From Saccharopolyspora elongata (GTDB lineage Bacteria; Actinomycetota; Actinomycetes; Mycobacteriales; Pseudonocardiaceae), in assembly GCF_004348985.1 (NCBI RefSeq), contig NZ_SMKW01000051.1:1-64000 (forward strand): DNA of 64,000 bases. The letters are read 5' to 3'. The position numbers were made by a program, and so were the translations under genes. The notes beneath the pieces were generated by a model that was not told the origin of the DNA, did no database searches, and saw only the letters and a list, made by a program, of their open reading frames with translations. This document shows positions 1 to 64,000 of this stretch, piece by piece (positions within the stretch are counted from its first letter, which is position 1; each line of letters begins with the position of its first letter).

Positions 1-522
1 GGATGGGCGGGAATCCACCTCGCGACCGTCGAACGCACGGTGCTGGATCTCCTCGCCCGGAATCCGCAGAGACCGGCGGTTGCGGCCGGTGATGCGCTGG
101 TCCACGCCGGGCTGATCGACGTGAAGGCGATCCACGCCTTCCTCGCCGGGCGCCATGACCACGGCATAGTCCGCGCGCGAGCCGCGGCTGCGCTCCTGGA
201 TGGGCGAGCGGAGTCACTCCCCGAATCGGAGCTGCGTGTTGCCCTGGTGCAAGCCGGTTTTCGCCCGACGCCGCAGGTGGAGATCCACGATGGGCACGGT
301 TTCGTCGCTCGCGTTGATCTCGCCCTGGAGGACGTGAAGATCGCCCTCGAATACGACGGAGCCTGGCACGCCGACCCCGATCGGCACCGGTTAGATCAGA
401 AGCGGCTGCGCCGAATCCGAGCGTGCGGCTGGCACGTCATCGTGGTGACCGCGGAGCGCTTGTATCAGCGTTTGCCAGACCTGCTCGCAGAGGTTCGCGC
501 AGCGGTTGCGGCCCGCCGGTGA
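1..522 (+). CDS. AbiEi/DUF559-like protein, 3' part
   Basis: The reading frame is open from base 1, so the start lies outside the window; only about 173 C-terminal residues are seen. The last 70 residues have the form of a DUF559/Vsr-like nuclease fold, with ALEYDG, a histidine shortly after, a basic stretch and a WHVIVVTAERL strand. Actinobacterial proteins with this tail usually carry an AbiEi-type winged helix at the N terminus, often as orphans without a toxin partner. Whether it cleaves DNA cannot be told. A partial relative lies at 54645-55307. It converges on the lyase gene at 595 across a pair of palindromes. Confidence 0.6.
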   Translation, partial: GWAGIHLATVERTVLDLLARNPQRPAVAAGDALVHAGLIDVKAIHAFLAGRHDHGIVRARAAAALLDGRAESLPESELRVALVQAGFRPTPQVEIHDGHGFVARVDLALEDVKIALEYDGAWHADPDRHRLDQKRLRRIRACGWHVIVVTAERLYQRLPDLLAEVRAAVAARR

Positions 523-528
523 TTGCGG

Positions 529-588
529 CGTTTTCGCGCGAAACCGTCGCCGCCCCCTCCTGGGCAGCGCCGTTTTCGCGCGAAAACG
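529..588. repeat. Two copies of the palindrome CGTTTTCGCGCGAAAACG
   Basis: Bases 571-588 form a perfect 18-bp palindrome, and 529-546 match it at 17 of 18 positions. The pair lies between two convergent genes, where a bidirectional transcription end is expected, but no T-run follows. A dispersed repeat or a protein-binding site is equally possible. Confidence 0.6.
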
Positions 589-594
589 CCAACT

Positions 595-1989
595 TCACCC
601 GGACGGTGGTGAGTACTCGTCGAGGGCGCGTGTCACGAACCAGGACGCCGTGCCGAGGTAGTTCTGCGGGGCGAGCAGCTCCCGCACCGCCTCTGCGTCC
701 ACATCGGACTCCCGGAGCTCGGGCGCGTCCGCGAGCAGCTGGTCGAACGTGCCGCGCCCGGCCGCGGCCTCGGCCGAGATGCGGGCCAGCACCTGCTTCG
801 CGCGGGCCTTGCCGAGTACCGGGGCCAGCGCGACGTTGACCCGCTCGGCGACGATCGCGCCACCGGTCTGGTGCAGGTTCTCCAGCATCCTGGCGGGGAA
901 CACCGCGAGGCCCTCGGCCAGTTCGGCGGCGGTGTGCGCTGCGCCGCCCGCCGCGCGCAGGCAATCCCGCAACGGCTGCCACTCGGCATGCCAGGCCCCG
1001 GCCGGACGTTCGTCCTCGGCGAGCATGCACTGAGCCAGCACCCCCGCCGACGGGGCGACCTGCCGCGCGGCGGCCACGACCAGCGTCGACAGCACGGGAT
1101 TGCGCTTCTGCGGCATCGCCGACGAGGCGCCGCGCCCGGCCGGGCCCGGCTCGACGGCCTCGCCGACCTCGGTGCGGCACAGCACCTGCACGTCCACGCC
1201 GAACTTGCCCAGCACCCCGGCGACGACGCTGAGCGCCCAGCCGAGATCCGCCAGCGGCACCCGCTGCGTGTGCCACGGCACGGCCTGCACCGCGAGCCCG
1301 AGTTCGCTCGCCATGCCCTCGATGAGCTCGCCCACGTGATCGGCGCCGGTGGCCGCCTGCGCATATGCCGCATAGGCGGCGGCGGTGCCGCCCGCGCCGC
1401 CGATCGACACCGGCAGCCCCTCGGTGCGCAGCCGGTGCACCCGGCGGCGCGCCTCGCCGACCCCGGCCAGCCAGCCGGCCGCCTTGAGCCCGAACGTCGT
1501 CGGCACCGCGTGCTGCGTCAGCGTCCGGCCGGCCATCGGCGTGTCCCGATGCCGCTCCGCCAGCCCGGCGAAGGCGGCCGCGCAACGGTCCAAACAGGAC
1601 TCGATCTCGGCGAGCGCCCGCCTGGTGACCAGCATGGACGCGGTGTCCAGCACGTCCTGGCTGGTGCAGCCGCGGTGCACGTGGTCGGCGGCCGCCGGGC
1701 TTTCCGCGGCCACCAGCGAGGTCAGCGTCGACACGAGCGGCACCACCGGGTTGGCGGCCTCGCGCGCCCGCACGGCCAGCTCGCCGAGGTCGAACCGCTC
1801 CGGCCGCGCCACCGACTCGATCACCGCGACCGCGGATTCCGGGATCACCCCGAGCCGCGCCTGCACCCGCGCCAGCGCCACCTCCACCCGCAGCATCGCC
1901 GCCAGCCACGCACCGTCGGAGGTCGCGGCGTGCACGGGAGTACCCGCCCACACCGGGGAGAGCAGGCCCGCATCCAACCCGGGGCTCAT
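595..1989 (-). CDS. creD: Nitrosuccinate lyase-like protein (CreD type; aspartase/fumarase superfamily)
   Basis: This is a 464-residue member of the aspartase/fumarase superfamily, closest in form to 3-carboxymuconate cycloisomerases. Visible motifs are TSQD at 109-112, GRTLTQH ending at His160, and the mobile signature loop GASSAMPQKRNP at 287-298 with the serines that act as general base in the family. By family knowledge, CreD-type lyases split nitrosuccinate into fumarate and nitrous acid. Here the ATG overlaps the TGA of the upstream monooxygenase gene (ATGA), so the two are translationally coupled, as in creE-creD/fzmM-fzmL pairs. From sequence alone a PcaB or other lyase role cannot be excluded, but no protocatechuate genes are nearby. 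The partner gene and the 3,4-AHBA genes make the nitrous-acid role the best reading. Confidence 0.75.
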   Translation of the reverse strand: MSPGLDAGLLSPVWAGTPVHAATSDGAWLAAMLRVEVALARVQARLGVIPESAVAVIESVARPERFDLGELAVRAREAANPVVPLVSTLTSLVAAESPAAADHVHRGCTSQDVLDTASMLVTRRALAEIESCLDRCAAAFAGLAERHRDTPMAGRTLTQHAVPTTFGLKAAGWLAGVGEARRRVHRLRTEGLPVSIGGAGGTAAAYAAYAQAATGADHVGELIEGMASELGLAVQAVPWHTQRVPLADLGWALSVVAGVLGKFGVDVQVLCRTEVGEAVEPGPAGRGASSAMPQKRNPVLSTLVVAAARQVAPSAGVLAQCMLAEDERPAGAWHAEWQPLRDCLRAAGGAAHTAAELAEGLAVFPARMLENLHQTGGAIVAERVNVALAPVLGKARAKQVLARISAEAAAGRGTFDQLLADAPELRESDVDAEAVRELLAPQNYLGTASWFVTRALDEYSPPSG

Positions 1990-3929
1990 CGGGCCGCCCC
2001 CTTACGCGCTCGCCGCGGCGCGCTGGTCGGCAACCAGGCGAGCGGATTGTGGTAGTCGGCGTACAATGCGGCCTGCCGCGGGCCGGACTCGCTGCGCGGC
2101 ACCGACAGGCACGCCCGCGCGACGCTGTCCGCGTCGGCCAGGCTCACGGAGTTCACGCCGGGCCGCGCCCCGGCCGCGGTCACCCAGTGCACGGCCTCGG
2201 TCGGCACCCCGAACGCGAAGCGCCGCGGATGCGGCCGGCCGGCGGCGTCGATCAGGTGGTACGGGCGGCGCGTCACCGCCAGCCCACCGGTCCGGAAAGC
2301 ACCGTCCGGATCGGCGATCCGGTACGCCACGCACTGCCCGGTCCGGCGCAGCCAGCTCAGCAGCGGATCGGCAGAACGCCCCAGGTCCGGCTCCGGCAAC
2401 CGCGCCTCGATCAGCGTCGTCACCGGCACCGGCGGCGCCGCCACGCCGTGCGCGGAGACCACGAACGACGCATCCACGGCCGACACCCGCATGCCGGGGC
2501 CGAGCACGTGCACCACGCCCGCCTCGATCAGCGCGATCAGCTCGGCGATCCGCCGCGCCGGCGGGCCGATCGACAGGAACGCGTTCTCCCCGGTGTACCA
2601 GCGCTGCACCTCGTCCCGGTAGGAGCCGCCTGCGATCCCGCCGTGGTCGATGACCAGCCGGATCTCGTTGCGCAGATCCCGCAGCACGTCCAGCGCCGCC
2701 TTCAGCGGCCCGGCGACGTTGCCCAGCTCGGCCTCGACCAGATCGCGTTCCAGGTGCTCCAGCAGCCAGCCGTGGAACTCGTCGCGATCGGCGAAGACCC
2801 GCCCGGCGCAGGGGCGCGTCACGCGGTCCCAGTCCCACCACTCGCCCGGCGGCACGCCGTAGCGGCGCAGTACCCAGCGCTCGGCGATCTCGTCGTCGAT
2901 CGCACGCAGGTAGTCCCGGCGGAAGACCCGGGCGGTGCTCGCGCTGCGGTGCTGCCCGATCCAGGTCGTGTAGTACACCGCACGGACCTCTTTGGACACC
3001 AGCGGCCACACATCGCCCAGGAAACCCGGCGCAGTGCCCTCGGCGGCCCGCTGCTGAAGCCCGGCGATCACCTCCGGCGTCAGGAACAGCGGTTCATGCC
3101 GCCCCGACACGCCCTTCTGGTTCCGCCCGCGCGCGTGGTACGGCACGCCCCGGCGCGAACCGGCGTACAGCACCGGCTCGCGACCGGAGGGGATGTAGCT
3201 CAGCTTCCCGCCGGCCGGCACGAACCGGCCGCCGCGCCCGGCGGTCAGCAGCGCCAGGTAGTCGAAGAAGTTCAAGCCCAGACCGCGAAGCCCGACCGGT
3301 TCGCCCGGGACGATCGACGAAAGGTCCACTTCGGACGGGTTGCTCGGCGGCACGTAGCGCAACCGGTACCGCCGCGCGAACTCCGCGAGATCGCGTGGCG
3401 CACCGGCGGACTCGGCGTCGACGTGCCCCTGCGCGAGCACCACGGCATCCGCGGTCAGCACGCTGCCGTCGGCGAGCCGGACCCGCTGGTGCTGCGCGTC
3501 GTCCTGCAGCGCGACGGCGGTCTCGGCGTGCAGCCGGACGGTCACGTTGGGCGGCGCGGTCGCGATCACGTGGTCCAGGAACCACGCCAGGTAGCGGCCG
3601 AACGAGGCGCGCGTCGGGTAGTCGTCCGGCCCGAGCGGCACCTCGTCCGGATCGGCGCGCGCCCACTCGTGCAGGCTCGGCCCGGGCCGGATCGGCCCCT
3701 CGCACTCCACGCTGTCGTCGGTGAACACGGTGACCTGCGAGGCGACCGTGTTCATCAGCAGCAGCGAGCTCTGCCCGGTCCACCACACTCGGCCACCCGC
3801 GCCCACGTGCGGATCCACCAGGTGGACCTCGACCGGCTCCGCCGGGCCGACGAGCCCGCGGCTGTTGGCACAGATCCGCTCCAGCACCATCAGGCCCCGC
3901 GGGCCCGCACCGATCACGCAGATCCGCAT
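1986..3929 (-). CDS. creE: FAD-dependent aspartate N-monooxygenase-like protein (CreE type)
   Basis: The product is a 647-residue flavoprotein. The N terminus reads MRICVIGAGPRG (Rossmann GxGPRG, residues 7-12), followed by a WWTGQSSLLLMNT segment, the pattern of the FAD/NAD(P)-binding family that holds CreE. CreE enzymes oxidise L-aspartate in several steps to nitrosuccinate. The start at 3929 has a GAGGGG ribosome site about 8 bases upstream; an in-frame extension to 4067 lacks a good site and would put residues before the Rossmann fold. It is the first gene of a two-gene unit with the lyase and diverges from the aspartokinase gene. The family also holds enzymes of other N-oxidations, so the substrate is inferred from context. 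Confidence 0.72.
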   Translation of the reverse strand: MRICVIGAGPRGLMVLERICANSRGLVGPAEPVEVHLVDPHVGAGGRVWWTGQSSLLLMNTVASQVTVFTDDSVECEGPIRPGPSLHEWARADPDEVPLGPDDYPTRASFGRYLAWFLDHVIATAPPNVTVRLHAETAVALQDDAQHQRVRLADGSVLTADAVVLAQGHVDAESAGAPRDLAEFARRYRLRYVPPSNPSEVDLSSIVPGEPVGLRGLGLNFFDYLALLTAGRGGRFVPAGGKLSYIPSGREPVLYAGSRRGVPYHARGRNQKGVSGRHEPLFLTPEVIAGLQQRAAEGTAPGFLGDVWPLVSKEVRAVYYTTWIGQHRSASTARVFRRDYLRAIDDEIAERWVLRRYGVPPGEWWDWDRVTRPCAGRVFADRDEFHGWLLEHLERDLVEAELGNVAGPLKAALDVLRDLRNEIRLVIDHGGIAGGSYRDEVQRWYTGENAFLSIGPPARRIAELIALIEAGVVHVLGPGMRVSAVDASFVVSAHGVAAPPVPVTTLIEARLPEPDLGRSADPLLSWLRRTGQCVAYRIADPDGAFRTGGLAVTRRPYHLIDAAGRPHPRRFAFGVPTEAVHWVTAAGARPGVNSVSLADADSVARACLSVPRSESGPRQAALYADYHNPLAWLPTSAPRRARKGAAR

Positions 3930-4178
3930 CGGAGTTCCCCTCGATCGCACGGCATCCTCGAATCTCCCGGCCGACATCGCACCGCCCGATTCAACGCCCG
4001 CGGGCACGACCCGCGCAGCACGTCTTTCCGGGATATCGCGCGGCAAATCAGCCCGCCACCACGACAATCACGTGTTCCCGCGATGCCCCTCGATGAAGCG
4101 GTCGATTAGAAAGATGTTGCACGACAGAACGTTTCGTCCCGGCGTCGGCTGCGGCGCGCCCCTCGCGATGAGGTGTCG
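3930..4178. promoter_or_regulatory. Divergent intergenic region of the aspartate cluster
   Basis: These 249 bases separate the two divergent units and must hold both promoters. I see no clear -35/-10 pair or strong dyad. A GAGG at 4169-4172 serves the ATG at 4179. Confidence 0.5.
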
Positions 4179-5414
4179 ATGAAACCATTGGTGCAGAAGT
4201 ACGGCGGCACCTCGCTGAGCACCGCCGAACACGTTCGCCGGGTGGCCGAGCGCATCGACGCCGCCCGGCAGACCGGTCGCCCGACGGTCGCGGTCGTCTC
4301 GGCCCGTGGCGACACCACCGACCGCCTGCTGGCCGACGCCAAGCAGCTACACCCGCACCCCGCACCGCGGGAAACCGACCAACTGCTGGCCACCGGCGAG
4401 GTGGCCTCGGCCGCCCTGATGGCCACCGCGCTGCACCGCCGGGGCACCCGAGCCGTCTCGCTCACCGGTGCGCAGGCGGGCATCCGGACCACCGGGCCGC
4501 ACGGCGCCGCCCTGATCGACACCATCGATACCCGGGCGGTGCGCGCCCACCTCGAACGCGGCTCCGTTGTGGTCGTCGCCGGCTTCCAGGGCATCGACCC
4601 GGCGGGGGAGCTGTTCACGCTGGGCCGCGGCGGCTCCGACACGACCGCGGTGGCACTCGCCGCCGCGCTCGACGCCCGGTGCGAGATCTACACAGACGTC
4701 GACGCCGTCTACACCGCGGACCCCAGGCTGGTTCCGCAGGCGCGTCCGCTGCCGGAGATCGCGGCGCCGCTGATGGCCGAGATGGCCTTCGCCGGAGCGC
4801 GGGTGCTGCACGCGCGAGCCGTGGAACTCGCCGCGGTCCGAAACGTGCCGCTGCTGGTGGCGAGCGCCATGCACGACCGCCCCGGCACCACGATCACCGG
4901 AGGGAGCCCCATCGGCATGCTGGAGAAGGAAGGCTTCGTCGCCGCGATCACCCACGACGCGGACATCGCCCGGTTCACCATCCGGCTCGACCCCGACGAC
5001 CCGGAACGCCCGCACCGGGCGCTGCGCGCCATCGCCGACCAGATCATCCCGGTCGACCTGGTGACCTGGGCGGACGACCGGCCGGCGCTGAGCTTCACGG
5101 TCGCCGGCGCCGCCGTCCACCAGGCGCGGCGGCAGGTGGAACTGGCCGTGCCGAACGCCGGCCGCGACGTGGCGGTGCAGCGCGAACTCAGCAAGATCTC
5201 CTTGCTGGGCACCGGAATGCTCACCCGGCCGGAATACGCCGTACGGGTGCTGCGCACCCTCGAAGAGCTGGGCGTGCCCGCGAACTCCTTGCACACCAAC
5301 CAGTTGCGCGTCTCGGTGCTGGTACCGGCCGAGCACACCGCGGCGGCGGTGGCCGCGCTGCACGACGAATTCGAAATGGACCGACCCCGCCCCGATCCCG
5401 TCCCCACCTCGTGA
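4179..5414 (+). CDS. Aspartokinase, pathway-specific paralogue
   Basis: The 411-residue product phosphorylates L-aspartate, the first step towards aspartate semialdehyde. The kinase domain is intact: KYGGTS at 7-12, GRGGSDTT at 149-156, YTDVDAVYTADPR at 171-183. Two ACT-type domains follow from about residue 255. The usual regulatory stretch (forms such as MISTSEIRIS) reads SLHTNQLRVS near 370-379, so feedback control may differ. The start at ATG 4179 is chosen because GAGG lies 6 bases upstream; a GTG at 4173 has no spacing. It is followed after 13 bases by the aldolase gene, which uses aspartate semialdehyde. That fits a dedicated precursor supply rather than the housekeeping LysC. Confidence 0.9.
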   Translation: MKPLVQKYGGTSLSTAEHVRRVAERIDAARQTGRPTVAVVSARGDTTDRLLADAKQLHPHPAPRETDQLLATGEVASAALMATALHRRGTRAVSLTGAQAGIRTTGPHGAALIDTIDTRAVRAHLERGSVVVVAGFQGIDPAGELFTLGRGGSDTTAVALAAALDARCEIYTDVDAVYTADPRLVPQARPLPEIAAPLMAEMAFAGARVLHARAVELAAVRNVPLLVASAMHDRPGTTITGGSPIGMLEKEGFVAAITHDADIARFTIRLDPDDPERPHRALRAIADQIIPVDLVTWADDRPALSFTVAGAAVHQARRQVELAVPNAGRDVAVQRELSKISLLGTGMLTRPEYAVRVLRTLEELGVPANSLHTNQLRVSVLVPAEHTAAAVAALHDEFEMDRPRPDPVPTS

Positions 5415-5427
5415 ACAGGAGGACCCG

Positions 5428-6240
5428 GTGTCCACCACCCGATCGTTCGGCGCGCAGCTGAGGCTCCGGCGGATGTCGCGAAACGGCGACGACCGCCTGC
5501 TCCTGGTGCCGATGGACCACTCCGTCACCGATGGCCCGTTACCGACGCCCGGCGGCCCGGCGAACCTCACGCCGCAGCTGGCCGCCAACGGCGTCGACGC
5601 GATCGTGCTGCACAAGGGCGCGCTGCGCTACATCGACCCGGCGGCGTTCGTGAACATGTCGCTGATCGTGCACCTCAGCGCCAGCACGGCGCACGCGCCG
5701 GACCCCGACGCCAAGTACCTCGTCGCCAGCGTGGAAACCGCGCTGCGGCTGGGCGCCGACGCGGTGAGCGTGCACGTCAACCTGGGCTCGACGGAAGAAC
5801 GCCGCCAGGTCGCCGACCTCGCCGCCGTCGCGGAGGCGTGCGACGCCTGGAACCTGCCGCTGATGGCGATGATCTACCCGCGCGGCCCGCAGATCACCGA
5901 CCCGCGCGACGTGCGGCTCGTCGCGCACGCCGCCACCCTCGCGGCCGACCTGGGCGCGGACCTGGTCAAGACCGTCTACCCGGGCACGGTCGAGGCCATG
6001 GCCCAAGTGGTGGACTCCTGCGCCGCGCCGATCGTCGCGGCGGGCGGCCCGCGCGTCGACGACGAAGCGAAGGTCCTCGCCCACGTCGAGGGAGTGCTGC
6101 GCGCAGGCGCGGCAGGTGTGGCGATGGGGCGCAACATCTTCGAGGCCCCGGACCCCGGGGAGCGGGCACGACGGGTGGCGGCGCTGATCCATCCGGCCCG
6201 CGAGTTCACCGACGACCTGGTGCCGGAACTGGCCTCCTGA
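5428..6240 (+). CDS. griI: GriI-type class I aldolase for 3-amino-4-hydroxybenzoate
   Basis: The 270-residue protein belongs to the DeoC/LacD/Fba-like aldolase group that includes archaeal ADH synthase and GriI. Lys181 in DLVKTVYPG is the expected Schiff-base lysine, and Tyr149 in MIYPRGP the expected acid/base residue. GriI joins aspartate semialdehyde and dihydroxyacetone phosphate into a C7 amino sugar phosphate. The GTG start has AGGAGG at 5417-5422. The gene lies between the aspartokinase and the GriH partner. An archaeal-type shikimate route is unlikely in an actinobacterium, so 3,4-AHBA synthesis is the favoured role. Confidence 0.88.
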   Translation: MSTTRSFGAQLRLRRMSRNGDDRLLLVPMDHSVTDGPLPTPGGPANLTPQLAANGVDAIVLHKGALRYIDPAAFVNMSLIVHLSASTAHAPDPDAKYLVASVETALRLGADAVSVHVNLGSTEERRQVADLAAVAEACDAWNLPLMAMIYPRGPQITDPRDVRLVAHAATLAADLGADLVKTVYPGTVEAMAQVVDSCAAPIVAAGGPRVDDEAKVLAHVEGVLRAGAAGVAMGRNIFEAPDPGERARRVAALIHPAREFTDDLVPELAS

Positions 6241-6325
6241 CCAGCCCGGCCCCACCCAGCGCGGGGACCGCCCGTGCGAACCGAGTTCCGCCAACAGTCA
6301 CCGAGACCTGACCGAGGAGCGCGTG

Positions 6326-7429
6326 ATGAGACTGACGTGGTTGGACATCCGAGGTGTGGACGCCGAGATCAAGACCGCCATCGTCGAGGAGGCGGTGCAC
6401 CAGCGGGTGAGCGCCATCGTGGCCGACGAGCCCGGCGAGCTGGTCGACCTGCCGCCGACGGTGCGCAAGGTGCTGCTGCCGCGCGGCCCGCTGCCCGACG
6501 ACCTGGGGCCGGCGGACGTGGTGATCGTCGACCCGGAGCGCCACGGCGACCCGGCGGTGCTGGCGGCCCGCCACCCGGGCGTCGAGTTCGGGCCGTTCGT
6601 GGAGATCGTCGACGCGCCGACGCTGGAGGTCGCCTGCGAGGCGGCGCGCACCCAGCGGTGGAGCGTGCTGTGGTTCCGCGACCCGACGAAGATCCCGCTG
6701 GAGATCGTGCTCGCCGCCGCGGCCGGCGCCTCCGGCAGCATCGTCACGGTCGTCGAAGACGTGGAGGAGGCCGAGATCGTCTTCGGCGTCCTGGAGCACG
6801 GCTCGGACGGCGTGCTGCTCAAGCCGCAGCGCGTCGGTGACGCCACCGACCTGGTCGCGGCGTCCGCGGGCGGCTCGGCCGACCTGGAGCTGACCGAGCT
6901 GGAGGTGGTGCGCACCGAGCACGTCGGCATGGGCGAGCGGGCGTGTGTGGACACCTGCACCTACTTCCGCGAGGACGAGGGCATCCTCGTCGGCTCCCAC
7001 TCCAAGGGCATGATCCTCTGCGTCAGCGAAACGCACCCGCTGCCGTACATGCCGACCCGCCCGTTCCGGGTCAACGCCGGGGCGATCCACTCATACACCG
7101 TGTCCCACCAGGGCCGCACCAACTACCTGAGCGAGCTGAAGTCGGGCAGCAAGGTCCTCGCGGTGGACACCAAGGGCCGCACCCGGGTGGTCACGGTCGG
7201 CCGCGTCAAGATCGAGAGCCGGCCGCTGATCTCGATCGAGGCGGTCAGCACCACAGGCCAGCAGGTGAACCTGATCCTGCAGGACGACTGGCACGTCCGG
7301 GTGCTGGGGCCGGGCGGCGTGGTCCTCAACAGCACGGAGCTCAAGCCGGGCGACCGGCTGCTCGGCTACCTGCCGGCGGAGGACCGCCACGTCGGCTACC
7401 CGATCAAGGAGTTCTGCCTGGAGAAGTGA
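6326..7429 (+). CDS. griH: GriH-type 3-dehydroquinate synthase II homologue
   Basis: The 367-residue protein is of the 3-dehydroquinate synthase II family, with a strongly conserved C-terminal half (GSHSKGMILCVSETHPLPYM, FRVNAGAIHSY, ending KEFCLE). GriH turns the GriI product into 3-amino-4-hydroxybenzoate. The ATG at 6326 lies 6 bases after GAGGAG; a GTG directly before it is too close. It ends the plus-strand trio and is followed by a strong hairpin. The link to this pathway rests on its pairing with griI; in archaea the same family makes 3-dehydroquinate. Confidence 0.88.
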   Translation: MRLTWLDIRGVDAEIKTAIVEEAVHQRVSAIVADEPGELVDLPPTVRKVLLPRGPLPDDLGPADVVIVDPERHGDPAVLAARHPGVEFGPFVEIVDAPTLEVACEAARTQRWSVLWFRDPTKIPLEIVLAAAAGASGSIVTVVEDVEEAEIVFGVLEHGSDGVLLKPQRVGDATDLVAASAGGSADLELTELEVVRTEHVGMGERACVDTCTYFREDEGILVGSHSKGMILCVSETHPLPYMPTRPFRVNAGAIHSYTVSHQGRTNYLSELKSGSKVLAVDTKGRTRVVTVGRVKIESRPLISIEAVSTTGQQVNLILQDDWHVRVLGPGGVVLNSTELKPGDRLLGYLPAEDRHVGYPIKEFCLEK

Positions 7430-7441
7430 CCCGATGCAGGT

Positions 7442-7482
7442 GAAGGGCCCTCGCCACCGGCGCCCGGCGGCGAGGGCCCTTC
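7442..7482 (+). terminator. Hairpin terminator after griH
   Basis: Fourteen-base arms GAAGGGCCCTCGCC (7442-7455) and GGCGAGGGCCCTTC (7469-7482) are perfectly complementary around a 13-base loop, 13 bases after the griH stop. No T-run follows, as is common at high GC. Confidence 0.8.
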
Positions 7483-7500
7483 GCTGCTCGGGGGGTGGGG

Positions 7501-7522
7501 TGACAGGAAAGTTCCCATGCTC
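7501..7522 (+). repeat. Dispersed 22-bp repeat, single copy
   Basis: One copy of the window-wide element (core TGACAGGAAAGTTCCCATGC) lies between griH and the ohrR promoter. It is oriented opposite to most copies that follow a plus-strand gene. Confidence 0.8.
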
Positions 7523-7543
7523 ACAATCGGCGGTACCCAACTG

Positions 7544-7557
7544 AGTTGTGCACAACT
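7544..7557. promoter_or_regulatory. Probable OhrR operator
   Basis: AGTTGTGCACAACT is a perfect 14-bp palindrome 23 bases before the ohrR start. MarR-type OhrR proteins bind AT-rich palindromes overlapping their own promoter, so self-control is likely. Confidence 0.6.
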
Positions 7558-7580
7558 GAATTTCGCGCTACGTTGTCCGT

Positions 7581-8054
7581 GTGGATGAGTCGAGGTTGGC
7601 GTTGGACCGGCAGGTCTGCTTCGCGCTGTACAGCGCTTCGCGGGCGTTCACCGGCCTGTACCGGCCGGTCCTGGACGAGCTCGGGCTCACCTACCCGCAG
7701 TACCTCGTGATGCTGGCGCTGTGGGAGCACGAGTCGGTGACGGTCAAGGAGCTCGGTGCCGCCCTGCGGCTCGACTCCGGCACCTTGTCGCCGCTGCTGA
7801 AGCGGCTGGAGGCGCGCGGCCTGATCACGCGTCAACGCAGCTTCGTCGACGAGCGGTCCGTGGCGGTCGCGCTGACGGCGGACGGTGCGGAAATGCGGGC
7901 GCAGGCCCGGTGCATCCCGGACCGGATGGTGGCCGCGACCGGACTGCAGGTCGACGAGCTCGTCCAACTGAAGTCCACATTGGAACGCCTGACGGCCGCC
8001 CTGGATTCGGCGGCGCAACAGCAGGCGGAAGACAAGCGGGAGGGTCAGCGATGA
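7581..8054 (+). CDS. ohrR: OhrR-type MarR regulator of organic peroxide response
   Basis: The 157-residue protein has a MarR winged helix (TVKELGAALRLDSGTLSPLLKRLEARGLI). Cys13 lies in LDRQVCFALYSASR, the position of the peroxide-sensing cysteine of OhrR. Oxidation of that cysteine releases the repressor from DNA in studied members. A palindrome lies just upstream. Its stop overlaps the ohr start (ATGA), so sensor and enzyme are made together. It lies beside the nitrous-acid cluster but probably has its own promoter. Confidence 0.9.
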   Translation: MDESRLALDRQVCFALYSASRAFTGLYRPVLDELGLTYPQYLVMLALWEHESVTVKELGAALRLDSGTLSPLLKRLEARGLITRQRSFVDERSVAVALTADGAEMRAQARCIPDRMVAATGLQVDELVQLKSTLERLTAALDSAAQQQAEDKREGQR

Positions 8055-8470
8055 CAGTGCTCTACACGGCCGAAGCGACGGCGACCGGCGCGGGCCGGGA
8101 CGGCCGGACCCGGTCCTCGGACGGCGTCCTGGACCTCGACCTCGCGGTGCCGAAGGAGATGGGCGGCCCGGGCGGTACGGCGACCAACCCCGAGCAGCTC
8201 TTCGCCGCCGGGTACGCGGCGTGCTTCCACGGCGCGCTCCAGGTGGTGGCGCGCCGCGCCAAGGCCGACATCGCCGATTCGTCGGTCACCGCCCAGGTCG
8301 GCATCGGCCGCAACGACGCCGGCGGGTTCGGCCTCAGCGTCGGCCTGGTCGTCGGCCTGCCGGGCGTGCCGCGCGAGCAGGCGCAAGAACTCGTTGCCGC
8401 TGCGGACCAGGTCTGCCCGTACTCGAACGCGATCCGCGGCAACGTCGAGATCGAATTGCGGGTCGCCTGA
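8051..8470 (+). CDS. ohr: Organic hydroperoxide resistance protein Ohr
   Basis: This 139-residue OsmC/Ohr-family enzyme reduces organic hydroperoxides through a dithiol. Cys58 (AACFHGAL) and Cys122 (QVCPYSNA) are the paired catalytic cysteines. The ATG overlaps the ohrR stop. The gene ends one base before the convergent DUF202 gene, with no room for a separate terminator. Confidence 0.93.
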   Translation: MTVLYTAEATATGAGRDGRTRSSDGVLDLDLAVPKEMGGPGGTATNPEQLFAAGYAACFHGALQVVARRAKADIADSSVTAQVGIGRNDAGGFGLSVGLVVGLPGVPREQAQELVAAADQVCPYSNAIRGNVEIELRVA

Positions 8471-8471
8471 C

Positions 8472-8801
8472 TCAGGAGAACAGCACGTAGAGCAGGCCGG
8501 AGCTGCCGGCGAGCACCGCCAAGACGGCGACCGCCGCCGGCAGCACCCCGCCGGGCAGCGGGGTCTCGGCGTGCAGCCTGCGTTCGCCCCGGAGGTGCCG
8601 GTGCCAGACGAGCCAGCCGATGGCAAGCCCGAGTGGCAGGGTGAGCGCGGCGCAAACCGCTGCCGCGACGATGCTCTCGTGCGCGAGGAGCCGCAGCAGC
8701 ACCAGCATTCCGACGACGAACGCCAGCGCGGTGCGAAGCCACGCGAGGGTGGTCCGCTCGACTTGCAGCCCCGGATCCCAGGGCCCGTCGGGGCGCGCCA
8801 C
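8472..8801 (-). CDS. DUF202 membrane protein
   Basis: This 109-residue protein has the DUF202 signature near its start (ERTTLAWLRTALAF) and about three membrane helices, the last at the C terminus. The GTG start lies one base from the stop of the upstream DUF202 gene, so the two form a tandem unit and probably a paired membrane complex. Function is not established for the family. Confidence 0.8.
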   Translation of the reverse strand: MARPDGPWDPGLQVERTTLAWLRTALAFVVGMLVLLRLLAHESIVAAAVCAALTLPLGLAIGWLVWHRHLRGERRLHAETPLPGGVLPAAVAVLAVLAGSSGLLYVLFS

Positions 8802-8802
8802 G

Positions 8803-9195
8803 TCAGAACCCGGTCACGAACAGGAGCACGCAGGCGGCCACGCCGATCGCGCCGAGCCCGTAGCCGAGGACCGGCGCCAGCCGCGGCGCAGGCAGCGGGC
8901 GGCCGCGCCGCAGCGCCCGCTCGGTGGTCCACCAGCGCGTGAAAGCAGTTGCGCTGCAAAGCACCCCGGCGAGCAGCAGCAGGACCGCCAACGCGGTCCG
9001 CAGTGGACTCGGCTGACCGGTGGCCGCGCTCAGCGCCTCGACGCCGACGCCGCCGGCCATCAGCGCCAGCGCGGTGCGGATCCACGCCAGGAAGGTGCGC
9101 TCGTTGGCCAGGGTGAACCTCGGGTCGGGATCGGAGCCGTCCCGGTACAGCCGCCGCGGCCAGCGGGAATCGCAGTCTTCTCGGTCGGTCGCCAT
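8803..9195 (-). CDS. YidH/DUF202-family membrane protein
   Basis: The 130-residue protein carries the same family motif (ANERTFLAWIRTALALMAGG) and three hydrophobic segments. The ATG at 9195 is preferred over an upstream GTG because it sets a normal charged N terminus (MATDRED). It is the first gene of the DUF202 pair. The role is unknown. Confidence 0.8.
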   Translation of the reverse strand: MATDREDCDSRWPRRLYRDGSDPDPRFTLANERTFLAWIRTALALMAGGVGVEALSAATGQPSPLRTALAVLLLLAGVLCSATAFTRWWTTERALRRGRPLPAPRLAPVLGYGLGAIGVAACVLLFVTGF

Positions 9196-9257
9196 GCGGT
9201 CACGGTAACCCGAACGGCGGTACGGCGAGAGCGCGTGTTCCACAGGTCACGGCACGC

Positions 9258-9286
9258 GTCGGGCCCCGCACGCGGCGGGGCCCGAC
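9258..9286 (-). terminator. Terminator after the protease inhibitor gene
   Basis: Perfect 11-base arms GTCGGGCCCCG and CGGGGCCCGAC enclose a 7-base loop just beyond the stop of the inhibitor gene. Confidence 0.75.
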
Positions 9287-9293
9287 AGCAGCC

Positions 9294-9701
9294 TCAGAAC
9301 GAGAACACCTTGCCGGTCGCGGCTCCGGCGACGCATTCGTTCGGGTAGGTCTTCTCGAAGGTGACCGGCTTGCCCTGCCACCTGCCCTGCGCGGTGAGCG
9401 TCACCGGTCGGTACACCAGCGGACACGTGGAGTTACCGGTGCTGAGCAGGTTGAAGTCACCATTGACGTCTCTGAGCGCCGAACACGCGTCTTGCGCGTG
9501 CGGATGCGAGCCGCCGGCGGGCTCGCACAGCAGGAACGCGCTCCGGAGGTCGTCGCGGCCTTCGCCGCGGACTGAGAGGTTCATCATGCTGCCGTGCGGG
9601 GCCGACGCAGGTTCTGCGTGGGCGAGCGCCGGGGCCAGCGCGGTGCCGGCCAGCGTGGCGGCGGCGAGCAAGGTTCGGCCGATGAGCCGTTTTGCAGCCA
9701 T
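9294..9701 (-). CDS. Secreted subtilisin inhibitor-like protein (SSI family)
   Basis: The 135-residue precursor has a Sec signal peptide ending near AHAEPA and a mature domain of about 107 residues, the SSI size. Four cysteines are present; the reactive loop reads CPLVYRP, which aligns with CPMVYDP of Streptomyces SSI and puts Leu at P1. The end, NECVAGAATGKVFSF, is also typical. Such inhibitors block extracellular subtilisins or transglutaminase-activating proteases. P1 Leu suggests a chymotrypsin- or subtilisin-like target; this is inference. Confidence 0.85.
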   Translation of the reverse strand: MAAKRLIGRTLLAAATLAGTALAPALAHAEPASAPHGSMMNLSVRGEGRDDLRSAFLLCEPAGGSHPHAQDACSALRDVNGDFNLLSTGNSTCPLVYRPVTLTAQGRWQGKPVTFEKTYPNECVAGAATGKVFSF

Positions 9702-9982
9702 TTCGTCATTCCTCCTGGGTTGGTGAAGCAGACGATTCGCTTCTCTTTATCGCCGAGGTCGAGCGAAATGCGGCAGATGCGACGGCGGATCACTGAAACG
9801 TGGTTCGCCCGAACCGGTTTCCATCACGACCCGTCACGAAAAGGCGTTGCCCCACAGGGCGGGAAGTCGCCCACAAGCGGTGCCCTGCTCAATAAGGTGG
9901 TGGACCTTTTGTCGATCACTGGTCATTGTGGTGCGGAACCACGTGACGCCGGGTCCGGTGTCCGCAACAGACGGGAGGCCTG

Positions 9983-11293
9983 ATGGCGACGGTACCTGCG
10001 GGGCCGGACACCGCCACGGTGCGCAAGGCGGCGTTCGCCAGCGCGGTGGGCAACACCATCGAGCTCTACGACTTTCTGATCTACGGCACCGCCGCGGCCG
10101 TGGTGTTCAACAAGCTGTTCTTCCCGGCGGGAGACCCCTGGGTGGGGGCGTTGCTCGCGTTCGCCACCTTCGGCGCGGGCTTCCTCGCCCGACCCCTCGG
10201 TGCGGCGGTCATCGGGCACTTCGGCGACGTGGTGGGCCGCAAGCTGATGCTGGTCATCACGCTGAGCGTGACCGGCGTGTGCACGGCGGCGATCGGGCTG
10301 CTCCCGACCTACCAGCAGGTCGGGGTCTGGGCGCCGGTGATGCTCGTGGTGCTGCGGCTCGTGCAGGGCTTCTTCCTCGGCGGCGAGCAGGGCGGCGCGG
10401 TGCTGATGGCCGTCGAGCACGCGCCGCCGCACCGCCACGGCTGGTACGGCGGGTGGACCTTCCTGGGCTCCCCGAGCGGCATGTTCCTGGCCACCGGGGC
10501 GTTCGCCGGCGCGACCGCGATCTCCGGCGACGCGTTCCTGACCTGGGGCTGGCGGATCCCGTTCCTGGTGAGCCTGGTGCTCGTGGGCGTCGGCCTGTAC
10601 GTGCGGCTGCGGCTGGCCGAAAGCCCGGAGTTCGCGAAGATCCGGGAACGCGGACAGCGGGCCCGCCTGCCGGTCGCCGAGGCGTTCTCCAGCTCCTGGC
10701 GGCAGATCCTGCTGTCGGCGGGTGTAAACCTCGGCTTCAACACGTTCATCTTCATCCTGACCACGTTCCTGCTGACCTACGGAACGGAGAAGCTCGGCGT
10801 CACCCGCGACGTGATGCTGCTCGGCAGCCTGTGCGGATCGGCGGCGCAGATCGCCGGAATCCTGCTGTTCTCGCACCTGTCCGACCGGCTCGGCCGCACT
10901 AAGGTGATGCTCGGCGGCGGCCTTTTCCTGGCGCTGTACGCGTTCCCGATGTTCTGGCTGCTGGACACCGCGAACCCGGCGCTGATCGTGCTGGCGATGA
11001 CGCTGGGATACGCGGGCTCGGCGGCGGTCTTCGGCCCGATGGCGGCGTTCTGCGCGGAACTGTTCGCCACGAAGGTCCGCTACACCGGCGTGTCCCTGGG
11101 CTACCAGAGCGGTTCGGTGCTGGGCGGCGGGCTGTCGCCGGTGGTGGCGACGGCACTGCTGACCGCCTCCGGCGGAGTGTCCTGGCCGATCGCGGCCTAC
11201 CTGGTGATCGGCGCGCTGATCACGGTGGCGTGCCTGGTCATCACCGGCGAACCGACCCGCTGGGCCCGCGAAGCCGAACCCGCGACGACCTGA
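9983..11293 (+). CDS. MHS-family metabolite:H+ symporter (MFS)
   Basis: The 436-residue protein has about 12 membrane helices. The MHS opening is seen (AVGNTIELYDFLIYGTAAAVVF), as is the MFS loop motif GHFGDVVGRKLML. This family imports citrate, shikimate, proline/betaine and related acids by proton symport. The ATG follows GGGAGG. The substrate cannot be read from the sequence. It lies 2.5 kb past the 3,4-AHBA genes, so transport of an aromatic acid is possible but unproven. Confidence 0.85.
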   Translation: MATVPAGPDTATVRKAAFASAVGNTIELYDFLIYGTAAAVVFNKLFFPAGDPWVGALLAFATFGAGFLARPLGAAVIGHFGDVVGRKLMLVITLSVTGVCTAAIGLLPTYQQVGVWAPVMLVVLRLVQGFFLGGEQGGAVLMAVEHAPPHRHGWYGGWTFLGSPSGMFLATGAFAGATAISGDAFLTWGWRIPFLVSLVLVGVGLYVRLRLAESPEFAKIRERGQRARLPVAEAFSSSWRQILLSAGVNLGFNTFIFILTTFLLTYGTEKLGVTRDVMLLGSLCGSAAQIAGILLFSHLSDRLGRTKVMLGGGLFLALYAFPMFWLLDTANPALIVLAMTLGYAGSAAVFGPMAAFCAELFATKVRYTGVSLGYQSGSVLGGGLSPVVATALLTASGGVSWPIAAYLVIGALITVACLVITGEPTRWAREAEPATT

Positions 11294-11421
11294 CCGGGCG
11301 CTGCCGGGCGGTTGGCGCCACCGGAACCCGCCGCCCGGCGGCGTCAAGACGGGCGCCGACTGAACCCGGGCCTGTCGTCACGGTGACGGAAAGTCCCACC
11401 CCAGACCGTTACGGGCCTCGG

Positions 11422-11633
11422 TGACAGGAAGGTTCCCATGCCGCCAAGCCGCAGGCCGGATGACAGGAAGGTTCCCATCCTCACGGCCGTCAAGAGCCGT
11501 GATGACAGAAAGGTTCCCTTGCTGTCAGACGACAGGAAGGGAACCTTTCTGCCAAGCGGCCGGGCTGGAAGTGACAGGAAGGTTCCCGTGCTCGCACCGC
11601 CGGGGCCGGGGTGACAGGAAAGTTCCCATGCTC
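11422..11633. repeat. Cluster of six dispersed repeats with a hairpin
   Basis: Copies begin at 11422, 11461, 11503, 11531 (inverted), 11572 and 11612, between the convergent symporter and fadD genes. Copies three and four form a hairpin with 21-base arms (11506-11526 and 11531-11551, one mismatch) and an AGAC loop. Spacers between copies differ in sequence and length, so this is not a CRISPR array. Confidence 0.9.
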
Positions 11634-11644
11634 GCGCTGCCGGG

Positions 11645-13354
11645 TCAGTCGCCGTAGAGCTGGTCGATGATGTCGGCGTACTTGTCGTGGATCACCCGGC
11701 GCTTGAGCTTCAGCGTCGGGGTCAGCTCGCCGCCTTCAACGCCCCACTGCTGGCCGAGGATCCGGTAGCGCTTGATCTGTTCGGGCCGGTTCAGCCGTTC
11801 GTTCGCGGCCCGCACCGCGGCCTCCACTTCGGACCGGACCGCGGGGTGCGCGGCGAGGTCGGCGCGGTCCCGGAAGGCGATGCCGCGCTCGCGCGCCCAC
11901 TTCGGTGCGGTGTCCTCGTCGAGCACCAGCAGCGCGACGAGGTACGGGCGGCCATCCCCGAACGCCAGCGCGTGCCCGATCAGCGGATGTGCCGTGAGCG
12001 CGTTCTCCACCGCCGTGGGCGCGATGTTCTTGCCCCCGGCCGAGATGATCAGCTCCTTCTTCCGGCCGGTGAGCGTGAGGAAACCATCGGCGTCCAGCAC
12101 GCCGACGTCGCCGGTGCGCAGCCAGCCGTCGGCGTCGGCGGCCGGCCGGATCACCCCGTCGGGCTGCAGATATCCCGCGCACACCAACGGGCCGCGCACC
12201 AGCACCTCGCCGTCGGGTGCGGTGCGGATCTCCACGCCGGGCACGGCGCGGCCCACGGTGCCGGGACGGCGCGCACCGGCGGAGTTGGTGGTGACGCAGC
12301 CGGTGGTTTCGGTCATGCCCCAGAGCTCGAAGATGTCCAAGCCGATCGTGCTGAAGAACTCCAGCAGGCCGGTGTCGATCGGGGCGGCGCCGCTGGACGG
12401 CCACAGGGCGCGGTCCAAGCCGATGCGGGCGCGCAGCGCCTGCTGGTTGGCGCGCTGTTCGTCCGGGATCTTCCGGAGCGCTGCGGCGAGCTTCTCCCAA
12501 ATCCGGGGAACGCCGAAGAAGAGCGCAGGTCGTGCGTGGGTCAGCGCGGCCAGGATCCGGCTTTGATCGGCGCAGAAGTGCACGTGCGCGGCGTCGTGGA
12601 TCGCGGCGTAGAGCCCGACCATCCGCTCCGCGATGTGCGCCAGCGGCAGGTAGCACAGGCGCGGTGCGTGCCGCTCGGGCTGCGTGATCTGGTGCAGCGC
12701 TGCGGCCGCGAAGCAGATGTTCCGGTGCGTGAGCACTACGCCCTTCTGCTCACCGGTGGTACCGGAGGTGTAGAGGATCGCGGCCGGGTGGCCCGGGGCG
12801 ATTGCCGCCGCCGTCCGCTGCACCAGGTCCGGATCGTCGCGCAAGCGCTGTTCGCCCAGCACCCGCAAGCGCTCCCAGGTGCGGAACCGGTGATCCGCGG
12901 ACACCATCGCTGCCTCGTCCAGCACCACGACGTGCTCGATGGTGGACACGTTGCGCAGCACTTTGGACCAGCGCCGCAACTGGTCGGCGCCGTCGAGCAC
13001 GACGACCCGGGCCCTGCTGTGCTGGGCGATGTAATGCACCTGGTCCTGGCTGAGCGTGGGGTAGAGGGTGCTCGGCACCGCGCCGATGTGGGTCGCCGCA
13101 ACATCGATCAGCCAGTGCTCGGCGCGATTCGCCATCATGATCAGCATCGTTTGGCCTGCTTGCAAGCCCAATGCCGCGAGCCCGGCGGCCAGCTCGTGGA
13201 CCTCGTGGCGCGCTTCGGCCCAGGTCCAGGCGCGCGGCTCGCGCCCGTTGTCGGTGAGCGCAGGGCGCTGCGGGAACTCCGCGGCGTTGCGCGAGAACAG
13301 CTGCGGGATGGTCGTCTCCGACGCGGCCGTGGCCCAGGCTTCCGAGGCGCTCAT
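11645..13354 (-). CDS. Long-chain fatty acid-CoA ligase (FadD15-like)
   Basis: The 569-residue AMP-forming ligase activates fatty acids as acyl-CoA. The ATP loop TSGTTGEQKG is at 196-205. WGMTETTG and LTGRKKELIISAGGKNIAP follow in the expected order, as in the long-chain synthetase branch of about 600 residues. The ATG at 13354 opens with a normal N terminus; an in-frame extension upstream shows low conservation. It ends next to a repeat cluster and lies beside the merR gene, in a window rich in beta-oxidation genes. Confidence 0.9.
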   Translation of the reverse strand: MSASEAWATAASETTIPQLFSRNAAEFPQRPALTDNGREPRAWTWAEARHEVHELAAGLAALGLQAGQTMLIMMANRAEHWLIDVAATHIGAVPSTLYPTLSQDQVHYIAQHSRARVVVLDGADQLRRWSKVLRNVSTIEHVVVLDEAAMVSADHRFRTWERLRVLGEQRLRDDPDLVQRTAAAIAPGHPAAILYTSGTTGEQKGVVLTHRNICFAAAALHQITQPERHAPRLCYLPLAHIAERMVGLYAAIHDAAHVHFCADQSRILAALTHARPALFFGVPRIWEKLAAALRKIPDEQRANQQALRARIGLDRALWPSSGAAPIDTGLLEFFSTIGLDIFELWGMTETTGCVTTNSAGARRPGTVGRAVPGVEIRTAPDGEVLVRGPLVCAGYLQPDGVIRPAADADGWLRTGDVGVLDADGFLTLTGRKKELIISAGGKNIAPTAVENALTAHPLIGHALAFGDGRPYLVALLVLDEDTAPKWARERGIAFRDRADLAAHPAVRSEVEAAVRAANERLNRPEQIKRYRILGQQWGVEGGELTPTLKLKRRVIHDKYADIIDQLYGD

Positions 13355-13475
13355 CGCATCCGGTCTCCCCTCCGCGCATGCTCGGGTGTGGCATGCGTCA
13401 CGACGAGATGAAACCTCATGGGAGGTGTCGTTGGCCAGCGCCGAAAGCCGGAATCGGCCGCCCGATCCGGTCAAT

Positions 13476-14192
13476 TCAGACGTGGTCGCGGATCACGTCG
13501 TTGACGGCGCGCTGGAATCCGTTGACCAGGACCTGGATGGTCAGCGGTCGCAACTGGTCGGTCGCCGCGCGGACCCGCTCGCGCTCATCTTCCGGTCGGC
13601 CGCGCTCGACGTAGGGTCGGAGCACGTTCGCGGCGAACAGTTCGCGCAGCTCGGTCGCGATCTGCGCGGTGTGCTGCTCCACGATTCCCTTGGCCTGCAA
13701 CAGCATTTCCAGCGGAAGGTCGAGGTCCAGGATCTGCAGTCCGACGCCCAGCATCGCCGGGCTGGGCAGCCGGAGCCGCGTCGAATCCGGAATCCGCTGC
13801 AGCATTCCGAGTTCGATGAGCTGCTCGACCAGCCGGTCGTCGAGGTGCCGGCCGGCGCGGCGATCGAGCTCGTGGCGCTCCAGGTCCTCGGCGTGGTCGT
13901 CCGTCCACGGCGCGATCAGCGCGCGCTGCAGCGCGAGCTCGTCCGGCGAGGCATCGGCCGGGATGCGCTCCAGGTGGCGCTCGATCGCCGACAGCGTGAA
14001 GCCGAGTGCCTGCAGTTCGCGGATCAGGTCGAGCCGGGCCAGGTGGTCGCCGCCGTAGAGGCCGAGCCGGCCGCGCAGTCGCGGCGGCGGCAGCAGGCCG
14101 CGCGAGGAGTAGAACCGGACGGTGCGCACGGTGACTCCGGCGCGGGCGGCCAGTTCGTCGATGGTGAGCTCTTCGTCCGCAGTTCGGAGCAT
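13476..14192 (-). CDS. MerR-family regulator, probably of fatty acid catabolism
   Basis: The 238-residue protein begins with a MerR helix-turn-helix (TIDELAARAGVTVRTVRFYSSRGLLPPPRLRGR) and a coiled linker. A C-terminal domain of about 130 residues lacks obvious metal-binding cysteines, so an organic ligand such as an acyl-CoA is more likely. A dyad with a TTGACC hexamer lies 16-42 bases upstream; the same 27-base stretch precedes the racemase gene at 17425. This suggests autoregulation and control of acyl-CoA genes. It is transcribed in the same direction as fadD, 121 bases away. Confidence 0.8.
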   Translation of the reverse strand: MLRTADEELTIDELAARAGVTVRTVRFYSSRGLLPPPRLRGRLGLYGGDHLARLDLIRELQALGFTLSAIERHLERIPADASPDELALQRALIAPWTDDHAEDLERHELDRRAGRHLDDRLVEQLIELGMLQRIPDSTRLRLPSPAMLGVGLQILDLDLPLEMLLQAKGIVEQHTAQIATELRELFAANVLRPYVERGRPEDERERVRAATDQLRPLTIQVLVNGFQRAVNDVIRDHV

Positions 14193-14207
14193 GGCCGCAA
14201 CGTTACT

Positions 14208-14236
14208 CCTTGACCGCTGTAACACCAACGGTGTCT
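14208..14236. promoter_or_regulatory. Probable MerR operator, copy 1
   Basis: TTGACC (14210-14215) is followed by ACACC-AAC-GGTGT (14222-14234). Bases 14208-14234 are identical to 17340-17366. The site lies just upstream of merR and could serve self-control. Confidence 0.65.
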
Positions 14237-14415
14237 CATCGATGCTGTGATCCCGGCTGCCCGGGTTCAAGCAGGTCGGACTGCGTTCTCGCGAGTTCTG
14301 ATCACGGTGTCCGAAGGTGCCTGCCGCCATCAGGGTCTTGGTCGATCGTCATGCGGATGGCCTGTTCTCGAGTCTGCGAGAGCGGGCCATCCGCATGAAC
14401 GGGCCACCGGCGGTC

Positions 14416-15117
14416 CTAGCCGACCCGCAGCGTCGGGGCCTCTCGTCCTCGTTCGATGTCCGGGCCGCGGTAGAACCCTTCCGGGATCTGCGCGAGCCTG
14501 GACGGGTGCACCTGCGGCCCGAGCCCGTAGAACTTCTGGAAGCTCATGATCAGCGGTCGCCACGCATCCGGGTCGATGCGGTCGCTGGTTCCCGCCATGC
14601 GGATCTGCTCGTGCACGTGCACGCGCTGGATGCGCACCTCGAGGGCTACGATCCCGCCGCGCTGCGCCTCGTCGTCATCGGCCACCGGGTGCTCTGCCTC
14701 GACGACGGCTTCCATCGCAACCGGGCACTCGGCCACTCGCGGCGGCGACACCGTTTCGGAGACGACCGGCGTGAGTCCCGCGCGGCCGAACTTGTCGTGC
14801 TCGGACCGGTAGCCGCGGTCGTGCTTGTAGGGCGGAACCGGATCCGAGCCCGTGGTCAACGCCAGCCGGTCAACGGCGGACGCGAGCGAATCGGACGGCA
14901 GGTTCAGGACGCATTCGCCGGTCCGCCGCATGTTCTGCATGGTCTTCGAGTGGGCGCTCATCCCGAGCACGCCTCGCCAGCCGAGCCAGAAGGCCGATGA
15001 CATCGGGGCGAGGTTGGCGGATCCGTCTTCGTTCAGCGTGGAGATCAGCACTACCGGTGTCCCGAAGTAGAGAATGCCGGGTTCGATCCGGGTGTGCGTC
15101 GAGGTTGTTGCCGTCAT
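14416..15117 (-). CDS. Flavin reductase-like FMN-binding protein
   Basis: The 233-residue protein begins with the split-barrel pattern of flavin reductase-like proteins (ILYFGTPVVLISTLNEDGSANLAPMSSAFWLGWRG in outline, then SAHSKTMQNMRRTGECVLNLP). Such proteins bind FMN and either reduce flavin for a partner or act as small oxidoreductases. The ATG at 15117 lies 8 bases after AAGGA; another ATG nine bases upstream is possible. No partner oxygenase is adjacent, so the role is open. Confidence 0.75.
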   Translation of the reverse strand: MTATTSTHTRIEPGILYFGTPVVLISTLNEDGSANLAPMSSAFWLGWRGVLGMSAHSKTMQNMRRTGECVLNLPSDSLASAVDRLALTTGSDPVPPYKHDRGYRSEHDKFGRAGLTPVVSETVSPPRVAECPVAMEAVVEAEHPVADDDEAQRGGIVALEVRIQRVHVHEQIRMAGTSDRIDPDAWRPLIMSFQKFYGLGPQVHPSRLAQIPEGFYRGPDIERGREAPTLRVG

Positions 15118-15238
15118 GCGATCCATCCTTGTGACGGGAGTGCCTCCGGGCTGGCGGCAAACGGACGTCTCGTTCCACGCGCCGACGGCACCACTGCGAG
15201 CGCTGCGTGGGAGCCGATGCATGTTTCGTGTTGCTGTG

Positions 15239-15454
15239 ATGCATGCCTGCTCGGACTTGCCCCGCACGCAGGTCTTTCCGGGCAGGTCCACGAAGAGCCT
15301 GCACAACCCCGAACAGTGCGTCGAGGTCGGTACCGCCCCCAACGTGAACGGTGTGCGCGACACCAAGGACCGCGACGGTGCAGTGCTCACCTTCCCGGCC
15401 CCGCGGTGGTCGGCGTTCATCGACGCAGTCAATGGCGGCCAGTTCGACCGCTGA
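15239..15454 (+). CDS. DUF397 protein
   Basis: The 71-residue product matches the DUF397 pattern: STKSLHNPEQCVEV, then VRDTKDRDGAVLTFPAPRWSAFIDAVNGGQFD. The usual WRKSS opening is changed, so the N terminus or start is uncertain. DUF397 proteins are small actinobacterial partners of helix-turn-helix (Scr1-like) regulators, but no such regulator is next to it. It diverges from the flavoprotein gene and is followed by a strong terminator. Confidence 0.75.
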   Translation: MHACSDLPRTQVFPGRSTKSLHNPEQCVEVGTAPNVNGVRDTKDRDGAVLTFPAPRWSAFIDAVNGGQFDR

Positions 15455-15467
15455 CCCGCGCAGTGAG

Positions 15468-15509
15468 GCGCCCGCCGGGTATTCCTGGTACCGGGCGGGC
15501 GCTTCTGTT
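15468..15509 (+). terminator. Terminator after DUF397
   Basis: Fourteen-base arms (15468-15481 and 15489-15502, one mismatch) are followed by TTCTGTTT, 14 bases after the stop. Confidence 0.8.
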
Positions 15510-15609
15510 TCGCTCTACCGCAGCCGCCTGAGTAGACCGCTACCTGGCGGACCGAGAAATCCTCCCCACATCAATCGCACCCACAGGCCTCCCCATGTGA
15601 TTCCCCTGG

Positions 15610-15648
15610 GTGAAGGGCCCTTTGGTCGAGTTCAAGGGCGCCCTTCAC
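15610..15648 (-). terminator. Terminator facing the membrane-protein gene
   Basis: GTGAAGGGC (15610-15618) and GCCCTTCAC (15640-15648) are complementary, with a further CCCTTT/AAGGGC possibility inside. It lies 34 bases beyond the stop of the minus-strand gene. Confidence 0.55.
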
Positions 15649-15681
15649 GCCTTCGGCGGCCACCCGCTGCCACACGGACTT

Positions 15682-16548
15682 TCAGGCCCTCCGAACTCCT
15701 GGCCGCAGCTCGATTCGCGTATCGTCGGTTTCCCGGAAAACGAAGGTTGAGCTGGTGTTGGGGTTCCAGCCAAGAGGTACCACGAAGTACCGCCCGTTGC
15801 GTGCGGCGAGAAGTCGCAGGCCCGTGTATCGATAGCGCAGGTCGGTCTTTTCTCCCAGGTCTTTTTGCTCCACCCCCGGACCTTGGAGGCTCAGACGCTG
15901 GGTGCTGAAAACCACTACTGCGGTTCGCTCTTCGATGTGTTGCGCGTCGTACACCGCCTTTCTTGTGCCTTCCCGTGCTGCGAACAAAGAAATTCCCCAG
16001 ACCAGGAAGAAGACAGCGATCAAGACGGGTATTCCCTTGCCGAGAAAGTTTCTCGGGCGGGCTCCGCGCTGGGCGGCTCGGCTTTGTCCCAGCAACAGCC
16101 CCGCAGCGATCAGCGCGAAGGCCAACGGAACATACGGATAAATCGCCTCCCAGCCGACGATCCAGGCGGCAAAGATCGCCAGCCCGACAGCCACGAGCGC
16201 GAGGTTGTAGCGGGCCAGTGCCGCCCATGCCGAGGAGATTCCGCTCCAAAGGCGACGAGTCGAGGGCAGGGTTCTCAGCGAAGCAGGAATGCTGATTGCG
16301 ACCAGTGCAAAAATAAGCGGCCACGCAACCTCTTCTGTCAGCACTCGGGTGCTCTGAAGCACGAAGTCCGTGAAACTCAACCCGATGTCGAGCGGGGAGA
16401 GCTGGAAGTAGGCGTAGTAGCGACCGGTGTAGATCGCTCCGAAGTAGAACATCAGAGCGGCGAGAAGAGAGGCTTCCGCGGCTACCAGCTTGAGAGGAGT
16501 CATGTGTACCGCGGAATCCCCGGGCTCCTGACGAATGGCGGAGATCAC
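15682..16548 (-). CDS. Membrane protein of unknown function
   Basis: I do not recognise this 288-residue protein. It has about five hydrophobic segments, near residues 18-40, 78-95, 113-132, 135-155 and 172-192. A C-terminal domain of about 90 residues without membrane helices includes VVVFSTQRLSLQGPG and RNGRYFVVPLGWNPNTSS. Its start overlaps the stop of the upstream lipoprotein gene by four bases, so the two are coupled and probably act together at the membrane. Codon usage is less GC-biased than in neighbouring genes. Confidence 0.65.
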   Translation of the reverse strand: MISAIRQEPGDSAVHMTPLKLVAAEASLLAALMFYFGAIYTGRYYAYFQLSPLDIGLSFTDFVLQSTRVLTEEVAWPLIFALVAISIPASLRTLPSTRRLWSGISSAWAALARYNLALVAVGLAIFAAWIVGWEAIYPYVPLAFALIAAGLLLGQSRAAQRGARPRNFLGKGIPVLIAVFFLVWGISLFAAREGTRKAVYDAQHIEERTAVVVFSTQRLSLQGPGVEQKDLGEKTDLRYRYTGLRLLAARNGRYFVVPLGWNPNTSSTFVFRETDDTRIELRPGVRRA

Positions 16549-16826
16549 GTTGTCGGCGGCTCCTCATCCGGAGGTGCATCGGGGGTTGGGGGCTCACCGT
16601 CATCTTCCGTAGGGGGAGGCGGGGTCTCCGGAGGAGTGGGGACAATGCCGGTGGGAGGACTCTCGGGGTCAAGGCGAGGAGGCGGCAACGGCTCGACGGG
16701 GTCGCCGCCCTCAGTGGGTCCCGGTGTGGGCGACTGGTCGCGATCATCGTCGCGGGGCGCGGGACAACCGACTACAAGCAGACAGCAAGCGACGATGAGC
16801 ACACCGTTGGCTATACGCCCAAGCAT
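16545..16826 (-). CDS. Small proline-rich lipoprotein
   Basis: The 93-residue protein starts with a lipoprotein signal (hydrophobic stretch, then LVVGC as the lipobox). The rest is low-complexity Pro/Asp/Glu/Thr, typical of a disordered extracellular spacer. The ATG at 16826 is preferred to an upstream start because the charged residue then directly precedes the hydrophobic core. It is coupled to the membrane protein gene that follows. Confidence 0.65.
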   Translation of the reverse strand: MLGRIANGVLIVACCLLVVGCPAPRDDDRDQSPTPGPTEGGDPVEPLPPPRLDPESPPTGIVPTPPETPPPPTEDDGEPPTPDAPPDEEPPTT

Positions 16827-17118
16827 GACTCGCACGGTGTAACCCCACACATGTTTCTGGAGTATTATGGCAACTTCTCATGCTGCCGCAATGTCATGTC
16901 GATCGTTGGTCGCACTACCCTAATGTGGGATCAAATCCGCTCGTTGTGGTAACCAGGTTCTGCTGGAAGATTGGGCGAGCGGCGCCGGACTATCGCACCC
17001 GTGATGCCGCGCCCCCATTCCGCGTCGGCCGACCGGAGTACCGAGCTGCCCTGCCGCCCACAAGTAGGCCGACATCCCGCGAACATCGTTAACAGCGTGA
17101 CTCGTTCGATTCGCTCGC
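16827..17118. other. Intergenic region, nothing supported
   Basis: About 290 bases with short frames on both strands but no family match, good ribosome site or hairpin. It probably includes the promoter of the lipoprotein gene. Confidence 0.4.
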
Positions 17119-17301
17119 TCATCGGACCACCGCCGGCGGTTCGGGAGCCAGCAGCGGTGAGGCGGCTTCGGCCGACAGTGGTGGCAGCTCGGCGGATCTA
17201 CCGTGCGCGCTGAAGTTGCCCGCCGAAAGCAAGGCAAGTGCGGAGAGGAAAGAGAGGATCAGGCAGGCGATCGGGTGTCCGCCTGGTGTCCTGTGGTGCA
17301 T
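17119..17301 (-). CDS. Possible small secreted peptide
   Basis: A 60-residue frame starts MHHRTPGG and then has a hydrophobic stretch (ACLILSFLSALALLSAG) like a signal peptide, followed by an Ala/Pro-rich tail. The ribosome site is weak and no family is recognised. It could be a chance frame. Confidence 0.3.
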   Translation of the reverse strand: MHHRTPGGHPIACLILSFLSALALLSAGNFSAHGRSAELPPLSAEAASPLLAPEPPAVVR

Positions 17302-17339
17302 GTCTGCCCCAACTAGCAGGGCTTCCGGGCAGGTCAAGG

Positions 17340-17375
17340 CCTTGACCGCTGTAACACCAACGGTGTAACACTAAT
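17340..17375 (+). promoter_or_regulatory. Probable MerR-controlled promoter of the racemase operon
   Basis: TTGACC (17342-17347) is followed by ACACC-AAC-GGTGT and a TAACAC/ACTAAT region as possible -10. The dyad lies between the promoter hexamers, the arrangement typical of MerR activators. Twenty-seven bases are identical to the merR upstream site. Confidence 0.65.
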
Positions 17376-17424
17376 TGCGTCGCGATACTTGTGGCGCGTG
17401 ACACAGGCTGCGGAGAGGTGTGGC

Positions 17425-18558
17425 GTGACGGGAACAGGCGGGCCGCTGGCAGGGATCAAAGTCGTCGAACTCGCCGGGATCGGGCCGGCCCCGTTCTGCG
17501 CGATGCTGCTGGCCGATCTCGGTGCCGACGTGGTGAGAGTGGACCGGCCCACTGCCGCCGGAGGCAAGACCGACCTGCTCAACCGCGGCAAGCGATCGGT
17601 GCAGGTGAACCTCAAGCACGAACGCGGCGCGGAGGCGGTGCTGGCGCTGGCCGAGCGGGCGGACGTGCTGCTGGAAGGTCTGCGCCCCGGGGTCACCGAA
17701 CGCCTGGGCGTGGGGCCGGAGCAGTGCTGGGCGGTCAACCCGAAGCTGGTCTACGGGCGGATGACCGGCTGGGGCCAGCACGGGCCGCTGGCGTCGACCG
17801 CGGGGCACGACATCGACTACATCTCCCTCGGCGGCATGCTGCACGCCATCGGCCGCGAAGGCGGGCCGCCGCAAGTTCCCGCGAACCTGCTCGGCGACTT
17901 CGGCGGCGGCGCGATGTACCTGGCGGTCGGTGTGCTGGCGGCGCTGCTCGAAGCGCGCACCAGCGGTCGCGGGCAGGTCGTCGACGCGGCCATTGTGGAC
18001 GGTGCCGCGCACCTGGGCACCATGCTGTTCAGCTTCCTGTCGACCGGCGGCTGGAAGACCGACCGCGGCACCAACCTGCTGGACACCGGTGCGCCCTACT
18101 ACGACGTCTACGAAACTTCCGACGGCGAATACGTCTCGGTCGGCGCGCTGGAGCCGCAGTTCTACGCCGAACTGCTGGACCGGCTGGGGCTGGCGGGCCA
18201 GGTGCCCGACCGCGACGACCCCGCGAACTGGCCGGCACTGCGCGAACGGTTCGCCGCAACCTTCCGGCAGCGCACCAGGCAGGAGTGGGCCGAACTGTTC
18301 GCCGGCTCCGACGCGTGCGTCGCGCCGGTGCTGTCCATGGCAGAAGCCGAAACCCACCCCCACGTCGCGGCCCGGGAAACCCTGGTGCGACGCGACGGCG
18401 TCTTGCAGCCGGCACCGGCACCGCGCTTCAGCCGAACCCCGAACCCGCCGCCCGGACCGGTCGCCGAGGCGGGCGCGGACACCGAGGAGGTGCTGCGGGA
18501 CTGGAAGGTCCCGCCGGAACTGCTCGAATCCGGTGCGTTCGGTTCGAGGGACCGATGA
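17425..18558 (+). CDS. CaiB/BaiF-family alpha-methylacyl-CoA racemase
   Basis: The 377-residue protein is of the family III CoA-transferase fold, closest to alpha-methylacyl-CoA racemase. The opening GIKVVELAGIGPAPF and GHDIDYISLGGML, with the expected catalytic His-Asp region, support racemase over transferase. Racemases make (S)-2-methylacyl-CoA available for beta-oxidation of branched chains. The GTG at 17425 lies 6 bases after GGAGAGG; further upstream starts would lie in the promoter region. It is followed by four repeats and an acyl-CoA dehydrogenase. Confidence 0.85.
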   Translation: MTGTGGPLAGIKVVELAGIGPAPFCAMLLADLGADVVRVDRPTAAGGKTDLLNRGKRSVQVNLKHERGAEAVLALAERADVLLEGLRPGVTERLGVGPEQCWAVNPKLVYGRMTGWGQHGPLASTAGHDIDYISLGGMLHAIGREGGPPQVPANLLGDFGGGAMYLAVGVLAALLEARTSGRGQVVDAAIVDGAAHLGTMLFSFLSTGGWKTDRGTNLLDTGAPYYDVYETSDGEYVSVGALEPQFYAELLDRLGLAGQVPDRDDPANWPALRERFAATFRQRTRQEWAELFAGSDACVAPVLSMAEAETHPHVAARETLVRRDGVLQPAPAPRFSRTPNPPPGPVAEAGADTEEVLRDWKVPPELLESGAFGSRDR

Positions 18559-18596
18559 GCGGCGCCGCCGCGAACGCTCGCCGCGGGGGAGGGGGA

Positions 18597-18781
18597 TGGC
18601 AGAAAGGTTCCCATCCTCGCACCCGCCGGCAACCGGTGTCCGGGCCAGGAACCGCGACCCGCCCCCACCAGTCGGTGGCAGGAAGGTTCCCATCCTGCCG
18701 TCCGGCTGGGGCTGTGGTGGCAGGAAAGTTCCCATGCTGTCGTCCCGCCAGGGCCGTGGTGACAGGAAAGTTCCCTTCCTC
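18597..18781 (+). repeat. Four dispersed repeats between two co-directional genes
   Basis: Copies begin at 18597, 18676, 18718 and 18760, all in one orientation, with the first three starting TGGCAG instead of TGACAG. They fill the gap between racemase and acyl-CoA dehydrogenase genes. Confidence 0.9.
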
Positions 18782-18819
18782 CCACGCCCGGCGTGAACAT
18801 CGAAAGGAGGCGTGAACCG

Positions 18820-19998
18820 ATGCGCAGGGAGTTGTTCGAGCCCGAGCACGAGGCGTTCCGCGAGACGGTGCGCACCTTCGTCAACAAGGAGCTCGTGCCG
18901 CACGTCGAGGAGTGGGAGGCAGCCGGGGTCGTCAGCCGCGAGTCGTGGTTGGCCGCCGGAGCGCAGGGGCTGCTCGGCTTCGCCGTCGACGAGCAGTACG
19001 GCGGCGGTGGCGTCGACGACTTCCGGTTCAACGTGGTGTTCGACGAGGAACTCGTCGGCGCGGGCATTTCCGGCTTCGGCTCACCGCTGCACAACGACAT
19101 CATCGCGCCGTACCTGATCAGGCTGGCCACCGACGAGCAGAAGCAGCGCTGGCTGCCCAGGTTCTGCAGCGGCGAGCTCATCACCGCCATCGCCATGACG
19201 GAGCCGGGTGCGGGCAGCGACCTGCAGGGCATCCGCACCACCGCGGTGCGCGACGTTGGGGGCACCTCCCGCTCGAGCGAAGCCGAGAGTGGGGGAGACT
19301 TCGTCCTCAACGGGCAGAAGACGTTCATCAGCAACGGCATCCTCGCCGACCTGGTGATCGTGGTGGCCCGCACCGACCCGGACGCCGGGTACGAAGGCAT
19401 CAGCCTGCTGGTCGTGGAGCGCGGCATGCCCGGCTTCGAGCGCGGCCGCAACCTCGACAAGATCGGCCAGAAGTCGCAGGACACCGCGGAGCTGTTCTTC
19501 AACGACGTGCGGGTGCCGGCGCGCAATCTCCTCGGCGAGGAAGGGCAGGGCTTCATCTACCTGATGCAGAACCTGCCGCAGGAGCGGTTGTCGATCGCGG
19601 TCGCCTCGGCCGCCACCGCCGAGAAGGTCCTGGGCATCACCAAGGACTACTGCCGCGACCGCACGGCGTTCGGCCGCCCGATCGGCAAGTTCCAGCACAT
19701 CCGGTTCGAGCTGGCGGAGATGGCCACCGAGGTCGAGATCGGCCGGGTGTTCACGGATCGTTGCGTCATGGACCACGTTCGCGGTGAACTGGACAACGAG
19801 CACGCCTCGATGGCCAAGTGGTGGCTCAGCGAGCTGAACAAGCGGGTCGTGGACCGCTGCCTGCAACTGCACGGCGGCTACGGATACATGACGGAATACC
19901 CGATCGCCAAGGCGTACCTGGATTCCCGGATCCAGACGATCTACGGCGGCACCACCGAGATCATGAAGGAAGTCATCGGGCGGTCGATGGGATTCTGA
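18820..19998 (+). CDS. Acyl-CoA dehydrogenase
   Basis: The 392-residue FAD enzyme oxidises acyl-CoA to enoyl-CoA. Motifs are AMTEPGAGSD near 126-134, FGRPIGKFQHI, and the C-terminal YGGTTEIMKE with the catalytic glutamate region. The ATG at 18820 has AAAGGAGG upstream with a 9-base gap. Residues 146-159 (VGGTSRSSEAESGG) interrupt the usual short turn between the TTAVRD and DFVLNGQKTFISNG strands and are encoded by a palindromic repeat. The loop probably sits on the surface of the middle beta domain, so activity may be kept. It works with the racemase upstream and FadB/FadA elsewhere in the window. Confidence 0.92.
   Translation: MRRELFEPEHEAFRETVRTFVNKELVPHVEEWEAAGVVSRESWLAAGAQGLLGFAVDEQYGGGGVDDFRFNVVFDEELVGAGISGFGSPLHNDIIAPYLIRLATDEQKQRWLPRFCSGELITAIAMTEPGAGSDLQGIRTTAVRDVGGTSRSSEAESGGDFVLNGQKTFISNGILADLVIVVARTDPDAGYEGISLLVVERGMPGFERGRNLDKIGQKSQDTAELFFNDVRVPARNLLGEEGQGFIYLMQNLPQERLSIAVASAATAEKVLGITKDYCRDRTAFGRPIGKFQHIRFELAEMATEVEIGRVFTDRCVMDHVRGELDNEHASMAKWWLSELNKRVVDRCLQLHGGYGYMTEYPIAKAYLDSRIQTIYGGTTEIMKEVIGRSMGF
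19258..19297. repeat. Palindromic insert inside the acyl-CoA dehydrogenase gene
   Basis: About 40 bases starting GGGGGCACCTCCCGCTCGAG and ending GAGAGTGGGGGAG can fold through CTCCC/GGGAG and CTCG/CGAG. The type resembles short palindromes common in Streptomyces genomes. It keeps the reading frame and adds about 14 residues. Confidence 0.7.
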
Positions 19999-20002
19999 CG
20001 GT

Positions 20003-20022
20003 CGTGGGCGCACGCGCCCACG
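20003..20022 (+). terminator. Short hairpin after the acyl-CoA dehydrogenase
   Basis: CGTGGGCG and CGCCCACG enclose a CACG loop five bases after the stop. No T-run; weak on its own, and the next gene starts 17 bases later. Confidence 0.45.
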
Positions 20023-20038
20023 AGAGAGGCAGGGCGCC

Positions 20039-21202
20039 ATGGACTGGATCGTCGCTCCCGACGACGACGGGCGCGCACTGCCCGACGTCCTCCCGTCGCT
20101 GCTCGGCGCGATGGACGTGGCCGGGTTCTCCGACACCATCGGGTTCCCGGCCTGCCGCACCGCGGGCGTGTTGCTGATCGACGGGCTCGGCCGGGACCTG
20201 CTGCGCGAGCACGCGGAGGACGCGCCGTTCATGGCCAGCCTGCTGACGTCACCGCCGCTGAAGGCCGGTTTCCCCACGACGACGGTCACCAGCATCACCT
20301 CGCTGGGCACCGGCCGGTGCGCGGGGGAGCACGGTCTCGTCGGCTACAGCTTCGCCGAGCCCTCGGGCGGCCTGCTGCACCCGCTGAGCTGGGGAACCCA
20401 CGGCACGACGGGCGATTCCGCCGGAGGTCGCAGGAGCCTGCTCGACCAGTGGCCACCGGAACAGGCCCAACCGACGCCGACGGTGCTGGAACGGGCGGCC
20501 GCAGTGGGCGTCGACGTCCGGACCGTCGTGCCCGCGGAGTTCGCGAACACCGGGCTGACCAGGGCCGCGTTTCGCGGCGCGGACTTCCGGGGCATGCGCG
20601 CCCTGGGCGATCTCGCCGCCGAACTGCTCGCCGCGCTGGCCGCCGACGGTCCGGCGCTGTGCTACGGCTACCACGGTCACCTCGACTTCCTCGGGCACGT
20701 CCACGGTCCCGGCTCGTTGCCGTGGCGTCTGCAGCTGACGGTCATCGATCGCCTGGTGTCGATGCTGGCCGAACGCCTCCCGCGCGATGCGGTGCTGACC
20801 GTGATCGCCGATCACGGCATGGTCGAGATCGACCCGGGCGACGCGGTCGACGCCGACACCGACCCGGCATTGCGAGCCGGTGTCCGCCTCCTCGGCGGCG
20901 AGGTCCGCGCCCGCCACATCTACGTCGAACCCGGTGCGCTGGCCGATGTGCATGCCGCCTGGCGGGAGACGATCGGCGATCGCGGCATGGTGCTCACCGG
21001 CGAGCAGGCGATCGACGAGGGCTGGTTCGGCCCGGTGGTCGCCGACTCGGTGCGACCGCGCATCGGCGACGTGCTGGCGATCATGCGTGATTCCGGGGTG
21101 ATCCGGTCGGTGATCGAACCGGGGGAGTCCGCGCTGCGCGGTCACCACGGCTCGCTCACCTCGGCCGAACAACTGGTTCCGGTGCTGATGTTGGGCGGGT
21201 GA
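20039..21202 (+). CDS. Alkaline phosphatase-superfamily phosphodiesterase
   Basis: The 387-residue protein has the metal-binding order of nucleotide pyrophosphatase/phosphodiesterases: Asp in LLIDGLG, the Thr nucleophile in FPTTTVTSITS, Asp/His in HGHLDFLGHVHG, AspHis in IADHGMV and His in RGHHGSLT. Such enzymes cleave phosphodiester or pyrophosphate bonds with two metal ions; the substrate is unknown. No signal peptide is seen, so it is probably cytoplasmic. Its stop lies 7 bases before the next gene, suggesting an operon. Confidence 0.82.
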   Translation: MDWIVAPDDDGRALPDVLPSLLGAMDVAGFSDTIGFPACRTAGVLLIDGLGRDLLREHAEDAPFMASLLTSPPLKAGFPTTTVTSITSLGTGRCAGEHGLVGYSFAEPSGGLLHPLSWGTHGTTGDSAGGRRSLLDQWPPEQAQPTPTVLERAAAVGVDVRTVVPAEFANTGLTRAAFRGADFRGMRALGDLAAELLAALAADGPALCYGYHGHLDFLGHVHGPGSLPWRLQLTVIDRLVSMLAERLPRDAVLTVIADHGMVEIDPGDAVDADTDPALRAGVRLLGGEVRARHIYVEPGALADVHAAWRETIGDRGMVLTGEQAIDEGWFGPVVADSVRPRIGDVLAIMRDSGVIRSVIEPGESALRGHHGSLTSAEQLVPVLMLGG

Positions 21203-21209
21203 CGGGCGG

Positions 21210-22052
21210 ATGCGCGACGAGGGTTTGTTCGGGCCGCAGACCGTGACCTGGCAGCTGCACGCCGACCCGGCGATGTGGATCGCCGGGATCTGCAGCCTCT
21301 ACCTGCAGGCGTTGCACCCGCGCGCGGTGGCGGCCGTCGTGCAGAACTCCCGGTTCCGGGAAGACCCGCTGGGACGCCTGATGCGCACCGGGAACTTCGT
21401 CGCCACGACGACCTACGGCACGACGGCCGAAGCCGAATCCGCCGGCGAACGGGTCCGCCGGGTGCACCGCATGCTCAGCGCGACCGATCGGAGAACCGGC
21501 GCCGAGATCCGCTTGGACGACCCGGACCTGCTGCGCTGGGTGCATTGCGCCGAGGTCGCATCGTTCGCCGGTGTCGTGCGGCGCGCGGGCTTCCCGCTCA
21601 CCGATGCGCAGCTCGACCGGTACTTCGACGAACAGCGCCGGGCGGCCGCCCTCGTCGGGCTCGACCCGGCGGAGGTGCCCGGCTCGACCCGCGCGATGGC
21701 GGAGTACTTCGAGCAGATCCGGCCCGAACTGCAGCGGACGGCCGACTCCGACCTGGTCTACGATTTCCTGCACCGGCCGTTCGCGCCGTGGTGGCTGCTG
21801 CCGGTGAACCTCGGCTACCTGCCGCTCGGACACCTCGCGTACTCGGTGCTGCCGGGGTGGGCGCGGAAGCTGCACGGCCGCCCGGCGTACCCGGCGCCGG
21901 TGGTCGCGGCCGGACTGTGCGGATTCAGGACGACCGGCCTGGCGGTGCCGGACCAACTGCGCTTCCGCTACCCGGGCGATCACGTCCAGCGCGCGGTGGA
22001 CCGCCTGGGCAAGACGGCCATGCCGTCGATCAAAACCCTCGCCCAGCTGTGA
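21210..22052 (+). CDS. MpaB/DUF2236-family oxygenase-like protein
   Basis: This 280-residue protein belongs to the MpaB/rubber oxygenase-like DUF2236 group (LHADPAMWIAGICSLYLQALHP at the start, LRWVHCAEVASF in the middle). Members are haem-dependent oxygenases or of unknown role. The histidines near 28-37 and 112 fit a haem site. It starts 7 bases after the phosphodiesterase gene. Confidence 0.8.
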   Translation: MRDEGLFGPQTVTWQLHADPAMWIAGICSLYLQALHPRAVAAVVQNSRFREDPLGRLMRTGNFVATTTYGTTAEAESAGERVRRVHRMLSATDRRTGAEIRLDDPDLLRWVHCAEVASFAGVVRRAGFPLTDAQLDRYFDEQRRAAALVGLDPAEVPGSTRAMAEYFEQIRPELQRTADSDLVYDFLHRPFAPWWLLPVNLGYLPLGHLAYSVLPGWARKLHGRPAYPAPVVAAGLCGFRTTGLAVPDQLRFRYPGDHVQRAVDRLGKTAMPSIKTLAQL

Positions 22053-22062
22053 CGCGGCGAAA

Positions 22063-22124
22063 GCATGGGAACTTTCCTGTCACCACGGCTGCGGCCGGAG
22101 TGCAGCACGGGAACCTTCCTGTCA
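22063..22124 (-). repeat. Two dispersed repeats between convergent genes
   Basis: Copies lie at 22063-22082 and 22105-22124, both in the usual orientation for a plus-strand gene that ends upstream (ATGGGAA...CTGTCA on the plus strand). Confidence 0.9.
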
Positions 22125-22147
22125 TCCGCGACGCCTGCGGCGAGGGG

Positions 22148-22732
22148 TCACTGCCGGAGCAGGAGGTTGGAGCCGTCGGCGAAGTCGATGGAGGCGAACG
22201 GCGCTCCGACGAACGTCCGCCCCAGCAGCACGTCGCGGATGCCGCGCACTGCGTTCGGTGGCTGTTCCCACCACGTGATCAAAGACGTTTCCAGCCCTGG
22301 CAGCGGCGCGGGGGGCGGGGTCCGGGAGGCGGGCAGGTCGACGAACCGGGCCGGGATGACCACGGCGATGCGCTGGTTGGTGGCGACCAACCAGGCGTAC
22401 CCGTTGCCCGCGGCCAGCACGTCGGCGCCCTGGATCGCGAGTTGGCCGCTGTCGGCCGCGGTGGCCCAGCCGCGGATTCCCGCGTCGTGCACCCACTCGT
22501 CGCCGAGGTAGTCCCCGCGCACGGTGAGGTCGGCCGGCTTCAGGTACGTCTCCGACACTTCCTGCTTGCACGTCGGTACGGGGTTAGCCGGTGCGTGCGG
22601 CACGGCGTTTCGACCGGCCACCGTGGACGCCAGGAACCCGGGGGCGCGGTGGAAGATGCGGTGGAACGCCTCGCCCTGCCGGAGCCAGCCGTGTTCGGCG
22701 ACCTTCGCGACGTCCTTCGGGGTGGCTACCAA
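22148..22732 (-). CDS. ESX-operon protein of unknown function (C-terminal partner)
   Basis: I do not recognise this 194-residue protein. It starts at a TTG with AGGAG six bases upstream and overlaps the end of the preceding gene by 7 bases. Visible segments are GWATAADSGQLAIQGADVLAAGN and a beta-rich stretch (YAWLVATNQRIAVVIPARF) with the look of a PH-like or lipid-binding domain. It is the last of four genes of a type VII secretion-like operon. Confidence 0.6.
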   Translation of the reverse strand: MVATPKDVAKVAEHGWLRQGEAFHRIFHRAPGFLASTVAGRNAVPHAPANPVPTCKQEVSETYLKPADLTVRGDYLGDEWVHDAGIRGWATAADSGQLAIQGADVLAAGNGYAWLVATNQRIAVVIPARFVDLPASRTPPPAPLPGLETSLITWWEQPPNAVRGIRDVLLGRTFVGAPFASIDFADGSNLLLRQ

Positions 22733-23487
22733 CTGCCGCTCCTGGTGTTGACCAGACCGAGCACCCGGTCCGGTTGGGCTTTCGCGGGCACTTGGAGATC
22801 GAGCCGCGAGCCGTCGGCGAACGTGATCCGCAGGTACGCCGCCGCCCTGTCTTCCCGTTCGCGCCCGAGACCGCCGAATCGGCGTTGCACGATCTCGTAG
22901 CCGCTGATCTGGTCGGTGCCGACGCTCGCGCGCTCGATCACCTGCAGAACCTGGGTCTGGCCGCCGTGGTCGAAGTACCGGCCCTTGTTGTTGACCGTGC
23001 TGCCCATGGTGCCCGCGAAATCGTCGGCGAGCCGGTAGACGGGGCCGGTGGCCTTCTTGATCGTCTCCATGCCCTTGTCGAACCAGTCCTGCGAGCCTTC
23101 CGGGAGTTCCGGCAGCTCCAGCAGCGCCAACCGGTCGGGGGTGGCTACGAGGACCCCGGGGAGTTCTCCCGGGGAGGCCTCGCCTTGTGCACCGGTCATC
23201 CGCACGGCGGTCTCCGACACGCTCCGGGCAGAGACCACCGCCGTCGGCAGGTTGCGTTCGTCGGACGGCTCGTCGCCGCCGGTGAACAGGGAGTTGACGC
23301 GGAACGGCACTGCGCCCACCTGGAACGCGGCGCGGGTGAGGATGCCGCGCCGCTTCTTGCCGTGCTCGTCGAGCCCGCCCACTTCGAACAGCGGGACGTG
23401 GTACGGGTCGGGGAAGGCCCATGCGATCGGCTCCCCCGGCCGGCACCACGACGAACGTGCGCTCAGGATCAGGTGTTCCAGGGTCAT
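22726..23487 (-). CDS. ESX-operon protein of unknown function
   Basis: The 253-residue protein is not recognised. It is probably cytoplasmic, with beta-rich N- and C-terminal parts (TLEHLILSARSSW; YLRITFADGSRLDLQVP). The coding frame ends at TAG 22726-22728, where the next gene has already begun in another frame. Gene order suggests a chaperone or an accessory of the secreted proteins, which is inference. Confidence 0.6.
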   Translation of the reverse strand: MTLEHLILSARSSWCRPGEPIAWAFPDPYHVPLFEVGGLDEHGKKRRGILTRAAFQVGAVPFRVNSLFTGGDEPSDERNLPTAVVSARSVSETAVRMTGAQGEASPGELPGVLVATPDRLALLELPELPEGSQDWFDKGMETIKKATGPVYRLADDFAGTMGSTVNNKGRYFDHGGQTQVLQVIERASVGTDQISGYEIVQRRFGGLGREREDRAAAYLRITFADGSRLDLQVPAKAQPDRVLGLVNTRSGSW

Positions 23488-23509
23488 TCAGCTCGCCGCT
23501 CCCACGGGG

Positions 23510-24679
23510 TCACGAGAATCCCTTCTCCTGCGCGGCCTTGCTCTCCTCCGGAGAGAGCTGTCCACTGATCCGCTGGTTGGCCTCGTCGTACATGGCCTTC
23601 GGGATCTCCTTGACGGCCTGTCCTTCGAGGGTCTCCGTCACACCACTAATACCAGCACCGACCAGCGAGGCCTTGCCGCCGAGCGCCCCGCCGATGACCT
23701 TGCCCGCGAGGTTCGCGGCCAGCGCTTCCTCGCCGGTCTTGTGCAGGCCCTGGCCCTTCATGAAGACGTTGCTGGTCTTCGACGTGGCGAACTCGCGCAG
23801 CACCTCGCCGGTGTTGGGGTCCTTCACCTGCTCGATCTTGCCCTTGGAGATTCCCCGGGTGAGCAGCCTGCCGAGCTTGCCGGACTCGCGGATCTTGTTG
23901 AGCAGCTCTTCCAGCCTCTTCAGCCACTTGTAGAGCTGGGCCTGGATCTTGGCGACCTGGGCGGCGATCCGGCCACCGGTGATGCCGACCGACGCGGTGG
24001 TGGTCGCGCTGGCCGCGCCCACCGACGCTCCCGCGGTGATCCACGACGCGGCGAGCGCCGCGAGCCACTGGATGATCAGGCTGATGATCAGCTCGGTGAG
24101 GATGTTGATGACCATCTCGACGAACATGTCGAACATGTCCGCAATGCCGTCCAGGGTTTCCTTCAGCCCGCGGACGTCCTGCGCCAGGGCCTTGGTCCCG
24201 TCGCCGAACTCGGTCATCTGCTTGCGGAAGGCGTCGCCGTCCTGGCCGACCCACGTCCCGGCGGTCGCCTCGGCGCGCTGGGGCTCCTGCTCGGCGACCG
24301 AGTCGAGCCACTTCGCGACCTCGTCCCAGCCCTTGCCGGTGGCACGCATCTGCTCGGGGTCGCCGATGGCCTGCTCGGCGATCTCGATCAGCGGCGTCAT
24401 CACGATCGACACCAGGAACCCGAGGCCGTTGTCCAGCAGCGCCGCGCCGGGATTGGACAGCAGGTCCATCTGCTCCTGGCGCGCCGAGATGACCGCGGAG
24501 GTCCATTCGGGCGCGGCGGAGCCGTCGGCGAGGCTGCCGCCGTTGGTGTTGGCGGCCGCGTCCTTCAGATCGGAGGCGGCACCGGCGATGGAGGAGCCGC
24601 GGGTCAGGGTCTGCTCGGCCCAGTTCTTGCGGGTGGAGTCGCCCTGGTTGAGCTCGGTGAAAGTTCCCGGGCCGGTCAT
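23510..24679 (-). CDS. Large WXG100-like type VII secretion substrate
   Basis: The 389-residue protein has a helical N-terminal half with GTWVGQDGDAFRKQM near residues 145-160, the W-x-G hairpin of WXG100 proteins. Hydrophobic helices around residues 185-225 (EMVINILTELIISLIIQWLAAL; SWITAGASVG) may cross or insert into a membrane. A charged coiled segment and a Gly-rich stretch follow. Its ATG overlaps the stop of the upstream small secreted protein gene (ATGA). No toxin domain is visible at the C terminus. It could be a pore-forming or scaffold substrate. Confidence 0.7.
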   Translation of the reverse strand: MTGPGTFTELNQGDSTRKNWAEQTLTRGSSIAGAASDLKDAAANTNGGSLADGSAAPEWTSAVISARQEQMDLLSNPGAALLDNGLGFLVSIVMTPLIEIAEQAIGDPEQMRATGKGWDEVAKWLDSVAEQEPQRAEATAGTWVGQDGDAFRKQMTEFGDGTKALAQDVRGLKETLDGIADMFDMFVEMVINILTELIISLIIQWLAALAASWITAGASVGAASATTTASVGITGGRIAAQVAKIQAQLYKWLKRLEELLNKIRESGKLGRLLTRGISKGKIEQVKDPNTGEVLREFATSKTSNVFMKGQGLHKTGEEALAANLAGKVIGGALGGKASLVGAGISGVTETLEGQAVKEIPKAMYDEANQRISGQLSPEESKAAQEKGFS

Positions 24680-25002
24680 CCTGCGAGCCCCTCTCCGGCC
24701 TTGTTCAGCATCTCGATGATCTGCTGCTCGGTCTCGTCGTAGTCCTTGATGGTGTCTTCGAGGGCCTGCTTCGTCTCGGTGAGGAACTGCTGGGCCTTTT
24801 GCGCCATCTCCTGGCAGCCCTGCAGGGTTTCGAAGTACTTGTCGCTGATGCCGACGGCATTGCCGATCGGACCGAAGCACTGGTCGTCGGTGCGCGCCTG
24901 CTCCAGAAGCTGAGCGAGCTGCCCGAACTTGTCGGCGAGGCTCTCGCAGCCGGAGCCGTGCTCGGTCAGCGTCCCGGGCGTCATCTGCAGATTGCCACCC
25001 AC
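24676..25002 (-). CDS. Small EspC/WXG100-like secreted protein
   Basis: The 108-residue helical protein has the size of ESX substrates. It ends with DYDETEQQ, which fits the YxxxD/E secretion motif, followed by a short Gly-rich tail. It opens the four-gene unit and has a GTG start eight bases after AGGGGAA. It probably forms a helical hairpin dimer with the product of the next gene. The secretion ATPase and membrane core are not in this window. Confidence 0.7.
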   Translation of the reverse strand: MGGNLQMTPGTLTEHGSGCESLADKFGQLAQLLEQARTDDQCFGPIGNAVGISDKYFETLQGCQEMAQKAQQFLTETKQALEDTIKDYDETEQQIIEMLNKAGEGLAG

Positions 25003-25160
25003 TGCGGCACTTCCCCTCAGCGTGATTTGACTGGTTGTCGACCCTACGTCGCGTTCGACGTTGTTGAGAAGTATTCGGTTCCGCTCGTTTTGAGACGTCT
25101 AACGCTTTCGTCCCGTTGACCGCGGCGCTCGCCTCCCGCCCTCGGCATTCGCGGCGGTGC

Positions 25161-25282
25161 GAGCATGGGAACTTTCCTGTCATCCGGCGGCCCGGAGGGC
25201 GTGAGGATGGGAACCTTCCTGTCATTTCGCGCCCGGCGAGGGCTCGTCTTGCGGTGGAAGTGACAGGAAGGTTCCCTTGCTC
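25161..25282. repeat. Three dispersed repeats in a divergent promoter region
   Basis: Copies lie at 25161-25182 and 25203-25224 (minus orientation) and 25261-25282 (plus). The second and third face each other. The site is unusual: it lies between two divergent operons and not after a gene end. Confidence 0.9.
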
Positions 25283-25358
25283 TGGTCACGGCGGGAGCCG
25301 GGGGCGATCCTGGTGCTGTACGCGGCGGCGGAACATCTTGTCCACCTCTTGTATCTAT

Positions 25359-25413
25359 GTTGTGAACAACCTAGGGTTCCCGATGACCGGAAGGGTCATT
25401 CCGTAAAACGGAA
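25359..25413. promoter_or_regulatory. Three dyads upstream of glcD
   Basis: GTTGT-GA-ACAAC (25359-25370), ATGACC-N5-GGTCAT (25383-25399) and TTCCGT-AAA-ACGGAA (25399-25413) lie in a row before the glcD start. Dyads of TTGT...ACAA type are common operators of GntR/FCD regulators that control lactate and glycolate genes. No regulator gene is adjacent. Confidence 0.55.
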
Positions 25414-25431
25414 GTAACCGGGAGGCTGAGC

Positions 25432-26916
25432 ATGCAGTCGACCAGCACCGCGACCGAGCCGGCGCTCGACCAGGTCGTGCAGCGGTTCCACGCGGCACTG
25501 CCGCCCAACGCGGTAATCACCGACCCGCAGCGGCTGCGCACCTACGAATGCGACGGGCTGGCGAGCTACCGGGTCGTGCCGGCCGTGGTGGTGCTGCCGG
25601 AAACCGCCGAGCAGGTCCAGGAGATCGTCCGGATCTGCGCCGAGCACCAGGTCCCGTTCGTCGCCCGAGGTTCCGGCACCGGACTGTCGGGCGGAGCGCT
25701 CCCGCACGCTTCCGGCGTGCTCGTGGTGACCTCGAAGATGCGGCGGATCCTGGAGATCGACCTGGCCAACGAGCGGGCCGTCGTCGAACCGGGCGTGATC
25801 AACCTCGACGTCACCAAGGCCGTCGCCGCGCAGGGCTACTACTTCGCGCCGGACCCGTCCAGCCAACAGGTCTGCTCGGTGGGCGGCAACGTCGCGGAGA
25901 ACTCCGGCGGCGCGCACTGCCTGAAGTACGGCTTCACCACCAACCACATCCTCGCCCTCGAGATCGTCACCCCGGACGGTGACATCGTCGAACTCGGCGG
26001 CAACGCGCGGGAAACCCCGGGCTACGACCTGCTGGGCGCCTTCATCGGCAGCGAAGGCACGCTCGGCGTGGTCACCAAGATCACCGTGCGGCTGCTGCGC
26101 AAACCCGAGGCTGTGCAGACCCTGCTGGCCGGGTTCCCGTCCACCGACGAGGCGGGCGCGGCGGTGTCGGCGATCATCGCCGACGGCGTCACCCCGGCGG
26201 CGATCGAGATGATGGACGCGCTGGCCATCGAAGCCGCCGAACAGGCCGTGCAGTGCGGTTACCCGGAAGGTGCCGGCGCGGTGCTGGTCGTCGAACTCGA
26301 CGGCCCCGCGGCCGACGTCGAGCACACCTTCACCGAGGTGAAGCGGCACTGCGAGGCGCACGGCGCGTTCGAAATCCGGGTCGCCGCCGACGATCACGAA
26401 CGCGCGATGATCTGGAAGGGCCGCAAGTCCGCATTCGCCGCGGTGGGCCGCATCAGCCCCGACTACATCGTGCAGGACGGGGTGATCCCGCGGACCGCGC
26501 TGCCCGAGGTGCTCGGCCGGATCGCCAGGCTGTCCGCCGAATCGGGCGTGCGGGTCGCCAACGTCTTCCACGCCGGAGACGGGAACCTGCACCCGCTGGT
26601 GCTCTTCGACGATGCCGAGCCGGGCGCGAACGAGCACGCCGAAGCGGTCTCCGGCGCGATCCTCGACCTGTGCATCGAGCACGGCGGTTCCATCACCGGC
26701 GAGCACGGGGTCGGCGCGGACAAGGTCAAGTACATGGGCCGGATGTTCACCGCCGACGACCTGGACACCATGCAACGCGTGCGCTGCGCCTTCGACCCGG
26801 TCGCAATCTGCAACCCGGGCAAGGTCTTCCCGACGCCGAGGCTCTGCGGCGAAGTGCCCGGGCCCCGGCGCGGCGTGCACCCACTGACCGAAGCGGGATT
26901 GGCGGACCAGTTCTGA
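25432..26916 (+). CDS. glcD: Glycolate/lactate oxidase FAD subunit GlcD
   Basis: The 494-residue FAD-linked oxidase of the VAO/FAD_binding_4 family has the FAD loop RGSGTGLSGGALP near 80-92, GGNVAENSGGAHCLKYG at about 155-170 and the C-terminal FHAGDGNLHPLVLFD. It oxidises glycolate or D-lactate and passes electrons to GlcE/GlcF. The ATG has GGGAGG upstream. It overlaps glcE by one base (TGATG), so the three subunits are coupled. Confidence 0.92.
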   Translation: MQSTSTATEPALDQVVQRFHAALPPNAVITDPQRLRTYECDGLASYRVVPAVVVLPETAEQVQEIVRICAEHQVPFVARGSGTGLSGGALPHASGVLVVTSKMRRILEIDLANERAVVEPGVINLDVTKAVAAQGYYFAPDPSSQQVCSVGGNVAENSGGAHCLKYGFTTNHILALEIVTPDGDIVELGGNARETPGYDLLGAFIGSEGTLGVVTKITVRLLRKPEAVQTLLAGFPSTDEAGAAVSAIIADGVTPAAIEMMDALAIEAAEQAVQCGYPEGAGAVLVVELDGPAADVEHTFTEVKRHCEAHGAFEIRVAADDHERAMIWKGRKSAFAAVGRISPDYIVQDGVIPRTALPEVLGRIARLSAESGVRVANVFHAGDGNLHPLVLFDDAEPGANEHAEAVSGAILDLCIEHGGSITGEHGVGADKVKYMGRMFTADDLDTMQRVRCAFDPVAICNPGKVFPTPRLCGEVPGPRRGVHPLTEAGLADQF

Positions 26917-28172
26917 TGCCCACTACGACCAAGGACGCCGCGCACGGAGCACTGGTGGCCGCGCTGGGCGCCGAATGCGTGCGGGAAGCGACGGAGGCCG
27001 ACGCCGTGTCCGGCGTCCGCCCGCACTGGGTGGCCACTGTGGACGCAACGGAGCGGACGTCGGTGGCGATGAAGATCGCCGCCGAGCACGGCCTGCGGGT
27101 GGTGCCCAGGGGATCGGGCAGCAAGCTCGGCTGGGGCTGCGCGCCGGACACCGTGGACCTGCTGCTCGACGCGTCGGCCGCGAGTGGCATCGTCGACCAC
27201 GCCGCGGGCGACCTCGTGGTGCACGCTCTGGCCGGAACGCCGATCGCCGAGGTCAACAGCGCTGCCCGCGCCGCCGGGCAGCAGTTGGCGATCGACCAGC
27301 CGCTGCCGACGGCGACGCTGGGCGGCATCATCGCGACCGGAACCGCAGGGCCGTCCCGGCACCTCTTCGGCGGGGTGCGCGACCTGCTGATCGGCATCAC
27401 GGTCGTGCGGGCCGACGGCACGGTGACCACGGCGGGCGGCAAGGTCGTGAAGAACGTCGCGGGCTACGACCTCGGCAAGCTCTACACCGGCTCGTTCGGC
27501 ACGCTCGGGGTGATCACCGAAGCCGTGTTCCGGCTGCACCCGGTCGCCGCCGAGCACCGCTGGATCACGGTCACCGCCGACGACCCGGAAAGCGCCGCGA
27601 CCGCCGCCGACATCGTCCGGCACTCCCAGGCCATGCCCACTGCGATCGAGCTCGACCGGACCGAACCCGGCGGGCCGATCACGGTCTGCGCGCAGCTCGA
27701 AGGCAGGCCCACCGCCACGCACGACCGCGCGGTCGAGCTGGCCGCCGCCATCGGGCACGGCGCGGAAGTGCTGGAGCAGGCCCCTTCGTGGTGGGGGCAA
27801 TACCCGTTCGACCCGGCCGACGGGATCGGACTGCGCTTCGGCGCGGAGCCGACCGCGCTGCCCCGACTGCTCAGCGCCGCGCAAGACGCCGCCGCGGCGA
27901 ACGTCCTGCCGCTGGCGATCCGCGGGGCCGCCGGCCTCGGCGTGCTGAACGCCGGGCTGCCCGGCGACGCGGACGCCGCCGCCGTCGCCGAGCTCGTCAA
28001 AGCGCTGCGCGCCAGCTGCGACTACGCGGTACTGCTCCGCGCGCCGCAGGACGCCGCGATCGACCCGTGGGGGCCGATCGCGCCCGGACTGCTGACGCTG
28101 ATGCGTCGAACCAAGGACCAGTTCGATCCGGAACACCGGCTAGCCCCCGGCCGGTTCGTGGGAGGAATCTGA
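26916..28172 (+). CDS. glcE: Glycolate oxidase FAD-binding subunit GlcE
   Basis: The 418-residue protein has a second FAD_binding_4 domain (RVVPRGSGSKLGWG; GGKVVKNVAGYDLGKLYTGSFGTLGVITE) and a shortened C-terminal substrate-side domain, as in GlcE. It binds FAD and completes the GlcD/GlcE core. The ATG overlaps the glcD stop, and its stop overlaps the glcF start. Confidence 0.9.
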   Translation: MPTTTKDAAHGALVAALGAECVREATEADAVSGVRPHWVATVDATERTSVAMKIAAEHGLRVVPRGSGSKLGWGCAPDTVDLLLDASAASGIVDHAAGDLVVHALAGTPIAEVNSAARAAGQQLAIDQPLPTATLGGIIATGTAGPSRHLFGGVRDLLIGITVVRADGTVTTAGGKVVKNVAGYDLGKLYTGSFGTLGVITEAVFRLHPVAAEHRWITVTADDPESAATAADIVRHSQAMPTAIELDRTEPGGPITVCAQLEGRPTATHDRAVELAAAIGHGAEVLEQAPSWWGQYPFDPADGIGLRFGAEPTALPRLLSAAQDAAAANVLPLAIRGAAGLGVLNAGLPGDADAAAVAELVKALRASCDYAVLLRAPQDAAIDPWGPIAPGLLTLMRRTKDQFDPEHRLAPGRFVGGI

Positions 28173-29491
28173 TGACCGAGACGCCGGCCCGCCCGGGCGC
28201 CTTCGACGCGCTGCACCCGCCGCAGCGCGAGCTCGTCGACGACTGCGTCCACTGTGGTTTCTGCCTGCCCACCTGCCCCACCTACGACCTGTGGGGCGAG
28301 GAGATGGACTCGCCGCGCGGGCGCATCTACCTGATGAAGGAAGGGCTCGAAGGCGAGCCCATGACCGACACGATGGTCGGCCACTTCGACGCATGCCTCG
28401 GCTGCATGGCCTGCGTGACCGCCTGCCCGTCCGGGGTGCTGTACGGAACGCTCATCACCGAGACGCGGGCCCAGGTCGAACGAAACCACCAGCGTGGGCG
28501 CTGGGAACGACTCCTGCGCACGGCGATCTTCACGCTGTTCCCGTACCCGCGCCGCCTCAAGGCGATGCGCGGACCGCTCGCGCTGTACCAGCGGCTCGGC
28601 ATCGGCAACCTGCTCAAGCGGTCCGGGCTGCTCGCGAAACTGCCGGACGGGCTGCAGGTGATGGAGTCCCTGGCGCCGCCGATCAGTCGCGCGCCGAAGC
28701 TGGGCAACCGGATCCCGGCGCGCGGCAAGCGACGCGCGACCGTCGGCATGATCACCGGCTGCGTGCAGAGTGCGTTCTTCCCCGACGTGAACGCGGCAAC
28801 GGCGCGCATCCTCTCCGCAGAAGGCTGCGACGTCGTCATCCCGCCGGCGCAGGGCTGCTGCGGCGCGCTCAGCGAGCACTCCGGGCGCGAACCCGAAGCG
28901 GTGAAGTTCGCCCGCCAGCTGCTGGACACCTTCGAAGAATCCGGCGTGGACTACGTCGTCATCAACTCGGCCGGCTGCGGCTCCACGCTGAAGGAATACC
29001 CGCGACTGCTGCAGGACGACCCGGAATACGCCGAGCGCGCAGAACGCTTCTCCGCGCGGGTGCGCGACATCTCCGAACTGCTCGCCGAGCTGGGCCCGGT
29101 CGCCGAGCGCCACCCGCTGCCGGTGCAGATCGCCTACCACGATGCCTGCCACCTGGCGCACGGCCAGGGCATCCGGTCGCAGCCGCGCGAACTCCTGCGC
29201 GCGATCCCCGGGCTGGAGCTCAAGGAGATCAACCGGGGCGAACTGTGCTGCGGTTCCGCAGGCGTCTACAACCTGCTCCAGCCGGAGGCAGCGCGCGACC
29301 TGGGCGATCGCAAGGCCGAGAACGTCCTCGCCACCGGCGCGAAGCTGCTGGTGACGGCGAACCCGGGGTGCTCGATGCAGATCCGCACGGCGCTCGAGCG
29401 CCGCGGCGAGCGCCTGGCGATGGCGCACACCGTGCAGGTGCTCGACGCATCCATCCGCGGCAAGGGCGTCGAAACGCTCCTGCGAGGCTGA
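28172..29491 (+). CDS. glcF: Glycolate oxidase iron-sulfur subunit GlcF
   Basis: The 439-residue protein has two [4Fe-4S] motifs near its N terminus (CVHCGFCLPTCP and CLGCMACVTACP). Two CCG domains follow, seen in GCCGALSEHSG and in YHDACHLAHGQG with CCGSAGVYN. It carries electrons from the flavin subunits to the quinone pool. GGAGG lies before the start, which overlaps the glcE stop. A terminator hairpin follows. Confidence 0.93.
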   Translation: MTETPARPGAFDALHPPQRELVDDCVHCGFCLPTCPTYDLWGEEMDSPRGRIYLMKEGLEGEPMTDTMVGHFDACLGCMACVTACPSGVLYGTLITETRAQVERNHQRGRWERLLRTAIFTLFPYPRRLKAMRGPLALYQRLGIGNLLKRSGLLAKLPDGLQVMESLAPPISRAPKLGNRIPARGKRRATVGMITGCVQSAFFPDVNAATARILSAEGCDVVIPPAQGCCGALSEHSGREPEAVKFARQLLDTFEESGVDYVVINSAGCGSTLKEYPRLLQDDPEYAERAERFSARVRDISELLAELGPVAERHPLPVQIAYHDACHLAHGQGIRSQPRELLRAIPGLELKEINRGELCCGSAGVYNLLQPEAARDLGDRKAENVLATGAKLLVTANPGCSMQIRTALERRGERLAMAHTVQVLDASIRGKGVETLLRG

Positions 29492-29496
29492 CCCGA

Positions 29497-29532
29497 AGCC
29501 CTGCGAGACCGAAGCCTCGGCCTCGCAGGGCT
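29497..29532 (+). terminator. Terminator after glcDEF
   Basis: AGCCCTGCGAG (29497-29507) and CTCGCAGGGCT (29522-29532) pair perfectly, starting six bases after the stop. Confidence 0.75.
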
Positions 29533-29590
29533 CGTGCCGCTCATGGCCGCGAGGGCCCTCGCCGCCTGAGACCCGGGCTGTGCCGGCTGC

Positions 29591-29683
29591 AAGCATGGGA
29601 ACTTTCCTGTCACCACGCATGGAGCATGGGAACCTTCCTGTCATTTCTGAGGCGCGAACGTGAGCATGGGAACCTTCCTGTCA
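29591..29683 (-). repeat. Three dispersed repeats after the glc operon
   Basis: Copies lie at 29591-29612, 29622-29643 and 29662-29683, all in the orientation usual after a plus-strand gene. Confidence 0.9.
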
Positions 29684-29739
29684 CCGGCACGCAGCGATCG
29701 GCTGCGAAGGCGGTCGATCCGGCAGGGAGGGGCAGAGCG

Positions 29740-30225
29740 GTGGACGCGTGGCGTGAAGCATCGGGCGAGTGCCTGGCCTGCGACCTCTCCAACGGTGCGG
29801 CCCGGCTCCCGGGCGGCCGAGTGCACCAGACCGAATCCTGGGTGGTCGAGCACTGCGTGGGTCCGCTGGGTGTCGGAACGCTGCTGGTCAAGCCATTCCG
29901 CCACGTCCTGCACATCGCAGAGCTGACCGATGCGGAGAGCGCGGAGCTCGGCCCGCTCCTGCGGCGCGTCGCTGCGGCGGTCGAGGAGGTCGTGCGCCCG
30001 GAACAGGTCTACGTCTGCTTGTGGTCGCATTCCGGCGGCACGCCCGGCCACATCCACTTCGTCGTGCAGCCCGCGACCCGCGACCTGATGGAGCGGTTCG
30101 ACGGCTACGGGCCGGCGCTGCAGATGGCGATGTTCACCGAAAGTGCGATGCCGGACGAAGCAGCGGTGGAAGCGATCTGCGCCCGATTCCGCGAGCAGCT
30201 GAGCGGGGTGGGATCGGCTTCCTGA
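29740..30225 (+). CDS. HIT-family protein
   Basis: The 161-residue protein has the HIT motif TPGHIHFVVQP (H-x-H-x) near residue 107, and an N-terminal CLACDLSNG like the zinc-binding start of many HIT hydrolases. HIT proteins hydrolyse or transfer nucleotides from adenylated substrates. The GTG start has GGGAGG nine bases upstream. No functional partner is next to it. Confidence 0.82.
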   Translation: MDAWREASGECLACDLSNGAARLPGGRVHQTESWVVEHCVGPLGVGTLLVKPFRHVLHIAELTDAESAELGPLLRRVAAAVEEVVRPEQVYVCLWSHSGGTPGHIHFVVQPATRDLMERFDGYGPALQMAMFTESAMPDEAAVEAICARFREQLSGVGSAS

Positions 30226-30257
30226 CCGGTTTCGCTCCGGCGCCGCTCGGGGCGGGA

Positions 30258-30279
30258 TGACAGGAAGGTTCCCATGCTC
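30258..30279 (+). repeat. Dispersed repeat before the fadA promoter
   Basis: One copy lies between the HIT gene and the fadA operator; orientation is opposite to that usual after plus-strand genes. Confidence 0.85.
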
Positions 30280-30327
30280 GCACCGCCCATCCGGGCACAA
30301 CTGATCGTTCGGCAAGCCCCACCCCCA

Positions 30328-30360
30328 TTGACTGTGACAGTGTTGGTGTCACACTCTGGG
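30328..30360 (+). promoter_or_regulatory. Probable MerR-controlled promoter of fadAB
   Basis: TTGACT (30328-30333) overlaps a dyad TGTGACA-N7-TGTCACA (30333-30353) with GTGTTGG at the centre. The layout equals that of the merR and racemase sites, though the sequence is more diverged. It lies 43-68 bases before fadA. Confidence 0.6.
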
Positions 30361-30395
30361 TGGAGCACCTGCCGCAACGAGGAGGCACGCCACAC

Positions 30396-31610
30396 ATGTC
30401 CGAGGCGTTCGTCTACGACGCGATCCGCACACCACGCGGTCGCGGCAAGAAAACCGGGTCGCTGCACGGGGTGAAGCCGATCAGCCTGGTGGTGGGCCTG
30501 ATCCAGGAGCTGCAGCGCCGCCACCCGGACCTGGACCCCGCGCTGATCGACGACGTCGTGCTCGGCGTGGTCTCGCCCGTCGCAGATCAGGGCGGCGACA
30601 TCGCCAAGACCGCCGCGCTGGCCGCGGGTCTGCCCGACACCGTCAGCGGCGTGCAGATCAACCGCTTCTGCGCGTCCGGCCTGGAGGCCGTCAACATCGC
30701 CGCCCAGAAGGTGCGTTCCGGCTGGGAGGACGCCGTGCTCGCCGGCGGCGTCGAATCCATGTCCCGGGTATCGATGGGCTCCGACGGCGGAGCCTGGGCG
30801 ATGGACCCCGAAACGAACTTCGCCACCTCCTTCGTGCCGCAGGGCATCGGCGCCGACCTGATCGCCACCAGCGAAGGCTTCGACCGGTCCACTGTGGACG
30901 CCTATGCTGCCGAGTCGCAGACCCGCGCGGCCAAGGCCTGGGCCGACGGCCGCTTCGCCCGCTCCGTGGTCCCGGTGACCGACCGCAACGGCGTCACCGT
31001 CCTCGACCGTGACGAACACATCCGCGCCAACACCACGGCCGACAGCCTCGGCGGGCTGAAGTCGTCCTTCGCCGACATCGGCGAGCTCGGCGGATTCGAC
31101 GCCGTCGCGCTGCAGAAGTACCACTGGGTGGAGCGCATCGACCACGTCCACACGGCCGGCAACTCCTCCGGCATCGTCGACGGCGCCGCGCTGGCGCTGA
31201 TCGGCAGCGAATCCCTCGGCGAACGCACCGGGCTGCGCCCCCGCGCCCGGATCGCGGCCGCGGCGCTCAGCGGCGCCGATCCGACGATCATGCTGACCGG
31301 CCCCGGCCCGGCGGTCCGCAAGGCGCTGGCCAAGGCCGACCTGAGCATCGACCAGATCGACCTGATCGAGATCAACGAGGCCTTTGCCGCGGTCCCGCTG
31401 AAGTTCATGAAGGAATTCGGTGTCGCCCACGACAAGGTCAACGTCAACGGCGGGGCCATCGCCATGGGTCATCCGCTGGGAGCCACCGGGGCGATGATCC
31501 TGGGCACCCTCATCGATGAGCTGGAACGCCGCAACCAGCGCTACGGTCTGGCCACGCTGTGCATCGGCGGCGGCATGGGGATCGCGACTGTCGTCGAACG
31601 GATCGGCTGA
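30396..31610 (+). CDS. fadA: Acetyl-CoA acyltransferase (thiolase) FadA
   Basis: The 404-residue thiolase has Cys92 in [13 protein letters not shown] as nucleophile, [15 protein letters not shown] with the catalytic His, and CIGGGMGIA near the end with the second cysteine. It performs the last step of beta-oxidation. The ATG at 30396 lies after AGGAGG. The gene is followed after 14 bases by fadB, with which it probably forms the trifunctional complex. Confidence 0.94.
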
Positions 31611-31624
31611 AGGACACATCACAC

Positions 31625-33841
31625 ATGAGCGAGCAGAACACCATCCGCTGGGAGTCCGACGCCGACGGCATCGTCGTGCTGACCCTGGACGACCCGCAGC
31701 AGCAGGCCAACACCATGAACGAGCGCTACCAGCGCTCCATGGACGAAACCCTGCAGCGCCTGGAGGCCGAGCGCGGCAACATCACCGGCGTCGTCCTCAC
31801 CTCCGCGAAGAGCACCTTCTTCGCCGGCGGTGACCTGCGCGAGCTGGTCCAGGCCCGCCCCGGCGACGCCGAACGGGTCGCCGAAACCACCACCGGCGTC
31901 AAGCGGCAGCTCCGCCGCCTCGAAACCCTCGGCGTGCCGGTGGTCGCCGCGCTCAACGGCACCGCCCTCGGCGGCGGCCTGGAGATCGCGCTGGCCTGCC
32001 ACCACCGCATCGCGCTGAAGGACCCCAAGGCCCGCTTCGGTTTCCCCGAGGTCACCCTCGGCCTGCTGCCCGGCGCTGGCGGCGTGGTCCGCACGGTCCG
32101 CCTGCTGGGCATCGCCGACGCCCTGCTGAACGTGCTGCTGCAGGGCCAGCGGCTGCGCCCGGAGAAGGCCGCGGAGATCGGCATCGTCGACGAGCTCGTC
32201 GACACGCCGGAGCAGCTGGTCGCGGCCGCCAAGGACTGGATCAAGGCCAACCCCGAGGCGGCACAACCCTGGGACCGGCCGGGACACAAGATTCCCGGTG
32301 GCACGCCGTCGAACCCGAAGTTCGCCGCCAACCTCCCGGCGTTCCCCGCGAACCTCCGCAAGCAGCTCAAGGGCGCGCCGCTGCCCGCCCCGCGCAACAT
32401 CCTCGCCGCCGCGGTGGAAGGCGCGCAGGTCGACTTCGACACCGCGCTCGCCATCGAGGGCCGCTACTTCGTGGAGCTGGTCTGCGGCCAGACCGCCAAG
32501 AACATGAGCAAGGCGTTCTTCTTCGACCTCCAGCACATCAACTCCGGCGGCAGTCGCCCGGCCGGCGAACCCGAATGGCGCGCGGAGAAGGTCGCGGTGC
32601 TCGGCGGCGGCATGATGGGCGCGGGCATCGCCTACGTGTGCGCCAAGGCCGGCATGCAGGTCGTGCTCAAGGACATCTCGCTCGCGGCGGCCGAGAAGGG
32701 CAAGGACTACTCGGCGAAGCTGCTGGAGAAGGCCATCGCCAAGGGGCGTTCGACGCAGGCCAAGGCGGACGAGCTGCTGGCCCGGATCACGCCCACCGAC
32801 CAGCTCGACCCGCTGACCGGCTGCGACCTCGTCGTCGAGGCCGTCTTCGAGGACCCGAAGATCAAGCACCAGGTGTACTCGGAGGTGCAGGACGTCATCG
32901 ATGGCGACGCGCTGATCGCCTCCAACACCTCCACGCTGCCGATCACCGACCTCGCCGAGGGCGTGCGCCGCCGCGAGGACTTCATCGGCCTGCACTTCTT
33001 CTCCCCGGTCGACAAGATGCCGCTGGTCGAGATCATCTGCGGCGAGCACACCAGCGACCGGGCCCTGGCGCGCGCGTTCGACGTGGTGCAGCAGATCAAC
33101 AAGACGCCGATCGTGGTCAACGACAGCCGCGGCTTCTTCACCAGCCGCGTCATCGGCACGTTCGTCAACGAGGGCGTCTCGATGCTCGCCGAAGGCGTGC
33201 ACCCGGCGTCCATCGAGCAGGCCTCCGCGCAGGCCGGATTCCCGGCGCCCGTCCTGCAGCTGTTCGACGAGCTGACCTTGACACTGCCGCGCAAGATCCG
33301 CGACGAGACCAGGCGTGCCGTCGAGGCCGCCGGCGGGACCTGGACGCCGCACCCGGCCGAGCTGGTGCTGGACCGCATGGTCGACGAGTTCGACCGCAAG
33401 GGCCGCTCCAGCGGCGCCGGCTTCTACGACTACGTCGACGGCAAACGGGTCGGGCTGTGGCCGGGACTGGCCGAGCACTTCGGCGCGGCCGAGCGTGATC
33501 CGTCCGAGGTGAGCCTGACCGACCTCAAGGAGCGGATGCTGTTCGTGGAGGCACTGGAAACGGTCAAGTGCCTCGACGAGGGCGTGCTGCGGTCGGTGCC
33601 GGACGCCAACATCGGCTCGATCTTCGGCATCGGGTTCCCCGCCTGGACCGGCGGGGTCGTGCAGTACATGAACGGCTACTCGGGCGGGCTGGCCGGATTC
33701 GTCGCGCGCTGCCGGGAACTGGCGGAACGCTACGGCGAGCGGTTCGAGCCGCCGGCCTCCCTGGTTCGCCGCGCAGAGGCGGGGGAGCCGTTCGACCTCG
33801 GCGAACCCGACGGGGGCATCGTCGCGGCCACGGCGGCGTGA
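31625..33841 (+). CDS. fadB: Enoyl-CoA hydratase/3-hydroxyacyl-CoA dehydrogenase FadB
   Basis: The 738-residue protein fuses two enzymes. The N-terminal crotonase part has FFAGGDLREL, ALGGGLEIALACH and FPEVTLGLLPGAGG with the catalytic glutamates. The dehydrogenase has a Rossmann VAVLGGGMMGAGIAYV near 320-335, and GLHFFSPVDKMPLVEII near 455 with the catalytic histidine. It hydrates enoyl-CoA and oxidises the product with NAD. The ATG at 31625 starts the recognisable protein; a longer frame upstream overlaps fadA and is not needed. Confidence 0.94.
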   Translation: MSEQNTIRWESDADGIVVLTLDDPQQQANTMNERYQRSMDETLQRLEAERGNITGVVLTSAKSTFFAGGDLRELVQARPGDAERVAETTTGVKRQLRRLETLGVPVVAALNGTALGGGLEIALACHHRIALKDPKARFGFPEVTLGLLPGAGGVVRTVRLLGIADALLNVLLQGQRLRPEKAAEIGIVDELVDTPEQLVAAAKDWIKANPEAAQPWDRPGHKIPGGTPSNPKFAANLPAFPANLRKQLKGAPLPAPRNILAAAVEGAQVDFDTALAIEGRYFVELVCGQTAKNMSKAFFFDLQHINSGGSRPAGEPEWRAEKVAVLGGGMMGAGIAYVCAKAGMQVVLKDISLAAAEKGKDYSAKLLEKAIAKGRSTQAKADELLARITPTDQLDPLTGCDLVVEAVFEDPKIKHQVYSEVQDVIDGDALIASNTSTLPITDLAEGVRRREDFIGLHFFSPVDKMPLVEIICGEHTSDRALARAFDVVQQINKTPIVVNDSRGFFTSRVIGTFVNEGVSMLAEGVHPASIEQASAQAGFPAPVLQLFDELTLTLPRKIRDETRRAVEAAGGTWTPHPAELVLDRMVDEFDRKGRSSGAGFYDYVDGKRVGLWPGLAEHFGAAERDPSEVSLTDLKERMLFVEALETVKCLDEGVLRSVPDANIGSIFGIGFPAWTGGVVQYMNGYSGGLAGFVARCRELAERYGERFEPPASLVRRAEAGEPFDLGEPDGGIVAATAA

Positions 33842-33875
33842 CGCGCGAGGCTTCGTAGCCGGCGAACTCGAGGAC

Positions 33876-33913
33876 GTGAAAAGGCGCCGGGCCAACGCAG
33901 GCCCGGCGCCTTT
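33876..33913. terminator. Bidirectional terminator between fadB and the chaplin-like gene
   Basis: Sixteen-base perfect arms (33876-33891 and 33898-33913) with a six-base loop have AAAA and TTTT at their outer ends, so the hairpin can end transcription from both sides. Confidence 0.9.
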
Positions 33914-33927
33914 TCCGCTGGTCCTGC

Positions 33928-34176
33928 TCAGCGCTTGGGGTGGTCGACGATCGGCGCGTTGACGCAGTGGTTGATCTGCGGCGACACGATCGGAACCACG
34001 GCGCCGAGGACGGCAACGTTGTTGCCGCACAACTGCACCGGAATGGCGCTGACGTTGTTGTCGTCCAGCAGGTTGATGCCATTGTTGTTCGCGCTGTCGG
34101 CGAAGGCCGGGGAGGCGATGGCCATCATCGCAGCGGCGGCCGCGGCAACACCAGCAATACGAGCACCGGTACGCAC
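33928..34176 (-). CDS. Chaplin-like small secreted protein
   Basis: The 82-residue precursor has an alanine-rich Sec signal ending near ASPAFA, leaving a mature peptide of about 54 residues. The mature part, with NNNGINLL, then VQLCGNNVAVLG and later a second cysteine in NHCVN, resembles the chaplin domain with its two cysteines. Chaplins coat the surface of aerial hyphae and spores. The GTG at 34176 lies 7 bases after AAGGAG. An in-frame ATG at 34203 would read through the ribosome site. Confidence 0.75.
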   Translation of the reverse strand: MRTGARIAGVAAAAAAMMAIASPAFADSANNNGINLLDDNNVSAIPVQLCGNNVAVLGAVVPIVSPQINHCVNAPIVDHPKR

Positions 34177-34391
34177 TGTGCTTCTCCTTAGGTGACTGAA
34201 CATTGTGGGTTCATCCCTTGCGGCGACCGGGAAAACGCGGGAACAGGCCCCGTGCAACGGCGACCGCGCGGCAGAGTTTGCGCCATGCCCGCAGGCGAAG
34301 TCGAACCGCTCCGGGCGTGTTCCGGCAAGTTCCCACGATGGAGTGAGAAATCCATTGTGGAGCGTTACTTGTTCGTTGCGCGGAAATGAAA

Positions 34392-34423
34392 AAGTGGCCC
34401 CGGAACGATGTCCGGGACCACTT
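34392..34423 (-). terminator. Terminator after the 279-residue secreted protein
   Basis: Complementary arms at 34392-34404 and 34411-34423 (one mismatch) lie 14 bases beyond the minus-strand stop, with an A-run on the plus side that reads as a T-run on the minus strand. Confidence 0.75.
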
Positions 34424-34436
34424 GATCCGATCGTGC

Positions 34437-35276
34437 TCAGCGCAGCGTGCGGGCCACGTCGCCGACCGACGGGAGCTGGCCGGTGATCCGGTGCACCGGT
34501 GCATTCGGAAGGCTTCCGGTGACCTGCTGCGCGACGTCCCTCGCGCCGCCGCTGAGGCCGCTGTTGAGCTCCGACGTCACCGGGGTCTTCTCGAGCGCAG
34601 GCACGAGCTTCTCGGGCTGCGGCAGGGCGACCTGCTTGCCGGAGTTCTGCAGTGGATTGCGCTGCAGAGCGGGGGCGACCGCGCCGACCGGGTTGGCCAG
34701 CGGTTCCGTCGCGTAGCCCTGGGCCGCGGTCAGCTCGACCGCGGTGTCCAGCGCGGACATGCCCTGGTGTCCGGGCTCGCGCGGCCCCACCTCGGCGTCC
34801 AGCAGCGTGGCTTCCGGAATGCGTTCGGAGGCCACACCGAGGTGGTCAGGGGCCACCGAGCCGCCGATGGTCGGGCGGTTCTTCGTCATCTGCTCGACGC
34901 GAGTGGTCTCGGCGAAGACGTGGCCGAGCACCCGGTTCGGCTTGCCGGGCGCGAGCACCGGGCGGCCGTCCCGCATCTCACCGCCAATCCCGTGGGCGGT
35001 GGTGGTGATGTCCGCGCCCACCTTCTTAACCAGGTTCGGGGTGTTCGCGTACAGCTGGGTGTCCGCGCACGGAGCCTTCGTCGAGCTGTACCCGGGGCCG
35101 TTCTGCATCTGGCAGGCGTTCAACGGGGCGAGGACCCCGATGTTGTCCGGAACGGACGACAGGTCCGGCTTCGGGAGGTCGGTGCTCTCCGCGGCAGAGG
35201 CGGCACCGGTTCCGACTGCGGCGAACCCCGCGGCCACAACGGCTGCCTTCACTGTGCGCGTGGTCCAGGGGCGCAA
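34437..35276 (-). CDS. Secreted protein of unknown function
   Basis: The 279-residue protein has a signal peptide (TVKAAVVAAGFAAVGTGAASAAE). The mature part includes LNACQMQNGPGYSSTKAPCAD, so two cysteines lie about 16 residues apart, and a long polar region without clear domains. The TTG at 35276 has AAGGAG five bases upstream, the same leader form as the chaplin-like gene. It probably belongs to the small secreted proteins of Pseudonocardiaceae cell envelopes; function unknown. Confidence 0.65.
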   Translation of the reverse strand: MRPWTTRTVKAAVVAAGFAAVGTGAASAAESTDLPKPDLSSVPDNIGVLAPLNACQMQNGPGYSSTKAPCADTQLYANTPNLVKKVGADITTTAHGIGGEMRDGRPVLAPGKPNRVLGHVFAETTRVEQMTKNRPTIGGSVAPDHLGVASERIPEATLLDAEVGPREPGHQGMSALDTAVELTAAQGYATEPLANPVGAVAPALQRNPLQNSGKQVALPQPEKLVPALEKTPVTSELNSGLSGGARDVAQQVTGSLPNAPVHRITGQLPSVGDVARTLR

Positions 35277-35491
35277 ACTGTTCTCCTTGGGTCTGGCGTG
35301 TTGGCACGGCTGACTCGGCATCGGAGAACGTCCGGTGGATCTTGACCCCCAACTTCCGATCACCGCCCGAACGAGTGAAATTCGGGTACGGGCCGCTGCT
35401 CAGGTCAGAACCTCGGCCCCTGCTGCCTCGGCATTCCGGCCCCGCGATCTCGCGCTGACAACACCGCGCGGCGTCCCAGCTCGGGGATGGA

Positions 35492-35617
35492 TGACAGGAA
35501 GGTTCCCATGCTCCAACGGTGCGAGCGTGCGCTCGACGTGAGGTGACAGGAAGGTTCCCATGCTCCAAAGGCGCAGCCCTGCGACCGGCGTGGAGTGACA
35601 GGAAGGTTCCCATGCTC
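35492..35617 (+). repeat. Three dispersed repeats after the tetR gene
   Basis: Copies lie at 35492-35513, 35544-35565 and 35596-35617, each followed by CAA. The orientation is the usual one for a minus-strand gene that ends nearby. Confidence 0.9.
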
Positions 35618-35670
35618 CAACCGGCGCTCCGGGGCCGTCGGCGGCTGGGACGACTTGCGGGCGGGTGGTG

Positions 35671-36282
35671 TCAGGGGACCGGGGTGAGGCTCGGGGCGAA
35701 CAGGGCCATCAGGTGTCCGGTGGCTTGTTCGGCGGTGATTTCCGGGCGGCGGTCCCGCCACAGGGCGAGGCGTTCGCAGGCGCCGATGATCGCCTCCGCG
35801 AACGCCTCCAACTGCACCGGATCGAGGTCGGGGCGCGCGGCGCCCATCAGTCCCGAGGTGAACTCCATCTGCTGCATGCGGATCGATTCCAGCTCGCTGC
35901 TCACCGATGAACTCGGCACCGCGGACTCGTTGCGCAGCAGCGCCCAGGCCTGGGCGTGGTCGTCGCTGAACTTGAAGAAGGCCAGCAGGCAGTTGTGCAG
36001 CAGTTGCTCTGGGGTGGCTGCGCCGGCCGCCGCGACCGTGGTCGCTTCCAGCAGCTCGCGCTTGGCCCGTTGCAGGCAGGCGAGCAGCAGCCCTTCTTTG
36101 GAACCGAAGTACTCGTAGAGCATCGGCTTGGACAGGCCGACCCGTGCCGCGATGTCGTCCATGGACGTGCCCTGGTAGCCGTCCGCCGCGAACACCTGCT
36201 CGGCGACGGCGAGGATCTGGCGTTCCCGCTCGGCTCGGGGCATCCGCTTGCGTCCGGTGGTCGGTGCCTGCTGCGTCTCCAC
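35671..36282 (-). CDS. TetR-family repressor
   Basis: The 203-residue protein has an N-terminal TetR helix-turn-helix (FAADGYQGTSMDDIAARVGLSKPMLYEYFGSKEGLL) and a ligand-binding C-terminal helical domain. It diverges from the monooxygenase gene with two dyads in the 80 bases between. It probably represses the monooxygenase and itself in the absence of a ligand, perhaps a ketone or steroid; the ligand is inference. Confidence 0.88.
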   Translation of the reverse strand: METQQAPTTGRKRMPRAERERQILAVAEQVFAADGYQGTSMDDIAARVGLSKPMLYEYFGSKEGLLLACLQRAKRELLEATTVAAAGAATPEQLLHNCLLAFFKFSDDHAQAWALLRNESAVPSSSVSSELESIRMQQMEFTSGLMGAARPDLDPVQLEAFAEAIIGACERLALWRDRRPEITAEQATGHLMALFAPSLTPVP

Positions 36283-36299
36283 GGAAACACCCTACCGCA

Positions 36300-36324
36300 A
36301 GTAACCTACTCGTAGTAAGCTACT
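36300..36324. promoter_or_regulatory. Tandem TetR operator
   Basis: AGTAACCTACT (36300-36310) and AGTAAGCTACT (36314-36324) are near-identical, each with AGTA/TACT symmetry, three bases apart. They lie midway between the divergent tetR and monooxygenase genes. Confidence 0.75.
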
Positions 36325-36363
36325 GTCGGGTAGTCAGTCGTTCCGGTGTCGGAGGAGGACCTG

Positions 36364-37860
36364 ATGGTGCAACGGCAAACGCAGGACCAGCGCAAATACC
36401 GGACCTCGGTGATCATCGTCGGGACCGGCTTCTCCGGGCTCGGGATGGCGATCCGGCTCAAGCAGGCCGGGATCAGCGACTTCATCGTGCTGGAGAAGTC
36501 CGCCGACCTCGGCGGCACCTGGCGGGACAACACCTACCCGGGCTGCGCCTGCGACGTGCCGTCCCTGATGTACTCGTTCTCCTTCGAGCAGAACCCGTCC
36601 TGGTCCCGGATGTTCGCCAGGCAGGGCGAGATTTCCGACTACCTGCAGCACTGCGCGGACAAGTACGGGGTCCGCGACCACATCCACTACGGCGTCGAGT
36701 TCACCGGCGCCGAGTATGACGAGGACGCCAACACCTGGACGGTGTCCACTGCGGACGGAACCGAGTACGTGGGCCGCGCGCTGGTGTCCGGCGTCGGCGC
36801 CTTACACATCCCGAGCTACCCGGAACTGCCCGGCGTGGAAGGCTTCGAGGGCGAGGTGTTCCACTCCGCGGAGTGGAACCACGACTTCGACCTGGCGGGC
36901 AAGCGGGTCGCGGTGATCGGCACCGGGGCGAGCGCCATCCAGTTCGTGCCGCGCATCGCCAAGGAAGTGGCGCAGCTGCACCTGTTCCAGCGCACCCCGC
37001 CGTGGATCCAGCCCAAGCCCGACCGGCCCATCCCGGAGTCGGTGCAGCGCCTGTTCCGCAACGTCCCGCTGGTCCAGCGGGCCGCCCGCGCGGCGCTGTA
37101 CTGGACCCTCGAAGCGCGCTACTTCGCGGTGTTCAACCGCCGCCTCGGCAAGTTCGCCGAGCAGCTGTCCAAGCGGTACATCCGCAAGGCCGTCAAGGAC
37201 CCGAAGGTGCGCGCGGCGGTGACCCCGGACTACGCCATGGGCTGCAAGCGGATCCTGCTCTCCAGCGATTACTACCCGGCGCTCAACAGGACCAATGTGG
37301 ACCTCGTGACCAGCGGGGTGGCCGAGGTCCGGTCGCGATCCGTGGTCACCGGCGACGGCGAGGAGCGCGAGGTCGACGCGATCATCTACGGCACCGGCTT
37401 CCACGTCACCGACGCGTTCGACCACCTGAGCATCGTCGGCCGCGACGGGCGCAAGCTGCAGGACGCCTGGCGCAACGGGATGGAGGCCTACCTGGGCATG
37501 ACCGTCTCCGGCTTCCCGAACCTGTTCTTCCTGCTAGGGCCCAACACCGGGCTCGGGCACAACTCCGTGGTGTTCATGATCGAGTCTCAGATCAACTACG
37601 TGCTCAGCTGCCTGCGACCGATCTGCCGCGACGAGATCGGGCAGATCGACGTGCGGAAGTCGGTGCAGGACGCGTTCAACGCCGAGATCCAGGCGGAGCT
37701 TGCCGACGAGGTGTGGTCGGCCGGCGGGTGCCGGAGCTGGTACCTCGACGAGAACGGCGTGAACCGCACGATCTGGCCCGGATTCACCTGGAAGTACTGG
37801 CAGCGCACCCGGAAGGCCGATCTGGCGGACTACGAGACGACCGCCGGTCAATCCCGTTGA
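36364..37860 (+). CDS. Flavin-containing Baeyer-Villiger monooxygenase
   Basis: The 498-residue flavoprotein has two Rossmann motifs (GTGFSGLG and GTGASA) flanking FEGEVFHSAEW, the F-x-G-x-x-x-H-x-x-x-W fingerprint of type I Baeyer-Villiger enzymes. These use NADPH and oxygen to turn ketones to esters or lactones. The ATG at 36364 follows GGAGGAGG. Control by the adjacent TetR is likely. Substrate unknown. Confidence 0.88.
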   Translation: MVQRQTQDQRKYRTSVIIVGTGFSGLGMAIRLKQAGISDFIVLEKSADLGGTWRDNTYPGCACDVPSLMYSFSFEQNPSWSRMFARQGEISDYLQHCADKYGVRDHIHYGVEFTGAEYDEDANTWTVSTADGTEYVGRALVSGVGALHIPSYPELPGVEGFEGEVFHSAEWNHDFDLAGKRVAVIGTGASAIQFVPRIAKEVAQLHLFQRTPPWIQPKPDRPIPESVQRLFRNVPLVQRAARAALYWTLEARYFAVFNRRLGKFAEQLSKRYIRKAVKDPKVRAAVTPDYAMGCKRILLSSDYYPALNRTNVDLVTSGVAEVRSRSVVTGDGEEREVDAIIYGTGFHVTDAFDHLSIVGRDGRKLQDAWRNGMEAYLGMTVSGFPNLFFLLGPNTGLGHNSVVFMIESQINYVLSCLRPICRDEIGQIDVRKSVQDAFNAEIQAELADEVWSAGGCRSWYLDENGVNRTIWPGFTWKYWQRTRKADLADYETTAGQSR

Positions 37861-37920
37861 AGCTTCGCACGGGCGTTCGATATAGTCGTGGCGTCACTGT
37901 CTAACAGCCCCGAAGGGGCT
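37857..37920 (+). promoter_or_regulatory. Promoter and leader hairpin
   Basis: TTGAAG (37857-37862) and TATAGT (37881-37886), 18 bases apart, form a credible promoter that overlaps the monooxygenase stop. A hairpin AGCCCC-GAA-GGGGCT (37906-37920) lies in the leader before the next gene. Confidence 0.55.
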
Positions 37921-37942
37921 CACCCTTGAGCAAGGGGTGGCG

Positions 37943-38683
37943 ATGTCACCGCTGTCGTCCGATGAGCTGCGCGGAATCCGCGAAGAGCTGAACGCCGGAA
38001 CCACGCCGACGGTGTGGTTCACCGGCTCGGCCGTGGGCGTCCAGGAAGGCCGCTCCGGCAAGGTCGTCGCGCTCGGCGAACCGGCCGAGGGCGACTTCAT
38101 CCAGGTCCGCCCGGCCGGTTCGAAGGACGTGCTGTCCTTCTCGGCCGCGGAGGTCACGAAGGTCAAACCACCCCGCAAGAAAGCGGCGCCACCCGAGCCG
38201 CCGGCGAAACCTGCCGCGAAGCCACGCCCTGCCACCCCGGCACCGGCTCCGGCTAAGCCACCGGCGGCGCAGGAGAAGCCCGCCGCTGCGGTGAAGCCTG
38301 CTGCTGCGGTGAAGCCTGCTGCTCCGGAGAAGCCCAAGGCCGCCGCGGCTCCGGCCGCTGCGTCGGCGAAACCGGCTGCGGAGTCGGCGGCACGCCGCAA
38401 ACCACGGCAGGCGAAGCCGATCGGCGGGGCGACGGTGACGCTGACGGCGGACCAGGACGGCCAGTGGAGCGTCGAGGTCAGCGCCGGTAAGAAGCGCGTG
38501 GTGCGTCCGACACCCGTCGCCGCGAACGCGGTTGCGCAAGCAGCGAAGGCACTGCACGACGACGTCGCAGCAGCGGTGGAACCGCTGATCGACGCCGCTC
38601 GCGAGCAGCAGCGCCTGCGCGTCGAGCAACTTCGCTCGGAGCTCGCCGCGGCGCAGGCGGCGCTCGACGAACTCGGGAACTGA
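37943..38683 (+). CDS. Ala/Pro/Lys-rich protein of unknown function (DUF6319-like)
   Basis: The 246-residue protein has three parts. A conserved N-terminal domain of about 75 residues includes PTVWFTGSAVGVQEGRSGKVV. A linker of about 90 residues is nearly all Ala, Pro and Lys. A C-terminal part ends in a helix rich in Ala/Arg/Glu/Gln that may form a coiled coil. I associate this layout with DUF6319 proteins of Pseudonocardiaceae but am not sure. The linker suggests binding to DNA or acidic surfaces. Confidence 0.6.
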   Translation: MSPLSSDELRGIREELNAGTTPTVWFTGSAVGVQEGRSGKVVALGEPAEGDFIQVRPAGSKDVLSFSAAEVTKVKPPRKKAAPPEPPAKPAAKPRPATPAPAPAKPPAAQEKPAAAVKPAAAVKPAAPEKPKAAAAPAAASAKPAAESAARRKPRQAKPIGGATVTLTADQDGQWSVEVSAGKKRVVRPTPVAANAVAQAAKALHDDVAAAVEPLIDAAREQQRLRVEQLRSELAAAQAALDELGN

Positions 38684-38794
38684 GCCCCACTTCGCTGAGC
38701 CGGATTTCCGTGTCCGAAGCCCGCCAGCATCTGTCGTCGCGCTCCGATTCACTCATGCCAGGCATCAGGCCGGGACATGGTGAAGAGGAGTTTG

Positions 38795-40207
38795 ATGACC
38801 GAAACGGTGTCGCGGCGGCGTGGCTCCAGCGGGCAGCTCACCGCGCTGCTGGGTGGGATGTTCCTCGGCAACGTGGACGTGGCCATCGTCAACGTGGCCG
38901 CGCCGTCGGTCCGCGATGACCTGGCCGCCTCGGGCGCCGAGCTGGAGCTGATCGTCTCCGGGTACGCGCTCAGCTTCGCGGTGCTGCTGATCACCAGCGC
39001 ACGGTTGGGCGAGATGCGCGGTTACCGGCGGATTTTCCTGCTCGGCCTGGCGGTCTTCACTCTCGCGTCGCTGGGCTGCGGGCTCGCGCCAACACCCTTT
39101 CTGCTGATATGCGCGCGGATCGTGCAGGGCACGGGGGCGGCGTTGATGACCTCGCAGGTGCTGACCGGAATCCAGCTGAACTTCCGGGACGACGAACGCC
39201 CCCGAGCGCTGGGGCTTTACGCGGTGACCCTCGCGGGCAGTGCGGTGATCGGGCAGGTGCTCGGCGGCCTGCTGGTCTCCGCGGACCTGTTCGGCTCCGG
39301 GTGGCGTCCGGTCTTCCTGATCAACGTGCCCATCGGCGCGGCCCTGTTCGTGACCGCCTGGTTCTTCCTGCCCGCGGACCGGGGACGCAGCACGGAGCGA
39401 CTGGATCTGGCAGGAGCGGCGGTCTTGGCCGCGGCGCTCGCGTTGTTCATCGGCCCGATGATCCTGGGGCGGGAGATGGGCTGGCCAGTGTGGATGCAGT
39501 TGTGCTTGGCGGCCAGCCCGCCAGCGTTCGCGCTGTTCGTCGTGGTCGAGCGCCGCGCCGCTCGGCCACTGGTCGAGCTGAGCCTGCTGCGGCGGGCGCC
39601 GGTGGCGTGGGCGATGGTCGCGCAGACCACAGTGCGGGCCACGTACTTCGCGCTGCTGTTCGTGCTGGCGCTCCACCTCCAGCAAGGGTTGGGGGAGAGC
39701 GCAACCTATTCCGGGCTGGTCCTGGTGTCCTGGGTGGCCGCCTTCGGCGTCTCGGGCCCGCTGCTCGGCCGGATGCCCGCACGCTTGAGGAGATCGGCGG
39801 CACCGGCCGGGAATCTGCTGCTCGCCGCTGCCTTCGCCGGGATCGGCTCGGGCCGGTGGTGGGCCGCCACGGCCAACGGGCCCCTGCTGATCGTCCTGCT
39901 CGGTCTCGGCGGGCTGGGGTACGGAGCGGCGTTCAGCGCCACGCTCGACCACCTGACGAGCGTCGTCGAAACCCGCCACGCACCGGACGTGAGCGGACTG
40001 TTCAACACCACGTTGCAGATCGGCGGTGCCGTGGGCGTCGCGGCCTTCGGCGCGATCTACCTGGATCTGGCGCCAGCGAGTGGATCGGAAGCGGCGCCCG
40101 CCTTCAGCACGGTCGCCTTCGCACTAGCCGCCGCAGCCCTGGCCGCAGCGGCATGTGCCCAGCTCGCGATTCGAACCACCGAACCCCGGCAGCCGCCAGA
40201 AACCTGA
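38795..40207 (+). CDS. MFS transporter, DHA2-like drug exporter
   Basis: The 470-residue protein has about 14 membrane helices. Early segments fit DHA2 exporters (NVDVAIVNVAAPSVRDDL; ARIVQGTGAALMTSQVL). It probably exports hydrophobic compounds by proton antiport. The ATG has GAGGAG four bases upstream. A repeat follows four bases after the stop. Confidence 0.85.
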   Translation: MTETVSRRRGSSGQLTALLGGMFLGNVDVAIVNVAAPSVRDDLAASGAELELIVSGYALSFAVLLITSARLGEMRGYRRIFLLGLAVFTLASLGCGLAPTPFLLICARIVQGTGAALMTSQVLTGIQLNFRDDERPRALGLYAVTLAGSAVIGQVLGGLLVSADLFGSGWRPVFLINVPIGAALFVTAWFFLPADRGRSTERLDLAGAAVLAAALALFIGPMILGREMGWPVWMQLCLAASPPAFALFVVVERRAARPLVELSLLRRAPVAWAMVAQTTVRATYFALLFVLALHLQQGLGESATYSGLVLVSWVAAFGVSGPLLGRMPARLRRSAAPAGNLLLAAAFAGIGSGRWWAATANGPLLIVLLGLGGLGYGAAFSATLDHLTSVVETRHAPDVSGLFNTTLQIGGAVGVAAFGAIYLDLAPASGSEAAPAFSTVAFALAAAALAAAACAQLAIRTTEPRQPPET

Positions 40208-40210
40208 TGC

Positions 40211-40232
40211 GAGCATGGGAACCTTCCTGTCA
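40211..40232 (-). repeat. Dispersed repeat after an MFS gene
   Basis: Single copy, four bases past the stop, between convergent genes. Confidence 0.85.
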
Positions 40233-40354
40233 CCCACCATCCGGGAAGGCGCTGTGACCAGGTGTTTTCCGGAGGCATCCGGTATCGAACGAACGGCGCT
40301 CGCCGCCGCGCAGGAACGCAGCCGGCGAGCGCCGCCAGTCGTGTGCCGGGTTCG

Positions 40355-41599
40355 TCAGTTCTCGATGTCGGTGGTGGCGGTCATGGTCTGCTTGCCGCGG
40401 TCGGTGGGCGGGATGCGGTCGTAGGCGGCGGGGTCGAGGTGCTCGACCTGGCCGCTGGCGACCGACGAGAGGATCCCGTCGAGTCCGATGTAGACGGCCC
40501 GGGTCAGCATCGCGCGATGCTGCTCGCCCAGCGTCTGGGTCTGGCCGCGCACCTCGAACAGCACCGCGCCGCTGCCGTTGAGCTGGAACGTGCCGAGGCC
40601 GGTGCCCGGCAGGTTGGTGTCCTGCGGGTAGAGGGTGATGTTGCCGAATTCCGGATTGCGGTTGGCCGCGGCCTGCAACGCGTTGTACGCGGCCACGTTG
40701 AGCTGCTTGGAGTACTCCGGCCGGAAGGTGTCGGCGAACTCGGCGTACGCGGCGCCCTCCGGGGTGGCTGGGTCGGCGACGAACTTGCCGGACAGGCTCA
40801 AGGTCACGAACCGGTCGGTACCCGGAACGGTGTAGCAGGCGCCCTGGTGGTGCAGGTCGATGTAGGTGTCGACCGCACCGAACTCGGCCTGCAGCGAGCG
40901 GTAGACATCGCGCACCGCCTGCGTCTCCGGGCTGATGAACCAGCCCGGCCGGTCGCTGCTACCGGGGAAGTCCTGCGGCTGCGGCTGGTAGTCGAGGTCG
41001 GGATTGTAGTCCCGGTTGACGTCGAAACCGGGCCGCTCCGAGTAGTCGTCGCCCTGCCGGGGCTCGGTGTAGTAGTTCCAGGACGGTGGCGCGGTCGCCA
41101 GCTGCGGGAAGCGCGCCTGCACCTCCTGCCACGTCATGTCGTTGCCGCGGCGATCGAGCGCGGCCCCGTCCGGGTTGATCTTCGGCATCGCGACCACTGT
41201 CAGCTGCTCGCGGATCTGCTTGGCCCGGCTGGAATCCGAGGTGCCCAGGAAGTCGAGCAGGTCCAGCACCGCATCCGGCCCGGTCTTCTCGTTGCCGTGG
41301 ATCTCGGCGGTGACGAGCACGACCTTCGGACCGGTTCCGACGCGCGCGAGGAGCATGTCGCGGCCCCGGTTGGATTCGCCGACGGTTTCCACTGCGACGC
41401 GACCCGCGCTCACCCGCTCGATCCGGTCGAGCTCGACGAGGAGCTCGTCGTAGCTGGTGAACTCGCTGATCGGGTTCTCCCGGGGCTCCTCGCTGCACGG
41501 CGGCGGGGCCGCCATCGTCAGCGGTGCGGTGGCCGCTGCGGGAACGAACGCCGATCCCGCGACCACGGCCGCCAGCGCCAGTGCTCGCATCCGATTCAT
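40355..41599 (-). CDS. Secreted M14 zinc carboxypeptidase
   Basis: The 414-residue precursor has a signal peptide (ALALAAVVAGSAFVPAAATA). The M14 domain shows AEIHGNEKTG (H-x-x-E zinc ligands), the third histidine in IDLHHQG and the catalytic glutamate in VLFEVRG. The enzyme removes C-terminal residues from peptides or acts on peptidoglycan peptides outside the cell. GGAG lies seven bases before the ATG. It diverges from an MFS gene. Confidence 0.87.
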   Translation of the reverse strand: MNRMRALALAAVVAGSAFVPAAATAPLTMAAPPPCSEEPRENPISEFTSYDELLVELDRIERVSAGRVAVETVGESNRGRDMLLARVGTGPKVVLVTAEIHGNEKTGPDAVLDLLDFLGTSDSSRAKQIREQLTVVAMPKINPDGAALDRRGNDMTWQEVQARFPQLATAPPSWNYYTEPRQGDDYSERPGFDVNRDYNPDLDYQPQPQDFPGSSDRPGWFISPETQAVRDVYRSLQAEFGAVDTYIDLHHQGACYTVPGTDRFVTLSLSGKFVADPATPEGAAYAEFADTFRPEYSKQLNVAAYNALQAAANRNPEFGNITLYPQDTNLPGTGLGTFQLNGSGAVLFEVRGQTQTLGEQHRAMLTRAVYIGLDGILSSVASGQVEHLDPAAYDRIPPTDRGKQTMTATTDIEN

Positions 41600-41735
41600 G
41601 CAGAAACTCCTCGCCGTCGCAGTGACGGCCCAAGCCAAACCGATCTTGGCGAAAGCCACAATCGGCCATGAGTGCGCATCTCGGACTTCGTGGACCGGAT
41701 GGACAAAGCATGGTCGCGGGGCCTATCAAGAACTC

Positions 41736-42884
41736 GTGCGAGTCTCGGTTGAATCCCCCGCCAAGGACAGGACGGCGTTGCAGCACCGGTCTTTTCGGCT
41801 TCTTCTGGTAGCGACCGTGGGCGGTTTCGCCGGATATGTGCTGCTGATGCCGGTCCTCCCGCTGTGGGCGGTCGCGGGCGGTGCGGGCGAAGTCGCGGCC
41901 GGGGCGACCAACGCCGTCTTCATGCTCGTGACGGTTCTGACCCAGCTGGGCATGCCATGGCTGCTCAAGCGCATCGACCACCGAATCGCTTTCGCGCTGG
42001 GCACGATGCTGATCGGCCTGCCCACCCCGCTCTACGCGCTGTCCAGCGAGCTGTGGCTGCTGCTCGGCGTCTCCTGCTTGCGAGGAGTCGGCTTCGGGCT
42101 TCTCACCGTGACCGGCGCCGCCCTGGTGGCCGAGCTCGTGCCCGCTGCGCAACGCGGCCGGGCGGCTGGGCTCTACGGGTTGTCGATCGGGCTGCCGAAC
42201 GTCCTCTTCCTGCCCGCTGGCGTGTGGCTGACGCAGACGATCGGCTTCGTCCCGCTGTTCTGGATCGCCGGGGCGCTACCGGTGGCTGCGACCGCGGCGG
42301 CGCTGGGCATGTCGCGAGTACGGGCGAAGGCGGTGGAGCGGTCCGGTACTTCGGCGTTCCCGCTGGCGCTGCTGCCGTCGTGGACCGTCATGACCACGGC
42401 CGCGATCGCGGCCGGCGGGCTCACGGCGTTCCTGCCGCTGGCCATCGCAGGATCGGTGGCCCCGGCGGCGTTGCTGGCCTTCGGCGCCGCCACGATGCTC
42501 GGCCGGTGGGCCGCCGGACAGCTCGGCGACCGGCTCGGGCACAACCGGGTTCTGGTGCCCGCCGTGCTGCTGGCCGCCCTGGGCACGGGCCTGCTCGCGG
42601 TCGCGGCGTGGGGTGCGGACCCGGTGGCCCTGGTCGGCGCGGCTGCCTTCGGGGCCGGGTTCGGCGCGGTCCAGAACATCACCCTGGTCGTGATGTTCGA
42701 GCGCACGGAGTCCGGGGTGGCCAGCACCGCCTGGAACATCGCCTACGACGCTGGCCAGGGCCTCGGCTCGATCGGCTTCGGCGCCCTGGTCACGCTGTCC
42801 GGCTATCCGGTGACCTTCGCCGTCGCGGCGATCCTCATCGCCATCGGCACACCCCTGGCCGCCTCCCACCGCCGGCGGGATTGA
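41736..42884 (+). CDS. MFS transporter
   Basis: The 382-residue protein has about 12 hydrophobic helices with an MFS pattern (GRWAAGQLGDRLGHNRVLV between the halves, LRGVGFGLLTVTGAALVAELVP in the first). It resembles small sugar or drug MFS carriers, substrate unknown. No ribosome site is seen before the GTG, so the mRNA may be leaderless. Three repeats follow directly after the stop. Confidence 0.75.
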   Translation: MRVSVESPAKDRTALQHRSFRLLLVATVGGFAGYVLLMPVLPLWAVAGGAGEVAAGATNAVFMLVTVLTQLGMPWLLKRIDHRIAFALGTMLIGLPTPLYALSSELWLLLGVSCLRGVGFGLLTVTGAALVAELVPAAQRGRAAGLYGLSIGLPNVLFLPAGVWLTQTIGFVPLFWIAGALPVAATAAALGMSRVRAKAVERSGTSAFPLALLPSWTVMTTAAIAAGGLTAFLPLAIAGSVAPAALLAFGAATMLGRWAAGQLGDRLGHNRVLVPAVLLAALGTGLLAVAAWGADPVALVGAAAFGAGFGAVQNITLVVMFERTESGVASTAWNIAYDAGQGLGSIGFGALVTLSGYPVTFAVAAILIAIGTPLAASHRRRD

Positions 42885-43007
42885 GAGCAAGGGAACCTTT
42901 CTGTCACCCACCGCTGCCCGTCGGCCGGAGAGCCGCAGCATGGGAACCTTCCTGTCACCCGCCCCGCGCGCCGGGCCGGGCGTGGTGACAGAAAGGTTCC
43001 CTTCCTG
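42885..43007. repeat. Three dispersed repeats after an MFS gene
   Basis: Copies lie at 42885-42906 and 42936-42957 (minus) and 42986-43007 (plus). The first begins at the stop codon itself. The last carries GACAG and CTGTC ends that could pair. Confidence 0.9.
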
Positions 43008-43173
43008 TCACCACGCGTAAGACCCGTGGTGTGTGGTTGGACACATCTCGTGGAATTTCAGCCGACCGAATCGCGCTTCAGCGGATCGGCGAATCCGGTC
43101 CCGGGTGATCGGGGTGAACAGCCCGTGACGACACCCGGCCGCTCGGCCGTTCGGGACGGCCTAGAATTCGGGT

Positions 43174-43596
43174 GTGTTCCGCAGCCTGTTGACCCCGCGT
43201 TGGCTGCTTCTGCACGCGCTTTTCGTCCTGGCCACGGTCGCCACCGGCTTCCTGGCCGTGTGGCAGTGGGACCGTGCGCACGAAGCAGGGGGAAGCTTCC
43301 AAAACCTCGGCTACGCCTTGCAGTGGCCGCTGTTCGGCGTGTTCACGATCTTCCTGTGGGTCCGGCTGATGCGCATGGAAGCGCACCGGGATCGGGACGA
43401 GGCGGAGCCGGAAGCTGCGGAGGCCGCGCCTCAGGAAGAAGCCGCGTCGCAGGTCGAGGCCAAGCCGACCGTGCACCGGAAGCGGCCGCTGGTGCCGCCG
43501 CCGGCGCCGCCGGTCGGTGCGGAGGACGATCCGGAGCTCGCCGCCTACAACCAGTACCTGGCCGACCTGAACAAGTCGGATCGCCGCGCTAGTTGA
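43174..43596 (+). CDS. Two-helix membrane protein with charged tail
   Basis: The 140-residue protein begins MFRSLLTPRWLLLHALFVLA and has two membrane helices (residues 10-29 and 48-65) with VWQWDRAHEAGGSFQNLGYA between, a form conserved widely in actinobacteria and related to SURF1 N termini. A charged Glu/Ala/Pro tail follows. Function unknown. It overlaps the convergent gene at 43589 by eight bases. Confidence 0.7.
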   Translation: MFRSLLTPRWLLLHALFVLATVATGFLAVWQWDRAHEAGGSFQNLGYALQWPLFGVFTIFLWVRLMRMEAHRDRDEAEPEAAEAAPQEEAASQVEAKPTVHRKRPLVPPPAPPVGAEDDPELAAYNQYLADLNKSDRRAS

Positions 43597-43969
43597 ACGT
43601 GATGTTGCCCTCGATGGTGCGCGCCTGAATCAGGTTCTTGACCTCACCGCGGTTCACGTTGACCACCGCGTTGTCCGCGGCCGAGATCTCCTCGTGCACC
43701 TCGGCACCCTCCGTGCGCAGCTCCTCCGCGAACTCGGCGTCCTCCGCGCAAACCTGGTCCAGTCGTTCGGCCAGGGCCTTCACCTGCGGCTGGCCCGCCG
43801 AATCCTGTTCGGCGGCTTCGAGCGCGGCCCTCGTCTCCGGATCGTTCTGAGACCTCCGGCGCAGGAGGTCGCGGACCTTTTCCAACGCCTTCTTTCCGGC
43901 AGCGCCGAGCGCGGTGGCGGCTTGCCCAGCGAGCGCTGTGGCCAGCGAATCCAGGAACGGGTCGGTCAT
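43589..43969 (-). CDS. Short helical protein with amyloid-signalling-like C terminus
   Basis: The 126-residue protein has an N-terminal helix (ATALAGQAATALGAAGKKALEKVRDLL), an acidic helical middle, and a C terminus that ends NLIQARTIEGNITFN. This tail resembles the RHIM-like/BASS motifs by which bacterial NLR-like sensors recruit small effectors through amyloid nucleation. The N-terminal helix could be a membrane-acting effector part. GGAGGAGAA lies before the ATG. No NLR sensor gene is in the window. The link to amyloid signalling is inference from the motif. Confidence 0.6.
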   Translation of the reverse strand: MTDPFLDSLATALAGQAATALGAAGKKALEKVRDLLRRRSQNDPETRAALEAAEQDSAGQPQVKALAERLDQVCAEDAEFAEELRTEGAEVHEEISAADNAVVNVNRGEVKNLIQARTIEGNITFN

Positions 43970-44228
43970 TTCTCCTCCGCGGTGATCGACTCCGGTGGTC
44001 ACCAAGTGTAGTGATCCCGGCCGGGAGCGTGGGGCTGTCGGCGGAGACTCGGCCGTTCGGTGCAACGCCGCGCGGATCAGCGGATGTGATATCAACGAAT
44101 CGACTGACAGCTAGGGAGAAGCGGGCGTCGGCCGATGCCGACGGGACGCTCCCGGGCCGATCGTTGGACGAGCGGGGGCAGGCCCCAGGTGGGCCCTGCG
44201 ATCGGCGGTCGAGTCGGGTGGACATTTG

Positions 44229-46328
44229 GTGATTGGGGCTGGCGTGCGCGGCGGCGTGCTGTTGAAGATGTTCGGGCTGTGCGTCCTGGCCGGTGTGCTG
44301 GTGGCGGCGTTGTTGCTGCCGATGGCGACCGGGGCCGGGGCGATGGTCAACCAGACGACCGACGCCATGTCGAAGATGTCGGGTTCCCTGGCGAGGCGCG
44401 ACATGCCGCAGGTGTCCACCATCATGGACAAGGACGGCGAACCCATCGCGTACTTCTTCGACCAGTACCGCATCGAAACGCCGCCGGATCAGGTGTCGGA
44501 CACCATGAAGGCCGCGATCACCGCGGTCGAGGACAAGCGCTTCTGGGACCACGGCGGCGTGGACTGGCACGGCACCATGCGCGCGCTGGCGACCAACGTC
44601 AGCAGCGGCGAGGCGGCGCAGGGCGCGTCCACGATCACCCAGCAGTACGTGAAGAACTACCTCGTGCACGTCGCGGCGGACTCCGAAGTGGAGGCCGAGA
44701 AGGCCAAGGAATCGACGATCGCCCGAAAGCTCCGCGAGGCGAAGATCGCCGTCGAACTCGAACACACCATGACCAAGGAGGAGATCCTCACCGGATACCT
44801 CAACGTGGTGCCGTTCGGAAATCAGACCTTCGGCGTCGGCGCGGCCGCCCAGACCTACTTCGGCACCACGTCCGACAAGCTGACCATCGCCCAGGCCGCA
44901 CTGCTCGCCGCGATCGTCAACCAGCCCGGTTCGCTGAACCCCAACAGCAACCCGCAAGACGCGATGCAGCGCCGCAACCTCGTGATCGACCTGATGGCGG
45001 ACCCGAACAACAACATCCGCATCACCAAGGAAGACGCGGAGAAGGCCAAGCAGGAACCGCTCGGCGTGATGTCGCCGCTCGGCCGGCCGCCGAACGGTTG
45101 CGCCGGCGTCGGTGACGGTGCCACCGACGGCTTCTTCTGCACCTACGTCACGGACTACCTGAACCGGCTCGGCATCGACAAGGACAAGCTGAAGACCGGC
45201 GGCTACACCATCCGCACGACGCTCGACCGCAAGGCCACCGACGCGGCCAAGGCCGCCGCCGAAGCCCAGGTGCCGACCCAGACCGCAGGCATCGCCAACG
45301 CGATGGCGATGGTCGAGCCCGGCAAGGACAAGCACAAGGTGCGGGCGCTGGTCGCCAACCGCGACTACGGCAACGACGCGAGCAAGGGCCAGACGGCGTA
45401 CGACATCGTCAGCCGGGTGCAGCCCTTCGGTGCAGGATCGGTCTACAAGGTGTTCACCGCGGCCTCCGCGATCGAGCAGGGCATGAGCGTCTACGACACG
45501 ATCGACGTGCCACCGTCGTACACCTCTCGCGTGTACAAGAACGGCACCGCGCCGTACACCGTCTCCAATGCCGACGGCGTGCAGCCGGGGCCGAGGACGC
45601 TGCAGATGGCGTTGGCCACGTCGCCGAACACGGCGTTCGTGGCACTGTCGGAAAGGGCCGGCCTCAACAACGTTGTGGACATGGCCTCGCGCCTCGGGTT
45701 GCGGGTCGGCATGAACGGGGTCAACTCCAGCGGCATTCCCCTGAAAGCCGATGGCTCGAACGGCCCGTCCCAGGCCGACGTGATCAAGAAGGGCAACCGG
45801 GGCGCATTCACCCTCGGTTACACCCCGACGAGCGTGCTGGAGCTGTCCAACGTCGGGGCGACGATCATGAGCGGCGGCGTCTACTGCCCGCCGACGCCGA
45901 TCGAGGAGATCAAGGACCGGCACGGCAACCCGCTGCAGCTCAACGAGGCCGCATGCGAGCAGGCGGTGTCCCCGCAGGTGGCGGCGGCCCTGGCGCAGGG
46001 CATGAGCAAGGACGACACCGACGGCACATCGCGCCAGGCAGCGCAGAGCGTCGGCTGGAATCGTCCCATGATCGGCAAGACCGGGACGACCCAGGCGCAC
46101 CAGTCGGCAGCGTTCCTCGCTGCGACTCCCCAGATGTCCGGTGCGGTCCTGACCTACGCCGACGGCAGCACCCCCCAGGGGATCTGCGACGGCGGCGGTG
46201 ACGCGCCCCCGTACTTGTGCGGGAAGAACGGCGGCAACATCTACGGTGGCAAGGTGCCGGCCCGGACCTGGTTCGCCGCGATGACCAAGGTCCACGAAGG
46301 CCTGCCACCGGCGGCGCTGCCCAGCTGA
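44229..46328 (+). CDS. ponA: Class A penicillin-binding protein (bifunctional)
   Basis: The product of about 699 residues has one N-terminal membrane helix (MFGLCVLAGVLVAALLLP). The glycosyltransferase domain shows AVEDKRFWDHGGVDWHG near residue 100 and GASTITQQYVKN. The transpeptidase has SVYK at about 402-405, SPN in TSPNTAF and KTGT near 616. It polymerises and crosslinks peptidoglycan. A TTG at 44226 is an equal start candidate; neither has a clear ribosome site. A strong terminator follows. Confidence 0.92.
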   Translation: MIGAGVRGGVLLKMFGLCVLAGVLVAALLLPMATGAGAMVNQTTDAMSKMSGSLARRDMPQVSTIMDKDGEPIAYFFDQYRIETPPDQVSDTMKAAITAVEDKRFWDHGGVDWHGTMRALATNVSSGEAAQGASTITQQYVKNYLVHVAADSEVEAEKAKESTIARKLREAKIAVELEHTMTKEEILTGYLNVVPFGNQTFGVGAAAQTYFGTTSDKLTIAQAALLAAIVNQPGSLNPNSNPQDAMQRRNLVIDLMADPNNNIRITKEDAEKAKQEPLGVMSPLGRPPNGCAGVGDGATDGFFCTYVTDYLNRLGIDKDKLKTGGYTIRTTLDRKATDAAKAAAEAQVPTQTAGIANAMAMVEPGKDKHKVRALVANRDYGNDASKGQTAYDIVSRVQPFGAGSVYKVFTAASAIEQGMSVYDTIDVPPSYTSRVYKNGTAPYTVSNADGVQPGPRTLQMALATSPNTAFVALSERAGLNNVVDMASRLGLRVGMNGVNSSGIPLKADGSNGPSQADVIKKGNRGAFTLGYTPTSVLELSNVGATIMSGGVYCPPTPIEEIKDRHGNPLQLNEAACEQAVSPQVAAALAQGMSKDDTDGTSRQAAQSVGWNRPMIGKTGTTQAHQSAAFLAATPQMSGAVLTYADGSTPQGICDGGGDAPPYLCGKNGGNIYGGKVPARTWFAAMTKVHEGLPPAALPS

Positions 46329-46349
46329 CCCTGGCACTGCTAAGACATG

Positions 46350-46383
46350 AAGCCCGTGCTCACACCGTGAGCACGGGCTTTTT
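46350..46383 (+). terminator. Rho-independent terminator after ponA
   Basis: Arms AGCCCGTGCTCAC and GTGAGCACGGGCT with an ACC loop, followed by TTTTT, lie 22 bases after the stop. Confidence 0.93.
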
Positions 46384-46575
46384 CATGAGAAGAAAAACGG
46401 CGGTCGAGGTACCGCCATAGGAGTTCGTTCGTGTCGTGATTGCAGTAATGCGAATGCTTTGGCGAATGTGTCGGGAATCAATCTTGATCTCTAATTAGAG
46501 CTGAAGGACCATATCTTCATGACTTTCTGCGCGGAAGGGATGTTCCATCCAAATCCCGCCCATGGTCGGTGAACA

Positions 46576-46740
46576 GTGATCATTCCTGCGCTCGTACTCA
46601 TCCTCGGGGTGGCGGCGCTATGGGTGGGAGTCGCGTTGGCTCCGCTGAAGCGCGTGGTGACGAGGGTCGTGGTCCTCGCGGTCCACATAGCCGTGTCGAT
46701 CACGCTTTTCGCCTGGGGCGTGTGGGGCGCTCGAGACTGA
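46576..46740 (+). CDS. Small two-helix membrane protein
   Basis: A GTG-started frame of 54 residues has two hydrophobic segments (ALVLILGVAALWVGVALA and VVLAVHIAVSITLFAWGVW) joined by a basic turn (PLKRVVTR). The positive-inside rule fits a hairpin in the membrane. No ribosome site is clear. A short frame (28 codons) follows in another frame up to 46830 and may be an older C-terminal part lost by frameshift. Confidence 0.45.
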   Translation: MIIPALVLILGVAALWVGVALAPLKRVVTRVVVLAVHIAVSITLFAWGVWGARD

Positions 46741-46873
46741 TCGTTGTACGTGTTCCTCGGCATCGCCCTGGGGCCCGGTTCGGTCGTCAGCGCGATCCGC
46801 ATCCTGCGGGCGATCGTCCGAAAGGAGTGAGGTCGATGAGCTGTCGCGTGTGATCCGTCACCGACAATGTACG

Positions 46874-46913
46874 CAAGGGGCTCCCGTCGTTTCGTGCGGC
46901 GGGAGCCCCCTTG
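46874..46913 (+). terminator. Terminator before the CPBP gene
   Basis: AAGGGGCTCCCG and CGGGAGCCCCCTT (one extra C) enclose a loop of about 13 bases. It separates the small membrane protein from the next gene. Confidence 0.75.
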
Positions 46914-46956
46914 CCTAGAGGGCCCGGCTCTCAGCTCGGTTTGGCAAACTGGCGAA

Positions 46957-47913
46957 GTGAGCACTGACCAGGACCGAGTGGACGTCCGCGGCGTTGTCAG
47001 TTTCGTCGCAATCGCCTATTTGCCGGCGTGGCTGCTGACCCTGCCGCTCTGGTTGACCGGTGAAGGACTGTCGTGGAGTTGGGGGCCCCTCGTCCTCTTC
47101 CTCATGATGTTCATGCCGGCGGTTGCGGCATTGGTGGTCACCAAGTGGATCAGCCCGCAGCCGAAGGTTCTTCGAGGACTGGGAATCACCAACCCCGGCG
47201 GCATCAAGAAGTGGTGGCCCTACGCGCTGATCGCCTGGCTGGGGCCGCCGCTGGTGGCGACCTTCGCGCTGATGGTGGGCTACCTGCTCGGGGTGTACCA
47301 GGCAGACTGGACTGGTTTCTCCGGGCTGGCCGAGCAGTTCGGTGCCACCGTGGTGGGCGCGGAGCCTGAGACGTCGCCCGGGATGCTCGCGCTCACGCAG
47401 ATCGCCGCGGTCTTCGGGCTGGGCTGGCTGCAGGTCATCCCCGCGCTCGGTGAAGAACTGGGCTGGCGGGGCTACCTCACCCAGGCGCTGCTGCCCCTCG
47501 GGCAGCCCGGCGCGTTCCTGACGACTGGCGTGCTGTGGGGCCTGTGGCACGCACCGGTCCTGATCCTCGGCTACAACTACCCGACGCTGCCGATCGTGGT
47601 GGCGTTCATCATGATGGTGTGCTTCTGCACCCTGGTGGGCACGCTGCTGGGCTGGCTCAGGCTCGCGTCGCGCAGCGTCTGGCCGGCGGTCATCGCGCAC
47701 GGATTCCTCAACGCGGCGGCCGGTTTGGGCATGGTCTTCAGCATGGCCGGGCACCCGGTCGACAATGCGTCAACGGGGCTCCTCGGATGGAGCGGATGGA
47801 TCGTGCTCGCTCTGCTCGTCCTGGTGCTCGTCATGCTCGGGAAGCTCCCGGTGCGGTTCCCGGTGGAGACGGCCGGGATCTCCCGAGGAGTCAACCGCCG
47901 CACCCGCCGCTGA
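46957..47913 (+). CDS. CPBP-family intramembrane protease (Abi)
   Basis: The 318-residue protein has about eight membrane helices and the CPBP motifs: EELGWRGYL, WGLWHAP and HGFLNA, which hold the glutamates and histidines of the active site. Relatives cleave prenylated or other proteins within the membrane; in bacteria some give self-immunity to bacteriocins. The GTG at 46957 has no ribosome site, so it may be leaderless. Confidence 0.85.
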   Translation: MSTDQDRVDVRGVVSFVAIAYLPAWLLTLPLWLTGEGLSWSWGPLVLFLMMFMPAVAALVVTKWISPQPKVLRGLGITNPGGIKKWWPYALIAWLGPPLVATFALMVGYLLGVYQADWTGFSGLAEQFGATVVGAEPETSPGMLALTQIAAVFGLGWLQVIPALGEELGWRGYLTQALLPLGQPGAFLTTGVLWGLWHAPVLILGYNYPTLPIVVAFIMMVCFCTLVGTLLGWLRLASRSVWPAVIAHGFLNAAAGLGMVFSMAGHPVDNASTGLLGWSGWIVLALLVLVLVMLGKLPVRFPVETAGISRGVNRRTRR

Positions 47914-47926
47914 CCGGTTTCGGTGC

Positions 47927-47948
47927 GAGCATGGGAACCTTCCTGTCA
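47927..47948 (-). repeat. Dispersed repeat after the CPBP gene
   Basis: Single copy 14 bases past the stop, in the usual orientation. Confidence 0.85.
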
Positions 47949-48016
47949 CTCGCACCTGAATCGCGGGGCTCAGAATGCTCCAACACCGCTTTTCGCAGGG
48001 GTGGAAGCATGGGGGC

Positions 48017-49375
48017 ATGACGAGTCTGCTGCCCTCCACCCAGCGAGCCCTCCTGCGTCGCCTGGCCGTGGAGCAGAGTGAAAACCGTGTGCCCTCGCTG
48101 ATCGCGGGGCTGATCCGCGACGGCGAGACGATCTGGGTGGACAGCCGTGGGCAGGTCGGTGGCCGGCCCTCCACAACGGACACCCAGTACCGGGTCGGTT
48201 CGATCACGAAGACCTTCGTCGCCGTGCTCGTGATGCGCTTGCGCGACGAAGGCCGCCTGGACCTCGCCGACAAGCTCGACGACTACATCCCGGGCACCTC
48301 GATCGGCAAGCGGAGCATCGGTGAAATCCTTTCGCAATCAAGCGGCTTGACCGCGGAACCCGCCGGGCAGTGGTGGGAGCGAACCCCAGGCGGCAGCGCC
48401 GAGGAACTCGTGGCCAGCATCGACGAAACCGCGCTGCGCCCGACGCCTCGCCACGGCTTCCACTACTCCAATGTCGGATTCGGTGTGCTGGGAGAACTGG
48501 TGTCCCGGCTGCGCGGAGCCCCTTGGGGCGAGGTGCTGCAGCGCGAGATCCTCGAACCGCTCGGGATGAAGCGCACCACGCTCAGCCCGGTCGCGCCGCA
48601 CGCGGAGGGATTCGCCGTGCACCCGTGGGCGGACGTGGTGTTGCCCGAGCCCGCCGAGGACGCGGGAGCAATGGCTCCTGCCGGCCAGCTTTGGTCGACC
48701 TTCGACGACATGGCTCGGTGGGCGCGTTTCGTGATCGGCGACAGCGGCGAAGTGCTGCACCCGGACACCGTCGCCGAGATGCGGTCGCCGGCGTCGGTCG
48801 ACGACGGCGCCGAATGGCGAGGCGGTTATGGGCTCGGGCTGCAGCTGCTGCGGCATGGCGGACGTCGGCTCGCCGGTCATTCAGGATCGATGCCCGGATT
48901 CCTGGCGTCCGTCTGGGCAGACCCCGCCGAGAACACCGGGGTGATCTTCATGGCCAACACCACGGCGGGTGTCACGGGGCTGTTCGCGACCGACCTGCTA
49001 GACCTGCTCGCGAAGCACGAGCCTCGAATCCCGGCCCCGTGGGAACCCCGCGGCGACGCGGACCTGCGGCTCCTGGAGCTCACCGGCCAGTGGTACTGGG
49101 GGCCGACTCCCTACGTGTTGCGGGTGCGCCGCGACGGTCTGCTCGACCTCTCGCCGTGGCAGGGACGCGGGCGGGCATCCCGATTCCGCGCCAACCCGGA
49201 TGGCACCTGGACCGGGCTGGACGGCTACTACTCGGGCGAAATCCTGCGCGTGGGGCGCAACGGCGACGGTGTGCCCACCCACCTCGACCTGAACACGTTC
49301 ATCTTCACCCGCACGCCATACGCCCCCGACGCCCCGGTGCCCGGCGGTGTGGCCGGCTGGCGCCCAGCCCAGTAA
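48017..49375 (+). CDS. Beta-lactamase-family serine hydrolase
   Basis: The 452-residue protein has the class C/penicillin-binding-like motifs SITK (residues 69-72 region), YSN and HSGSMPG. A C-terminal domain of about 110 residues (LTGQWYWGPTPYVLRVRRDG) resembles the lipocalin-like tail of esterases and D-aminopeptidases in this family. No signal peptide is seen, so it probably acts in the cytoplasm on peptides or esters and is not a drug-resistance lactamase. Confidence 0.85.
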   Translation: MTSLLPSTQRALLRRLAVEQSENRVPSLIAGLIRDGETIWVDSRGQVGGRPSTTDTQYRVGSITKTFVAVLVMRLRDEGRLDLADKLDDYIPGTSIGKRSIGEILSQSSGLTAEPAGQWWERTPGGSAEELVASIDETALRPTPRHGFHYSNVGFGVLGELVSRLRGAPWGEVLQREILEPLGMKRTTLSPVAPHAEGFAVHPWADVVLPEPAEDAGAMAPAGQLWSTFDDMARWARFVIGDSGEVLHPDTVAEMRSPASVDDGAEWRGGYGLGLQLLRHGGRRLAGHSGSMPGFLASVWADPAENTGVIFMANTTAGVTGLFATDLLDLLAKHEPRIPAPWEPRGDADLRLLELTGQWYWGPTPYVLRVRRDGLLDLSPWQGRGRASRFRANPDGTWTGLDGYYSGEILRVGRNGDGVPTHLDLNTFIFTRTPYAPDAPVPGGVAGWRPAQ

Positions 49376-49392
49376 CCCGCGGCTGGCGTTGA

Positions 49393-49442
49393 AAGCATGG
49401 GAACCTTCCTGTCAGAGCGGTGGCAGGAAGGTTCCCATCCTC
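49393..49442. repeat. Head-to-head pair of dispersed repeats (hairpin)
   Basis: Two copies, minus then plus, with a spacer of about 6 bases, form a stem of about 20 base pairs with few mismatches, 18 bases after the stop of the hydrolase gene. Confidence 0.9.
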
Positions 49443-49529
49443 CAGCCTTCGATCTGCCGGCTCGAATGGGAGCTGAGGCGTTCCGGCGGGCGAGGTGTAG
49501 CCGTAGGACCGGCCAAAACAGCGTGAGGC

Positions 49530-49976
49530 ATGCTGACTGGTATGCCCGCAGACTTGCCCGTCACCAGCCGCTGGACGATTCCTGCGCTCGAGCTCTCAGA
49601 GCGCTTCTCGCGGTCCTCCGGGCCTGGAGGGCAGGGCGTCAACACAACGGACTCGCGGGTCGAACTGTCCTTCGAACTCGCGCGCTCGACGTCGATTCCG
49701 GAACCTCTGCGGGAACGTGCGATGGAACGCCTCGCCCACCGACTCGTCGACGGCGTGCTCACGATCGCAGCCTCCGAGCAGCGCGCGCAGCTCGCCAACC
49801 GCCAGGCCGCTCGGGAACGGATGGCCAGGCTGCTCGCCGAGGCAGTTACCCCGCCTGCCCCGAAGCGTCGGCCCACCAAACCGACCAAGGGTTCGCAGCA
49901 ACGTCGTCTCGCTGGTAAGAAGCGGCGTGCGGAGGTAAAACGGCAGCGCCGTCGGGGTGATCCCGGCGACGCCTGA
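49530..49976 (+). CDS. arfB: Peptidyl-tRNA hydrolase ArfB
   Basis: The 148-residue protein has the release-factor GGQ motif (SSGPGGQGVNTTDSRVEL) and a basic C-terminal tail (RRLAGKKRRAEVKRQRR) that enters the mRNA channel of stalled ribosomes. ArfB frees ribosomes stuck without a stop codon. A second ATG at 49542 would remove four residues and is equally plausible. Confidence 0.92.
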   Translation: MLTGMPADLPVTSRWTIPALELSERFSRSSGPGGQGVNTTDSRVELSFELARSTSIPEPLRERAMERLAHRLVDGVLTIAASEQRAQLANRQAARERMARLLAEAVTPPAPKRRPTKPTKGSQQRRLAGKKRRAEVKRQRRRGDPGDA

Positions 49977-50038
49977 CGTGTGCTGCGAGTGTGCGCGGCT
50001 AGCCTCGGAAGAAGACGAACGCAGAAGGGACATTGCTG

Positions 50039-50983
50039 ATGCGCACGGCATGGGTCTTGCCGGGTGGCTCCACCTTCGGGGCGATCCAGGCTGGCCTGGT
50101 TACGGCATTGTTCGAAGCAGGTATTGAACCCGACCTGCTCGTCGGGACCTCTGCAGGCTCGCTGAACGCGGCATGGCTCGCCGGCGATCCAACGCCGCGT
50201 GGGGCGGCGAAGCTCCGCGAGCTGTGGGTGTCGATGCGACGCACAGATGTCTTCCCGATCCAGCCCAGCCGGATACTCGCAGGGAAGATCGGGCTGTCGA
50301 ACCACGTCATGGGAAATCACGGGCTGGCGCGCTGGCTGCACAACAACCTGCCGTTCCGCCGGTTGGAAGACGCGCAGATCCCGGTGACCGTGACCGCAAC
50401 GGATCTGGACTCCGGTGATCCGGTGTACTTCGAGAGCGGCCCTGCGCTTCCGCCGCTGGTGGCTTCATGCTCGATTCCCGGAATGTTCCCGCCGGTGAAG
50501 GTGGGGGACCGCTGGCTGGTGGACGGTGGCCCAGCGGCATTCATGCCGATCAGTCGCGCCGTCGAGCGTGGGGCGGAGCGCGTTTACGTGCTCCCGTGCG
50601 GAGGCACCGAACCTTTCGAGTTCAGCCAGCGCAGGCGGGGGATCGGTTCGATCGCGACCTGGCCGCCGCCGAAGACGCCACCGCGGTCGGTCGGCGGAGT
50701 GAACGGTGCTGCGCTCGGCGCGGCGATGGTGTCCGCGGCACGGCTCGATCTGCAGTTGAACGCGACGCGCTGCGAGCTCTACGTTGTGCCAGCCCCGTCT
50801 GTGGTCGGTCTCTCACCGTATTCCTTCGCGCATGCCGAGGCCCTGATCAACGCCTCATGGGAGATCGCCAAGAAGTGGTGCCCGATGGCCAAGCCGGTGC
50901 CGTCCGGCCCTGTGGACATCAGCGGCAACCCGATCGCAAGCGGCCGGTTCGGGGTTTCCGAATCCGCGCCCAACATCAACTGA
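50039..50983 (+). CDS. Patatin-like phospholipase
   Basis: The 314-residue protein has the patatin layout: an oxyanion stretch GGSTFGAIQAG, the nucleophile elbow GTSAGS and Asp in VDGGP. It hydrolyses acyl esters. AGAAGGGA lies before the ATG. A 21-base perfect hairpin of repeats separates it from the convergent symporter gene. Confidence 0.88.
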   Translation: MRTAWVLPGGSTFGAIQAGLVTALFEAGIEPDLLVGTSAGSLNAAWLAGDPTPRGAAKLRELWVSMRRTDVFPIQPSRILAGKIGLSNHVMGNHGLARWLHNNLPFRRLEDAQIPVTVTATDLDSGDPVYFESGPALPPLVASCSIPGMFPPVKVGDRWLVDGGPAAFMPISRAVERGAERVYVLPCGGTEPFEFSQRRRGIGSIATWPPPKTPPRSVGGVNGAALGAAMVSAARLDLQLNATRCELYVVPAPSVVGLSPYSFAHAEALINASWEIAKKWCPMAKPVPSGPVDISGNPIASGRFGVSESAPNIN

Positions 50984-50992
50984 CCAGACATT

Positions 50993-51043
50993 GAAAGCAT
51001 GGGAACTTTCCTGCCATGGTGACAGGAAAGTTCCCATGCTTTC
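50993..51043. repeat. Repeat hairpin with perfect 21-base arms
   Basis: Arms 50993-51013 and 51023-51043 are exact complements; the loop has nine bases. It lies ten bases past the patatin stop and five bases from the convergent symporter stop, where it would end transcription both ways. Confidence 0.93.
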
Positions 51044-51048
51044 GTTGG

Positions 51049-52527
51049 TCAGGCCCGAACCGGGGCTTCTTCGGGCAGCTCGTCCACAGCGAGTCGCTCC
51101 GGCGGTGTGGTCGCGGGGCGGGCGAGCGTCACCGCGACGTTGACCAGGACGTTCGCGGCGAGCCCGAGCAGACCAGCGTTGATGCCGAGCAACGTGTCGT
51201 TTCCGGTGATGACGAGCAATGCGACGACGACCACCCCGGCAGCGAGCCCGGAGGCGGCCGCCGCGGTCGACATGCGCTTCCAAAGCAAGCTGATGAGTAC
51301 CACCGGCAGGAGTTGCGCGAGTCCCTGATACGAGAGGACCGACAATTGCACCAGGGTGCTCGGTGAAATGAACGTGAACAGCAGTGCCACCAACCCGACG
51401 ACGAACGTGACCAGCTGAGACAGCTGCTTCTGGTGCGGCGCTGTCCGAGGATGCACGCCCAGGACTGACCGTCCCCACATCGTGCCGATCACGAGCATGA
51501 AGACGGCCATCGGAACGATCGACGACAACGCTCCGGCGACCCCGACGAGCCCGACGAGCCAAGCCGGCATCGAGTCGACGACGAGCTTGAACATCGCCAG
51601 ATTGGAATCGTCGAGCCCGGGGACGACGAACACAGCGGCCAAGCCCAGGAGGATCGGAACGAACAGCAACACCTGATAGAAGGGCATGATGAGCGCGTTG
51701 CGGCGTAGTACGCCCGGATTCTTGGCGCCCAAGTAACCGGCCACAGTGGTCGGAAAGATCGTGTAGACGACACCGTTGAGCAGCCCCGTTGTGGCGAACC
51801 ACAGCATGCCCAAGGACTCCTTGCCATGGCCCGGCAGCACGAGCCATTCAGGGCGTTCCGAAACGAGCCGATCAAGCATCGGGCCGAGGCCACCGAAGTA
51901 GTGCACCGGCACGTAGATGAACACGACCAGCAGCGTGATGATCACCAGGCTGTCCTTGAGGATGGACACCCAGGCGCTACCGCGAAGACCGGAGAAGATG
52001 ATGAACGCCTCGGTCACCACGAACGCGATGATGTATCCAGCTCCCAGGCCGATCGTGCCGTAGCTGATCGTCGAAACGACGACACCCATTCCGGTGATCT
52101 GGAGCTGGATGTACGGCAGCAGGAACACCGTGGTGAGGATCGCCACCGCGGCCCCGAACCACGGCGAGTTGAAACGGTACGCGGTGATGTCGGTGATGTT
52201 GTGGAGATTGTTGCGATGGGCGTAGTTCCACAGGATCGGCCCGACGACGTATCCGACGGCGAAGCCGATCGCGAGATAAGCCAGCAGGTAGAACACCGGC
52301 ATCCCGTAGTTGTAGGACCAGCCGGCGGCACCGAGGTAGCTGAAGCTCGTGTACGTTTCGCCCGCCATGAGCACGAAGATCAGTACGACACCGAGGCTTC
52401 GACCACCAATGGACCACTCGGCGAGGTTCGTGCGATCGCGGCCACGCAGCGAAAGCAGGCCCAGGGCGACCGCGGCGAGCATGAACAAGGCGAAGATGCC
52501 CACCGACACCGCAGCATTGGTGCTCAT
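51049..52527 (-). CDS. Sodium:solute symporter (SSS family)
   Basis: The 492-residue protein has about 13 membrane helices and SSS features (MAGETYTSFSYLGAAGWSYNYG; GLRGSAWVSILKD). It resembles carriers of monocarboxylates or pantothenate. Its start overlaps the DUF3311 gene by four bases, a common pairing. The amidohydrolase gene upstream could provide or use the substrate. Confidence 0.87.
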   Translation of the reverse strand: MSTNAAVSVGIFALFMLAAVALGLLSLRGRDRTNLAEWSIGGRSLGVVLIFVLMAGETYTSFSYLGAAGWSYNYGMPVFYLLAYLAIGFAVGYVVGPILWNYAHRNNLHNITDITAYRFNSPWFGAAVAILTTVFLLPYIQLQITGMGVVVSTISYGTIGLGAGYIIAFVVTEAFIIFSGLRGSAWVSILKDSLVIITLLVVFIYVPVHYFGGLGPMLDRLVSERPEWLVLPGHGKESLGMLWFATTGLLNGVVYTIFPTTVAGYLGAKNPGVLRRNALIMPFYQVLLFVPILLGLAAVFVVPGLDDSNLAMFKLVVDSMPAWLVGLVGVAGALSSIVPMAVFMLVIGTMWGRSVLGVHPRTAPHQKQLSQLVTFVVGLVALLFTFISPSTLVQLSVLSYQGLAQLLPVVLISLLWKRMSTAAAASGLAAGVVVVALLVITGNDTLLGINAGLLGLAANVLVNVAVTLARPATTPPERLAVDELPEEAPVRA

Positions 52528-52751
52528 TCGTCATCACCTCGCGTACGCTGCCGGTCGCTTCGCCACAGCGGATCCTTGCGGGCTGCAAGCCAGATGCACG
52601 CCGGTGTCAGCAAAGTCGCAATCAGCGTCCAGAACATGAAGAACGGCAGCCCCAGAACAACCGGCTCGATCCGGTTGTAAAGCGGAAGCGCTAGCAAGTA
52701 GAGCACGACGGGACCCAACAGCCACCACAGTGATTTTCGTTTCTTGAGCAC
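52524..52751 (-). CDS. DUF3311 small membrane protein
   Basis: The 75-residue protein has two helices (LWWLLGPVVLYLLALPLYN; VVLGLPFFMFWTLIATLLTPACIWLAA) and the pattern of DUF3311, a usual companion of SSS symporters. GGAGGG precedes the GTG. It overlaps the symporter gene. Confidence 0.82.
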   Translation of the reverse strand: MLKKRKSLWWLLGPVVLYLLALPLYNRIEPVVLGLPFFMFWTLIATLLTPACIWLAARKDPLWRSDRQRTRGDDE

Positions 52752-52804
52752 ATATCCCTCCGGCCGTTGAATCCAACTCAGCGAAGGAACCTTCGAGGCG
52801 TGGG

Positions 52805-52826
52805 TGACAGGAAGGTTCCCATGCTC
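52805..52826 (+). repeat. Dispersed repeat after the amidohydrolase gene
   Basis: Single copy between the amidohydrolase stop and the DUF3311 start, in the usual orientation for a minus-strand gene. Confidence 0.85.
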
Positions 52827-52907
52827 TCTCCAATCAGGACATGGCGCTGCGCCCGGCTATGGCGTCGCGGTCGTTGTTAGTCGTAGCCGAGGCTGTCGCT
52901 TCGAGAG

Positions 52908-54557
52908 TCATGACGGATCCCCCCCGTCGCGCCAGACCGCCTGGCCACCGACCCACGTTTCGTGGATGTGGATATCTGGCAAGTGCTTCGGATCCACTTC
53001 AAGGGGATCGTCGGACAGCACGACGAAGTCCGCCAGGTCGCCGACCTCGAGTCGTCCCTTGAACGCGGCCTCACCAGCGGCGTGAGCCGAACCGGTGGTG
53101 TAGATCGCGAGAGCTTCCCGCGCGCTGATCCGCTGCGACGCTCCGAGGACTCGCCCAGCAGTTCGCCCGGCCGTGGAGAGCCGTGTGACGCAGCTGGCAA
53201 GTCCGAGCAAGGGCTCGAAGGGCCCGCATGGGAAGTCGCTCGAGCCAGCCACAGCGACACCCGCATCCAACATGCTGCGGTGCGCGAACATCCGCTCCAA
53301 CCGGTCCGCGCCGTAGTAGTCGAGGAGCTTGTCGCCGTGGAAAGCCACATAGCTGCCGAACGGAACCGCGATGGCATCCAGGGCTTTCATCCGCGCCAGA
53401 ATCTCCGCATCCACCATGCTGCAGTGTTCGATCCGGTGCGCGGTCTTGATTGTCGGGTGTGCCGCGCGTGCCTGTTCGAGGGCATTGAGAACGAGCTTGA
53501 TCGAGCGGTCGCCGTTGGCGTGGATCGCAAGCCGCGAACCTGCTGCGTGCACGCGGAACGCCAGTTCGTTGAGCTCATCGGTATCCAGCGTTTGGATACC
53601 GTGATCATCGGTGCCTTCGAAAGGCTCCTCGACCAGGCAGGTGCCACCGGCGACAGCACCGTCCGCGAACGCCTTGACGCCACCGATCCGGAGCCAGTTG
53701 TCGCCGAAACCAGTGCGCAGCCCGGCAGCGTGGAACGTGTCGACATGCCGGTAGGTGAGCAGCGCGTTGACCCTCGTCGTGAGTTCACCGCGCTGATGAG
53801 CCTCCTGCAGCAGCGACAGCTCGGTCGGGCCGACCATCGCGTCGCCGACGCTCGTGATTCCCGCGGCGTTCAGCGCTCGGAGAGTGCCTTTCAACTGTGC
53901 CAACGCCGCTTCGAGGTCCTGATCGGGCAGTACCGGGCGCCCTCGTGACAGCGACGGATACGCCAGGTCGAACAACGCCTGTTCGTGCACCACCCCGGTG
54001 AGGTGACCTGCAGCGTCCTTGGTGAGCTCGCCGCCGGACGGGGGGACGCTGTCGTCGGACAGCCCCGCTGCAGCGAGGCCAGCCGAGTTCAGCACACCCC
54101 AGTGCGCGCCGATGTTGATCAAAAGGACAGGGTGGGTATCGGTGACCTCGTCGAGATCAGACCGAGTCAGGGGCGTGCCGCCGGTGGACCGTCCGTGGTC
54201 GTAACGCGTCCCGAGCAGCCACTGTCCGGGAGGTGTGTCGCGAGCGCGGGTCCTGAGCATTTCAAGAAGATCTGCCCGAGAACTGGATGCGGACACATCG
54301 ACGCCCCGCTGGTTCGCGGCAGTCATGGTCGGATGCTGGTGGGCGTCGTTGAAGCCAGGAACGATCGTTGCGTCCCTGAAGTCGACGACGTCGGCTCCGG
54401 GCATGCGGCGGCGCAGGTCACCGAGGTCGCCGACATCGACGACCCACTCGCCCTGGATCGCCAGAGCAGGCCGAGCCGTGTTCACATACGGCTCATCGGC
54501 CATGGTGACGATCCGGCGGGCAGTGACCAGAACCGGTGGTTGTCCAGCGCTCGCCAC
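52908..54557 (-). CDS. Amidohydrolase family 3 protein (YtcJ-like)
   Basis: The 549-residue metal-dependent hydrolase has DAHQHP as first metal motif, GGVKAFADG with the bridging lysine region, HANGD, HRIEHC and SSDFPCGP with the late aspartate. YtcJ-type proteins hydrolyse amides or imines, with many unknown substrates. The GTG at 54557 lies four bases after GGGAGG; a GTG at 54569 would place that site within the coding region. Next come DUF3311 and the symporter, suggesting uptake and breakdown of one compound. Confidence 0.85.
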   Translation of the reverse strand: MASAGQPPVLVTARRIVTMADEPYVNTARPALAIQGEWVVDVGDLGDLRRRMPGADVVDFRDATIVPGFNDAHQHPTMTAANQRGVDVSASSSRADLLEMLRTRARDTPPGQWLLGTRYDHGRSTGGTPLTRSDLDEVTDTHPVLLINIGAHWGVLNSAGLAAAGLSDDSVPPSGGELTKDAAGHLTGVVHEQALFDLAYPSLSRGRPVLPDQDLEAALAQLKGTLRALNAAGITSVGDAMVGPTELSLLQEAHQRGELTTRVNALLTYRHVDTFHAAGLRTGFGDNWLRIGGVKAFADGAVAGGTCLVEEPFEGTDDHGIQTLDTDELNELAFRVHAAGSRLAIHANGDRSIKLVLNALEQARAAHPTIKTAHRIEHCSMVDAEILARMKALDAIAVPFGSYVAFHGDKLLDYYGADRLERMFAHRSMLDAGVAVAGSSDFPCGPFEPLLGLASCVTRLSTAGRTAGRVLGASQRISAREALAIYTTGSAHAAGEAAFKGRLEVGDLADFVVLSDDPLEVDPKHLPDIHIHETWVGGQAVWRDGGDPS

Positions 54558-54644
54558 AGCACCTCCCACGACAGCGGTGGATGCCTGGCATGCTGCCTCG
54601 GAAACCCGTCGAGCACCAGCCCCAAGGCCAACACCGTGGATCTT

Positions 54645-55307
54645 TCAGGCTGCCTCCCGCTCGTGATGACCCGCCGGCGGTGCAGCACGCGACGGAAACC
54701 CCGGGAACGGCGTGGTCGTGCCCCTGAATGCGCGGAGAATCGCCCGCGGCACCGCTGTTCCTCGCCTGCTGCCGAGCTCCATCTCGACGATCAGGTCTTC
54801 CAGCCTGCAGCGGTTCCTGCGCTGCATCGCCTCGACCAGGAGGTCTTCGGTCACGGTCCAGGTCTGCCAAGTGCGGGCACCATCCATGACGGCACGCACC
54901 GGTGGTGCGACCGGAATGCCATCGACGAGAACAGGTTCCGGTAGACGGGTGGTGCGCTCGAAGTTCGTTCCGGGATAACTCTGGATCTTCCGGCTGTGCG
55001 GGATCAGGACGTGAATGTCCGCATCTTCCGGAGGAGTTTCCAAGCCGAGGAGGCGAGCAGCCTGGAGGCCGGTGATCATAGCGCCGGGCCCGGCACGCAA
55101 CAGTGCTGCGTTGATGCGATCTTTGACCGTCGGCGGCCCAGGTACGACGAGCAGAACACCGGGAGCGAGCCGCATCCAAGGGCCGCCGGGACGGGCCCGG
55201 CGATAGGACGTCGACTGCGAGATTCCGAGCTTCTCCAGTTCGACGACGCGAAATACCCGCCGACCGGTGGACGGCATGACTGAGTTCGTGGTGATCGTTG
55301 TACGCAT
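54645..55307 (-). CDS. AbiEi-type orphan protein, possibly truncated
   Basis: The 220-residue protein has the N-terminal helix-turn-helix part (VVELEKLGISQSTSYRRARPGGPWMRLAPGVLLV) and the middle part of AbiEi-family proteins. The usual DUF559-like end seen at 1-522 is missing: it stops after FRGTTTPFPGFPSRAAPPAG. Truncation or frameshift is likely. A start at 55277 (MPSTGRR) is also possible. No AbiEii toxin is adjacent. Confidence 0.6.
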   Translation of the reverse strand: MRTTITTNSVMPSTGRRVFRVVELEKLGISQSTSYRRARPGGPWMRLAPGVLLVVPGPPTVKDRINAALLRAGPGAMITGLQAARLLGLETPPEDADIHVLIPHSRKIQSYPGTNFERTTRLPEPVLVDGIPVAPPVRAVMDGARTWQTWTVTEDLLVEAMQRRNRCRLEDLIVEMELGSRRGTAVPRAILRAFRGTTTPFPGFPSRAAPPAGHHEREAA

Positions 55308-55406
55308 GCGGAGCACTATCCCGGGCGCCGAGGCCAGGGCATTTGATTTTGTCCACCTTCGGCCCCGTGTCGGGCTGGACCATTCCATCGCATGCTTCCA
55401 CGCCCC

Positions 55407-55456
55407 GAGCATGGGAGCTTTCCTGTCATCCGGTGAAAGGAAGGTTCCCATGCTTC
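55407..55456. repeat. Head-to-head pair of diverged repeats
   Basis: A minus copy (55407-55428) and a plus copy (55434-55456) face each other over a short spacer. Both have substitutions, so the hairpin has mismatches. It lies in a divergent intergenic region. Confidence 0.8.
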
Positions 55457-55547
55457 CCGTTCCGCGGCTCGGCCGCTGGGGGGATTCCGACGAAGTCAAC
55501 AGCTCGCGCCAAGGTAGTTCTCAGCTTCGCGCGGCACGGTTGACGGC

Positions 55548-56846
55548 ATGACAGCAGCTGGTTCCGGCGGATCGCCGGAGTACGGAGATGGCACGCAACA
55601 CACGCCGGGGCCGGAAACCGCTCCCACTGCATCATTCGGCCCTGCGCCCGGACCGCTGCCGGGCGCAGCGAGCACCTACCCGGCCAATCCTCGAACAGGT
55701 GAGCCACGACGTTGGAAGGGCGTGGTCGCGGCCGCGCTGGTCGCTGGAGTGGTCGGAGGAGGTGTGGGGGTCGGAGGCGGGATGCTCATTGCCGACGGTG
55801 GAGGCACCAACTCCGCGATCGCGCAGCACGATCCTGTCACCGGCACCCAGATCAACGCACAGGCCGGCACCGTGCAGTTCGCGGCGGGTAAGGCGTCATC
55901 GAGCACAGTGGACATCGCAGTTCGCGGAGCCCGAAGCGGTTCGGAAGGGACCGGCGTGGTGCTCACCCCGGACGGCTATGTGCTGACCAACAACCACGTG
56001 ATCGGCTCAGGCGGCGAGATCACGGTCACCCTGCCCGATGGGTCAACGCGGACCGCGAGCGTCGTGGGCACTTCGCCCTCCTACGACCTGGCGGTGATCA
56101 AACTCAACGGCGCCAGCGGGCTCACACCTGCGGAGCTCGGCAAATCTTCGACGCTGGCGGTCGGGCAGTCCGTCGTCGCCATCGGCTCCCCGCTGGGACT
56201 GGAAGGAACGGTGACCTCAGGCATCGTCAGCGCCCTGAACCGAACTGTCGATGTGCAGGGGGAGAACGGTCGGCCCGTCATCTACAACGGTATTCAGACC
56301 GATGCTTCGATCAACTCCGGTAACTCGGGCGGCCCGCTGGTGAACCTGGACGGCCAGGTGATCGGCATCAACACCAGCATCGTGTCCAACAGCAAGGCGT
56401 CCGGAAACATCGGATTGGGATTCGCGATCCCGATCGACACGGCAAGTCGCGTCGCGAACGAGCTCATCGGCGGTGGGGTGGCGACGAAGCCTCAACTCGG
56501 TGTCACCGGTACAAACGGCCAGTCGGGCGCGGCGACCATCAGTTCCGTCGTTCCCGGTTCTGCCGCGGACAAGGCAGGGCTCAAAGCAGGGGAGACGATC
56601 GTCAAGGTCGGCAACCGGGCTGTCAGCAGTTTCTCGGACCTGGTAGCCCAGATCAGCTCCAACGCACCCGGCTCGAAGATCAACCTCACGGTGGCGGACT
56701 CCGCCGGTGGCAACCAGCGGCAAGTCGAGGTGACCTTGGGCAGCGAACCGGACAAGGCCGCCGAAACAGTCGACGATTCGTTGTTCCAGCAGCAGAACCC
56801 CAACCCCTACACCTCGCCGAACGGTGGGCTGCAGGGCGACAGGTAG
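55548..56846 (+). CDS. HtrA/DegP-like membrane serine protease
   Basis: The 432-residue protein has a disordered N terminus, one membrane helix (residues about 58-82, VVAAALVAGVVGGGVGVGGGM), a trypsin-like domain with the catalytic triad (NHVIG, DLAVIKL, GNSGGPL) and a C-terminal PDZ domain (VVPGSAADKAGLKAGETIVKVG). It degrades or checks misfolded exported proteins outside the membrane. Typical length and layout of actinobacterial HtrA/PepD. Confidence 0.92.
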   Translation: MTAAGSGGSPEYGDGTQHTPGPETAPTASFGPAPGPLPGAASTYPANPRTGEPRRWKGVVAAALVAGVVGGGVGVGGGMLIADGGGTNSAIAQHDPVTGTQINAQAGTVQFAAGKASSSTVDIAVRGARSGSEGTGVVLTPDGYVLTNNHVIGSGGEITVTLPDGSTRTASVVGTSPSYDLAVIKLNGASGLTPAELGKSSTLAVGQSVVAIGSPLGLEGTVTSGIVSALNRTVDVQGENGRPVIYNGIQTDASINSGNSGGPLVNLDGQVIGINTSIVSNSKASGNIGLGFAIPIDTASRVANELIGGGVATKPQLGVTGTNGQSGAATISSVVPGSAADKAGLKAGETIVKVGNRAVSSFSDLVAQISSNAPGSKINLTVADSAGGNQRQVEVTLGSEPDKAAETVDDSLFQQQNPNPYTSPNGGLQGDR

Positions 56847-56876
56847 GCGTGCAGAAGGGGACTTTCGTGCCTGAGG

Positions 56877-56898
56877 TGACAGGAAGGTTCCCATGCTG
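56877..56898 (+). repeat. Dispersed repeat at the end of the conservon
   Basis: One copy lies six bases beyond the cvnD stop. A more diverged copy may precede it at about 56851-56874. Confidence 0.85.
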
Positions 56899-56904
56899 CA
56901 ACAG

Positions 56905-57507
56905 CTAAGCGGTCCGGCGAATCCACCACTGCATGGCGTACTCGACCAGCCTGATCAGCGCCTGCTTGGTGGATTCGCGATTTCGCGCGTCGCAGGTCAC
57001 GATCGGGACGTCGGGCGGAATCGCGATGGCCTCGCGCACCTCCTCGACCCGGTGGAGCAGGGTCCCGTCGAAGCAGTTGAGCCCCACGATGTAGGGCAGC
57101 CGCCGGTCTTCGAAGAAGTCGATGGCCGAGAAGCAGTCCGCGAGGCGCCGGGTGTCGACGAGCACCACGGCGCCGATCGCGCCCCGGACCAGGTCGTCCC
57201 ACATGAACCAGAAGCGCTGTTGGCCGGGCGTGCCGAACAGGTAGAGGATCAGATCCGAATCCAGCGACAGCCGACCGAAGTCCATGGCGACCGTCGTGGT
57301 GTTCTTGTTCGGGGTCGCGTGCAGGTCGTCGATGCCCTTGCTGGCCTCGGTCATCACGGCTTCGGTGGTCAGCGGCACGATTTCCGACACCGAACCCACG
57401 AATGTCGTTTTGCCGACTCCGAAGCCACCCGCGACGACGATTTTCGCCGAGGTCGCGGTCGTGGACCGACCGGTGTGCACAGGTCGGGGTCGCGTTTCAG
57501 GAGTCAT
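56905..57507 (-). CDS. cvnD: Conservon GTPase CvnD
   Basis: The 200-residue small GTPase has a Walker A GGFGVGKTTF, LFGTPGQQRF as G3 and a later switch. It is the last gene of the order kinase, roadblock, DUF742, GTPase. It probably forms a membrane-linked complex with the other Cvn proteins that works like a G-protein-coupled unit. Confidence 0.93.
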   Translation of the reverse strand: MTPETRPRPVHTGRSTTATSAKIVVAGGFGVGKTTFVGSVSEIVPLTTEAVMTEASKGIDDLHATPNKNTTTVAMDFGRLSLDSDLILYLFGTPGQQRFWFMWDDLVRGAIGAVVLVDTRRLADCFSAIDFFEDRRLPYIVGLNCFDGTLLHRVEEVREAIAIPPDVPIVTCDARNRESTKQALIRLVEYAMQWWIRRTA

Positions 57508-57585
57508 GTCTGCCCACCTCAGTTATCGCGTCAAGCTGGCGTCTTGCGGTTCGCGCGCTCCTCCACGAGACCCGCGCTGCGGGGT

Positions 57586-58179
57586 TCAGAGCCGGCGAAG
57601 CCCACTCAGAACCCTCTCCATCAGCAACAAGTGCGACGTGCTGCCGTTTTCGTTCACTGTCTGGTGCACGCTTAGGAGTCCCATTTCGGCCATGTCGCCG
57701 AGCAGGACCTTCGCCACGCCGAGCGGGACGTCGAGCAAGGCAGCGACCTCGGCCACCGAACGCGGGTGCCGGCACAGTTCGGCGATGGAATGGTGTTCGA
57801 GCCGCTGCAGCCGCGCAGGGTGGCAGGACTCGCTGGTGGACACCAGGGTCTCCAGTTCCAGGCGGTGATTCGATCGCGTGCGCCCGCCGGTCCAGGCATA
57901 CGGCCGAATGTAGGTCGCTGCTGTTTCGGGCTCCTGGCTGGCTTCCTCGGGTGCCGACATGGCCGGCGCTTCAGCCGGTTCGGCCGACGGCCAAGGCGGA
58001 TCCGCCGCAGGTTGTGGAGGGACTTGCGGCTCCGGTTCGTCGCGCGCACGCTTGCGGCGTCGCCCGCGGCGGCCACTGTCGAGGGTGAACCGGTTGAAGA
58101 CCTCGGCCATGGCGTCAGCTTCGGGCGACTCTCGGTCGTCCCATCGGTGCCGCCCGGACGCGTCCGGACCTGTGCTCAT
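57586..58179 (-). CDS. cvnC: Conservon DUF742 protein CvnC
   Basis: The 197-residue protein has a variable N-terminal half and a DUF742 winged-helix C-terminal half (TYIRPYAWTGGRT, HHSIAELCRHPRSVAEVAALLDVPLGVAKVLLGDM). It starts seven bases after the cvnB stop. Confidence 0.92.
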   Translation of the reverse strand: MSTGPDASGRHRWDDRESPEADAMAEVFNRFTLDSGRRGRRRKRARDEPEPQVPPQPAADPPWPSAEPAEAPAMSAPEEASQEPETAATYIRPYAWTGGRTRSNHRLELETLVSTSESCHPARLQRLEHHSIAELCRHPRSVAEVAALLDVPLGVAKVLLGDMAEMGLLSVHQTVNENGSTSHLLLMERVLSGLRRL

Positions 58180-58186
58180 GCCGTCC

Positions 58187-58627
58187 TCACACCGACTGGC
58201 CGGTCATCACACGATTCGTTCCCTGCAACTGGGAGCGCAGTTCCGGGGTCAGGATCTGGCCGACTCGTTCCACCAGCAAAGCCATCTCGTAGGCGATCAG
58301 CCCCATGTCGCAATGCGGCGCGGCCAGGACCGTCAGGCACGAGCCGTCGCTGATCGCCATCTGCAGCATGAGGCCGCGTTCCATTTCGACCACGGTCTCG
58401 TTCACGGTCCCGGCTTCGAAGCAGCGCGCCGCGCCCTGGGTGAGGCTGAGCAGCCCCGATGCGACCGCTGCGAGTTGGTCGGCCCGGTCGGTGGGCAGTT
58501 TCGCGGACGCGGTCAGCAGCAGCCCGTCGGCTGAGACGACCACGGCGTGCGCCACGCCCGGAACTCGTTCGGTGAAATCCGTGACCAGCCAGCCGAACTG
58601 GTTCGGCTGGGAATTGTGGGCGTTCAT
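58187..58627 (-). CDS. cvnB: Conservon roadblock/LC7 protein CvnB
   Basis: The 146-residue roadblock/LC7 protein (FGWLVTDFTERVPGVAHAVVVSADGLLL) probably acts on the CvnD GTPase. The ATG at 58627 has GGAGG upstream and is chosen over a longer frame. Confidence 0.92.
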   Translation of the reverse strand: MNAHNSQPNQFGWLVTDFTERVPGVAHAVVVSADGLLLTASAKLPTDRADQLAAVASGLLSLTQGAARCFEAGTVNETVVEMERGLMLQMAISDGSCLTVLAAPHCDMGLIAYEMALLVERVGQILTPELRSQLQGTNRVMTGQSV

Positions 58628-58669
58628 CGGCCCTCCTGTCCTCTGCACTGATTCGGGTTGTCACGGGCG

Positions 58670-61636
58670 CTAGTCGGCCGAGGGCGAGTCGCGGAGGCTG
58701 TGCTTGCCTTCGCGGACGCCGCGCTGGAAGCTGGCCAGCCGTCCACGCATCACGTCCGCATCGCGGCGCGGCTTGACGTCCGGCTCGGTGGCCGTTCCCG
58801 GGACCAGTTGGGCTCTCGGGGTTCGCCGGGGCAGCCCGGCAGTCGTGTAGTCGGCGGTTTCCTGGTCGAGCAGCGGCTCGGGGTCCTGGACACTGTTGGT
58901 GCCGTTGTTGGCGTGCGGATTCGGGTCAGGCTGCGGGGATGCTCCCGTCGGCGCGGCGCCGTTGCGTGAGGTGAGCTGCTGGCGGTGGCGGCCGCGCCGA
59001 ACACCGGCTTGGAAGCTCGCCAGCCGGCCGCGAGCGGCGTGCGGGTCGCGGGGCGGGCGGGCGCGCCCACCCGACTCCGTGTCGGCGCTGCCGGCCAGAA
59101 GGTTCGCCTGCGGAACTCGAAGCGGAAGACCTGCAGCGGTGTAGTCGGAAGGTTCTGCCGCCGCAACTTCCTCGGCCCGCTGCCGGGCTTGGTCATTCGC
59201 GAAGGTCCACGAGCTCTGGCCACCATGGCCGTTGGTCCGGGCGGGCTGAGAGGAAGGGAACTTTCCTGTCGCCGGTGACAGGAAAGTTCCCTTGCTGTCA
59301 CCCTCCGCCGAGGCGGCGGGCCATTGGATGGCGGGGCGGGTGGCGTCGTGTGGGGTCGCCCGGAACCACGCGGACGCGAGATCGTCGAAGATCGGCGTCG
59401 GGGCCTTCGCGCCGTTGTGGTGCTCGGTGGCCTGTACGGGCTCCCGGGTGATCTCTTCGGTGTTGAAGGCGTCCTCGGGCGGCCCCTGCGGCGCGCCGTT
59501 GCTCGGGGAGCGGAACAGGTGGAAGCCGTTGCGCACCAGTTGGCGCTGGCCGACCGCGTCCTGTTCGGCCGCTTCCCAGTCGAACTCCTCCACGAGCGTG
59601 TCGGCGGTGCGGGCGTTGGGCACGATGCCGTTGGTCCGCTGGACCGGTGCCGAGGGCACGGAGTCCACCAGCAGTTCTGGCCCGAGGCCGACCGCGACGC
59701 ACACCCCGGTCGATTCCGGGCCGGGGCGCAGCTCCACCCGGATGCCGTGGCGGGCGGCGAGCCGACCGACCACGAACAGGCCCATGCGCCGGGACGTCGA
59801 CGCCTTGATCTCCTCGTTGCCGACGAGGCGCTGGTTCACGGCCGCGAGCTCGTCCTGCGACATGCCGATGCCGCGGTCGACGATGTCGATGCCCAGCGAC
59901 CCGTCGCCGCGCCGCTGCCCGGAGACTACGACCTGCGTTTCCGGCGCCGAGAAGTTCGCCGCGTTGTCGAGGAGTTCGGCCAGCAGCCGCACCAGGTCGC
60001 TCGCGGCGTATCCGACGATTTTGACGTGCGGCAGCGGCTGGACGATCACTCGCGGGTAGTGCTCGATCTCCGACACCGCGGCCCGGATCAGATCCGCGGG
60101 CGAGGTCGGCTGCGTGAACCGCCGGGCGGGGTCCGCGCCCGAGAGCACCATGAGGTTCTCGTTGTTGCGGCGCATCCGGGTGGCCAGGTGGTCCAGTTGG
60201 AACAGGGTCGCCAGCTGGTCGGGGTCTTCCTCGTCGCGTTCGAGCTGCTCGAACAGCCGCAGCTGCCGCTCCAGCAGGCCCTGGCTGCGCCGCGACACGT
60301 TGATGAACGAGTCGCTGTAGCTGCGGCGGAGTTCGGCCTGCTCGGTGGCGAGGTTGACGGCCTGGGTGTGCACGTCGTCGAACGCCCGCGCCACATCGCC
60401 GATCTCGTCGGAGCTCTCCACCGGCACCTGCTCGACACGGGGGCGGATGGCGTGACCGGCGCGGATGTCGGCGACCGCCTGCGGCAGCTGGTAGTTAGCG
60501 GTGTCCAGCGCACTGCGGCGCAGGACGTCGAGCGACCCGAGCAGGTGCCGGGCGACCACGACGACGACCGCGCCGGCGACCAGCAGAGCCGACAGCAGGA
60601 TCACCGACTCCAGACCCGCCATGTTGCTCGCGTTGTCCTGCAGTGAGAACGCGGTTTCGTGCAGCTGCTGGTCCAGGTGGTCTTGAAGCGCGTTGAGCTC
60701 GCCATGAGCCGTCCGGGACTGGTCCTTCCACACCGCTGCCGACACCAGCGCCGTGGAGAGCCGCGACTTCGAGTTGTCGCGCTCGGCCATCGCCAGCTGC
60801 ACCGAGGTTTCCCGCGCCGGGACCTCGGGCTTCGCGTACAGCTGGTCGTAGCGCATCCGCTGCTGAGGGGTGGCGGCCGCGCGGAACTCCTTGACCGCGG
60901 AGGTGCGGCGGGATTCGCTGGCCGCGAGCCGGGCCAGGTTGTCGGTGCTGAAACCGCCGCGGGTCAGCCCGGTGAGCACCAGGGCCTGCTGGAGCTGCAT
61001 TTCCTCGCTGATCTGCCCCAGCTCGTGTGCGGTGGTGGCCGTGGACACGAGTTGTGACGACGAGATCTGGCTGATCAGCGTGCGGTCGAGCGCCATCAGC
61101 ACGCCGATGAGCTCGGTGTAGGTGTTGATCGTCACCCCGGGATCGGCGTGACCGCCCAGCACCTGCTGGCGGATCGGCGCGAGCCCGGTGAGGCGCCGGT
61201 CGGTTTCCTGCCGGGCGAACCGGACCGCGTCGCTGTCCGGGGTGGCCCGCAGCCGCTGGCGCATGTCGTCCAGCGCCCGGTCCGTGGCGGTGAAGCGCTC
61301 CTGCACTTCCGGCGCGGAAACCGGCCCGCGCACCAGGAACTCGGCGGCCTTGCTGCGTTCCTGCTGCAGGCCGCCGGTGGCCGCGCGAACCGCGCTGCCG
61401 GTCGCGACCAGCCGGTCCAGCTTGGCGTATTCGTCGGCCTGGTTGATCTGGCTGCGGATCTGCAGCACGCCGAGCACCAGGGCGAAGATCACCGGAACGA
61501 GCACGACAGCGGCGATCTTGGTGGGTAGTTTCCAGTTGCGCCACGTGGTGATCCGCTCGGCGACCTTCGGCGTGGTGCGGGACCACCTGGACGCCCGGGG
61601 CGCGTTCGCGGCCGGATTTTCGAGTCCGCTGCTCAC
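58670..61636 (-). CDS. cvnA: Conservon sensor histidine kinase CvnA
   Basis: The 988-residue protein has two membrane helices (near residues 40-60 and 340-365), between them a nitrate/nitrite-sensor-type domain, then HAMP and an HATPase domain (ELLDNAANFSAP, DRGIGMSQDEL, GLFVVGRLAARHG). The dimerisation histidine is not obvious, as usual for conservons. A disordered tail of about 280 residues ends with two copies of RGRLASFQ-x-GVR-x-G. Residues about 780-796 (GTFLSPATGKFPSS) are encoded by an inserted repeat hairpin. The GTG at 61636 has AAAGGA upstream. Confidence 0.9.
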   Translation of the reverse strand: MSSGLENPAANAPRASRWSRTTPKVAERITTWRNWKLPTKIAAVVLVPVIFALVLGVLQIRSQINQADEYAKLDRLVATGSAVRAATGGLQQERSKAAEFLVRGPVSAPEVQERFTATDRALDDMRQRLRATPDSDAVRFARQETDRRLTGLAPIRQQVLGGHADPGVTINTYTELIGVLMALDRTLISQISSSQLVSTATTAHELGQISEEMQLQQALVLTGLTRGGFSTDNLARLAASESRRTSAVKEFRAAATPQQRMRYDQLYAKPEVPARETSVQLAMAERDNSKSRLSTALVSAAVWKDQSRTAHGELNALQDHLDQQLHETAFSLQDNASNMAGLESVILLSALLVAGAVVVVVARHLLGSLDVLRRSALDTANYQLPQAVADIRAGHAIRPRVEQVPVESSDEIGDVARAFDDVHTQAVNLATEQAELRRSYSDSFINVSRRSQGLLERQLRLFEQLERDEEDPDQLATLFQLDHLATRMRRNNENLMVLSGADPARRFTQPTSPADLIRAAVSEIEHYPRVIVQPLPHVKIVGYAASDLVRLLAELLDNAANFSAPETQVVVSGQRRGDGSLGIDIVDRGIGMSQDELAAVNQRLVGNEEIKASTSRRMGLFVVGRLAARHGIRVELRPGPESTGVCVAVGLGPELLVDSVPSAPVQRTNGIVPNARTADTLVEEFDWEAAEQDAVGQRQLVRNGFHLFRSPSNGAPQGPPEDAFNTEEITREPVQATEHHNGAKAPTPIFDDLASAWFRATPHDATRPAIQWPAASAEGDSKGTFLSPATGKFPSSQPARTNGHGGQSSWTFANDQARQRAEEVAAAEPSDYTAAGLPLRVPQANLLAGSADTESGGRARPPRDPHAARGRLASFQAGVRRGRHRQQLTSRNGAAPTGASPQPDPNPHANNGTNSVQDPEPLLDQETADYTTAGLPRRTPRAQLVPGTATEPDVKPRRDADVMRGRLASFQRGVREGKHSLRDSPSAD
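59251..59298. repeat. Repeat hairpin inside the cvnA coding sequence
   Basis: Arms 59255-59271 and 59278-59294 (17 bases, perfect) with a six-base loop lie within the coding frame of the kinase tail. It is the only one of about 38 copies found inside a gene. Confidence 0.92.
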
Positions 61637-62476
61637 GACGCAGTCCTTTCCCGCGCAGTCGAGGTGTTCACCGACGGCGCGTTCATGTGGTGGGCAGCCT
61701 GGGCCCGTCTGTGGTGTGCGCGGCAGGTTTTTTGCAGGGCTGGCGGCGCTGCGTGCCGCCGGTTTTCGCCGGTGGCCGGTGCTGTCGTCGATACCGGCGT
61801 CCGGAGCCTGCGATGTCGGGGGTGATCGCGGCCGCACCGGATTCGTCTTCGCCGGGTGTCGGTTTTGAGAACCCTACCGCAACGAAATGATCTTCCTCCG
61901 TTCTTGAATTCGGTTGGCTGACCTGCTGATTCGATGCCGATGGAGATCATTTTTGCTGGGACCATTGGTTGATCTTGGTAATCGCGAACACTGATCGTGT
62001 TCGGCTGGACGATCTTCAGAAGTGCTTTTGTCGCCCAATAGGTAGATGTTGGGGCTACAAATGACTTTTTCGTTGCAGAGCCTCGCCGAGATTCCGCCCA
62101 GTCGCCTGTCCTGCGCGTCGAGTGCCTTGTTGACCTGCTGAAATTTGCCTCGGCTCAGGGCTTTTCGGTTTGCGGAGGGTGGTTTCGGTGGCGCCCGCGC
62201 ATGGGGTCGGCACAGCAAAACGACCACATACTGTGATCGGCGAATTCATCAATGTGTGTGCTGTGTCGCTGCGCGTGTCGGTGCTGCGGCGTTCGCTGGC
62301 TAGACTTCCGAACCGGTTGGCAGCGCGGGCAGCGCGGTTCACCGACGCCCTGGATCCGAGACCTCTCGATAAAGCCGGATCGAATGCGAGCCAGGGCGCT
62401 CGGCCACGGAGCACTGGGGAACTCCGAAGCATCGACCGAAACCACGTCGATGCAGCTCGACTGCTTGGAAGGACGC
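61637..62476. other. Long intergenic region before DUF485
   Basis: About 840 bases between divergent cvnA and DUF485 genes. The centre (about 61880-62150) is less GC-rich than the rest of the window. I see no gene with a recognisable product, tRNA, or strong hairpin. It probably holds both promoters; an unrecognised small RNA is possible. Confidence 0.4.
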
Positions 62477-62896
62477 ATGCCCAACGCAACCCAGCCACCG
62501 CCGCCGCGAACGCCCGGAGGCGAGCCCGCGACGCCGGCAACCTTCGGCCAGATCGACAAACCGGCACCCCGCGCCCACCGGCCGGCACCGGACTACACCG
62601 CCATCGCGCGGAGCCCCGAATTCCTCGATCTCCGAGCCAGGCTGCGCCGCTTCGTCTTCCCGATGACCGCGGTGTTCCTCCTCTGGTACCTCGGATACGT
62701 CGTCCTCGCCGCCTACCTGCCGGAGTTCATGAGCATCCGGCTCTTCGGCGAGGTCAACGTCGGCCTGGTCATGGGCATCGGCCAGTTCGCGACCACGATC
62801 CTGATCACCGCCCTCTACCTCAAGTACGCGGCGCGCCAGATCGATCCGCGCGTCGTGGCGCTGTACCGGGAAGCGACCGGGGAGGACCCGCGATGA
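62477..62896 (+). CDS. DUF485 membrane protein
   Basis: The 139-residue protein has a polar N terminus and the DUF485 pair of helices (FPMTAVFLLWYLGYVVLAAYLP and VGLVMGIGQFATTILITALYLKYAAR). DUF485 proteins accompany acetate-type SSS symporters. GGAAGGA lies before the ATG. The stop overlaps the actP start (ATGA). Confidence 0.9.
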   Translation: MPNATQPPPPRTPGGEPATPATFGQIDKPAPRAHRPAPDYTAIARSPEFLDLRARLRRFVFPMTAVFLLWYLGYVVLAAYLPEFMSIRLFGEVNVGLVMGIGQFATTILITALYLKYAARQIDPRVVALYREATGEDPR

Positions 62897-64000
62897 TCAA
62901 CGCCAACCCGGTGCTCAACATGAGCATCTTCGGGGTGTTCGTGCTGCTCACCCTGTACATGGTCTACCGCGTGAGCAGCTCCGGCACGGCCACCGACTAC
63001 TTCGCCGCAGGCGGCCGGTTCACCGGTGCGCAGAACGGCATCGCGCTCTCCGGGGACTTCCTGTCGGCGGCGTCGTTCCTCGGGATCGCCGGAGCGATCG
63101 CGGTGCACGGCTACGACGGGTTCCTCTACTCGATCGGCTTCCTCGTGGGCTGGCTGGTCAACCTGCTGCTGGTCGCCGAGCTCCTGCGCAACACCGGCCG
63201 CTTCACGATGGGCGACGTGCTGAGCTTCCGGATGCGGCAACGCCCGGTCCGCGCGGCCGCCGCAGTGTCCACATTGGTGATCTCCTTCGTCTACATGATC
63301 GCCCAGATGGCCGGCGCGGGCAGCCTGGTGGCACTGCTGCTCGACGTGCACAGCTCGGGCGGCCAGGCGTTGGTGATCGGCGGCGTGGGCCTGGTGATGA
63401 TCGTCTACGTGCTGGTCGGCGGCATGAAGGGAACCACCTGGGTGCAGATCATCAAGGCGGCCATGCTCATGCTGTGCGCGGCCATGATGACTCTGTTCCT
63501 GATGGGCAAGTTCGGCTTCAGCCTGACCTCGCTGCTACAGCACGCGGCGGAGCAGAACCCGTTGGGGGACCGGATCTTCTCGCCCGGTGCGAAGTACGGC
63601 CAGAGCGAAGTGACCAAGCTGGACTTCGTGTCGCTATCCCTGGCCTTGGTGCTAGGCGTCGCCGGGCTGCCGCACGTGCTGATGCGGTTCTACACCGTGC
63701 CCAACGCTCTGCAGGCGCGGCGTTCCGTGGTCTGGGCGACCTGCACGATGGCGTTGTTCTACCTGTGCACGCTCGTGATCGGCTACGGAGCGGGGGCGGT
63801 CAACGGCACCGAAGCGATCCTCTCGGCTCCCGGCGGCGAGAACTCGGCCGCGCCGCTGCTGGCGTACCGCGTCGGAGGCACGGTGTTGCTGGGTGTCGTC
63901 GCAGCGGTCGCGTTCGCGACCATCCTCGCCGTTGTCGCCGGGCTGACGCTGACCGCATCTGCCTCCTTCGCCCACGACGTCTACGCCAACATCGTGAAGC
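62893..64000 (+). CDS. actP: Cation/acetate symporter ActP, 5' part
   Basis: The reading frame from ATG 62893 is open to the window end, so about 369 N-terminal residues are seen. It opens MINANPVLNMSIFGVFVLLTL and has SSS features (TDYFAAGGRFTGAQNGIALSGD; VGGMKGTTWVQIIKAAML; GLPHVLMRFYTVPNA). ActP-type symporters take up acetate and related short acids with Na+. Overlap with DUF485 supports this. Confidence 0.92.
   Translation, partial: MINANPVLNMSIFGVFVLLTLYMVYRVSSSGTATDYFAAGGRFTGAQNGIALSGDFLSAASFLGIAGAIAVHGYDGFLYSIGFLVGWLVNLLLVAELLRNTGRFTMGDVLSFRMRQRPVRAAAAVSTLVISFVYMIAQMAGAGSLVALLLDVHSSGGQALVIGGVGLVMIVYVLVGGMKGTTWVQIIKAAMLMLCAAMMTLFLMGKFGFSLTSLLQHAAEQNPLGDRIFSPGAKYGQSEVTKLDFVSLSLALVLGVAGLPHVLMRFYTVPNALQARRSVVWATCTMALFYLCTLVIGYGAGAVNGTEAILSAPGGENSAAPLLAYRVGGTVLLGVVAAVAFATILAVVAGLTLTASASFAHDVYANIVK

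Follow-up and report, generated by a model that had tools for sequence, protein, structure and literature searches.

In Saccharopolyspora elongata, its congeners and a member of another genus, a family of short, directional DNA sites is restricted, entirely or almost so, to a single syntenic segment (about 165-290 kb) of one chromosome arm, this statement covering the genomes whose site positions are visible in full. Within the genus the sites are held at fixed positions, mostly intergenic, and their DNA sequence is kept even inside a protein gene. On balance, sequence comparison favours reading them as putative binding sites of a domain-marking chromosomal protein, on the same principle as matS without belonging to that family, and the maintenance of about 100 copies in one stretch between species suggests that they mark or organise it rather than being stray jumping repeats.

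The palindrome of cvnA and its repeat unit

The window is the whole stretch of S. elongata DNA analysed here (contig NZ_SMKW01000051.1, positions 1 to 64,000; 64,000 nucleotides). As the initial annotation had reported, it contains perfect 17-nt reverse-complement arms within cvnA (AAGGGAACTTTCCTGTC at 59254-59270 and GACAGGAAAGTTCCCTT at 59277-59293, with a spacer of 6 nt); both halves are open in the cvnA frame (- strand), where they are translated as GTFLSPATGKFPSS, and the segment does represent a dispersed repeat, present here in frame. The cvnA frame was taken as 58670-61639, the start of the longest ORF being at 61837. Conservons associate a kinase-like ORF with Roadblock/LC7, DUF742 and ATP-binding neighbours, in agreement with the Pfam matches obtained here (Table 1), and a cvnA orthologue was found in all 22 genomes of the genus.

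The cvnA hairpin consists of two inverted copies of one directional unit, about 27 bp long, whose consensus is gAGcATGGGAACYTTCCTGTCAcc. The unit has a quasi-dyad, clearest in the genome of the other genus (G034) as GTGACAG-N13-CTGTCAC with the centre GGGAACnTTCC. It occurs singly, in direct arrays and as inverted pairs, singles and direct arrays outnumbering inverted pairs in the genomes other than G034 and G019, which have palindromes. A scan of the window gave 38 cores at ≤2 mismatches; the contig of the window had no match to any of five shuffled cores at 0-2 mismatches, which excludes chance. With 2 mismatches allowed, stretches from five genomes contained 50-123 sites per genome. The spacings of direct arrays cluster near 31, 41-42 and 53 bp, and 93, 3 and 0 of 5000 jittered sets scored as high at a period of 10.5 bp; helical phasing of the arrays was set aside as equivocal, the best period being 12.75 bp in two of the three genomes (G014 and G000).

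Table 1. Site units and conservon genes located in the window.
Feature	Position	Strand	Basis
Single site	7501..7516	-	core scan
Array, 6 sites (5 on -, 1 on +)	11422..11627	-	core scan
Direct array, 4 sites	18597..18775	-	core scan
Direct pair, spacing 42 bp	22067..22124	+	core scan
3 sites (++-)	25167..25276	.	core scan
Direct array, 3 sites	29597..29683	+	core scan
Single site	30258..30273	-	core scan
Direct array, 3 sites, spacing 52 bp	35492..35611	-	core scan
Single site	40217..40232	+	core scan
3 sites (++-)	42891..43001	.	core scan
Single site	47933..47948	+	core scan
Inverted pair	49399..49436	.	core scan + arms
Inverted pair	51001..51035	.	core scan + arms
Single site	52805..52820	-	core scan
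Inverted pair	55413..55449	.	core scan + arms
Single site, between trypsin/PDZ protease gene and cvnD	56877..56892	-	core scan + Pfam
cvnD	56905..57507	-	Pfam ATP_bind_1
cvnC	57586..58179	-	DUF742 (Pfam)
cvnB	58187..58648	-	Roadblock/LC7 (Pfam)
cvnA, conservon sensor kinase-like protein, host of in-frame pair	58670..61639	-	ORF; Pfam NIT + HATPase_c
Site unit 1, inverted pair in cvnA, GGGAACTTTCCTGTCG	59256..59271	+	arm 59254-59270; conserved in orthologues
Site unit 2, inverted pair in cvnA, GGGAACTTTCCTGTCA	59276..59291	-	arm 59277-59293; conserved in orthologues

Distribution of the sites over the chromosome

In the S. elongata genome (10.3 Mb), all 91 exact cores lie on 5 of 277 contigs, and these five contigs match, in order, genes 37-204 of the reference genome G020, that is, one syntenic segment. 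In G020 itself (a single contig of 5.78 Mb) the 91 cores found with 2 mismatches allowed are all inside 201 kb, and in G006 all 61 exact cores are inside 231 kb. G034 carries 30 of its 31 exact cores inside 165 kb of the same segment and one elsewhere. Exact cores were detected in 20 of the 22 genomes of the genus and in two other genera; of six genomes sampled in genus g68, 4 have cores. In G031, from a further genus in which only genes 26-59 are syntenic, no enriched 12-mer was found in the segment. The departures from strict confinement are 3 of the 32 cores of G001, located on contig C7, and, among the matches listed, one or a few cores of G016, G009 and G017 that lie on other contigs. Judged by eye, the segment carries a mixture of genes that seem unrelated.

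On the G020 map, parS is at 0.70 Mb, the candidate dif at 3.60 Mb and the core block at 1.59-1.79 Mb, so that the block lies 0.9-1.1 Mb from parS and corresponds to neither origin nor terminus. In G020, G034, G014 and G006, parS and the block are 0.8-1.4 Mb apart; the site unit is not parS (GTTTCACGTGAAAC, near the origin), which was found separately.

The block is unevenly covered, the conserved genes 24-48 being site-free in G020 and G014, and this conserved site-free stretch slightly lowers the odds of the domain-marking reading. G014 has a 40-kb site-free island, flanked by the orthologues of genes 96 and 97 and devoid of orthologues in the other three blocks; as evidence against spreading it is weak, because a site-free stretch of similar length covers conserved genes.

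Conservation of the sites and the age of the cvnA copy

In three comparisons within the genus, site presence agreed in 72/75, 60/66 and 63/68 orthologous spaces, and in each of them 0 of 5000 length-controlled permutations was as good, from which little movement of the sites is apparent. Agreement with G034 was weaker (33/41, 34/43 and 26/32 spaces; Fisher 0.013, 0.095 and 0.0056; 87, 425 and 265 of 5000 permutations). Between species the core is 94% identical and the flanks beyond 10 bp are 27-50% identical. Two genomes of the genus, G013 and G019, have zero exact cores genome-wide. In G013 the core (≤2 mismatches) is kept in 1 of 12 tested spaces that bear sites in G020. G019 has variant palindromes in the same segment, and 19 of 20 other stretches lack them; 5 of 6 match site-bearing spaces of G020 when compared by hand, which is weak evidence because 13 of the 28 G020 spaces there bear sites.

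Fourteen of the 22 Saccharopolyspora orthologues, two of them with one half eroded, carry the cvnA copy at identical codon positions, as does G034. The initial annotation had expected the segment to be absent from some orthologues, with clean insertion borders: 8 of 22 do lack it, including the core-less G013 and G019, but none shows clean borders, G013 having a 7-codon gap and the others an altered sequence. Parsimony on the CvnA tree requires 3 changes, 2 of them forced by well-supported branches alone; G013 is inside a clade of carriers supported at 100/100, whereas the placement of G019 and G034 is unsure. A six-species clade has sites elsewhere but not the cvnA pair. Among the 14 carriers (rows chosen as such), the site codons TCA, ACA and CCT are present in 11, 11 and 13, and they represent 3-4% of synonyms elsewhere in cvnA; because these rare codons are kept, selection seems to act on the DNA. 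The cvnA copy is old, as judged from these alignments, and offers a clear candidate case of a protein stretch dictated by selection on DNA.

These data bear on the mobility proposed by the initial annotation, namely that of a palindrome comparable to the Rickettsia palindromic elements, which are in-frame palindromes within protein genes, inserted into cvnA. The in-frame position in the CvnA tail and the 8 orthologues devoid of a copy are compatible with it. However, the copy occupies the same place in two genera with no clean empty sites, site positions are fixed between species, 2.9 million viral contigs yielded no more than 11 stretches, each with a single exact core, and an inverted pair of the window had no match in plasmids or phages. 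The likeness to the Rickettsia elements is limited to the palindrome in frame and fails on mobility: the cvnA copy has one conserved location in one gene, with no sign of recent insertion, and about 90% of the copies of the family are outside conserved ORFs. The data give no support to a recent in-frame insertion of a mobile element, and this explanation appears highly improbable.

The description of the other copies as intergenic was nearly right, most of them lying outside conserved ORFs (83/91 in G020, 47/51 in G034, 108/123 in G014 and 107/122 in G000, with ORFs called crudely, by conservation) and a minority within them (8/91, 4/51, 15/123 and 15/122, respectively). Apart from the cvnA pair, the internal sites lie close to the end of an ORF or within ORFs judged doubtful. 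Such an intergenic location, together with a position closer to the upstream stop codon (medians 41-61 bp) than to the downstream start (111-115 bp), could be expected from operators of a transcription regulator or from transcription terminators serving the genes of the segment. Nevertheless, the strand of a site does not follow that of the genes (same/opposite in tandem gene pairs: 10/11, 11/9, 10/10 and 3/6), few of the divergent promoter spaces contain sites (5/28, 6/32, 6/29 and 3/24), the genes seem unrelated when judged by eye, an Rfam search of the window gave no match, and terminators would be needed genome-wide. Operators or terminators are therefore regarded as an unlikely explanation.

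An old REP/BIME-like palindrome which spread only locally in an ancestor, was retained thereafter and has no collective function, the cvnA copy being a tolerated ancient insertion, is a less remote alternative, although we still consider it rather unlikely. REP/BIME sequences are short, intergenic, partly palindromic, single or arrayed, and the present sites resemble them in part; they are also genome-wide and linked to RAYT transposases, whereas the Saccharopolyspora family shows no genome-wide dispersal, being restricted to one segment with its positions kept. The elements of G034, mostly intergenic near-perfect palindromes of 56-58 bp with similar arms, are in favour of such a repeat; the covariation of these arms (15 pairs; 0 of 5000 permutations reached the observed value) fits a hairpin or an amplified repeat no less well than binding sites. 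The lean of the sites toward convergent spaces (10/20 with sites in G020, 13/27 in G014) and the 3' side points in the same direction, but is not seen in G034 (4/21 convergent versus 18/61 tandem spaces). Against it are the intact cores within diverged flanks, the rare codons retained in cvnA, the many copies present as single units or direct arrays, and the arm covariation in Saccharopolyspora, which is not significant though based on just 10, 5 and 7 testable pairs.

Comparison with known chromosome-domain sites

The closest parallel to the domain-marking reading is the matS/MatP system of the E. coli Ter macrodomain, in which a 13-bp target is present in 23 copies in an 800-kb domain (PMC3330122). 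Both families consist of a short site repeated in one contiguous domain and absent or rare elsewhere, with few exceptions. The Saccharopolyspora sites differ from matS (GTGACRNYGTCAC) in sequence and length, their consensus failing to match it and only the GTGAC half, in G034, resembling it. They also differ in location, on one arm at roughly 1 Mb from parS rather than at the terminus, and in density, with 91 sites in 201 kb of G020, often in arrays, for a binder that is putative. SlmA-binding sites are likewise short, dispersed and region-biased, but are spread across a large part of the chromosome, where a TetR-family dimer binds them; the sites described here form one block, and no binder of this kind was identified among the ten region proteins analysed. 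The maoS/MaoP system of the E. coli Ori macrodomain (PMC5023128) is similar in defining a region other than Ter, whereas the Saccharopolyspora sites are many, dispersed and away from the origin.

In the main text of a study on S. erythraea macro-regions (PMC3610266), clusters of transposons and long inverted repeats serve as the marks of the regions, and the word 'motif' is absent. A search of the open-licence PMC literature found no paper on the repeat family. As far as these searches show, a site-specific chromosome-domain system is apparently undescribed in Actinobacteria. To our knowledge, few bacteria have been shown to possess domain-defining sites, mainly E. coli and related species. 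Dense mid-arm sites that stayed fixed while their surroundings diverged could offer a handle on actinomycete chromosome organisation.

According to the domain-marking reading, the units would be bound by a sequence-specific, probably dimeric, DNA-binding protein, which would load on the segment and fold, position or otherwise handle it as a domain, like MatP at matS; the cvnA copy would persist through the need for a site at that position, the CvnA tail tolerating the encoded peptide. Pfam analysis of ten proteins of the region revealed no convincing candidate for the binder (two TetR proteins, a DivIVA match below cut-off, DUF6319, DUF305 and DUF3105, and four proteins without match). A more specific proposal, that a dedicated putative protein reads the ~27-bp unit in its 50-120 copies over one conserved segment, at about a third of the origin-to-terminus distance, and that the code drifts with its reader, is put forward tentatively. 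It points to the variant palindromes of G019 and to the near-complete loss of the sites in the tested part of G013, a natural variant and a natural loss available for the study of the family.

A directional unit confined to one chromosome segment

The initial annotation had described a repeat hairpin inserted in frame in cvnA, a conservon sensor kinase-like gene. The perfect arms were confirmed in the open reading frame, where they encode GTFLSPATGKFPSS, and the hairpin was redefined as one inverted pair of a short directional unit (about 27 bp; consensus gAGcATGGGAACYTTCCTGTCAcc). Within the window, 38 cores were detected at ≤2 mismatches, and five shuffled cores gave 0 matches at the same threshold on its contig, C207. 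Besides single copies, there are direct arrays, in which spacings of 31, 37-43 and 52-54 bp are commonest, and inverted pairs, with a commonest start-to-start distance of 20 bp. The unit has a quasi-dyad, suggesting that a protein reading it would be a dimer.

In the own genome (10.3 Mb, 277 contigs), 91 of 91 exact cores were located on five contigs; the search covers this genome, as a tRNA search matched many other contigs. The five contigs (summed length 286 kb) run along one syntenic segment, in consecutive order according to the gene numbering of the single-contig reference G020 (Table); the part examined came to 60.0 kb for C192 (total 86.4 kb) and 60.0 kb for C213 (total 61.7 kb). In G020 (5,783,988 bases), all 91 cores at ≤2 mismatches fall within one block. 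Exact cores were also grouped in G006 (61/61 in 231 kb), G007 (11/11 within 219 kb of a single contig), G014 (98/101 in the 280 kb examined, the three remaining being without assigned position) and G034, of a different genus (30/31 in 165 kb, the remaining one 0.11 Mb from parS). The 32 exact cores of G001 comprise 19 towards the end of contig C1, ten on C6, which possibly adjoins C1, and three as an array on C7. Among the matches listed for G016, G009 and G017, some cores likewise fall on other contigs. In the genomes whose positions were mapped in full, the cores are thus confined, wholly or nearly so, to one segment. A second small core group was observed in the G001 clade; CvnA paralogues are found on the same contigs, at distances of some tens of kb.

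Coordinates of the features
Sequence	Position	Feature
Window	58670-61639 (-)	cvnA
Window	59254-59270, 59277-59293	perfect 17-nt hairpin arms in cvnA
Window	58670-59230	CvnA tail, outside the kinase domain: two diverged peptide copies (DYTxAGLPxRxPxAxL ... RGRLASFQxGVRxGRH or GKH)
Window	518-599	another strong hairpin, 38-nt arms 82% complementary; unlike the site
Window	33878-33915	another strong hairpin, perfect 16-nt arms GAAAAGGCGCCGGGCC; unlike the site
C192	G020-reference genes 37-66	core-bearing contig
C207	G020-reference genes 67-105	core-bearing contig (window)
C231	G020-reference genes 106-144	core-bearing contig
C9	G020-reference genes 148-169	core-bearing contig
C213	G020-reference genes 171-204	core-bearing contig
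G020	1,589,797-1,791,208	block
G014	C2:3978412-4018498 (L082-L085)	40-kb stretch
G001	C7:179741-179840	second core group, outside main block
G016	C10:547510-557836	second core group, outside main block
G009	C10:105575-105709	second core group, outside main block
G013	L092:4841-4873, L092:6734-6766	palindromes GAGGACCCTCC...GGAGGGTCCTC

Exact cores are present in 20 of the 22 genus genomes (11 to 107 per genome) and absent from G013 and G019. Outside the genus, they were detected in G034 (genus g14) and in four of six sampled genomes of genus g68, giving 25 of 297 genomes and 3 of 46 genera in the family. At ≤2 mismatches, seven named Saccharopolyspora cvnA loci (~23 kb each) hold 8-18 sites apiece and no sites were found in three Nonomuraea loci.

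The G020 block starts 0.89 Mb and ends 1.09 Mb from parS (sites at 0.70 Mb), about one third of the way to the 3.60 Mb position of a candidate dif. The dif pattern used matched in 2/9 genomes, once each, both roughly opposite parS. The block-parS distance is 0.8-1.4 Mb in G034, G014 and G006 and, among the matches listed, the G021 block starts 0.87 Mb from parS.

Conservation of site positions and cores

Most sites of the stretches examined lie outside conserved ORFs (G020 83/91, G034 47/51, G014 108/123, G000 107/122), called ORFs covering 66-88% of these stretches. The sites are independent of gene strand and the gene content of the segment, named by eye from N-terminal sequences, is mixed; operators or terminators fit poorly.

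Within the genus, sites keep their positions between species. When orthologous intergenic spaces 30-1500 bp long were compared, site presence agreed in 72/75 (G020-G014), 60/66 (G020-G000) and 63/68 (G014-G000) cases, equalled by 0/5000 length-controlled permutations in each. Agreement with G034 was weaker (33/41, 34/43 and 26/32; Fisher p 0.013, 0.095 and 0.0056), 87, 425 and 265 of 5000 permutations being as good. The outermost G034 sites flank orthologues of genes 22/23 and 191/194, near the G020 limits (spaces 19 and 199), and neither genome has a site across the stretch of genes 24-48. In G014, the gene 96 and gene 97 orthologues are separated by 40 kb that have no orthologues in any of the G020, G034 or G000 blocks; the adjacent gene 96 aligns only over a short part (357/492 codons), so these 40 kb may be an insertion. 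This stretch is site-free, which says little because 42.7 kb over conserved genes are also site-free.

The core is conserved relative to its flanks: in 20, 19 and 17 aligned site pairs, taken only from spaces with identical orientation patterns (13/23, 13/24 and 10/28), it is 94% identical, a value inflated by picking cores for consensus similarity, against 78-87% for the preceding five bases and 27-50% for flanks >10 bp away. The main rival, a locally spread repeat that persisted, explains these kept cores less well, as it does the single and direct-array copies. In the favoured reading, a sequence-specific protein would read the unit and act on the segment; the nearest logic to this putative binder is that of MatP and matS, the E. 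coli Ter macrodomain protein and its site (PMC3330122).

The copy inside cvnA

The window CvnA shares 93% identity with its Saccharopolyspora shandongensis counterpart, which places the own genome in Saccharopolyspora, and a cvnA orthologue was found in 22/22 genus genomes. A recognisable pair occupies the same codons in 14 of them (in G005 and G018, one of its halves is eroded) and is absent from G013, from G019 and from six species that belong to a single clade; G034 also has it. In a CvnA phylogeny that leaves out the tail, the pattern can be explained by three changes, two of them forced by well-supported branches; G013 lies inside a 100/100 clade with five carriers, and the placement of G019 and G034 is uncertain. 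Because the position is common to two genera, the simpler reading is that the copy is old and was lost later in some lineages.

Among the 14 carriers, the site codons are TCA in 11, ACA in 11, CCT in 13 and GGA in 14; outside the site, these codons account for 3.4, 3.6, 4.0 and 16.2% of the synonymous codons of these genes. The count is an indication and no test, since every row was selected for carrying the pair and the rows are related by descent. Together with the matching intergenic copies, these codons point to selection on the DNA, and the kept rare codons are less well explained by local spread of a repeat.

Variant elements in G034 and G019, few cores in G013

The G034 elements are mostly 56-58 bp palindromes whose arms covary (15 pairs), for which a locally spread repeat does account. 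G019 contains palindromes GGGAACTTTTC-N14-GAAAAGTTCCC in six distinct copies, each of which lies among genes 80-107 (contigs C43 and C15; C15:65, identical to C43:33712, was attributed to overlap of the contigs). Of 20 additional stretches totalling 381 kb, L112 alone contained any, this being the same part of C15, and none was present in L115 (C25), also from the block; looser single arms in C15 and C25 were left out of the control counts.

G013 keeps the gene order, most proteins being about 85-97% identical to those of G020. In a 60 kb sample covering 12 spaces that bear sites in G020, one space holds a core at ≤2 mismatches, the best matches elsewhere having 3-8 mismatches, and some of the 12 contain altered palindromes. 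Two L092 palindromes, 1.9 kb apart and sharing the flank on one side, lie in a space where G020 has sites and are possibly an altered or duplicated element.
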